This document shows positions 1 through 33,281 of a stretch of DNA of 33,281 bases, piece after piece. The DNA lies in the NCBI GenBank assembly GCA_944324135.1, contig CALUVE010000022.1, positions 1 to 33,281 on the forward strand. Direction: 5' to 3'. The stretch comes from Candidatus Gastranaerophilales bacterium (GTDB lineage Bacteria; Cyanobacteriota; Vampirovibrionia; Gastranaerophilales; Gastranaerophilaceae). The position numbers and the translations under genes were made by a program. The notes below the pieces were generated by a model, which had not been told where the DNA came from, ran no database searches, and saw only the letters and a program-made list of their open reading frames with translations. The first letter of the stretch is position 1; every line of letters starts with the position of its first letter.

Positions 1-44
1 TTTATTAAAAATTTATAGTTTTCCTTTTTTCCCTTTTTCCCTTT

Positions 45-67
45 ACGACCTAACGAGGTCGTTTTTT
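45..67 (+). terminator. Intrinsic terminator of an upstream gene
   Basis: A perfect 7-bp stem (45-51 pairs with 56-62) with a 4-base loop AACG runs straight into a T tract ending at 67. This is a classic Rho-independent terminator for a + strand gene ending left of the window. It sits just before the repeat composite that begins at 71. Confidence 0.8.
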
Positions 68-70
68 ATT

Positions 71-258
71 GGCAAACATGATGTTTGCATCAATACTATT
101 TCCACAAACTGAAAAACCGCCTTTTTAAAGATGTTCTAGAAACTTTAAATGTCTTTTAAAAGGCGGCTTTTACATCGTCCGTAAGAGGTTCCCAGCATTC
201 ACCCTCGTCAGAGTTTTTTGTTCCTCCCCACTCCGTGGGGGAGGTTAGGTGGGGGGGG
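71..258. repeat. Left arm of a long imperfect inverted repeat
   Basis: This ~188-bp segment is the imperfect reverse complement of 686-874, about four fifths identical by eye. From the outside inwards it holds the palindrome GCAAACATGATGTTTGC (72-88), a hairpin with stem CCGCCTTTT/AAAAGGCGG (117-125 with 158-166), the motif CCGTAAGAGGTT, and a GC-rich palindrome TTCCTCCCC...GGGGGAGG followed by TTAGGTGGGGG. No target-site duplication is evident at its edge. It could be one end of a non-autonomous (MITE-like) element, or one of two inverted copies of a REP-like unit. Confidence 0.8.
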
Positions 259-356
259 CTGATGCTTTCTCCCATCTTCCACGGGGATGCTAGCTCGAAC
301 CGGCGAGATTACGAGCCGTGTGAGACTGTATGCCGATGCAGTCGGCTGAGGGGGTG

Positions 357-374
357 GGGGTGAGGGGCTAATTG
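357..374 (+). repeat. 18-base direct repeat, copy 1
   Basis: GGGGTGAGGGGCTAATTG occurs here and again, identically, at 659-676. Both copies lie between the two inverted arms, and each follows a G-rich run. Confidence 0.8.
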
Positions 375-458
375 TCACTCTGAACTTGTTTGACTACTTT
401 TTCCAAAATCTTTGATTTCGTGAAAAATGTCCGGTTTCCCGCAGGGTCTAAGCTTTAC

Positions 459-485
459 GTCATTCTGAGCGCAGCGAAGAATCTC
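459..485 (+). repeat. Dispersed-repeat-like CATTCTGAGCG motif
   Basis: The stretch starting GTCATTCTGAGCGCAGCGAA resembles, from memory, a dispersed intergenic sequence seen in many unrelated bacteria (CATTCTGAGCGAAGCGAAGAATC-type). A second, degenerate start of the same kind (GTCACTCTGAACTTGTT) lies at 374-390. The function is unknown to me, and I could not check the resemblance. Confidence 0.5.
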
Positions 486-497
486 TTAGTTTAAATA

Positions 498-575
498 AAG
501 GGGCAGAAAAATTATTTTCGGAACACGCTCTCGCCCTGCTCCCGCTATCGTCCTCAAATAACATTTCTGCCCCTT
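498..575. repeat. 12-bp inverted repeat around a 54-base spacer
   Basis: AAGGGGCAGAAA (498-509) and TTTCTGCCCCTT (564-575) are perfect reverse complements. They sit at the centre of the larger inverted structure, so the interval has a nested, roughly symmetric arrangement. The spacer contains no frame of note. Confidence 0.75.
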
Positions 576-658
576 CATTCAGTCAACATCTAATTTATTC
601 CTCACATCTCAGTGGAGGAGGAACAAAAATACTCCCCTCTACCTTTGGGAGAGGGGCA

Positions 659-676
659 GGGGTGAGGGGCTAATTG
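659..676 (+). repeat. 18-base direct repeat, copy 2
   Basis: This is an identical second copy of the 357-374 sequence. It is preceded by a G-rich palindrome-like run (CTCCCCTCT...GGGAGAGGGG, about 631-656). Confidence 0.8.
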
Positions 677-685
677 AAGTTTGCA

Positions 686-874
686 CCCCCCACCTAACCT
701 CCCCCGCAAGGGGGGAGGAACTAAAAACTTTGGGCGATTGATGAATATTGAGAACCTCTTACGGGCTGTGTTAAAGCCGCCTTTTTAAAAGACATTTAAA
801 GTTTTTTGAACATTTTTTCAAAAGGCGGTTTTTCAGTCTGCGGAAATAGTGTTGATGCAAACATCATGTTTGCC
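686..874. repeat. Right arm of a long imperfect inverted repeat
   Basis: This is the imperfect reverse complement of 71-258. It carries the stem CCGCCTTTT/AAAAGGCGG (777-785 with 820-828) followed by five T, so it could also act as an intrinsic terminator reading toward smc. It ends in the palindrome GCAAACATCATGTTTGC (857-873). The module CCCCCGCAAGGGGGGAGGAA at 701-720 is repeated exactly at 873-892, immediately outside the arm, which shows that the modules are shuffled independently. Confidence 0.8.
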
Positions 875-943
875 CCCGCAAGGGGGGAGGAATTTAAAAA
901 ATGCCATACACTTCTCACACTTTTCCCGCTCATTTCTACTGAT

Positions 944-960
944 GCAAACATCATGTTTGC
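944..960. repeat. Third copy of 17-base perfect palindrome
   Basis: GCAAACATCATGTTTGC is a perfect palindrome around one central base. It matches the copies at 857-873 and, reverse-complemented, 72-88. This copy stands alone, outside the inverted arms, 37 bp upstream of the candidate smc -35 box. It could be a binding site for a DNA-binding protein or simply the terminal piece of the repeat family. Confidence 0.7.
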
Positions 961-997
961 ATAAAAAAAAGGAATTTATTAAGTTCAATGTAACATT

Positions 998-1026
998 TTG
1001 ACATGCCTAAAATATTGTTGTTCAAT
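998..1026 (+). promoter_or_regulatory. Candidate promoter of the smc-scpAB cluster
   Basis: A perfect -35 box TTGACA (998-1003) is followed after 17 bp by TTCAAT (1021-1026), a 4/6 match to the -10 consensus. It lies 29 bp upstream of the chosen smc start, which fits a short leader. No other good promoter was seen in this interval. Confidence 0.45.
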
Positions 1027-1054
1027 AGAATTAAGACTATTATCGGGTAGGAAT

Positions 1055-4000
1055 ATGTACATAAAACAACTTGAAATAGATAATTTCAAATCATTTGCAA
1101 ATAAATCTGAAATACCGCTTTTGAAAGGGTTTACCACCATATCCGGACCAAACGGCTCTGGCAAAAGTAATATTATAGACAGCATACTATTTGCTCTCGG
1201 GCTTGCCAATGCCGGAGAACTGCGTGCTGAAAATCTTTCTCACTTTATTTCTACCTATACAAAGCGAAACGATGCATATGTTAAAGTTACGTTTGGCGAC
1301 GTGAATTCCGACAGTGAATTTTCTGTTGCAAGAAAAATCCGCAAATCTTCACAGGGTTACGCAAGTACATACTACCTTAATGATTCTGTCACGACCCTTT
1401 CTAACATTCATGCATTCCTAGAAAAATACAACGTTACCCCGAACAGCTACAACGTGATGATGCAGGGTGATGTTCAAGGTATCACAAACTGTACCCCAAA
1501 GAACAGACGTAAAATTATTGACGAAATAGCAGGGATTGCGGACTTTGACCGGAGAATAGATCAGGCAACTAATGAATTAAATACTGTAGAACAACGTGTT
1601 GAACGTTCTACAGTGATTTTGAACGAAGTCGAAACCCGACTTGAACAACTTAAAGAAGAACGCGAAGTTGCACTAAAATATCAAAAATTAAAAGAAGAAA
1701 AATCGTCTCTTGAGGGACAAATTAACACAGTGCGTTTCTTTGACATCAAAAAATCACTAGAAAAAGCTCACGAGAATATTCTTGAATTTACAAAAAAGAA
1801 AAAAGAAGAAGAAGTAAAAAACAAAGATTTAGACGAACGTTTGAAATTAATAACAGGCAAATATAACGAAATATCCGAGCTTGTGAAAGAAAAAGGGGAA
1901 GCCCAGCAGATTGAACTTAAGAAAAAAGAAGAAACACTGAAAGGCGAAATAGAACGCAAAAAGAATGCCTCTGATTACGCTGACAAACAAATCCACGATG
2001 GCTTGCGCTCTATTGAAAATGCTAAAAACGGTATTGAAAACTTCAACAAAAAAATTGCTGATTTCAAACTGAAAATTACAATGAAAGATGATGAAATCAA
2101 GGTTATAGAAAATTCAATAAAAGAAAAAAATGAAGAGTTGAAAAAAATTCTTGAAGATATGACCGGTATGAATGCCACCGCGGATCAGCATATAGAAAAA
2201 CGCAACACCTTAAGAAAACAGCTGGAAGAACTTCAAGACAAAGAAAATACACTCTTAAAAGAAAAATATCCGCTTGAAAGTGAGCTTAAATCTCTTGAAA
2301 AAGAACTTGAGCAGGCAAAAGCAAAGCTTGAAGAGCTTGAAAATTTAAAAGCAAATTTCTCATCTGAGCAAGACTTAAAACAAAAAATGGTTGAGCAGCT
2401 TCAAAAAGAACTGCAGGATTTTAAAATAATCCAGCAAAACACAATGCACGACCTTGATAAAACCAAAAATGAAATAAACGATTTGAACTATGATGCGCAA
2501 ATTGTTTACAGAAAAATTGCTTCAATGGAAGTAAAGAAACAGGCTGCCGAAGAATCTTTCGGACGTGCAATTGATACAGTAATGGGAGCTAAGCTGAAAG
2601 GTGTTCACGCACCTCTTGTTCAACTTGGTACTGTTGATAAAGAGTATTCAACAGCGATGGAAGTAGCTTTTGGCGGCAGAATGTCTCACGTAGTTGTTGA
2701 TGATGAACATGTTGCTTCTGTTGCAATTGAACTTTTAAAATCTTCTGGAGCAGGACGAGCTACTTTCATACCACTTAACAAAGTTCAAAAAGCCCCGACA
2801 CGCCTGGCGCTGCCTAAAGACAAAGGGGTAATAGATTTTGCAATAAATCTTGTTGATTTTGATGATACATACATAAATGCTTTCTACTACGCGGTTGGAG
2901 ACACTCTCGTTGTAGAAGATATGGAGTGCGCTAAAAAACTTATCGGCAAATACAGAATGGTAACGCTCTCAGGTGAACTGTTTGAAAAATCAGGTTCAAT
3001 GACCGGCGGTTCAATGAGACGCACAGGACTGAGTTTCAGCCAGAATGATGATAACGAACTCAATACCTACAAGGATAAGCTAAAAGATCTTGAAACAAAA
3101 TTAAAAGACCTGAACAAGAAACAAAATGAACTTGAAAACAAATTAGATAAAGTGCGTTCAGGGTATTCTGATGCGATGAACGAGTTTAACAAATCCAAAG
3201 TTGAACTCGACAACATGAATAGAAATTACGAAAACAGCGAGAATATCCTCAAAGAACGTGCTGAATTTATCAAAAATACAGAACCTAAAATTGATGAACT
3301 GAACAAAAAACTTGACAAAATGGAAGACAAACATGTTTCTCTGCTTGATGAAATGACACTGGTTCAGGAACAAATTGCTGATGTTGAAAAATTAATCAAT
3401 GAACAGGATTTGAAAGATTTAAAAGAAAAAACAGAGGGAATTGAAGCAGAAATTAAGCGTCTGCAGGTAAATCTGATGAATGCAAATAACGACAAAAATG
3501 AGCTCAATCGCCAGATTTCATTCCACAACGACCTTATTCAAACAAAAAGCGAAGAAATTGTTAACATTGAACACAACAATAAAAAACTTGAGAATGACAA
3601 GATAACGTACAAAGAAGAAACCGAAGTCTTGAATAAAAAACTTGAAGAACTTAAAGTTCAAATTGAAGAAATAGAAGAGAAACTCGGTGAACTCTTAAAA
3701 CAGCGCGATGAAATTCATAACGATTTGATTGAACTGGAAAAACAAAAACACATCCGTATATCTGATATTGAAAGAATAGCAGAGCAGATTGAATCTTTTA
3801 AAGCACGCCGTCGTGAACTTGAACCGCAGCTGGATGAGGCTCGTACAGTACTTACAAATTCCGGCATAGAAATAGAAAAGCTGGAGCCGACAGAAATTTC
3901 CATAGAAGAAATAACTTCTAAAATTCAAAAACTTGAAAAGAAAATGGATGAACTCGGTGACGTAAATATGCGAGCACTCACCTCATATGATGAAGTTCTG

Positions 4001-4546
4001 AACAGACAGACTGAACTCAAACAGCAAATTGATACACTTTCAAAAGAGCGTAAAGAAATTCTTGAAAGAATGAACGGTTACGAACAGCTGAAAAAAGAAA
4101 CATTTATGAAAACCTACAACAACATAAATGCTAATTTTAAAGAAGTATTCCACCAATTATCAGAAGGTGAGGGTGAACTAATTTTAGAAAACCCTGAAGA
4201 TCCTCTAAACGGAGGATTAACAATCGCGGCTCAACCGAGAGATAAAAAGCTCCAAAGATTAGAAAGCATGTCCGGAGGAGAAAAGTCTTTAACCGCACTG
4301 GCATTTGTTTTTGCGATACAGAGATATATGCCGGCACCATTCTATGCATTTGACGAAGTTGATGCAAGCCTTGATACAATGAACGTTGAGCGTATCGCCC
4401 AAATGGTGCAGAATCAGTCAAAAGATACGCAATTTATAGTTGTTAGTCACAGAAAACCTATGATAGAATCAGCTAATAGAACTATAGGTGTAACCCAAAA
4501 AGAAAAAGGTATAACGAGAGTAACCGGAATTAAATTGAGAGATTAA
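1055..4546 (+). CDS. smc: Chromosome segregation ATPase SMC
   Basis: This is the structural maintenance of chromosomes ATPase, which acts with ScpA and ScpB to compact and segregate DNA. The 1163-residue product has the normal family length. Visible parts are an N-terminal ATPase head with Walker A GPNGSGKS (residues 31-38), a long coiled coil, a hinge around residues 515-640 (GVHAPLV...GGRMSHVVV), a second coiled coil, and a C-terminal head with signature MSGGEKS (about 1071-1077) and Walker B FYAFDEVD (about 1097-1104). The ATG at 1055 is preferred because MYIKQLEIDNFKSF is the usual SMC N-terminus. An in-frame TTG at 998 would add 19 unrelated residues and overlap the -35 box. The ribosome binding site (GGTAGG) is only fair. 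Confidence 0.97.
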   Translation: MYIKQLEIDNFKSFANKSEIPLLKGFTTISGPNGSGKSNIIDSILFALGLANAGELRAENLSHFISTYTKRNDAYVKVTFGDVNSDSEFSVARKIRKSSQGYASTYYLNDSVTTLSNIHAFLEKYNVTPNSYNVMMQGDVQGITNCTPKNRRKIIDEIAGIADFDRRIDQATNELNTVEQRVERSTVILNEVETRLEQLKEEREVALKYQKLKEEKSSLEGQINTVRFFDIKKSLEKAHENILEFTKKKKEEEVKNKDLDERLKLITGKYNEISELVKEKGEAQQIELKKKEETLKGEIERKKNASDYADKQIHDGLRSIENAKNGIENFNKKIADFKLKITMKDDEIKVIENSIKEKNEELKKILEDMTGMNATADQHIEKRNTLRKQLEELQDKENTLLKEKYPLESELKSLEKELEQAKAKLEELENLKANFSSEQDLKQKMVEQLQKELQDFKIIQQNTMHDLDKTKNEINDLNYDAQIVYRKIASMEVKKQAAEESFGRAIDTVMGAKLKGVHAPLVQLGTVDKEYSTAMEVAFGGRMSHVVVDDEHVASVAIELLKSSGAGRATFIPLNKVQKAPTRLALPKDKGVIDFAINLVDFDDTYINAFYYAVGDTLVVEDMECAKKLIGKYRMVTLSGELFEKSGSMTGGSMRRTGLSFSQNDDNELNTYKDKLKDLETKLKDLNKKQNELENKLDKVRSGYSDAMNEFNKSKVELDNMNRNYENSENILKERAEFIKNTEPKIDELNKKLDKMEDKHVSLLDEMTLVQEQIADVEKLINEQDLKDLKEKTEGIEAEIKRLQVNLMNANNDKNELNRQISFHNDLIQTKSEEIVNIEHNNKKLENDKITYKEETEVLNKKLEELKVQIEEIEEKLGELLKQRDEIHNDLIELEKQKHIRISDIERIAEQIESFKARRRELEPQLDEARTVLTNSGIEIEKLEPTEISIEEITSKIQKLEKKMDELGDVNMRALTSYDEVLNRQTELKQQIDTLSKERKEILERMNGYEQLKKETFMKTYNNINANFKEVFHQLSEGEGELILENPEDPLNGGLTIAAQPRDKKLQRLESMSGGEKSLTALAFVFAIQRYMPAPFYAFDEVDASLDTMNVERIAQMVQNQSKDTQFIVVSHRKPMIESANRTIGVTQKEKGITRVTGIKLRD

Positions 4547-4551
4547 TATAA

Positions 4552-5358
4552 ATGGCAGAAAATGCAGTTTTAAATTATGAATATCTGGAAAACGAAAACG
4601 ACGGAATAGGTGTTCTTGTCGAAATGGCAAAAGCCGGAAAAATTGACCCGTGGAATATAGATATAATTGATGTCACGGATAAATTTCTTGCCAAAATTTG
4701 CGAAATGAAATCTCAAAACCTAAGATTAACCGGTCGCACACTTTTATTTGCATCTATTTTGATAAAATTGCAGTCAAATGTACTGGAGGGAATAAGTGCA
4801 GCGCAATTTGAAGACCAGTATGATGAAGTTCAATATGATGATGACGGTTTTATTGCTGAATACGCAGAAGAAGATTACGTGCCGACAAATAACGTAATTT
4901 CTATTGATGAAGTTCTACAACGCAGAACAAGCGTCAGATTAAACCGTAACAGAACAGTTACATTGAATGACTTAATACGCCAGTTGAAATTCTATGAAAA
5001 AATAGACAGAAAACAAGCGCTAAAAAGTGCTCAAGAACGAGCTAAACGCAGAGTGCAATCATACTCAAGATTCACACCGGATGATATTGTTAATATGGCT
5101 CACGAAGAGTATATTGAAGAAGCTGTACTCAAGTTAAAAGCAAATCTGGAACAAATTTTTCTCAAAGAAGAAAAAGTAGAGCTTGACTCTTTGACTCTGC
5201 TCGGAATGGATAGAATCAGCGCCTATATTGCAATGTTATTTTTATCCGCCGAATCTGATTATGACCTGACTCAGGATGAATTTTATTCAAATGTATATGT
5301 AATAAAAGATAATTCAAAAGAGGTAAAAGAAAATGGAACAGTTGAAATCGCGAATTGA
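4552..5358 (+). CDS. scpA: Segregation and condensation protein A (kleisin)
   Basis: This is the kleisin subunit that bridges the SMC heads and recruits ScpB. The 268-residue product has the typical N-terminal helical domain (LVEMAKAGKIDPWNIDIIDV at about residues 22-41, then DKFLA), the LRLTGRTLLFASILIKLQS segment that contacts the SMC neck, an acidic variable middle, and a C-terminal winged-helix region that contacts an SMC head. It starts 5 bases after the smc stop, so the two are co-transcribed and probably translationally coupled. Family assignment is firm. Confidence 0.95.
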   Translation: MAENAVLNYEYLENENDGIGVLVEMAKAGKIDPWNIDIIDVTDKFLAKICEMKSQNLRLTGRTLLFASILIKLQSNVLEGISAAQFEDQYDEVQYDDDGFIAEYAEEDYVPTNNVISIDEVLQRRTSVRLNRNRTVTLNDLIRQLKFYEKIDRKQALKSAQERAKRRVQSYSRFTPDDIVNMAHEEYIEEAVLKLKANLEQIFLKEEKVELDSLTLLGMDRISAYIAMLFLSAESDYDLTQDEFYSNVYVIKDNSKEVKENGTVEIAN

Positions 5359-5860
5359 GGCTGTTCTGTTTACGACAGCTCAAGCTCTCAGTGTACACGA
5401 GATAGCAGAAATTCTTGAAGAAGAAAATGATGAAACCGTTGAAGAAGCACTTCTGGAACTCATAATGGATTATTCGTCAAGAGACGGAGCTCTGGAAATA
5501 GATGATGAAAACGGATATATTTTGCAGGTCAAAGAAGAACACATGGATATAGTTGAAAAATTATGTCCGGTAGAATTAAAACCTGCTGTTTTAAGAACCT
5601 TATCAGTCATAGCGCTGAAAGAGCCAATCCGACAGACAGTACTAAAGGAATTAAGAGGCTCAAATGCTTATGAACACGTACAGGAACTTGTAGAAAAAGG
5701 TCTCATCTCCAAAACAAAAGATAAAAACGGCAGAAGCTACAATCTGAAAACTACACCCAAATTTGCAGAATATTTCAAATTAAAAGGTGATACAAGAGCA
5801 CTTGCCAAAATTTTAGAATTGGACAGTGCAGCTTTAAAACAGGGGAACGATGAAGAATAA
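5333..5860 (+). CDS. scpB: Segregation and condensation protein B
   Basis: This is the ScpB subunit, which dimerises and binds the central region of ScpA. The 175-residue product shows the expected tandem winged helices: IEAVLFTTAQALSVHEIAEI near the N-terminus and the second domain around VLRTLSVIALKEPIRQTVLK, ending with GRSYNLKTTPKFAEYF. It overlaps the end of scpA by 26 bases in another frame. The ATG at 5333 has an AGAGG-type site just upstream inside scpA. The overlap indicates coupled translation of stoichiometric partners. Confidence 0.94.
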   Translation: MEQLKSRIEAVLFTTAQALSVHEIAEILEEENDETVEEALLELIMDYSSRDGALEIDDENGYILQVKEEHMDIVEKLCPVELKPAVLRTLSVIALKEPIRQTVLKELRGSNAYEHVQELVEKGLISKTKDKNGRSYNLKTTPKFAEYFKLKGDTRALAKILELDSAALKQGNDEE

Positions 5861-7184
5861 ACGTTTATATATTCTAAATTTCATACTTGCAGTACTAATA
5901 ATAATATTGTTTTTTGTACCGAATTTTCTGTTGGAACGGGGAAAATCCGCACTGAACCGCGGTGATTATATTAAAGCTTATAATCACTTAAATTTGGCTA
6001 TCAAACTTAGACCTTACAATAAAGAAATTCGTTATTGCTATGTAAAAACACTGACTAAATTTAGAAGCAATCTAAAAATTCAAAAATCAATTTACAAATT
6101 CAGTGACAGCCGTCAGAATGACAGCGCAAAACTGCTTGCCGGAAATAAAGTTTACAGCTGGAAATATAACATTTTACGTACATACGGTATTACATACATT
6201 GACCACGTTACCTACGACAACAAAGTGTTAAGATGGGATATAAATACTTTTCCTTTAAAAGTATATATTGAAAGCACAAGAAACAAAAATCTGCCAAATT
6301 ATTATATAAGCGAAATCAAAAGATGTTTCACTAACTGGAAAAATGCCAGCGGATTTATAACATTTACTTACGTAAAAGATGCGAAGAATGCAGACATAGT
6401 TGTAAAATTCAGCGACGTGGACAATTCAAACTGCGGGGAAACTGGCTGTAAATATGTTGTAGCTTATACAGTTCCGATAATAAAAATCAACAGACTGAAT
6501 CAAATGGTTATAACTGTATACGAAAGAGATCCTTACGGTAAATATCTTTCAACAAAAGAACTGCATAATACGGTATTACATGAAATCGGACACGCACTTG
6601 GTATAATGGGGCACAGCAACAATCCTGATGACTTGATGTATATGTCCACAAACCAGAATCAAATTCAAAGACAAAGTTCGCAAAACTATCTTTTCTTCAC
6701 ACAAAGCGACATCCGTACTCTGAAGCTTTTGTACAAGCTAATGCCTGATATAACAAATGTTCCGATTTCACAGGTGAATACCACAGGGCTTTTCTATGCA
6801 CCGATAATACTCGGTAATGCAAAAACAATTAATATGAGAAAACTCGTAGATGCTCAAAATTATATTAAAAAAGCACCAAAAATTTCAGGCGGTTATATAG
6901 ATTTAGGTATCGCGCAGGCTGAGCTCGGAAATACCGAAGAGGCAATGAAAGCCTTTAACCGTGCGCTTGCACTTGCCGCAAATGAAAATGAAAGAGCACT
7001 TGCATACTACAATCTGGCTGTAGTTTCTATGAATGAGAAAAAATATAAAGATGCTATGAGATATGCAGAGATTTCAAAATCCATTCTTCCGAGTGAAGAA
7101 ATTAACGAACTATTGACGGCTATCCGCCAATATTTGTCTCTTGGAATAAAATTACCGGTTTCAAATTATTTGTTAGAAAAATAG
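5850..7184 (+). CDS. Membrane-anchored matrixin-like metalloprotease with TPRs
   Basis: A 444-residue protein. A single N-terminal membrane helix (about residues 8-27) without a clear cleavage site suggests a membrane anchor with the rest outside the cytoplasm. A TPR-like motif follows (GDYIKAYNHLNLAIKLRPYN). The zinc-binding consensus HEIGHALGIMGH (H244, E245, H248, H255) with a downstream Met-turn (LMY, M263) is the M10A/matrixin pattern, with E245 the catalytic base. The C-terminus (about 345-420) has at least two TPRs. The start overlaps scpB by 11 bases (GGGG upstream of the ATG), so it is probably in the same operon, although no functional link to condensin is known to me. The substrate is unknown. 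Confidence 0.8.
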   Translation: MKNKRLYILNFILAVLIIILFFVPNFLLERGKSALNRGDYIKAYNHLNLAIKLRPYNKEIRYCYVKTLTKFRSNLKIQKSIYKFSDSRQNDSAKLLAGNKVYSWKYNILRTYGITYIDHVTYDNKVLRWDINTFPLKVYIESTRNKNLPNYYISEIKRCFTNWKNASGFITFTYVKDAKNADIVVKFSDVDNSNCGETGCKYVVAYTVPIIKINRLNQMVITVYERDPYGKYLSTKELHNTVLHEIGHALGIMGHSNNPDDLMYMSTNQNQIQRQSSQNYLFFTQSDIRTLKLLYKLMPDITNVPISQVNTTGLFYAPIILGNAKTINMRKLVDAQNYIKKAPKISGGYIDLGIAQAELGNTEEAMKAFNRALALAANENERALAYYNLAVVSMNEKKYKDAMRYAEISKSILPSEEINELLTAIRQYLSLGIKLPVSNYLLEK

Positions 7185-7237
7185 TAGCAAAAAATTTTCT
7201 GCCGGTGTTTTATAAAAGAGCAAAAGGAGTTTTCTGT

Positions 7238-7873
7238 ATGCTGGTATCATCTGTGCAATATAATCCTACCTTTTCAGGAGTCGTTCCCGTAAAAGTACAC
7301 ATTGACGGTAAAGAAGCAATTGACAGCGTTAATATACAAAAGGGCTGCAGAAAATTAATAGAGACTCTTGCCGGTCCTATAGAAAAATCTCCAGAAAAAC
7401 AGAGACTTTGCAAAATTTTTGCACAGTTTGATAAAGATTACAACTTTCACCGCGCACTAAAAGGCTACACCTGCTACATAAGTGAATACGGACGATTAGT
7501 AAAAAAGACGGCTTCACACTTTTTCAGATACGTTAACTGGCGGGACAAAAATTATATAGTCACAGGCCGACCGGCTGAACTGCTTGCAGAAAGCGGACGC
7601 GGGCTGGGACTGGCAAAAAGTATTGCAAACAGCAGCAACCACCCTGACAGCTATGAAGTAATGTATGCAAAACAAATCTACAAAGACAATATTAATAAAA
7701 TTATATCTAACCGCGGGCTGCGCATCAGAGAGGGATTTGACAGATTAACCAGAAAGAATACAGGCGATGAAACAATTTTAAATATATTTTTAACCAGCAA
7801 CGGCAAATACGGAAAGAGCACATTTAAGCTAAAACTTGACAATATTATCTTTAGCACACCCAACAAAAAATGA
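7238..7873 (+). CDS. Lineage-type hypothetical protein (NPTFSG N-terminus)
   Basis: A 211-residue protein whose function I do not recognise. The ATG at 7238 is preferred over an in-frame upstream start at 7205 because AAGGAG (7224-7229) lies 8 bases before it. The N-terminus SSVQYNPTFSG followed by VPVKVHIDGKEA resembles, from memory, a recurring N-terminal style in Gastranaerophilales proteins. There is no signal peptide or membrane helix. The remainder is basic, with scattered aromatic residues and no catalytic motif I can name. It follows the matrixin gene after 53 bases and may share its transcript. Confidence 0.75.
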   Translation: MLVSSVQYNPTFSGVVPVKVHIDGKEAIDSVNIQKGCRKLIETLAGPIEKSPEKQRLCKIFAQFDKDYNFHRALKGYTCYISEYGRLVKKTASHFFRYVNWRDKNYIVTGRPAELLAESGRGLGLAKSIANSSNHPDSYEVMYAKQIYKDNINKIISNRGLRIREGFDRLTRKNTGDETILNIFLTSNGKYGKSTFKLKLDNIIFSTPNKK

Positions 7874-7963
7874 TTTACAAACACTTTACAAACACTTTAA
7901 ATTAAATTTTGTTTGAGTTATATTTTACAGGTTGGCAAAATCTAAGATTGGAGATATGAATAA
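7874..7963 (+). promoter_or_regulatory. Intergenic leader before the FAD dehydrogenase gene
   Basis: Ninety AT-rich bases with an 11-base tandem repeat (TTTACAAACAC twice, from about 7874). A weak promoter-like pair TTGAGT (7913-7918) and CAAAAT (7936-7941) is spaced by 17 bp. GGAG at 7950-7953 serves the next gene. No terminator hairpin is visible for the upstream genes. Confidence 0.3.
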
Positions 7964-9337
7964 ATGTATAATGTAGTAATAATCGGAGCAGGCCCAGCAG
8001 GTATTTTCGCTGCACTGGAAATAACAAAACTCAGACCAGATTGGAAAGTCGCACTTGTAGAAAAGGGGCAGAAAATAGAGAACAGAAAATGTCTCTTAAG
8101 AGAGGGATATGCCAAATGCCCATCCTGTAAAAAATGCGGTTTGCTGTGCGGCTGGGGTGGCGCCGGTGCTTTTTCTGACGGAAAATTAACTCTCACACCG
8201 GATGTTGGCGGTCACCTGGTTGATTATATGTCCAGAGAAAAAGTTGAAGAGCTTATAGATTATTCTGACAAATTATACTTAAAATTCGGAGCAACTGAAG
8301 AAGTTTTCGGAACAGATATGAAAACTTTCAAAGAAATCGAAAGACAGGCAGTACTGGCAGAACTCAAACTTGTACATTCTCCGGTAAGACACCTTGGTAC
8401 AGAAAGAAGTCTTGACGTATTAAAAAACATGCAGGACTATCTTGATGAAAGAATTACAATACTGAACAACGTATCAGCACAATCACTGATAGTAGAATGC
8501 GAACAGGTCAAAGGTATTGTCCTTGATAACGGAGAAACAATATCAGCAGAATACACAATCATTGCTCCGGGCAGAGAGGGTGCAGACTGGCTTACAAAAG
8601 AATTTGCCAAAAATAAAATCGGAATGGTAAACAATGCAGTTGATATCGGGGTCCGTGTAGAACTTCCGGCACCGGTTTTTGAACCGTTAACAGACAAACT
8701 TTATGAATCCAAATTGATATACCACTCTCCAACGTTCGGCGATGAAGTCAGAACTTTCTGTATGAACCCGAACGGAGAAGTTGTTCAGGAAAACTATAAC
8801 GGAATTTCAACAGTAAACGGGCATAGTTATGCTGAAAAAACAACAAATAATACAAACTTTGCACTGTTAGTCAGCAAAAAATTCACAGAACCGTTCAAAG
8901 AACCGATTCAATACGGACAACACATTGCAAGCCTCGCCAATATGCTTGGCGGCGGAATTCTCGTTCAGAGATTTGGCGATTTGCTTGACGGGCGCCGTTC
9001 TACTCCGGAAAGAATTAAATCCAGCATAATCAAACCAACACTTACCTGTGCAACTCCCGGAGACTTAAGCCTTGTTATACCGTACAGACAGATGACAAGT
9101 ATAATCGAAATGCTCTATGCGCTTGACAAACTGGCACCTGGAACAGCCTCCAGATACACACTGCTTTACGGTATAGAAGTTAAATTCTACTCAGCTAGAG
9201 TAAAATTAACAGAAGAACTTGAAACAGAGGGAGTTAAAAATCTCTTTGCAATCGGAGACGGCGCCGGTGTAACCAGAGGGCTTATCCAGGCCTCTGCATC
9301 AGGCGTTCACGTTGCAAGAACTATTTGCTCAAGATAG
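7964..9337 (+). CDS. FAD-dependent dehydrogenase, COG2509 type
   Basis: A 457-residue flavoprotein. The N-terminal Rossmann motif GAGPAG (residues 8-13) binds the FAD ADP moiety. The C-terminus has the second FAD contact AIGDGAGVTRGL. A conserved cysteine-rich stretch CPSCKKCGLLCGWGGAGAF after the first Rossmann segment is characteristic of the COG2509 uncharacterised FAD-dependent dehydrogenases. The substrate is unknown. GGAG ten bases upstream supports this start, and an earlier ATG at 7956 runs into a stop. No neighbour suggests a pathway. Confidence 0.85.
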   Translation: MYNVVIIGAGPAGIFAALEITKLRPDWKVALVEKGQKIENRKCLLREGYAKCPSCKKCGLLCGWGGAGAFSDGKLTLTPDVGGHLVDYMSREKVEELIDYSDKLYLKFGATEEVFGTDMKTFKEIERQAVLAELKLVHSPVRHLGTERSLDVLKNMQDYLDERITILNNVSAQSLIVECEQVKGIVLDNGETISAEYTIIAPGREGADWLTKEFAKNKIGMVNNAVDIGVRVELPAPVFEPLTDKLYESKLIYHSPTFGDEVRTFCMNPNGEVVQENYNGISTVNGHSYAEKTTNNTNFALLVSKKFTEPFKEPIQYGQHIASLANMLGGGILVQRFGDLLDGRRSTPERIKSSIIKPTLTCATPGDLSLVIPYRQMTSIIEMLYALDKLAPGTASRYTLLYGIEVKFYSARVKLTEELETEGVKNLFAIGDGAGVTRGLIQASASGVHVARTICSR

Positions 9338-9353
9338 TATCAGGTGGTATAAT
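9325..9353 (+). promoter_or_regulatory. Extended -10 promoter for a leaderless histidine kinase mRNA
   Basis: A perfect extended -10 TGGTATAAT (9345-9353) lies 17 bp after TTGCTC (9325-9330, 3/6 match). A start about 7 bases past the -10 would fall at 9360-9361, which is the ATG of the histidine kinase. The nearest purine-rich site (AGGTGG, 9342-9347) is 13 bases from the ATG and is inside the promoter itself. Confidence 0.5.
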
Positions 9354-9360
9354 TTATAAT

Positions 9361-11154
9361 ATGAAAAATCAAAAAATCAGTATGACAACTCAAAACCGAT
9401 TAATAATATCAGGACTCGTACTGAGTACAATACTTATTGTAGCAATTGCGATTTTTGCGATATTTAATATCCAGAAAAAACTAAACGAGGGCTATCAAAA
9501 TTTCGGACAGGTAATCTCAAAGACGCTTGCAATTGAGTCTGTTGAAATCACAAGAGGGTTGACTAAACAACAGGTTTATAATACTCTCAAAACTCACACC
9601 GATTCAATTTTAAAAAGCCACGATGACATTGTATTCATAGAATTTAAGGACTCTGACGGCAAAGTCATCTATTCAGGCAAAAATCCTAACTATAACAGCC
9701 AGAAACGCTCAAATATAACGGTAACATCTCCGATGAACGAAGAAAAATCCGGAGTATTTAAATACGCAGGCTCTGTAACAGTCGGACTTTCCGGAAATAT
9801 CATTACCCAGATATCTTCGACAACAAGAAATTCTCTGATGTTTGTATTTACTGTTGCGTGGGTAGTTTTTGCATTTGTAATATTGATAAATACATATTTA
9901 ATTACCCGTGAACTGCGCATTTTGCAGGAGGGCGTTAAAAAGATTTCCACAAAAGAATTCGGATATAAAATTGAAGGAAAAGATGTAAGTAATGAAGTCA
10001 AAGAACTTTTTAACGCATTTAACGATATGTCAGCACGTTTGCACATATATGAAGAACAAAATGTTGAACAGCTGACCCTTGAACGTAACAAACTTGAGGC
10101 AGTACTTTTAAGCATCGCAAACGGTGTTGTTGTATGCGACAACAATGATAATGTAGTACTGGTGAACAACCACGCGCAAAAACTTCTTGAAGTTGAAGAA
10201 CACCAGATGCTTAATACTAAAATTCAACAGTATATAGATACAGCAGGTAATTATTGTTTCAAAGACAAAATTGAAGAATTCAAAGACACTCCTATTGATA
10301 TTATGGAGAAAAAACCTATTGAATTTAATATAGAAGTTGACAACAGGGTTATAAAATCGGTAATATCACCGATGTTTACAAGAAACAAAGATTATGTCGG
10401 GTATATTATAGTACTGATTGACATCACAAAAGAGGCAGAAATGGATGAGATGAGGGCACACTTTATCTCTAATGTTTCTCACGAATTAAGAACTCCGGTG
10501 ACTGTTTTGAGAAGTTATATTGACACCCTTTACAACTACGGCAACGAATTTGATTATGACACCCAGAAAGAGTTTATAGGAACTATAAATCAGGAAATTA
10601 TCAGACTAAATAACATGGTGAATGACATTCTTGATTTTTCTAGACTTGAATCAAATGTAGAGATGCAAAAATCACCGAACGACATTTCAGCAGTTGTCGA
10701 AAATGCGATTAATCAGGTTCAGGTACTTGCAAACGAACATAATTTAACGATAAATGTTTCAAAGGATACAGATATCCCTGTTATTATGTTTAACTATGAC
10801 AGCATAGAGCGTGCTTTTACAAATCTTTTATCAAATGCAATTAAATATTCACCGGATAGCACAAATATTGATGTAAAACTTACGGCTGATAATGAGAATG
10901 TAACAGTAACAGTGACTGATCAGGGCTGCGGAATTGCTCCTGAACATTTGAAAAAAATCTTTGACAGATTTTACAGGGTAGAAAATGCAACGCATACAAT
11001 TAAAGGCACCGGTATCGGTCTGCACCTTGTAAAAACGACTATTGAAAAACATCATAACGGAAAAGTTTTTGTAAAATCCGAAGTTGGTAAAGGTTCAACA
11101 TTCGGTTTTACACTTCCGATAAATGTAATAAGCAAAGATAGCCAGCTAATTTAA
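9361..11154 (+). CDS. Membrane sensor histidine kinase (TM-HAMP-PAS-HisKA-HATPase)
   Basis: A 597-residue two-component sensor resembling the WalK/PhoR group. In order: a membrane helix (about residues 12-35), an extracytoplasmic sensor domain, a second helix near 155-180, HAMP, PAS (about 240-355), HisKA with the phosphoacceptor H374 in SNVSHELRTPVT, and HATPase with the N box NLLSNAIKYSP, the G1/F-box region DQGCGIAPEHLKKIFDRFYR, and the G2 box GTGIGLHLV. The ATG at 9361 is chosen over an upstream TTG at 9325 that would overlap the previous gene. No response regulator lies nearby, so its partner is elsewhere. The signal is unknown. Confidence 0.93.
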   Translation: MKNQKISMTTQNRLIISGLVLSTILIVAIAIFAIFNIQKKLNEGYQNFGQVISKTLAIESVEITRGLTKQQVYNTLKTHTDSILKSHDDIVFIEFKDSDGKVIYSGKNPNYNSQKRSNITVTSPMNEEKSGVFKYAGSVTVGLSGNIITQISSTTRNSLMFVFTVAWVVFAFVILINTYLITRELRILQEGVKKISTKEFGYKIEGKDVSNEVKELFNAFNDMSARLHIYEEQNVEQLTLERNKLEAVLLSIANGVVVCDNNDNVVLVNNHAQKLLEVEEHQMLNTKIQQYIDTAGNYCFKDKIEEFKDTPIDIMEKKPIEFNIEVDNRVIKSVISPMFTRNKDYVGYIIVLIDITKEAEMDEMRAHFISNVSHELRTPVTVLRSYIDTLYNYGNEFDYDTQKEFIGTINQEIIRLNNMVNDILDFSRLESNVEMQKSPNDISAVVENAINQVQVLANEHNLTINVSKDTDIPVIMFNYDSIERAFTNLLSNAIKYSPDSTNIDVKLTADNENVTVTVTDQGCGIAPEHLKKIFDRFYRVENATHTIKGTGIGLHLVKTTIEKHHNGKVFVKSEVGKGSTFGFTLPINVISKDSQLI

Positions 11155-11163
11155 GGGTTTTGA

Positions 11164-11985
11164 ATGCAAAAACATACTTTTGATCCAAATATGGTTTACA
11201 CAGAGGGAGAGGAGAACTTCACCCCAAAAACACATTGGACGGAGAAAATATTTTCCCCTACCGGTTTTTGCAACCTATGTCTTATAATAACTATCGGAAT
11301 TTTTGGATATTCATTTCTCGGAGATGTTACTTTTAAGATAAAGCATGCATTTCCGCAATTATCAGAAGTGACATATAGAAAAATAAATACAGATGGAGAG
11401 CCTGTTCAAAAAATGATTTCAAAAAATGGGCTGCAGCTTACAAAAGGTGAGAATGATTATACTGAATTTGCCTACGATAAAATTGCAGAGTATAGCATTT
11501 CCGGCATGGTGGTCGCAATAAATACGGATTTTTGGCTGCGCGGACTTATGAGAAATGATTTTGATAACGTTTCTCTGATGGATATAGGAATTGTATGGGG
11601 AAAAATTGCTGACAAAGCTTACGTAGAAAAACATTTAAAATTCAAATCAGAAAAAACAAGCACTGCTCGCTGGCTCCGATACAAATATGAATGTCGCGGG
11701 CAGGATTGTCTTGGCTTTAGCTATATAAAATCACACATTGCGCATACGCACCTTGTACCGGCAAACGATAATGTTATGAGCGCATTGCTTACGATAAAAA
11801 AATATGATAAAGTAAAACTTGACGGTTATCTGATTGATTTATATTTTTCCAAAGGCGGAAAAGCCCTGACAAGCATTTCCAGAACAGATAACAACGCCGG
11901 CTCACGAGGAAGAAACAACGGCGGCGGAGCGTGTGAAATTATGCTTGTAGAGCAGGTACAAATAAAAGACGGAGTTTACAGATAA
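11164..11985 (+). CDS. Membrane-anchored protein, tandem paralogue 1
   Basis: A 273-residue protein of unknown function with one membrane helix (about residues 37-57) and a probable extracytoplasmic C-terminal domain. Landmarks are INTDFWLRGLM, MDIGIVWGKIADKAYVEKH, HTHLVPANDNVMSALL, DKVKLDGYLIDLYF and a closing GGGACEIMLVEQV. The same landmarks recur in the next gene. From memory this domain resembles uncharacterised proteobacterial membrane proteins that share the WG..., HLIPA and GACE-type blocks. The KLDGYLID segment could be a beta strand of an OB-like fold, but that is speculative. It starts 9 bases after the kinase stop with an AAGGG site, so it is likely in the kinase operon. Confidence 0.8.
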   Translation: MQKHTFDPNMVYTEGEENFTPKTHWTEKIFSPTGFCNLCLIITIGIFGYSFLGDVTFKIKHAFPQLSEVTYRKINTDGEPVQKMISKNGLQLTKGENDYTEFAYDKIAEYSISGMVVAINTDFWLRGLMRNDFDNVSLMDIGIVWGKIADKAYVEKHLKFKSEKTSTARWLRYKYECRGQDCLGFSYIKSHIAHTHLVPANDNVMSALLTIKKYDKVKLDGYLIDLYFSKGGKALTSISRTDNNAGSRGRNNGGGACEIMLVEQVQIKDGVYR

Positions 11986-11986
11986 T

Positions 11987-12670
11987 ATGCAGTGGACATC
12001 ATATATCGCACTATTAATATTGATAGCCGGCGCATCACTATTTGTTACATGGGATGATATAACTTTTTACCAAAAAGTAAAACAACCGGTAATTACCGCA
12101 GAAGACAGTTCTCCTATGGACTACAGCGAGCCGTATCAGGATGCTGCTGAACTATACGGAACAGCACCTTTTACAATATATGACAAAAATAAACCTGTCA
12201 CACTTATCCCCAGAGCATCGTATGAAGTTTCAGGGCTCTTAATAGGCACCAATACAAATTTTGGGATAAGACGATTTAACTGGACTTTTGACAGAATTGC
12301 TCCTGTTGACTTTGCAATCGCCTGGGGCGAAAATGCCAATAAAGAATTTATAGAGCAAAACTTTGACATAACGCTGGAAAAAGACTTTTCAAACGGTGGC
12401 AGAGTTGTATATGTTGATTCGAAAAATAATAATTCAGAAGACCTAGAGTACTCTATAACACATCTTATACCACGCAATCAAAACATTCTGAACGCAATAA
12501 TGAAAGCACGAGTATATGATGAAGTTTACCTGACGGGAGTGCTTGTTGACATAGCCAAAGGGGACGAAATTATTAACGAGACAAGTCTTTCACGTCTTGA
12601 TGACGGAGCCGGCTCAGGTGAGATTATGTATGTTTCTGAAATAAGAATTAATGACAAAATATACAACTAA
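11987..12670 (+). CDS. Membrane-anchored protein, tandem paralogue 2
   Basis: A 227-residue protein with an N-terminal membrane helix (about residues 5-20). The downstream domain matches the preceding gene block by block: NTNFGIRRF, VDFAIAWGENANKEFIEQ, ITHLIPRNQNILNAI, DEVYLTGVLVDI, SLSRLDDGAGSGEIMYVSEI. It begins one base after the previous stop. The stop codon overlaps the stop of the opposite-strand TPR gene (shared 12667-12670), leaving no room for a terminator. Function unknown. An old tandem duplication is the simplest explanation. Confidence 0.8.
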   Translation: MQWTSYIALLILIAGASLFVTWDDITFYQKVKQPVITAEDSSPMDYSEPYQDAAELYGTAPFTIYDKNKPVTLIPRASYEVSGLLIGTNTNFGIRRFNWTFDRIAPVDFAIAWGENANKEFIEQNFDITLEKDFSNGGRVVYVDSKNNNSEDLEYSITHLIPRNQNILNAIMKARVYDEVYLTGVLVDIAKGDEIINETSLSRLDDGAGSGEIMYVSEIRINDKIYN

Positions 12671-14262
12671 CTGAACAGAGCATTAATTTTGTCTACAATA
12701 TCCTGAGGGTCAATTTCATTTGTAACTTTGTTGATATCCTGAGCAATCTGGTAGAGCTTTGCAGCCTCAATCTTGTCACCTGTGATTGTAATAGCTCTTG
12801 CCATATTAAAGTGCGCCAGAGCGTAATTAGGATTAGCCTCAATAGATTTTTTGAAAAGTTCAATGGCTTTTTGCACTCTGCCTAAATCGTCAAGGTAAAT
12901 TACACCTAAATTGTTATATGCAATATCATAATCAGGCTGGAACTCAATAGCCAGTTCATATTCTTTTATAGCTTCATCAATATCGCCTTTTCCCCAGTAC
13001 AAAAATCCAAGGTTACAGTGAATTTTTGCATTTGTAGGATCTAAATCGAGCGCATTTCTGTAAACTGCAAGCGCATTCGGAAAATCCTCTTTGTCATAGA
13101 AAGCACTGCCAAGGTTAACATAGATATCAATATCCTCAGGAGTCAGCAAATAAGCGCTCTGGTAAGAGCTGATAGCAGCATCCAAATCATTTTTAGTTTC
13201 TTGATAAACAAACCCGAGAATTTGATTTATAACACTTGTACGCTGCCTGTTTGGGTTTAAAGTGATAGCGGTCTGAAAATGAGAAACAGCACCTTGAATA
13301 TCACCTTTAATATACAAAATATTAGCAAGATTTGAATGATACTCGGAAACTGTCGGCATAATCTGGATTAATTTCTGGTAAATATCGACAGCCGCGTCAT
13401 AATCACCCTGCTCTTCATACACTTTGCACAAGTTTTGATAAGCCTGAATATTTAAACAATCAAGCCATATAGCCATTTTATACTCTGTGATTGCGTCATC
13501 ATACATACCGACAGACCTGTACATATCACCGAGAACGCCATAAAGAGGAACAAATCCCGGAGTTTTTTCAATAGCCTGAATATAAGTTTCAATAGCATCA
13601 TTCACGCTCTTGAACTGCAACAGGTAAAGCCCTTTGAACATAATAGGGAAAAATTTAACAAAGTTAGAAAATGCCTTTGTTACATTATTTATAGCATCCC
13701 TGTCAAAAGGCAGAGTTAGGACAGACAAAATATACTCACCCCATGATTTGAGGGAAGTTTTAAAAGACTGAAAAGAAGAAATTCTATACAAATTATAAAG
13801 CAGGTAGTGAGCAGAAGAGCTTGCAAAAGGAGAACACTTTATAGCCTTTTTAGCATTGATAGAAGCCTCCAAAAACCTGCATTTTTTAGTATAAGTTTCA
13901 GCCAGAAGATAAAAACCTTTTGCCATTTTAGGATTTTTGGAAACAGCCATATCAAGATAATTAATAGCCTTATCCAAATCACCCTTATAATACTGTGCAC
14001 GGCCTATTTTATAAAAGATTTCCGAAGAATCAATAGAAGATTCCAGAGCACGCTGATATTCAGTAATAGCCTCATCTATATACTGGCAGGAATTCGAAAT
14101 ATCAAGATGCCACGCAAGATACAAATCACCAAGTCTCACATGTAAATCCGCATTTGTAGGGTCATCCTGCAAACCAACCTGACAGAGTTCTATCGCTGAC
14201 TTAACATTACCCGTTTTATATTCTTTATTAATCTTCTTTTCTAAATCTTTAGTTACGTTCAT
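12667..14262 (-). CDS. Large TPR-repeat protein
   Basis: A 531-residue protein made almost wholly of about 12 tetratricopeptide repeats, for example AKIHCNLGFLYWGKGDIDEA and AYNNLGVIYLDDLG. A non-repeat insert near residues 150-215 includes a short hydrophobic stretch (WGEYILSVLTLPF). There is no signal peptide or enzyme domain, so it is probably a cytoplasmic or membrane-associated scaffold. It lacks an obvious Shine-Dalgarno before the ATG. The gene converges with the paralogue pair and diverges from the synthase gene at 14378. Confidence 0.85.
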   Translation of the reverse strand: MNVTKDLEKKINKEYKTGNVKSAIELCQVGLQDDPTNADLHVRLGDLYLAWHLDISNSCQYIDEAITEYQRALESSIDSSEIFYKIGRAQYYKGDLDKAINYLDMAVSKNPKMAKGFYLLAETYTKKCRFLEASINAKKAIKCSPFASSSAHYLLYNLYRISSFQSFKTSLKSWGEYILSVLTLPFDRDAINNVTKAFSNFVKFFPIMFKGLYLLQFKSVNDAIETYIQAIEKTPGFVPLYGVLGDMYRSVGMYDDAITEYKMAIWLDCLNIQAYQNLCKVYEEQGDYDAAVDIYQKLIQIMPTVSEYHSNLANILYIKGDIQGAVSHFQTAITLNPNRQRTSVINQILGFVYQETKNDLDAAISSYQSAYLLTPEDIDIYVNLGSAFYDKEDFPNALAVYRNALDLDPTNAKIHCNLGFLYWGKGDIDEAIKEYELAIEFQPDYDIAYNNLGVIYLDDLGRVQKAIELFKKSIEANPNYALAHFNMARAITITGDKIEAAKLYQIAQDINKVTNEIDPQDIVDKINALFS

Positions 14263-14278
14263 AATTTATATATAAATC

Positions 14279-14307
14279 TTGACAGATATGATTAAATACT
14301 ACATACT
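14279..14307 (+). promoter_or_regulatory. Candidate promoter of the homocitrate/Re-citrate synthase gene
   Basis: A perfect TTGACA (14279-14284) is followed after 17 bp by CATACT (14302-14307, 4/6). The leader to the ATG at 14378 is about 65 bases. A second, closer candidate is TAGACA (14307-14312) with TATAAA (14328-14333) at a short 15-bp spacing. Confidence 0.4.
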
Positions 14308-14311
14308 AGAC

Positions 14312-14340
14312 ATTGTAAATAATATTGTATAAAAAAGCAA
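14312..14340 (-). promoter_or_regulatory. Candidate promoter of the TPR gene (divergent)
   Basis: On the minus strand TTGCTT (14340-14335) is followed after exactly 17 bp by TACAAT (14317-14312), a 5/6 match to the -10 box. It overlaps the divergent promoter region, so the two genes share a ~115-bp control interval. Confidence 0.4.
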
Positions 14341-14377
14341 GTTATTTAACAATACTTAGGGATACAGAGGAGAAACC

Positions 14378-15679
14378 ATGAGAGAAAACAGAATTTATTT
14401 TGTAGATGTCACAAACAGAGACGGAGTACAGACTTCCAGATTAGGTTTGGCAAAGCTGGAAAAAACAATAATAAATTTAATGCTTAACGGTATGGGCATA
14501 ACCCAATCTGAATTTGGTTTCCCCACAACAACCCACGAGATAAATTACCTGAACGGCAATCTCAAGCTTGTAGAACGCGGTGCAATCACAACAACAAGAC
14601 TTTCGGGGTGGATGAGAGCACTGGCAAGCGATGTTGAACTTTCTTTTAAAAATGTCCCGAAATTAAAACACTGCAATCTTTCACAATCTACATCAGAGCA
14701 GATGATTCACGGCAAGTATCTCGGTAAAAAGACACCACAGGATATAATCAACATGACCTGTGAAGCAGTTGAATGTGCAGTATCACAGGGCGCGCAAACA
14801 ATCGGCGTTAATGCAGAAGACGCCTCAAGAAGCGACATTGAATTTCTTGTAAAATTTGCCAACGAAGCAAAAAAATGCGGAGCACAAAGATTCAGATACT
14901 GTGATACACTCGGCTATGAGGATCCCGCAACTGCATATAAGAGAATTAATGAAATTGCGAGAAGAACGGGAATGCCAATAGAAGTTCACTACCATAATGA
15001 CCTTGGCATGGCAACCGCCTGTTCCGTAATGGGTGCAAAAGGTGCAATTGACGCAGGTGTAGATACATATATAAATACAGCCATCAACGGAATGGGAGAA
15101 AGAGCCGGCAATGCTGACTTAGTTTCATGCCTGCTTGCGGTGCTGAAGTCAGCAGGTTTCAAAAACGATTATCTTATTGACCCGAATATTGACCTTAGTA
15201 AAGCCTGGAAACTTGCGAAATACACTTCCTACGCATTTGGTGTACCTATACCGATAAACCAGCCTGCCGTCGGAGATAACGCATTTGCGCACGAATCCGG
15301 AATTCACGCAGACGGTGCATTAAAAGACCGCAGAAACTACGAATTATATGATTTTGAAGAACTCGGACGCGGTGAGCCTGAAATTATCGAAACAGGCAGA
15401 ATGATTACAACTGGTGAATACGGCGGTATTAAAGGTTTCAGAAACGTATATAACAACCTTGAAATTGAATTCAAAGACGACCACGAAGCCAGAACAATTC
15501 TGGAACTTGTAAGATACGCTAACGTTCACACACAAAAACCGCTTACAACAGATGAATTGAAATTCATCTATCACTACCCTGACATTGCTGCACAAATCAT
15601 GACAGTAACCCCGCACTATGAACATCAGGGCGCGATGAAAGAACGTGTAGAAAAAGGTGAACCGCAAAAAATTATCTAA
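14378..15679 (+). CDS. Homocitrate synthase / Re-citrate synthase family enzyme
   Basis: A 433-residue DRE-TIM metallolyase that would condense acetyl-CoA with a 2-oxo acid. The catalytic motif is VDVTNRDGVQTSR (D10, R14, D15, Q18). The metal site HYHND (H204, H206) and the second signature GMGERAGNADLV are present. The C-terminus has FAHESGIHADGALKDR. It lacks the ~100-residue leucine-sensing domain of classical LeuA. The VTNRDGVQTSR variant and overall length fit, from memory, the clade annotated as homocitrate synthase that includes Re-face citrate synthases of Clostridium kluyveri and Dehalococcoides. Which 2-oxo acid it uses cannot be decided here. AGAGGAG (14366-14372) supports the start. 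Confidence 0.85.
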   Translation: MRENRIYFVDVTNRDGVQTSRLGLAKLEKTIINLMLNGMGITQSEFGFPTTTHEINYLNGNLKLVERGAITTTRLSGWMRALASDVELSFKNVPKLKHCNLSQSTSEQMIHGKYLGKKTPQDIINMTCEAVECAVSQGAQTIGVNAEDASRSDIEFLVKFANEAKKCGAQRFRYCDTLGYEDPATAYKRINEIARRTGMPIEVHYHNDLGMATACSVMGAKGAIDAGVDTYINTAINGMGERAGNADLVSCLLAVLKSAGFKNDYLIDPNIDLSKAWKLAKYTSYAFGVPIPINQPAVGDNAFAHESGIHADGALKDRRNYELYDFEELGRGEPEIIETGRMITTGEYGGIKGFRNVYNNLEIEFKDDHEARTILELVRYANVHTQKPLTTDELKFIYHYPDIAAQIMTVTPHYEHQGAMKERVEKGEPQKII

Positions 15680-15681
15680 TT

Positions 15682-16164
15682 ATGAGTATAGAAAAAGTTA
15701 GAGAATATCTTAAACAGTTTAACAGAGATAAAGACATCATCGAACCTGAGCACTCAAGTGCAACCGTAGAACTTGCAGCTCAGGCGCTAGGTGTTGAACC
15801 CGCCAGAATTGCCAAAACACTTTCTTTTAAGACACATGAGTCCTGCATTCTTGTTGTTACTGCCGGGGATGCCAAGATTGACAATAAAAAATTCAAGACG
15901 AAATTCTCAATAAAAGCAAAAATGCTCACTCCGGAAGAAGTTGTTGAATATGTAGGACACGAAATAGGCGGGGTCTGCCCGTTTGCAATAAAAGACCCGA
16001 CAGTAAAAGTCTACTGCGACATTTCGCTTAAACGGTTCAAAACGATTTTTCCGGCCTGCGGCAGCTCAAATTCTGCCATAGAACTCACCTGTGATGAACT
16101 CGAAAAATTTTCTAACTGCACTGAATGGGTCGACGTTTGTAAATTACCCGAAAATCAAATTTAA
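15682..16164 (+). CDS. YbaK/EbsC-type aminoacyl-tRNA deacylase
   Basis: A 160-residue single-domain protein of the YbaK/ProX editing family, which hydrolyses mischarged tRNAs in trans. Family blocks are AAQALGVEPARIAKTL, the lysine in KIDNKKFK, and GHEIGGVCPFAI followed by VKVYCD and the FPACGSSNSAIEL end. Length is normal for the family. It starts 2 bases after the previous stop, so it is co-transcribed with the synthase gene, although no metabolic link is apparent. Substrate specificity (Cys, Pro or other) is not predictable from what I can see. Confidence 0.88.
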   Translation: MSIEKVREYLKQFNRDKDIIEPEHSSATVELAAQALGVEPARIAKTLSFKTHESCILVVTAGDAKIDNKKFKTKFSIKAKMLTPEEVVEYVGHEIGGVCPFAIKDPTVKVYCDISLKRFKTIFPACGSSNSAIELTCDELEKFSNCTEWVDVCKLPENQI

Positions 16165-16187
16165 TTGTAACGATTTATAACAATTAT

Positions 16188-16215
16188 TAAACTTTTATAG
16201 AGAAAATGTCGATAT
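16188..16215 (+). promoter_or_regulatory. SigD/FliA-like promoter candidate
   Basis: TAAA (16188-16191) is followed after 16 bases by GTCGATAT (16208-16215), one mismatch from the flagellar sigma -10 element GCCGATAT. Spacing is at the long end of the known range. Housekeeping-type alternatives nearby are weak. A 6-7 bp imperfect inverted repeat (TTGTAA...TTATAACAA) lies just upstream at about 16165-16183. Confidence 0.4.
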
Positions 16216-16247
16216 AAGGAGTAAGGGTAAAACTAAAAAGGGCAACT

Positions 16248-18035
16248 ATGGGAATGGCAGCATCGCAAGCCAGATTTCTTGGTCTGACTGCGCGAAAAAC
16301 AAATGTTGAATACGAAGGACAACAGATTAACCAGCAAAGAACAACACTGGCTAATCAATCTGCCAACTATTATAACCAATTGCTGGGGATGAGCGTGCCT
16401 GTGCCGCCATCTGTTGCCGATTATACAAAAACAGTTTACTCTTTTAATGATGGTGCCCTAAATAATACTATTACCTCTTTAATGGCGGAAGGAAACGGTA
16501 GTTATCGTGTAAGCTATTTGTCCAGCTGGACAGATGATTTTGCAATCGCAAGCGGCGGATGCACAAGTATTGTTAATTCAAACCCTGACGGATACTTTGT
16601 CGGTGCAAACAAGATAAAAGAGCTTGGCGAGACATTTAAACTTGCTCAAGTCGCTCACAAAATAGAAGGCGGCGACGGCGCAGGCAATCGTCTTGATGCT
16701 AATATGACATACGTAGATAAGAACGGTAATCAAGTTCAACTGGTAGAAGCAACCTATGACAGAATTGTTTCAATCATAGGCAAAGAACCGCAATTATCAG
16801 ACTACACTACACAGGGACTTGTAATCAACTATAAAAATACACAATGTTACTCTAATGTATCCGGCACAACAAACGTTGGTATCGGACACATGGAGCACAA
16901 TCTTTGCCGTTTAATCTGGGGAGATGGAAGCAGAGCTTCTGTTACATCATCAAGCGGTGTAACAGTAACAAATACAACATTAACTGACGGAAGAACAGAT
17001 GTAATTTCCCTAACGAACTCAGGTTGGGAAACAAATAAAAGTGATTCAACTTCACTTCAGTTGAAAGAAAGATTAGAAACAATTTACCCTGATACATATC
17101 AAAAACTAGTAGATTTATATGTAGACACAATCTTATATCTGAACAAAAACAAATCAAATGTAAGTGGTATGGATATTAAAAAAGACTACTACTCATTGAG
17201 TTCTGAAAATTATGATGCCAACGAAATAACACCGCAGAAATTATTTACAAGATGGGAAAATTTCTGGAATGAAGTAACCAACCTCAGCCCTGAAAAAATT
17301 TATCAAGAAGCCCACGATCAATGGCAGCAAAAATATGACCAATATACAAACTGCTACCTAAATTCAGCAGATTACAGCGACAAATACTATCTGACAACAG
17401 AATTTTTCTATGATGGTGATGACAAATATCTTTCAAGCCTGACAAGCGAACAGCTGGCTCAGCTCTATGACCTTGAAAAACACTACCAAAGATTACTCAA
17501 TGAAACTTACGGCGAACCAGACAACGGCTGGTATGTAAGATACGTTGAAAATACTACATCCGGCGAATTTGAACCGATTTTCTATAACGGAGATGATATG
17601 GTAAACGGTACTGCAGATGAAAACGGTAATATACGTTCTAACGTAAGAACCTACAAAGTCGGCAACCAGAAAAAACAAGAAGAAGTTAAAAACGCAGAAG
17701 CAAAACTGGAACAGGATACAACAGGAAGATACATAAGCCTGACACTGTATGACGAAAACGGCAACCCGAGAACATACGCCCTCACAACCGAAACCGTAAC
17801 TGATCAGGCTAAATACGATGATGCAATGAACCAGTACGAATACGATAAATATCTTTATGAACACGCTATTCAAGAAATTAACGCAAAAATTGAAATCACA
17901 CAGGCAGAAGATAAAAACCTTGAATTACGCCTCAAACAACTTGATACAGAACAAAGCGCAATTTCAACAGAAATGGATGCTGTTGCAAAAGTAATTGAAA
18001 AGAACACAGAATCAACATTCAAAACATTCGGCTAA
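16248..18035 (+). CDS. Lineage-type 595-aa protein with flagellin-like end helices
   Basis: A 595-residue protein of unknown function. The N-terminus MGMAASQARFLGLTARK plus an amphipathic glutamine-rich helix (residues 1-50) and the C-terminal coiled segment (about 540-590, ending NTESTFKTFG) flank a long Asn/Tyr/Thr-rich middle. That helix-middle-helix plan is like axial flagellar proteins such as flagellin or FlgK, but no flagellar domain is clearly present. From memory, MGMAASQAR-type N-termini recur in Melainabacteria and Elusimicrobia. There is no signal peptide. AAAAAGGG five bases before the ATG supports the start. The SigD-like promoter fits a flagellar or surface role, which remains an inference. 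Confidence 0.8.
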   Translation: MGMAASQARFLGLTARKTNVEYEGQQINQQRTTLANQSANYYNQLLGMSVPVPPSVADYTKTVYSFNDGALNNTITSLMAEGNGSYRVSYLSSWTDDFAIASGGCTSIVNSNPDGYFVGANKIKELGETFKLAQVAHKIEGGDGAGNRLDANMTYVDKNGNQVQLVEATYDRIVSIIGKEPQLSDYTTQGLVINYKNTQCYSNVSGTTNVGIGHMEHNLCRLIWGDGSRASVTSSSGVTVTNTTLTDGRTDVISLTNSGWETNKSDSTSLQLKERLETIYPDTYQKLVDLYVDTILYLNKNKSNVSGMDIKKDYYSLSSENYDANEITPQKLFTRWENFWNEVTNLSPEKIYQEAHDQWQQKYDQYTNCYLNSADYSDKYYLTTEFFYDGDDKYLSSLTSEQLAQLYDLEKHYQRLLNETYGEPDNGWYVRYVENTTSGEFEPIFYNGDDMVNGTADENGNIRSNVRTYKVGNQKKQEEVKNAEAKLEQDTTGRYISLTLYDENGNPRTYALTTETVTDQAKYDDAMNQYEYDKYLYEHAIQEINAKIEITQAEDKNLELRLKQLDTEQSAISTEMDAVAKVIEKNTESTFKTFG

Positions 18036-18050
18036 TAAAGAATATTTTTA

Positions 18051-18059
18051 TGCTATGAT
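18051..18059 (+). promoter_or_regulatory. Extended -10 element before the aconitase-family gene
   Basis: TGCTATGAT (18051-18059) is an extended -10 with a 5/6 hexamer, 21 bases before the start codon. No recognisable -35 lies 17 bp upstream. The hexamer is followed by the ribosome binding site AAAGGGGG. Confidence 0.4.
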
Positions 18060-18079
18060 TGTAGAAAAAGGGGGCAATC

Positions 18080-19321
18080 ATGGGACAAACTTTAGCTGAA
18101 AAAATAATTTCAAAACACGCCGGAAAAGATGTAAAAGCAGGTGAACTTGTAATAGCAAAAGTTGATGTTTGCGCGGTACAGGACGGTACAGGACCGCTGA
18201 CGGTACAGGAGTTTAAAAAACTCGGCAAAGAAAAATTAAACAATCCGGAAAGAACAATACTGTTTATAGACCACGCTTCCCCAAGCCCAAGAAAAGAATT
18301 ATCAAACACACACACAGTCCTCAGAGAATTTTCAAAAGAGTACGGAGCTATACTTTCAGATGTTGGCGCCGGTGTATGTCACCAGAGACTGGTAGAAACA
18401 TTTGTAAATCCGGGAGAAATCCTTGTCGGGGCTGACTCTCACACCTGTACTTCCGGTGCTCTGGGTGCATTTGCGACAGGAATGGGTTCAACTGATATTG
18501 CAGTAGCAATGGCGCTTGGAAAAACCTGGCTGAAAGTTCCTGCAACATATAAAATTGAAGTCAGCGGAAAATTCAACAAAGGTATTTGCTCAAAAGACCT
18601 TATGCTTCATCTGATAGGAATGATTGGTGCCGATGGTGCCACCTATAAAGCACTTGAATTCTGCGGGGACACAATTGATAATATGACGATGTCAGAAAGA
18701 TTTACCCTCGCCAATATGGCCGTAGAAGCAGGAGCAAAAGCAGGCTTGTTTGTAGCAGATGAAAAGACCCGCGAATTTTTAAAATCACGCGGTAGAGAAG
18801 ATAAATTTGCGACAATAAAACCGGATTCTGATGCTGTGTATGAAAGAGTAATAAAAATAAATGCTTCTGACATAAAACATACAGTTTCCTGCCCGCACAC
18901 AGTAGACAATACCAAAACTGTTGAGGAATTAAACCATATAAAAGTTGATCAGGTATTTGTCGGAACCTGCACAAACGGAAGAATTGAAGATTTACGTATC
19001 GTTGCTGAAATTTTGAAAGGACACAAAATTAATCCTGATTTAAGAATGCTAATCTGTCCTGCATCAAAAGATGTTTATCTGCAGGCACTTGATGAGGGAT
19101 TAATAAAAGAATTTGTAGAGGCTAATGCAACAATATTACCGCCCGGCTGCGGGCCATGCGTCGGAGTACACGCAGGAACGCTCGCTGACGGAGAAGTTTG
19201 TCTTGCCACACAGAATAGAAATTTCCAGGGCAGAATGGGCAACACAAAGGGTGATATCTACCTCGCTTCTCCTTATGTAGCTGCATACACAGCACTTAGA
19301 GGTTACATTGCTGCTGAATAA
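18080..19321 (+). CDS. Aconitase-superfamily large subunit (HacA/LeuC type)
   Basis: A 413-residue hydro-lyase large subunit of the homoaconitase/isopropylmalate-isomerase type, which moves a hydroxyl group between carbons using a [4Fe-4S] cluster. Cluster ligands are visible as C297 in GTCTNGR and C357/C360 in PPGCGPCVG. Other family blocks are DVGAGVCHQRLVE, VGADSHTCTSGALGAFATGM and NRNFQGRMG. The partner small subunit, normally encoded next door, is absent here. Substrate could be homocitrate, isopropylmalate, citrate or a related acid. The synthase at 14378 is a possible partner, two genes upstream. AAAGGGGG gives a strong start. Confidence 0.88.
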   Translation: MGQTLAEKIISKHAGKDVKAGELVIAKVDVCAVQDGTGPLTVQEFKKLGKEKLNNPERTILFIDHASPSPRKELSNTHTVLREFSKEYGAILSDVGAGVCHQRLVETFVNPGEILVGADSHTCTSGALGAFATGMGSTDIAVAMALGKTWLKVPATYKIEVSGKFNKGICSKDLMLHLIGMIGADGATYKALEFCGDTIDNMTMSERFTLANMAVEAGAKAGLFVADEKTREFLKSRGREDKFATIKPDSDAVYERVIKINASDIKHTVSCPHTVDNTKTVEELNHIKVDQVFVGTCTNGRIEDLRIVAEILKGHKINPDLRMLICPASKDVYLQALDEGLIKEFVEANATILPPGCGPCVGVHAGTLADGEVCLATQNRNFQGRMGNTKGDIYLASPYVAAYTALRGYIAAE

Positions 19322-19427
19322 TAAATTATTTCATATCCATTAAGAAAAAAATATATTCAGTTGGATATATAGAAAAGAACGAACAACAATATTTAAGATT
19401 TACTTACCATAATATCAGGAGATATTT
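19322..19427. other. Short intergenic interval before the ECF sigma gene
   Basis: About 106 AT-rich bases. It contains a loose inverted repeat (ATATCCA...TGGATAT, about 19333-19368) and GAAC repeats (about 19377-19385) that could be part of an ECF-type -35. CATAAT (19408-19413) is a housekeeping -10 candidate without a good -35. Nothing here is strong enough to call a promoter. Confidence 0.3.
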
Positions 19428-20027
19428 ATGGCAAGCAGCAAATTACACTACAAAAAAATGGCACAAGAAGAACTGATTGTGCTTTCTCAAAAAAATGATT
19501 TGAAAGCTCTTGAAGAGCTGCTTCGCCGTGAGCAAAAAAATATTTTTACAACATTCAGCTATCTGAGTAAGAAACGGGAAAATGTCTCTGACTTAACGCA
19601 GGAGGCGCTTCTCAGGATAGCAAAAAACATACATTCTCTCAAGAACCCCAAAACATTCAAAAGCTGGCTGAATCAAATTGTAACAAATCTTTTTTATGAT
19701 GAACTACGAAAAGCATCCAAGCGTCCTGAAATAATCTCCATTGATGAGACAGAACACGACGGCATGACAAACCCGATAAAAAATCAAATACCGGATAAAA
19801 AATGCAAGCCGCCAGAAAAATGTATGTCCACAGAACTTGAAAACATTATTAAAACGGAAATACAGAATCTGCCGGAAGCATTCCGCGTGGCAATAATGCT
19901 CAGAGAATTTCAAGGACTCAGCTATGAAGAAATAGCCGTTGCGACTAATACAAGCATTGGAACTGTAAAATCAAGAATTGCACGTGCACGCGGAAAACTA
20001 CAAGAAGAACTTAAATCATATATATAA
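19428..20027 (+). CDS. ECF-type RNA polymerase sigma factor
   Basis: A 199-residue extracytoplasmic-function sigma factor that redirects RNA polymerase to its own promoters. Region 2 is visible at about residues 30-98 (DLTQEALLRIAKNI, then FKSWLNQIVTNLFYDELRK). A charged linker with two cysteines follows. Region 4 (about 145-198) has LPEAFRVAIMLREFQGLSYE and the helix-turn-helix NTSIGTVKSRIARARGKL. There are no regions 1.1 or 3, which fits ECF. AGGAGAT just upstream supports the start. The following gene, 10 bases away, is its probable anti-sigma factor. Confidence 0.93.
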   Translation: MASSKLHYKKMAQEELIVLSQKNDLKALEELLRREQKNIFTTFSYLSKKRENVSDLTQEALLRIAKNIHSLKNPKTFKSWLNQIVTNLFYDELRKASKRPEIISIDETEHDGMTNPIKNQIPDKKCKPPEKCMSTELENIIKTEIQNLPEAFRVAIMLREFQGLSYEEIAVATNTSIGTVKSRIARARGKLQEELKSYI

Positions 20028-20037
20028 GGAGCAAAAT

Positions 20038-20616
20038 ATGCATCAGGAACTAACTTGCAATCAGGTAAACGCACTAATGAGCTTTTATCTTGAGGACAGA
20101 TTGAACGAAACACTCAAAGAATATGTAGAAAACCACCTTAAAAGCTGCCCGAAATGTCAAAAACGCTATCGGGAACTATATGAACTTTTAAACAAAAAAA
20201 TAAAAAAAATACCTGTAGAAGAAGATAACAGCGAGCAATTCAAAACACAGCAATACATAGAATTTAAAAAGAATCTATCCGCATACGTTGATAATGAGTT
20301 GAACGATGATGAAAATATAAAGATAAAAAAAATAACAATATCAAATCCGCTGGCAAGACAGGATTTGGAAAAAATATATACATACAAAAAACTTATCCAC
20401 ACAGCCTTTGAAAAGACAAAAAATGACATAAAAGAGGACTACACAAAATCCGTAATAGATAATCTTGCAAAACAAGAAATTCTCAGCGAAAAAAAATCAA
20501 AAGATCCATTTGTAAGATTAATAAGTGCATTTGCAGCGACAATACTATTTTTAATACTTACACTATTCTGGTTCACTATGGAAAGCGGACTGCTTAAATT
20601 TTCATATCACTTCTAG
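20038..20616 (+). CDS. Zinc-finger anti-sigma factor, single-pass membrane
   Basis: A 192-residue protein with the zf-HC2/ZAS anti-sigma signature: C7 and H33-x3-C37-x2-C40 (NHLKSCPKC). A charged cytoplasmic linker follows, then one membrane helix near residues 161-180 (LISAFAATILFLILTLFWF) close to the C-terminus. Only a dozen residues lie outside, so it lacks a sizeable sensor domain. The chosen ATG at 20038 has a perfect AAGGAG (20026-20031) overlapping the sigma gene stop. The stop overlaps the opposite-strand gene by 23 bases. It is expected to hold the sigma factor inactive at the membrane until a signal arrives. Confidence 0.88.
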   Translation: MHQELTCNQVNALMSFYLEDRLNETLKEYVENHLKSCPKCQKRYRELYELLNKKIKKIPVEEDNSEQFKTQQYIEFKKNLSAYVDNELNDDENIKIKKITISNPLARQDLEKIYTYKKLIHTAFEKTKNDIKEDYTKSVIDNLAKQEILSEKKSKDPFVRLISAFAATILFLILTLFWFTMESGLLKFSYHF

Positions 20617-21235
20617 GCCGGTATTGGGCATTGCGAATAAAAGTAGCCATTGAGACACCTTTTGGAGATTGTATAGCAGCATTTTCTTTAGCCTCCATGC
20701 GGGCAATAGCAACTTTTTGCTTGTGAGCGGCATATTTGTTACGCAGGACAGGAGTAACAATGTTACAGGAAATAATTGAACCGATTGTACTTGCTGCAAT
20801 TGCATTACCTGAGGCAATTGCTTTATAGGCAGGTCTGATTTCGTCAAAATTAGCAAGCTCTTTTATGTTGAAATCAATAGAACCAATGTGTTTTTTGAGG
20901 TCATATTTTTTCAAAAAAGCATCAATTGCAGGAGTTCTCCACTTACCAGTGGAAACCATTTTGTTGGCTAATTTTGTAAAAGAATTTGTAAAAATGTAGA
21001 AAGAACCGATATTAATAGCAGCATCGGCGATTTCCTGAGGAATCAGAAAAGTTTTTTGTTTTTTCGGAATTTTATCGTTAAATACAACAGCCGTGACCTG
21101 TGCAAGAGATGACAAAATCCAGCCTAAGGTACCTGTATGCAGAAGCATTTTTCCGGGATCTTCGCCAAAACTGCGCATCATGGAATTTTTAATATCCATA
21201 AAGAATTCTGAAGCAAGTCTATGAAGAGGTTTCAT
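20594..21235 (-). CDS. Hypothetical membrane-associated protein A
   Basis: A 213-residue protein with several moderately hydrophobic segments (GTLGWILSSLAQVTAVVF, INIGSFYIFTNSFTKL, AIAASTIGSIISCNIVTPVL) and a basic C-terminus. I do not recognise a known domain. From memory similar paired proteins occur in Gastranaerophilales genomes. A perfect Shine-Dalgarno AAAGGAGGTT (21250-21241) sits 5 bases before the start, and the gene overlaps the end of its upstream neighbour by 17 bases, so the pair is translationally coupled. Its 3' end overlaps the anti-sigma gene convergently. Confidence 0.7.
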   Translation of the reverse strand: MKPLHRLASEFFMDIKNSMMRSFGEDPGKMLLHTGTLGWILSSLAQVTAVVFNDKIPKKQKTFLIPQEIADAAINIGSFYIFTNSFTKLANKMVSTGKWRTPAIDAFLKKYDLKKHIGSIDFNIKELANFDEIRPAYKAIASGNAIAASTIGSIISCNIVTPVLRNKYAAHKQKVAIARMEAKENAAIQSPKGVSMATFIRNAQYRPRSDMKI

Positions 21236-21821
21236 TGTTCAAACCTCCTTTCTCGGCAAACTTGTTCGTCAAAAATCTGGTGAGCGGCATATCAATTGCG
21301 AAATTTGTAAATGTCATAACAATAAGAGCGAGGACATTACCCAGACCATTTTTGTAATTCTGATATTCATCAGAATCAGGGAGAGCTTTTGTAACAGGAG
21401 AGAAGAAAGTATTCAGGCGGGTTCTCCTGATTGGTTTACCGTTTTTACCAAGCGTTCCCGGCAGAACTGAGAACGCGTCAACAGATTTGATTAGGGCTTT
21501 ACGAATAGCGAATCCTGTTAATGTGCCTGCAATGACCTTTGCGGCAGTACGAGCCATAGAAATTTTTCGGGTTTCCTCATCTACACTATGGTTCATAGCG
21601 TCAATGCCGACCTGTAAAAATATGGCAGACAATCCCAGTATAAGTCTATTTTCGGCAGGAGTAATATACTTACCAATTTTTTGGAAAGTATTTATAGCTC
21701 TCTCGGAAGTAAAAATATGAGAAGGCATAGCATTCAGGACAGTCTGCCCGACAGATTTTGAAAACTGTTTAGCAGCCCTGCCAATCGGGGTTGATGAAAT
21801 TGGTCGTCTGGATATTCGCAT
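21219..21821 (-). CDS. Hypothetical membrane-associated protein B
   Basis: A protein of 200 residues with hydrophobic stretches near RLILGLSAIFLQVGIDAM, AAKVIAGTLTGFAI and GNVLALIVMTFTNFAI, and no recognised domain. The start at 21821 (MRISRRPIS) is preferred because AGGTAGG lies just upstream. An in-frame ATG at 21842 would add seven residues that contain this site, so the longer form cannot be excluded. It forms a two-gene unit with the next gene. It may be a lineage-specific membrane protein. Function unknown. Confidence 0.7.
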   Translation of the reverse strand: MRISRRPISSTPIGRAAKQFSKSVGQTVLNAMPSHIFTSERAINTFQKIGKYITPAENRLILGLSAIFLQVGIDAMNHSVDEETRKISMARTAAKVIAGTLTGFAIRKALIKSVDAFSVLPGTLGKNGKPIRRTRLNTFFSPVTKALPDSDEYQNYKNGLGNVLALIVMTFTNFAIDMPLTRFLTNKFAEKGGLNNETSS

Positions 21822-21935
21822 ATTGCCTACCTGCCCATGCATATAAACCCGATGAAGAGTAAATATTGCTTTAATATAAAATAAAATTAAGAAAAATTTA
21901 CATTACAGGCAGTAACAAAACAATACTCCGACAGG

Positions 21936-23171
21936 CTATAATTTTGCACCCTTAGGAACAACCGTCACACCGTTAGGAGAGACATGGAATCCGCGTCTTA
22001 AATCATCTTCTCTGTCATACCCAATTCTGGTATTTGGCGGAATATAAACATTTTTATCAATTATAGCGCGCTTAATACGTGAGTATCTTCCGACTTCGAC
22101 ATTTTCCATTAAAATACTTTCATAAACTTGAGAATAACTGTTTATTCTGACTTTCGGAGAGAGAACACACTTAGATATACTGCCCCCTGACACAATACAA
22201 CCTTCAGATACCATAGAATTTGTTGCCATACCGACACGGTCACCTTCCTGCCAGATAAATTTTGCAGGCGGATAATTGTAGTTGAAAGTTCTTATCGGCC
22301 ACTCTTTTGAATAAAGATTTAATTCAGGGTTTGAAAATAACAAATCCATATTAGCCTGCCAGTAAGCATCAATGCTTCCTACATCACGCCAGTATCCTCT
22401 TTCAGCATCAGTAATTCCGGGGAATTCATTATCTGCAAAATTATAAATATAAATTCGCTTGCCTTGATTAAGCAGCATAGGAATAACATTTTTGCCAAAA
22501 TCATGGCTTGATGATTGTATTTGCTCATCCTGATTCAATGCATCCAAGAGAATTTGTTTGTTAAAAATATAATTTCCCATAGAGGCAAGACACATATTAG
22601 GATTTCCCGGAATAGACTTTGGCGGGGTCTGCGGTTTTTCAACAAAATTTACAAGCCGCCAGTCATCATCGACTTCTATAATACCGAATTCTGATGCTTC
22701 TTCAATCGGAATAGGAATAGCTGAAATAGATAAATCAGCACCTTTTTCCTTATGAAAATCAAGCATCTGGGAAACATCCATTTTGTAAACATGGTCTCCG
22801 CCAAATATACAAACATAATCAGGGTCTTCATCAGTTATATGAAAAACATTCTGATAAATAGCATCAGCTGTCCCTCTGTACCAGTCACTTCCTGTACGCA
22901 TCTGGGCAGGAGCCAAATCAACATATTGATTCAAAAACGGAGATAATGCCCAGCCGCGCGTAATATGTTTATTCAAGGAGTCGGATTTGTATTGAGTCAA
23001 AACCTTAATCTTGAAAAAACCGGAATTAATAAAATTATTCAAGACAAAATCAATTATTCTGTAACGACCTGCAAACGGAACAGCAGGCTTAGCTCTATCC
23101 TTGGTTAACGGCAGAAGTCTTTTTCCCTCGCCGCCTGCAAGAATCATAACCAATGCGTCATCAACAGACAT
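21936..23171 (-). CDS. glgC: Glucose-1-phosphate adenylyltransferase (ADP-glucose synthase)
   Basis: It makes ADP-glucose from ATP and glucose-1-phosphate, the committed step of glycogen synthesis. The 411-residue product has normal length. Visible motifs are the nucleotide loop [13 protein letters not shown] (residues 11-23), [15 protein letters not shown], the [12 protein letters not shown] signature, GGDHVYKMD, a sugar-phosphate motif NFVEKP, and a C-terminal left-handed beta-helix with hexapeptide-like repeats. No other glycogen gene lies nearby, so this appears to be a single-gene unit. GAGGAG supports the start. Confidence 0.95.
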
Positions 23172-23205
23172 AATCTTAACTCCTCATATAAATTAACACA
23201 AAATA

Positions 23206-23235
23206 ATTATAGCACATGTCAGCATTTAATAGCAA
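23206..23235 (-). promoter_or_regulatory. Extended -10 promoter of glgC
   Basis: On the minus strand TTGCTA (23235-23230) is followed after 18 bp by TATAAT (23211-23206), preceded by TGC to make an extended -10. The predicted start is about 30 bases before the glgC ATG. Confidence 0.6.
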
Positions 23236-23251
23236 ATTTACTATATAAAAT

Positions 23252-24007
23252 CTAGAGCTTTAACAGCCCCTCACATCGTAAAATAGTAAGAAGTTCATTC
23301 TTTAAAACAGAAATATATTTTTCTGATTCCCTCAAGTCAGGTACAAATTTGTACCCGAGCAAAAAATACTCATTATTGCACCAGATTAATTTAACTGAAA
23401 ATACAGCAGAGAAATCAGCTTTTTCATTTTTTAAAGCATTTTCTATTTTATTTAGCAAAGCTTGAAATTTTTCCTGTTTTTGAGGCGGAAACTCATTATA
23501 CCTGTCATATATTGATGATAAATATAAGACTTTACCGTTTGAATAGTAAATTACCGGAGAAAAATTTTCGCCAGCGAGATATTCTTCAACGAAATATTTT
23601 TTACCGGCAAAACTTGTAGTAAAGAGTTTTTTCTCCGCATCACTATCTACAACACCAACCCCGCCGGCAGTCTCAGCATCGTCTAACTTCACCACCTGAG
23701 GATAAACCTGACATTCAATAGACAAAAGTTTAGGGGTCAAAATTCCGTTATTTACAGAAAACATTTTTGCAAAGAATTTCGATTTTTGAAGCCTGAAAAA
23801 AGATTTTGAAACGCCGATACATTTAATTCCGTGCTGTTTGCACAAATTTGAAAAATCTGCATCTATTGCATTTTTTATAAAGCAAAAAATCAAATCCGGA
23901 TTTTCATCAGGCTTCACGAGAATGCAATCTTGATAACCTGATAAAACAGCCTCCGCAAGAAAAGTCTGCAAATCCTCACCGGCAAGCAAAGAAATCTTTA
24001 ATGGCAT
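23252..24007 (-). CDS. Short PurD-like ATP-grasp protein
   Basis: A 251-residue protein that looks like the ATP-grasp core of glycinamide ribonucleotide synthetase (PurD). Supporting blocks are the phosphate-binding segment PQVVKLDDAETAGGVGVV and FVEEYLAGENFSPVIYY, which parallel PurD VVKADGLAAGKGV and VEEFLxGxE. It is far shorter than PurD (about 420 residues) and lacks a clear GGREHA N-terminus. Its start overlaps purN by 10 bases, so the two are coupled. It may be a degenerate PurD or an ATP-grasp ligase with a new substrate. The genuine purD would have to be elsewhere. Confidence 0.6.
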   Translation of the reverse strand: MPLKISLLAGEDLQTFLAEAVLSGYQDCILVKPDENPDLIFCFIKNAIDADFSNLCKQHGIKCIGVSKSFFRLQKSKFFAKMFSVNNGILTPKLLSIECQVYPQVVKLDDAETAGGVGVVDSDAEKKLFTTSFAGKKYFVEEYLAGENFSPVIYYSNGKVLYLSSIYDRYNEFPPQKQEKFQALLNKIENALKNEKADFSAVFSVKLIWCNNEYFLLGYKFVPDLRESEKYISVLKNELLTILRCEGLLKL

Positions 24008-24588
24008 TCACTGCATCCTCCGGCGCACCCGCAGCCTGAATTAAGCAGGTCAGAAAAATCAAAAACTTTATCTTCCAAAATTGAAGCTATAACAATTGGA
24101 TAAAGTTTTTGTTCAAGAGAATGGATTTCTGCCTCAAACTCGTCAAAATGAGTCAAGTTACCGATTAACACTGGATACTGAGCAATAATTTTCCCGCCGT
24201 CCAGCTCACTTGTTACATGATGAACCGTAACACCGGAGACCTTAACCCCTGCATAAAACGCACGCTGTATTGCATCTTTGCCTTTAAATGCAGGCAGCAA
24301 GGACGGATGAATATTTATAAATTTACCTAAATTCAGCACCTCTGGAGGTAAACTCTGTGAATACCCTGATAATACAATTAAATCAAAATTATGAGTTCCG
24401 AAATAAGAGGGATTTTCCTCAAAAGGAAGATATTGGTATTTAACCCCGAGATTTTTAGCCCGAACAAGAATATCAGAATTAAGATTATCAGAAAGACAGG
24501 TAATCTCCACAGCCTTATCCTTTAAATATTTAACTACCGCCTCAAAATTTGCGCCGTCACCTGAGCCTAATACAGCAATTTTTTTCAT
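23998..24588 (-). CDS. purN: Phosphoribosylglycinamide formyltransferase with Cys-rich tail
   Basis: This enzyme uses 10-formyl-THF to formylate GAR in purine synthesis. The 196-residue product has the family catalytic residues N92 and H94 (INIHPSLLPAFKG) and D130 (HHVTSELDGGK), and an N-terminal loop LGSGDGANFEA where PurN usually has SGNGSN. The C-terminus ends SGCGCAGGCSECH, with C186, C188, C192, C195 and H196, which is not a normal part of PurN. GGGAG lies before the ATG. It overlaps the next gene by 10 bases. The family is firm but specificity for GAR is not proven. Confidence 0.85.
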   Translation of the reverse strand: MKKIAVLGSGDGANFEAVVKYLKDKAVEITCLSDNLNSDILVRAKNLGVKYQYLPFEENPSYFGTHNFDLIVLSGYSQSLPPEVLNLGKFINIHPSLLPAFKGKDAIQRAFYAGVKVSGVTVHHVTSELDGGKIIAQYPVLIGNLTHFDEFEAEIHSLEQKLYPIVIASILEDKVFDFSDLLNSGCGCAGGCSECH

Positions 24589-24680
24589 AACATACTCCCT
24601 AAAAAATTCCTTATGGATATAATTTTATTACAAAATGCAATACAAAAAAAATTTATTTAGAACTCTTAATAATTCACAAC

Positions 24681-24712
24681 AAAAAAATACCGCAGCTATA
24701 AAAGCCGCGGCA
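24681..24712 (-). terminator. Intrinsic terminator after oadB
   Basis: On the minus strand a GC-rich stem of about 10 bp (TGCCGCGGCT/AGCTGCGGTA with G-T pairs, loop TTTAT) is followed by seven T (24687-24681). It lies 21 bases past the oadB stop and closes the birA-oadA-oadB unit, separating it from purN. Confidence 0.85.
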
Positions 24713-24733
24713 TTTTAAATATTAAAATCAGTT

Positions 24734-25918
24734 CTAACAAAGTGCAAGTAAAATACCTGCAGCAACCGCAGAGCCGATAACACCTGATACGTTCGGTCCC
24801 ATAGCGTGCATCAACAAGTAGTTTTGGTCATTTGCTTCCAAACCGACCTTGTTAGAAACACGTGCTGCCATCGGAACTGCAGAAACACCGGCAGAGCCGA
24901 TAAGCGGGTTGATTTTTTCTTTTGAAAACAGGTTCATAAACTTTGCGAACAATACGCCTGATGCTGTAGCAATTGAAAATGCGCATATACCCAAAATTAA
25001 AATGAACAATGTTTGAACAGTCAGGAACTGGTGAGCAGAAAGTTTTGAACCAACTGACAAACCAAGCAGAATAGTTACGATGTTAATAAATTCATTCTGC
25101 AAAGTTTTGGACAATCTTTCAACAACACCGGATTCTTTACAAAGGTTACCAAAAGCCAGAGCACCGATAAGCGGGCAAGCGTCAGGCAGGAAGATAACAC
25201 AGAGAAGAAGAACAACCAGAGGGAAAACAATTTTTTCACGCTTAGTAACAACTCTCAATTGAGTCATCTGGATTTTTCTTTCTTCTTCAGTAGTAAAGAA
25301 TTTCATAATAGGCGGCTGAATAACCGGAACCAAAGCCATATAAGAATAAGCTGCAACAGCAATAGCACCGAGAAGTTCAGGAGCCAATCTTGTCGTAACA
25401 AATATTGAAGTAGGACCGTCTGCACCACCGATAATACCGATAGAAGCAGCCTGTTTCATAGTGAAACCGACCTCCGGCCAAATCGCAGTAATAACAAGTG
25501 CAAGCATCAAAGCACCGAAAATACCGAATTGTGCAGCACCACCCAACAGTGCTGTTTTAGGGTTAGCGATTAACGGACCAAAGTCTGTCATTGCACCGAC
25601 ACCCATAAAAATGAACAACGGGAACAGCCCTGACTGGATACCTGCCGCATATACTATACCCAAAAGCCCGTTTGGTCCTGCAATATCACACACAGGGATA
25701 TTAGCAAGCAGACCGCCGAAAGCAATAGGAACAAGCAAAAGCGGTTCATATTCTTTTTTAATACCGAGCCACAGGAGAAATAAACACACAACAATCATAA
25801 TCGGAGCGCCGTATGTTTGGAGAAATCCCTCAACACCTGTAGCAGTGACATTATGGTTAACAATGTTAGCCATACCTGTCGAATTCCAAAGTGTAATTAA
25901 ACTATCTTGTATATTCAT
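24734..25918 (-). CDS. oadB: Na+-translocating decarboxylase beta subunit
   Basis: This is the integral membrane subunit of a biotin-dependent decarboxylase (OadB/GcdB/MmdB family) that pumps Na+ during carboxybiotin decarboxylation. The 394-residue product has many membrane helices. Diagnostic segments are [20 protein letters not shown], the [15 protein letters not shown] loop, and the C-terminal [17 protein letters not shown] and [20 protein letters not shown]. It follows oadA after 22 bases. A small gamma subunit (OadG), which usually helps assemble the complex, is not encoded in this interval. The acid decarboxylated depends on the alpha subunit, oxaloacetate being most likely. Confidence 0.93.
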
Positions 25919-25940
25919 TTTTCTTATCCTTTATCCCAAA

Positions 25941-27731
25941 TTAACCGACAGTAACCAGAACTTGTCCGGTTTGAATTTGATTGCCGACTTCAATTTCAAC
26001 AGAACTTACAGTACCTGAAACAGGTGACTTAATTTCAGTTTCCATTTTCATAGCTTCAATAACGGCAATAACATCACCGGCATCAATAACATCACCCTCT
26101 TCAACGAGTACTTTCAAAACCGTACCAGGAAGAGCAGCTTTTACCGGAGTACCTGCGCCATCTGATGATGCTGAGGACGGAGCTTCAATACCTGCCTTAA
26201 CATCAAAGTCATACAGTTTGCCGTTAACAGTAGCTTTTTTGCCCTCAAGAGCAACAGCATATTTTTTACCGTTGATAGAAACTGTGTATCCGTTTGAAGT
26301 GGATTGAACTTTCGGTTCGCAAGAAGTTTCATTCTTTCTGATACCGAGAGTAGCTTTACCCTCGAGGAAGAGGATACCTTTTTCTTTGCAGGCAGCTGCA
26401 ATAAAGATATTTTCTTCTGTTTCTTCAAGATTTGCATCTTTAAGCATTTTCTTCGCAGCTTCAATACCTTTATTCGGATCTTTATCGTTCAAATCAACAA
26501 CTTTTTCTGTAGTCGGCTGGAGGTTCAACTGTTCGGAAGCAATTTTAACGATTTCAGCATCAGGCTCGCAAGGAGTTTTTCCAAAATAACCGAGAACCAT
26601 TTTCCCGTACCCTTCAGCGATTTTTTTCCATTTACCGAACATAACATTGTTGAATGCCTGTTGGAAATAGAATTGAGAAACAGGGGTAACAGAAGTACCA
26701 AACCCGCCTTTTTCAACAACTTCTTTCATAGCAGCAACAACTTCCGGATATTTATCCATCAAATTGTTATCTCTGAGCATTTGAGTATTTGCTGTTAAAG
26801 CGCCTCCAGGAAGCGGTGATTGAATAATCATCGGATTAACAGACAAAGCTTCCGGCGGCAGGAAGTAATCTTTCATACATTCCTTAAATACTTCTTCAGT
26901 TTCAAGAATTTTTTCAATGTCAATGCCAAGGTCATAATCAGTACCTTTAAGAGCATGCCACATAGAAACAATATCAGGCTGAGCGGTACCGCCTGAAACA
27001 GGTTTCATAGAAAGGTCAATACCGTCAGCACCGCCATCAAGAGCAGCAAGGTAAGCTGCAAGAGCGGTACCTGCAGTTTCGTGAGAGTGGAATCTGATAT
27101 GAGCATCTTCACCAAGAATTTCGCGCGTACGTTTAATAGTTTCGTAAACTTTTCTAGGATTAGAAGTACCTGAAGCATCTTTGAACGCGATAGAATCAAA
27201 CGGAATGCCTGCATCAAGAATGTTTCTCAAAACTTTTTCATAAAAATCAACATCATGAGCGCCGGTGCAGCCAATCGGAAGTTCCATCATGGTGATAGTA
27301 ACTTCATGCTTAAGTCCATTATCACGAATACATTGACCTGAGTAAATCAAGTTATTAACATCATTCAACGCATCAAAGTTTCTAACAGTTGTAACACCGT
27401 GTTTTTTAAAGAGCTTAGCATGGAGATTAATAATATCACGGGGCTGAGAATCCAGACCAACAACGTTAACGCCGCGGGCTAAACTTTGCAGATTGATATC
27501 AGGACCGACAGCGGCACGGATTTTATCCATAGTTTCAAATGCATTTTCATTGCAGTAGAAAATAGGAGACTGAAACCTTGCACCGCCTGCAACTTCAAAA
27601 TGCTTGAGTCCGGCAGCTACAGCAGACTGGAGTGCAGGGATAAAATCATCCACAAGAACTCTTGCGCCGTATACAGATTGGAAACCATCACGGAATGAGG
27701 TATCCATAACTTTAATTAATTTTTTACCCAT
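25941..27731 (-). CDS. oadA: Biotin-dependent oxaloacetate decarboxylase alpha / PycB-type subunit
   Basis: A 596-residue carboxyltransferase-biotin carrier fusion. The N-terminal DRE-TIM carboxyltransferase starts VMDTSFRDGFQSVYGAR and has GLDSQPRDI, FKDASGTS with the active lysine, and the metal site RFHSHETAG. A PYC_OADA domain follows (VEKGGFGTSVTPVSQFYFQQ). The C-terminal biotinyl domain ends with EAMKMET, biotinylated lysine K562. Such proteins serve as OadA or as pyruvate carboxylase subunit B. The adjacent oadB argues for decarboxylase. AAAGGG precedes the start, and birA lies 12 bases upstream in the same operon. Confidence 0.92.
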   Translation of the reverse strand: MGKKLIKVMDTSFRDGFQSVYGARVLVDDFIPALQSAVAAGLKHFEVAGGARFQSPIFYCNENAFETMDKIRAAVGPDINLQSLARGVNVVGLDSQPRDIINLHAKLFKKHGVTTVRNFDALNDVNNLIYSGQCIRDNGLKHEVTITMMELPIGCTGAHDVDFYEKVLRNILDAGIPFDSIAFKDASGTSNPRKVYETIKRTREILGEDAHIRFHSHETAGTALAAYLAALDGGADGIDLSMKPVSGGTAQPDIVSMWHALKGTDYDLGIDIEKILETEEVFKECMKDYFLPPEALSVNPMIIQSPLPGGALTANTQMLRDNNLMDKYPEVVAAMKEVVEKGGFGTSVTPVSQFYFQQAFNNVMFGKWKKIAEGYGKMVLGYFGKTPCEPDAEIVKIASEQLNLQPTTEKVVDLNDKDPNKGIEAAKKMLKDANLEETEENIFIAAACKEKGILFLEGKATLGIRKNETSCEPKVQSTSNGYTVSINGKKYAVALEGKKATVNGKLYDFDVKAGIEAPSSASSDGAGTPVKAALPGTVLKVLVEEGDVIDAGDVIAVIEAMKMETEIKSPVSGTVSSVEIEVGNQIQTGQVLVTVG

Positions 27732-27743
27732 AGTTTTCCCTTT

Positions 27744-28460
27744 CTATAAAATGTCACCAATTGTGAGTACGAAAATTTTGCCTTTATCCTCAAGAACAAG
27801 TTCACCATTATCCGTAACAGACTTGGCAACACCTTTGTTCTTTTTGTTCAGAGATTGCACACAAATTTCTTTATCCAAAAAACAAGCATGCGAAATATAT
27901 TTAGATTTAATAAACTCAAACCCTTTGTCTAAAAACTCATCGTAATTTGAGAAAAATTCTGCAACAAGAATATTTTTGAACTGCTCAACATCAATTTCAC
28001 GTCCGATTTCAAGATTAAGAGCAGTTGCAGGTTTATCTACCGTCTCCAAGGAATCAAACGAGGAATTCAAATTGACGCCGACACCGAGCACCAAACCGTT
28101 AAACTTTGCACCCTGCATAACAGTTTCACACAGAATGCCTGCAATCTTTTTACCGTTTACAAGTACGTCATTCGGCCATTTGATTTGCGGAATCAAGCCG
28201 AAACTTTCAAGGACATCACACAATACAACTGAAAGATATTGCGTCAGATTTGAATATTTTTCATTAAAAGATGAGGAGGGTTTCAAAATAAATGACATAA
28301 ATAAATTATTATCACCCATGTCAATCCAGCTTCGTTCAAGTCTGCCTCGCCCGGAAGTTTGATGAGCAGCACGTATAACAGTTTTATCAGACAAATCTTT
28401 TAGATTATTTTTACCATAAAGATTTGTTGAATCTACAACTTCAAGAAAAATTTCGTTCAT
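27744..28460 (-). CDS. birA: Biotin-protein ligase, monofunctional
   Basis: It attaches biotin, via biotinyl-AMP, to the lysine of biotin carrier domains. The 238-residue product starts directly at the catalytic domain (EVVDSTN) and lacks the DNA-binding N-terminus of repressor-type BirA, so it cannot repress biotin genes in that way. Signature motifs are GRGR (37-40), KWPNDV (94-99), KKIAGIL (104-110) and GVGVNLN. A C-terminal SH3-like domain follows. AGAGGG supports the start. Being first in the operon before oadA makes OadA its likely local substrate. Confidence 0.93.
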   Translation of the reverse strand: MNEIFLEVVDSTNLYGKNNLKDLSDKTVIRAAHQTSGRGRLERSWIDMGDNNLFMSFILKPSSSFNEKYSNLTQYLSVVLCDVLESFGLIPQIKWPNDVLVNGKKIAGILCETVMQGAKFNGLVLGVGVNLNSSFDSLETVDKPATALNLEIGREIDVEQFKNILVAEFFSNYDEFLDKGFEFIKSKYISHACFLDKEICVQSLNKKNKGVAKSVTDNGELVLEDKGKIFVLTIGDIL

Positions 28461-28502
28461 TATACCCTCTCATAAAAAAATCATATAATAAACAAAAAAA
28501 AT

Positions 28503-28531
28503 TTGCGATTTTTTTTATGTTGAGTTAAAAT
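28503..28531 (+). promoter_or_regulatory. Candidate promoter of the ATP synthase operon
   Basis: TTGCGA (28503-28508, 4/6) and TAAAAT (28526-28531, 5/6) are spaced by 17 bp, 23 bases before atpB. The strong site AGGGAGAGG (28541-28549) follows. The ~95-bp interval also must hold the divergent birA promoter, for which TATGAT-type sequences are seen on the minus strand without a good -35. Confidence 0.55.
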
Positions 28532-28554
28532 AAGTTCATAAGGGAGAGGTAAAT

Positions 28555-29244
28555 ATGGAACATTGGCTCTATACAACAGAAATTGCAGGTCATAGCATGA
28601 CCTTTAACCTTGATACAATATTTACCATGTGGTTTGCAATGGGAGTTTTGATATTATTTGCTATATTTGCAACAAGAAATTTATCAATAGTTCCCGGCAA
28701 ATTACAAGCTTTCTGTGAAAGTATTATGGGCTTTTTCTGGTCAACTATGGATACGATGATGCCGCAAAAGAACAAACAGCATGTTCCGCTTGTTGCATCA
28801 TTATTTTTATTTATAGTATTTGCAAATCTAATGGGACAACTTCCTTTGAGATTATTCCACCTTAAATCAGGTGAACTCGCATCCCCGACAAACGATATCA
28901 ACTTAACGGCAGCTATGGCTGTTATAGTTTTAATATATTATGTAAGTGCAGGAATTATGAAAAAAGGTCCAAAATTTTTCCTGCACGAATTAAGTTTTAC
29001 AGGAATAGTAATGTCACTTGTCGAGCTTTTGGAAATGGTAACAAGACCTTTAAGCTTGGCAATCCGTCTTTTTGCAAATATATTTGCCGGAGAAATTCTT
29101 GTAACAATAGCTCTCAGCGCATGCGCATATTTTGCACCGCTGCCAATAATGCTTTTTGAAATACTGGTTGCATTCATACAGGCAACTGTATTTATGATGC
29201 TGACAATAGCATACATATCATCCGCAACAGGAGAAGAACATTAA
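28555..29244 (+). CDS. atpB: ATP synthase F0 subunit a
   Basis: This is the stator subunit that forms the ion half-channels next to the c-ring. The 229-residue product has about five to six membrane helices. The essential arginine is R171 in RPLSLAIRLFANIFAGE. It is the first gene of the cluster. No atpI-like gene precedes it, as the neighbour upstream is the divergent birA. Confidence 0.95.
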   Translation: MEHWLYTTEIAGHSMTFNLDTIFTMWFAMGVLILFAIFATRNLSIVPGKLQAFCESIMGFFWSTMDTMMPQKNKQHVPLVASLFLFIVFANLMGQLPLRLFHLKSGELASPTNDINLTAAMAVIVLIYYVSAGIMKKGPKFFLHELSFTGIVMSLVELLEMVTRPLSLAIRLFANIFAGEILVTIALSACAYFAPLPIMLFEILVAFIQATVFMMLTIAYISSATGEEH

Positions 29245-29276
29245 TATAATCTATTAATAAAGAAGGAGAAAAAATT

Positions 29277-29510
29277 ATGGAACAACAATTAGCACAATTC
29301 GCACACTTAGGCGCAGGTATTGCAATCGGTTTTGGTGCAACAGGCGCAGGTCTGGGTATCGGTCTTGCAACAAAAGGTTTGATGGATGCAGTTTCCAGAC
29401 AGCCGGAAGTTGCTGGTAAAGCTTTCGGTTTCTTCCTTTTAGGTGCAGCTCTGTCAGAAGCTTGTGCATTGTATGCATTCGTCATCGCATTCATGCTGAT
29501 GGGTAAATAA
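29277..29510 (+). CDS. atpE: ATP synthase F0 subunit c
   Basis: This is the rotor ring subunit, 77 residues forming a two-helix hairpin with the conserved SRQPE loop (residues 40-44). The ion-binding carboxylate is E61 in LSEACALY. Compared with the Na+-type ring of Ilyobacter tartaricus, the Gln ligand (Q32) is I28 and the Ser ligand (S66) is A62, so the site looks H+-specific although Y66 matches its Y70. GAAGGAG lies upstream. The short size fits high-copy rotor subunits. Confidence 0.95.
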   Translation: MEQQLAQFAHLGAGIAIGFGATGAGLGIGLATKGLMDAVSRQPEVAGKAFGFFLLGAALSEACALYAFVIAFMLMGK

Positions 29511-29528
29511 TTTCGCGGAGTTTAAACT

Positions 29529-29948
29529 ATGGAATTCAATGCTACATTTTTAGTTTCAATAATAAGCTTTTTATGCTTTATGATTATCATGCAAAAGATT
29601 TTGTACGCGCCTGTTACAAAAATTGTAGAAGAGCGCGAGCAGCTCATTGGCGATAATTATTCAAAAGCTAAATCGGCAGAAGAAAAAACTTCTTCCATCT
29701 ATAAAGACAGAGATGAAAAGTTATCTGAAGCCACAGCTAATGCTAAAAAACTTGCTGCTAAAAAAATAGCAAAATCAAATGAAGAAGCTAAAATAAAAAC
29801 AACCGAAGCAAAACAAAATTCCATAGAAAAAATTAATTCAGCAAAAGCTGATATCCAGTCACAAGCTGAACAAATTAACAACGAAATTAACAACAGAATC
29901 AGCGATATTGCAAATAATATTTCAGCAAAAGTTCTGGGAGAAGTCTAA
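29529..29948 (+). CDS. atpF': ATP synthase F0 subunit b' (second b-type stalk subunit)
   Basis: A 139-residue peripheral-stalk protein with an N-terminal membrane helix (about residues 6-24) followed by a long charged helix rich in Lys, Glu and Ala. It precedes a second, distinct b gene, so this is the b/b' heterodimer arrangement of cyanobacteria and other photosynthetic groups. The stop shares a base with the next start (TAATG). It is called b' by its position before b. The two are too divergent to decide by sequence alone. Confidence 0.88.
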   Translation: MEFNATFLVSIISFLCFMIIMQKILYAPVTKIVEEREQLIGDNYSKAKSAEEKTSSIYKDRDEKLSEATANAKKLAAKKIAKSNEEAKIKTTEAKQNSIEKINSAKADIQSQAEQINNEINNRISDIANNISAKVLGEV

Positions 29949-30445
29949 TGAACGTATGGAATTTAATCTTAGAATCAAATACATTTAACTTTATAGTTCT
30001 TGTAATTTTAATTACATATCTGATGAAAAAATTAAATGCAGGAGCTGCGCTTGAAAATTTAAAAAACAGTATAGTTAAACGCATAGAAGATTCCAAAAAA
30101 CAGAAAGAACAAGCCCTCTCAGAACTTAAAAATGCTGAAAAAGCTGTAGAAAATCTTGACTCTGAAATTAAAGAACACTACACACTTGCAGAAAAAAATG
30201 CTGATGGCGTAATTAAACAGACTGCTGAAAATGCTGAAAGTCAGGTTGAACATATACTCAAAAATGTTGAAAATGCTATAGAAAACGAAGAAAAACAAAT
30301 TTCAGCACAGATTTTGAAATCAACAGCACAAAAAGCACTTTTGTCAGCAAAAGAAATTATCGCAGAAAAATTAAAACAACATCCGGAACTTCACGAAAAA
30401 TACATTAATGAAGCTATCGAAGATATTGATAAGGTAAAAATATAA
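29948..30445 (+). CDS. atpF: ATP synthase F0 subunit b
   Basis: A 165-residue peripheral-stalk subunit with an N-terminal membrane helix (FNFIVLVILITYLMKKL, residues 13-29) and a long coiled-coil helix that reaches the delta and alpha subunits. It overlaps b' and delta by one base at each end (TAATG), a layout that couples translation of stoichiometric partners. Confidence 0.92.
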   Translation: MNVWNLILESNTFNFIVLVILITYLMKKLNAGAALENLKNSIVKRIEDSKKQKEQALSELKNAEKAVENLDSEIKEHYTLAEKNADGVIKQTAENAESQVEHILKNVENAIENEEKQISAQILKSTAQKALLSAKEIIAEKLKQHPELHEKYINEAIEDIDKVKI

Positions 30446-30978
30446 TGACAAATTCAATTTCAGCCAAAAATTATGCAAAAGCACTTGCGGAAACTGCGCA
30501 AGATAAAGTTATGAGCTACGAAGATATCAAACAAAATCTTGATATCGTTTCTGATATACTTTCAAGTTCTGCCGAATTAAAAAATGTGTTAGAAAATACG
30601 ACCATATCAATTCCGGTTAAAAATGACATTATTAATGAAGTATTCCAAAACCAAATTAATGAAAAAATAATTAATTTTCTGAAAATTCTTGTGAATAAAG
30701 CAAAATTTAACGAATTTCAGGAAATAAAAGAAGAATATGAACACATACTTGATGAAGTAAATAATATCAAACGTGTTGAAGTTATCTCAGCAGTTCCGCT
30801 CACTGATGAACATAAATCCAGAATAACTGAAAAATTAAAAAATAAATTAAATAAAGAGGTTATCCCAAGCTGGATAGAACAACCGGAAATCATGGGCGGA
30901 CTTGTTATCAAAATTGAAGATGACGTTATAGATTCAAGTATTAAAAAGAAATTAGAAAATTTGGAAATAACAATATAA
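30445..30978 (+). CDS. atpH: ATP synthase F1 subunit delta
   Basis: A 177-residue OSCP/delta subunit that joins the peripheral stalk to the top of F1. The N-terminal helical bundle begins [17 protein letters not shown], and the C-terminal part has [15 protein letters not shown] and [18 protein letters not shown], the usual delta signature. It starts on the stop of atpF and is followed 10 bases later by atpA. Confidence 0.93.
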
Positions 30979-30988
30979 AGGGGACATT

Positions 30989-32500
30989 ATGGCACTAATC
31001 ACACCTGACGAAATTAGTTCAATAATAAAAAGCAAAATCGAAAATTACGATATTCAAACAGAAGTATCAAATACAGGAAGAGTTATAGAACTCGGAGACG
31101 GTATTGCAAGAATTTACGGTTTGAGAAACGTAATGGCTAATGAGCTTGTGGTATTTGAGGACGGCAAAAACACGCTCGGGATTACACTTAACCTTGATGA
31201 AGATAATGTAGGGGTTGTAATTCTCGGAGAATATACTCAGATAAAAGAGGGTATGACAGTAAAAACCACCGGCAGAATTGCATCTGTTCCGGTAGGCGAC
31301 AACCTTATCGGCAGAATAATTGACCCGACAGGTAAACCGATAGACGGCAAGGGTGAAATTGAATCAACTAAAACCCGACCTATTGAAAGAGTTGCTCCCG
31401 GTATTGTTGCAAGAAAATCAGTACATGAACCATTACAAACAGGTTTGACTGCAATTGATGCTCTGACACCTATCGGACGCGGACAACGTGAACTTATCAT
31501 CGGAGACCGTCAGACAGGTAAAACTGCAATCGCTATTGATACAATTATCAACCAGAAAAACACTGATGTAATTTGTATTTATGTAGCAATTGGACAAAAA
31601 GCATCAACCGTTGCCCAAATTGCAAAAACACTTGAAGACCATAATGCAATGGATTATACAATCATAGTTTCCGCAACTGCAAACGAATCAGCTCCGCTGC
31701 AGTACATTGCACCGTTTGCTGGGGTTGCAATAGGTGAAGAATTTATGGAACAGGGTAAATCTGTTCTGATTGTATACGATGACCTTAGTAAACACGCTCA
31801 AGCATACCGTGCAATGAGCTTGCTGTTAAAAAGACCGCCGGGACGTGAAGCTTACCCGGGCGATGTATTCTATTTGCACTCAAGACTTCTTGAACGTGCC
31901 GTAAAATTAAATGACAAACTCGGCGGCGGAAGCATTACAGCACTTCCTATCATTGAAACTCAGGCCGGCGATGTATCAGCTTACATTCCGACAAACGTAA
32001 TTTCAATTACAGACGGACAAATCTTCCTTGAATCAAACCTGTTTAACTCAGGTGTCCGTCCGGCAATCAACGCAGGTATTTCAGTTTCCCGTGTAGGTGG
32101 TGCCGCTCAAACTAAAGCTATCAAACAGGTTGCAGGTAAATTAAGACTTGACCTTGCACAATTTAGAGAATTGGAAGCCTTTGCACAATTTGCATCAGAC
32201 CTTGATGCTGCTACCAAAAATCAGCTTCTGAGAGGTCAAAAGCTTACTGAAGTGTTGAAACAACCTCAATACAATCCGCTTTCAGTTGCTGAACAAGTTT
32301 CAATTCTGTTTGCAGCAAACGAAGGATTGCTTGATGATATTGACAACGCACTTATTCCTAAATTCAAAAAAGAATGGTTTATGCACCTGAATGCAAATCA
32401 GAAAGAACTTTCAGACAGACTGAATGCAGGCAGCGCCCTTTCTGATGACGACAAAAAACAACTCAGAGAAAGCATTGAAAACTTCAAAAAAACATTCTAG
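30989..32500 (+). CDS. atpA: ATP synthase F1 subunit alpha
   Basis: This is the non-catalytic nucleotide-binding subunit of the F1 hexamer. The 503-residue product has normal length. Walker A GDRQTGKT lies at residues 172-179. Further family marks are [32 protein letters not shown], and the signature [17 protein letters not shown] with the arginine finger R in [14 protein letters not shown] upstream gives a strong start. Confidence 0.97.
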
Positions 32501-32519
32501 TAATTAACAGGATATTGAT

Positions 32520-33281
32520 ATGACTAACTTAAAAGACATAAAAAACAGAATACAGAGCGTTCAGAGCACAAAAAAAATTACGCGTGCAATGAAAATGGTT
32601 GCGGCGGCAAAAGTTAAAAAAGCCGAAAACACGGTAAAAGCCTCAAGACCTTTTACTTATGAACTCAACACAATGTTCAGACGGCTTTTAAATTCTGTTG
32701 GGAGCTACTCGAGCGAAACCTTGAAAGTTAAACAAAATATTGATAATTATCCTGAATTATTACAAATTAGACCGGAAGTTAAAAATGTCGGGCTGCTTGT
32801 TATTACTTCAAACAAGGGTTTGGCAGGGGCATATAACGCAAACGTCATCCGCAAAACTCAGAAAAAAATTGAAGAATACAATGCTGCCGGAATTAAAACC
32901 ACTCTATTTATTGTAGGGCAAAAAGGCATTTCAGCTTTCAAAAAGAGAAGTAAAACTCTCGGATGTGAAATTGCAGCAACTTACGCTGGTGTTGCTAACA
33001 ATCCATCCGGCGAGGGAGCAAAAATTATTGCGGAAGATATGGCTGATTATTATGTTGATGATAAAATTGATAAAATCGAAATTATCACAACACGTTTCAA
33101 AAATATGATGAGCTATTACGTTGAAGAGTGGGAAGTTCTTCCGCTGCAAGGCGAAGTGACAGAAGGTGCAACAACAGCTGAACACAAAGTTGATCCGCTG
33201 ATGGAATTTGTTCCTGATATGCACCACATTCTGCAAAAAGTAGTTCCTATGTATATAACAAACATAATTTATCAATCATTG
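32520..33281 (+). CDS. atpG: ATP synthase F1 subunit gamma (3' end beyond window)
   Basis: This is the central rotor shaft. The first 254 codons lie in the window and remain open to the edge, so the gene is partial. The N-terminus MTNLKDIKNRIQSVQSTKKI and TRAMKMVAAAKVKKAE are typical gamma, followed by ITSNKGLAGAYNANV. AGGA (32509-32512) sits 7 bases before the ATG. It follows atpA after 19 bases. The beta and epsilon genes are not visible; in cyanobacteria they form a separate operon, so what follows this gene is an open question. Confidence 0.95.
   Translation, partial: MTNLKDIKNRIQSVQSTKKITRAMKMVAAAKVKKAENTVKASRPFTYELNTMFRRLLNSVGSYSSETLKVKQNIDNYPELLQIRPEVKNVGLLVITSNKGLAGAYNANVIRKTQKKIEEYNAAGIKTTLFIVGQKGISAFKKRSKTLGCEIAATYAGVANNPSGEGAKIIAEDMADYYVDDKIDKIEIITTRFKNMMSYYVEEWEVLPLQGEVTEGATTAEHKVDPLMEFVPDMHHILQKVVPMYITNIIYQSL

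What the first reader, a model, noticed from the sequence alone, without database searches (positions are those of the whole stretch)
16165..18035. Flagellin-like architecture gene behind a SigD/FliA-like promoter
The 595-aa product has helical ends around a long Asn/Tyr-rich middle, like axial filament proteins, and its upstream region has TAAA-N16-GTCGATAT. No flagellar neighbour is present. It may be a new surface or filament protein of this lineage, or a relic of a flagellar regulon.
Basis: inference. Interest (0 to 1): 0.6.

Follow-up and report, generated by a model that had tools for sequence, protein, structure and literature searches.

The report
Flagellin-like protein of second flagellum-derived exporter
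The gene makes one of a large set of proteins with two conserved helical ends and a freely varying middle; it sits behind a flagellar-type promoter in a gut bacterium that has no flagellin but keeps a second, overlooked flagellum-related export machine that it shares with all 241 relatives searched, so what had been read as flagellar leftovers is probably a working secretion or surface-filament system.

Summary
The gene is one of at least 11 paralogs there that share only about 50 N-terminal and 60 C-terminal residues. In sister families the two ends occur joined as a complete 109-138-aa protein, predicted to be a helical hairpin. The window protein is predicted as that hairpin with a beta/variable domain inserted; its nearest solved structures are flagellins, though no sequence kinship to flagellin is detectable. 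The promoter is strongly enriched across the family. The family is in 241/241 genomes of the order. A divergent FlhA occurs wherever checked, distinct from canonical FlhA, which is found only in flagellin-bearing genomes (91 of 91). FliI, FlhB and FliPQR come in the same two versions. Earlier papers read this set as remnants of a degrading flagellum; it looks instead like an ancient second, non-flagellar export system. That this system exports the family, and that the proteins form a filament, is inferred and untested. It is not a member of the flagellin family. Rated: new variant of a known kind.

The parts
16188..16215 (+). FliA/sigma-28-type promoter-like site TAAA-N16-GTCGATAT
   Evidence: the same motif recurs upstream of most family members
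16248..18035 (+). 595-aa protein with conserved helical ends and a variable centre
16251..16388 (+). N-terminal conserved helix, residues 2-47 (MGMAASQAR motif)
16425..16637 (+). first half of the beta-rich shell, residues 60-130, conserved in close relatives
16638..17420 (+). variable centre, residues 131-391, not shared with most relatives
17421..17801 (+). second half of the conserved shell, residues 392-518
17805..18029 (+). C-terminal conserved 75-residue helix, residues 520-594 (DTEQ...KNTESTFKTF)

Best explanation
The gene encodes one of many variants of an axial-type protein family of Gastranaerophilales. Each has a conserved helical hairpin made of its two ends and a family-specific or hypervariable centre. 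The genes are switched on by a FliA-type sigma factor. The products are most likely exported by a second, non-flagellar, flagellum-derived type III apparatus (FliF, FliG-like, FliH, FlhA, FliI, FlhB, FliOPQR, FliE, rod proteins FlgB/C/F-G, and in some families a lytic transglycosylase), where the hairpins stack as rod, needle or filament subunits and the variable centres face outward. Shown here: the family, its promoter, the second apparatus as a separate lineage of genes, and their joint universality in the order. Inferred: that this apparatus exports this family, that the hairpins polymerise, and that the centres are surface-exposed.
For: Conserved ends in at least 11 paralogs of this genome. 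Ends-only 109-138-aa proteins in sister families. Hairpin model, pLDDT 89.9. Window model has helix ends plus a beta/variable centre; its 15 nearest solved structures are all flagellar filament proteins, Z 8.3-9.0. Family-wide FliA promoter. FliA gene present, about 2 kb upstream of rod genes on the same contig. FlhA in 241 of 241 genomes, in two kinds that form separate clades with 100/100 support. FliI and FlhB in the same two-copy/one-copy pattern; FliPQR and FliF also in two classes. Second operon with the same gene order in two families. FlhB NPTH cleavage motif and FliI P-loop intact. A conserved cassette A-B-C-D-E in which A (this family) and E are homologous small proteins, hhalign probability 97.7%. 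No signal peptide-like or transmembrane stretch in the window protein.
Against: No direct evidence of export or polymerisation. Family and FlhA are both universal in the order, so their co-occurrence has no contrast there. The relatives outside the order that have the family (G429, L162) were not tested for the second FlhA. The C5 paralog in the cassette lacks an evident FliA site, and 38 of 100 family genes score below 10/12. Foldseek matches to flagellin are not significant (best E 0.04), Z near 9 for long helices can be mere arrangement, and the hairpin alone matches generic coiled coils. Earlier work reports that MEL.A1 lacks L and P rings (PMC3787301), so how anything would cross the outer membrane is unclear.
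Confidence: 0.55

Rival explanations
1. The family members are secreted effectors or adhesins rather than structural subunits: the conserved ends act as an export signal and chaperone-docking handle, and the variable centre is the delivered cargo.
For: Very diverse centres (insert 11-754 aa), one with GLUG repeats; many single-gene loci scattered among housekeeping genes; a stand-alone FlhA C-domain protein that could be an extra docking platform.
Against: Conservation at both termini over whole helices, and homology to a small hairpin that is a complete protein by itself, fit a structural subunit better than an N-terminal export signal alone.
Confidence: 0.2
2. Not exported: cytoplasmic or membrane-associated coiled-coil proteins, for example PspA/Vipp1-like, that happen to be in the FliA regulon.
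For: Weak PspA profile hit (E 0.0015) and structural matches of the hairpin to PspA/Vipp1 among many coiled coils.
Against: The PspA score is far below its cut-off (18 against 243 bits); coiled-coil hairpins match many folds; the complete model matches flagellins first; Asn/Tyr-rich beta centres would be unusual for a PspA-like protein.
Confidence: 0.1
3. Substrates of the ordinary flagellum in flagellated ancestors, kept for another reason.
For: FliA promoter; G429, outside the order, has canonical-looking flagellar genes about 3 kb from one family gene.
Against: 144 of 241 genomes have neither flagellin nor canonical FlhA and still have the family.
Confidence: 0.1
4. Relic of a decaying flagellar regulon, as earlier papers read the gene subset.
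For: Flagellin, cap and outer rings are missing in such a genome according to the literature (PMC3787301, PMC4040986).
Against: Apparatus and family are universal in 241 genomes with open frames, and the family is in many copies per genome; within the order the second FlhA is not more divergent than the canonical one apart from one long row.
Confidence: 0.05

Closest known systems
Bacterial flagellin (FliC; PF00669/PF00700)
   Same: Conserved terminal helices around a variable centre, FliA-type promoter, multiple paralogs, overall predicted fold closest to flagellin D1.
   Different: No sequence or profile similarity; different end motifs (MGMAASQAR......KNIESTFKTF); no D0 equivalent seen; occurs in genomes without flagellin or canonical FlhA; ends-only forms of 109-138 aa exist.
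Flagellar type III export apparatus and rod (FlhA/FlhB/FliPQR/FliHI, FliE, FlgB/C/F/G)
   Same: Own-genome components match these families.
   Different: Own FlhA falls below the curated cut-off for FlhA and for SctV; forms a clade apart from the canonical FlhA of the same genomes; no flagellin in 144 of 241 genomes.
Non-flagellar T3SS (injectisome), including the secretin-less Myxococcales type (Abby and Rocha 2012, PMC3459982)
   Same: Idea of a flagellum-derived export machine freed from motility.
   Different: Keeps flagellar-type rod proteins, FliE, FliO and a FliF C-domain; scores closer to flagellar than to Sct models.
Retained flagellar basal bodies in Buchnera (PMC8109811) and flagellar genes in non-flagellated Lysobacter (PMC7277350, PMC9927559)
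   Same: Flagellar export genes kept without a flagellum (from the abstracts).
   Different: Here the machine is a distinct second copy that coexists with a true flagellum in flagellated relatives and goes with a large lineage-specific family of candidate substrates.

Membership tests
Flagellin | Match to Flagellin_N/Flagellin_C profiles | tested here: not met
   No hit in the protein at E<=10; no Flagellin_N anywhere in the genome at E<=10
Flagellin | Profile-level homology to the order's own flagellins | tested here: not met
   hhalign probability 0.2-0.6% for four family alignments
Flagellin | Two terminal helices around an inserted domain (D1-like) | tested here: met
   AF2 model helices 2-47 and 520-594; flagellins are the top 15 structural matches, Z 8.3-9.0; Foldseek E not significant, so this is likeness of architecture only
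Flagellin | D0 terminal segments that line the filament channel | tested here: inconclusive
   Most alignments start at flagellin residue about 48-50; a monomer model cannot decide
FliA (sigma-28) regulon | Flagellar sigma factor in the genome | tested here: met
   TIGR02479 239.5 bits against cut-off 189.6, G000:C3:84761-85423
FliA (sigma-28) regulon | Promoter of FliA type upstream, recurring in the family | tested here: met
FliA (sigma-28) regulon | Transcription start at that promoter | not testable with these tools
   needs RNA data
Flagellar FlhA (equivalog TIGR01398) | Score above curated cut-off | tested here: not met
   own FlhA 704.3 against 772.1; canonical FlhA of G216 851.9
Injectisome SctV (TIGR01399) | Score above curated cut-off | tested here: not met
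   596.1 against 692.25
Type III export apparatus | Set FlhA, FlhB, FliP, FliQ, FliR, FliI, FliH in the genome, with FlhB NPTH motif and FliI P-loop | tested here: met
Type III secretion substrate | Export dependent on the apparatus | not testable with these tools
   needs experiment
Injectisome NF-T3SS | Outer-membrane secretin | not tested

The most novel reading that the evidence does not exclude
The whole order Gastranaerophilales carries a third kind of type III machine: an ancient duplicate of the flagellum, separate from both the motility flagellum and the injectisome, that builds non-motile surface needles or filaments from a large, lineage-specific, variable repertoire of hairpin-ended subunits under FliA control. 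What was called an incomplete flagellum in these gut bacteria would be a complete different organelle.
Probability: 0.4. Interest if true: 0.9.

Novelty: new variant of a known kind. Interest (0 to 1): 0.78.

Why it matters
Gut relatives of cyanobacteria of this order are described as having often lost their flagella. If the retained genes are instead a dedicated second export organelle, this is a second exaptation of the flagellum beside the injectisome, and it comes with an order-wide family of variable, probably surface-exposed proteins that would be prime candidates for host and microbe interaction. It also gives an example of flagellin-like architecture (conserved helical ends, variable centre) without detectable flagellin ancestry, and it makes the question testable: the hairpin-only forms of sister families are small enough to purify and watch for polymerisation.

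Tried and rejected
Pfam and NCBIfam for the window protein: nothing meaningful. The single promoter site as evidence: rejected, loose matches are at chance level in the window; only recurrence in the family counts. Genome-wide motif count in the own genome gave only a mild excess (19 against 9 for the reversed control). Sequence homology of the family to flagellin, FliE, FlgB, FlgC or FlgG-type rod proteins by hhalign: none. Structural search with the hairpin alone: only generic coiled-coil hairpins. Search of solved structures by sequence: nothing. Pfam scan of 59 family members for a common inserted domain: none, one GLUG member. Literature searches found no paper that describes a second export system in Melainabacteria/Gastranaerophilales; the library holds open-licence papers only, so this is not proof of absence.

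Full report
Check of the observation. The promoter-like string TAAA-N16-GTCGATAT lies at 16188-16215, 32 bases before the ATG. Taken alone it is weak evidence: with two mismatches allowed the window has 8 such sites and 8.0 are expected, although the exact string is expected only 0.01 times. No flagellar gene is seen in the 33 kb, which is the whole contig C22 of a 1.82-Mb, 99.9% complete draft genome; the neighbours read as leucine-type biosynthesis and housekeeping genes (my reading of the translations, not searched). The middle is Asn/Tyr-rich, 16.5% against 10.0% in other window proteins.

The gene is one of a family. A search of the own genome finds at least 11 loci whose proteins share with the window protein only about the first 45-50 and the last 55-60 residues, while the middle differs. 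The closest, on contig C5, lies 12 kb from a FlhA gene. Some are cut by contig ends, and two further contig ends stop just after an identical FliA-type site, so the true number is probably higher. Two paralogs (C7 and C8a) are 97% and 90% identical in DNA over their first 353 and last 590 bases but do not align in between. Relatives elsewhere are annotated mostly as Candidatus Gastranaerophilales or Melainabacteria, which places the window in that order.

The ends alone are a protein. When the two conserved ends are joined and used as one profile, all 241 genomes of the order match, and in sister families the profile is matched from end to end by complete proteins of 109-138 aa. Among 103 non-redundant members found in the loci held, the insert between the ends ranges from 11 to 754 aa, median 274, and the C-terminal motif sits at the stop codon. 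The window protein is nested: residues 1-130 and 390-595 are shared at roughly 55-80% identity with many relatives, 131-390 with few. This is the architecture of flagellin, conserved ends and free centre. In a sample of the phylum the family was clear outside the order in one genome of the class (G429, as 109-aa forms) and otherwise only as three marginal hits; a Vampirovibrionales contig from another collection also holds two tandem 109-aa copies.

Structure. AlphaFold2 gives the ends-only protein as a confident helical hairpin (helices 3-48 and 60-116, pLDDT 89.9) and the window protein as two long terminal helices (2-47, 520-594) around a beta-rich shell and a helical centre (pLDDT 85.5, pTM 0.55). 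Among solved structures, Foldseek's best match is a flagellar filament but not significant (E 0.04). On realignment the first 15 rows are all flagellar filament proteins, Z 8.3-9.0, 107-131 residues, with hook, cap and rod proteins lower down. Long helices inflate such scores, and the hairpin alone matches generic coiled coils, so I read this as similar architecture. Most alignments begin at flagellin residue 48-50, so D1 rather than D0 is matched. There is no sequence evidence of kinship: no Pfam hit, no Flagellin_N in the genome, and hhalign against 17 flagellins of the same order gives at most 0.6% probability. It works like flagellin in layout; it is not a member of the flagellin family.

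Promoter and sigma factor. The genome has one: 239.5 bits against the curated FliA/WhiG cut-off of 189.6. It lies on contig C3, about 2 kb upstream of a rod-gene cluster (two FlgF/G-type proteins, FlgB, FlgC). Across the family 43 of 100 genes have a site of score >=11 of 12 within 150 bases, against 16 of 874 control ORFs from the same loci (p 7e-34; related genes are not independent, so the p-value is a guide). The spacer is 16 in most and 15 in the rest. The ends-only genes have it in 11 of 13 cases.

A second export apparatus. The own genome encodes FlhA, FliH, a FliG-like protein, FliF and FliE on C5; FliM/N-type, FliO, FliP, FliQ and FliR on C11; FlhB on C27; FliI on C19; and the rod proteins on C3. 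Its FlhA scores 704 against a FlhA cut-off of 772 and 596 against a SctV cut-off of 692, so it passes neither. FHIPEP is found in 241 of 241 genomes of the order, Flagellin_N over cut-off in 97. Canonical FlhA, about 820-890 bits, is seen in 91 genomes, all of which have flagellin; six more have flagellin only, and 144 have neither. Where checked, flagellin-bearing genomes carry the divergent FlhA as well; a few flagellin-negative genomes yielded only partial FlhA matches in their drafts. The two kinds form separate clades with 100/100 support. FliI shows the same split in 20 of 20 genomes tested, one divergent copy in each and a canonical copy only in the flagellin-bearing ones. FlhB follows, two copies against one, with one exception (G009). 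FliP, FliQ, FliR and FliF also fall into two classes in the loci read. In two other families the second set is one operon, flgB-flgC-transglycosylase-fliE-fliF-fliG-fliH-flhA-fliI (L203; L204; the transglycosylase by Pfam). The FlhB NPTH cleavage motif and the FliI P-loop are intact in the own genome. In one other family FlhB reads NPIH (G015).

Link between family and apparatus. In sister families the ends-only gene (A) heads a conserved cassette A-B-C-D-E; in the own genome the C5 paralog occupies the place of A, followed by B, D and E. E is itself a 108-115-aa protein and is homologous to A (hhalign 97.7%), so the cassette encodes two related small proteins, which recalls the paired small axial proteins of type III systems (comparison from general knowledge). 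The link to the second apparatus therefore rests on the FliA promoter, the flagellin-like build, the cassette, proximity on C5 and joint universality. The last is weak because neither varies within the order.

What earlier work said. Di Rienzi et al. [quoted passage not shown] their list of shared flagellar genes includes two flhA in ACD20, and a run flgG, flgG, flgC, fliF, fliH, flhA, fliI, flgE on one contig, which matches the second operon here. Soo et al. [quoted passage not shown] Abby and Rocha 2012 (PMC3459982) describe the injectisome as a single exaptation and note other flagellar systems kept for secretion. I found no paper that describes a separate second system in this order, in an open-licence library.

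Mechanism and limits. Most likely the FliA-type factor switches on the family; the proteins, which lack a signal peptide-like or membrane segment (window protein), pass through the second export gate; the helical ends stack and the variable centres face outward. The first step rests on promoter statistics, the second and third are inference. Effector-type cargo is the main rival. Hook, cap, outer rings, stator and secretin were not searched, and whether the holders of the family outside the order have the second FlhA is the most useful open check. I rate the finding 0.78 for interest, a new variant of a known kind.

Noticed in passing
G000:C7:9084-10094 (L025:9051-10553): A 500-aa protein without a transmembrane segment whose last 350 residues are an FlhA C-terminal domain. 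Most flagellin-negative genomes show two FlhA matches, so a stand-alone FlhA C-domain may be near universal in the order; it could be an extra substrate-docking protein.
   Followed up: partly
G000:C27, L212:10328-10990; also L213, L216, L194: A 211-227-aa protein with sigma region 4 directly after the second FlhB, conserved in four genomes of at least two families.
   Followed up: partly
G000:C11, L044:10391-10768: A 125-aa secreted-looking protein with a weak secretin-type N-domain hit (PF13629, E 0.0019) sits between fliQ and fliR; the published ACD20 gene numbering also leaves one gene there.
   Followed up: no
window 19428-20616: By reading, an ECF-type sigma factor gene followed by a gene that looks like an anti-sigma factor.
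   Followed up: no
G000:C19, L033:2281-7379: Phage-like genes (one reads as a large terminase) lie directly upstream of the C19 family member.
   Followed up: no
G000:C5, L024:3623-15910: Three very large secreted-looking repetitive proteins (1306, 858 and at least 1784 aa) in a row.
   Followed up: no
upstream of several family genes, e.g. window about 16168-16187: A recurring TGTWAACA-like or TTATAACAATT-like element just upstream of the TAAA box in many family promoters, perhaps an activator site.
   Followed up: no
G000:C11, L045:8969-9295: A stand-alone 108-aa protein with a hairpin-like pattern similar to A and E, distant from the cassette.
   Followed up: no
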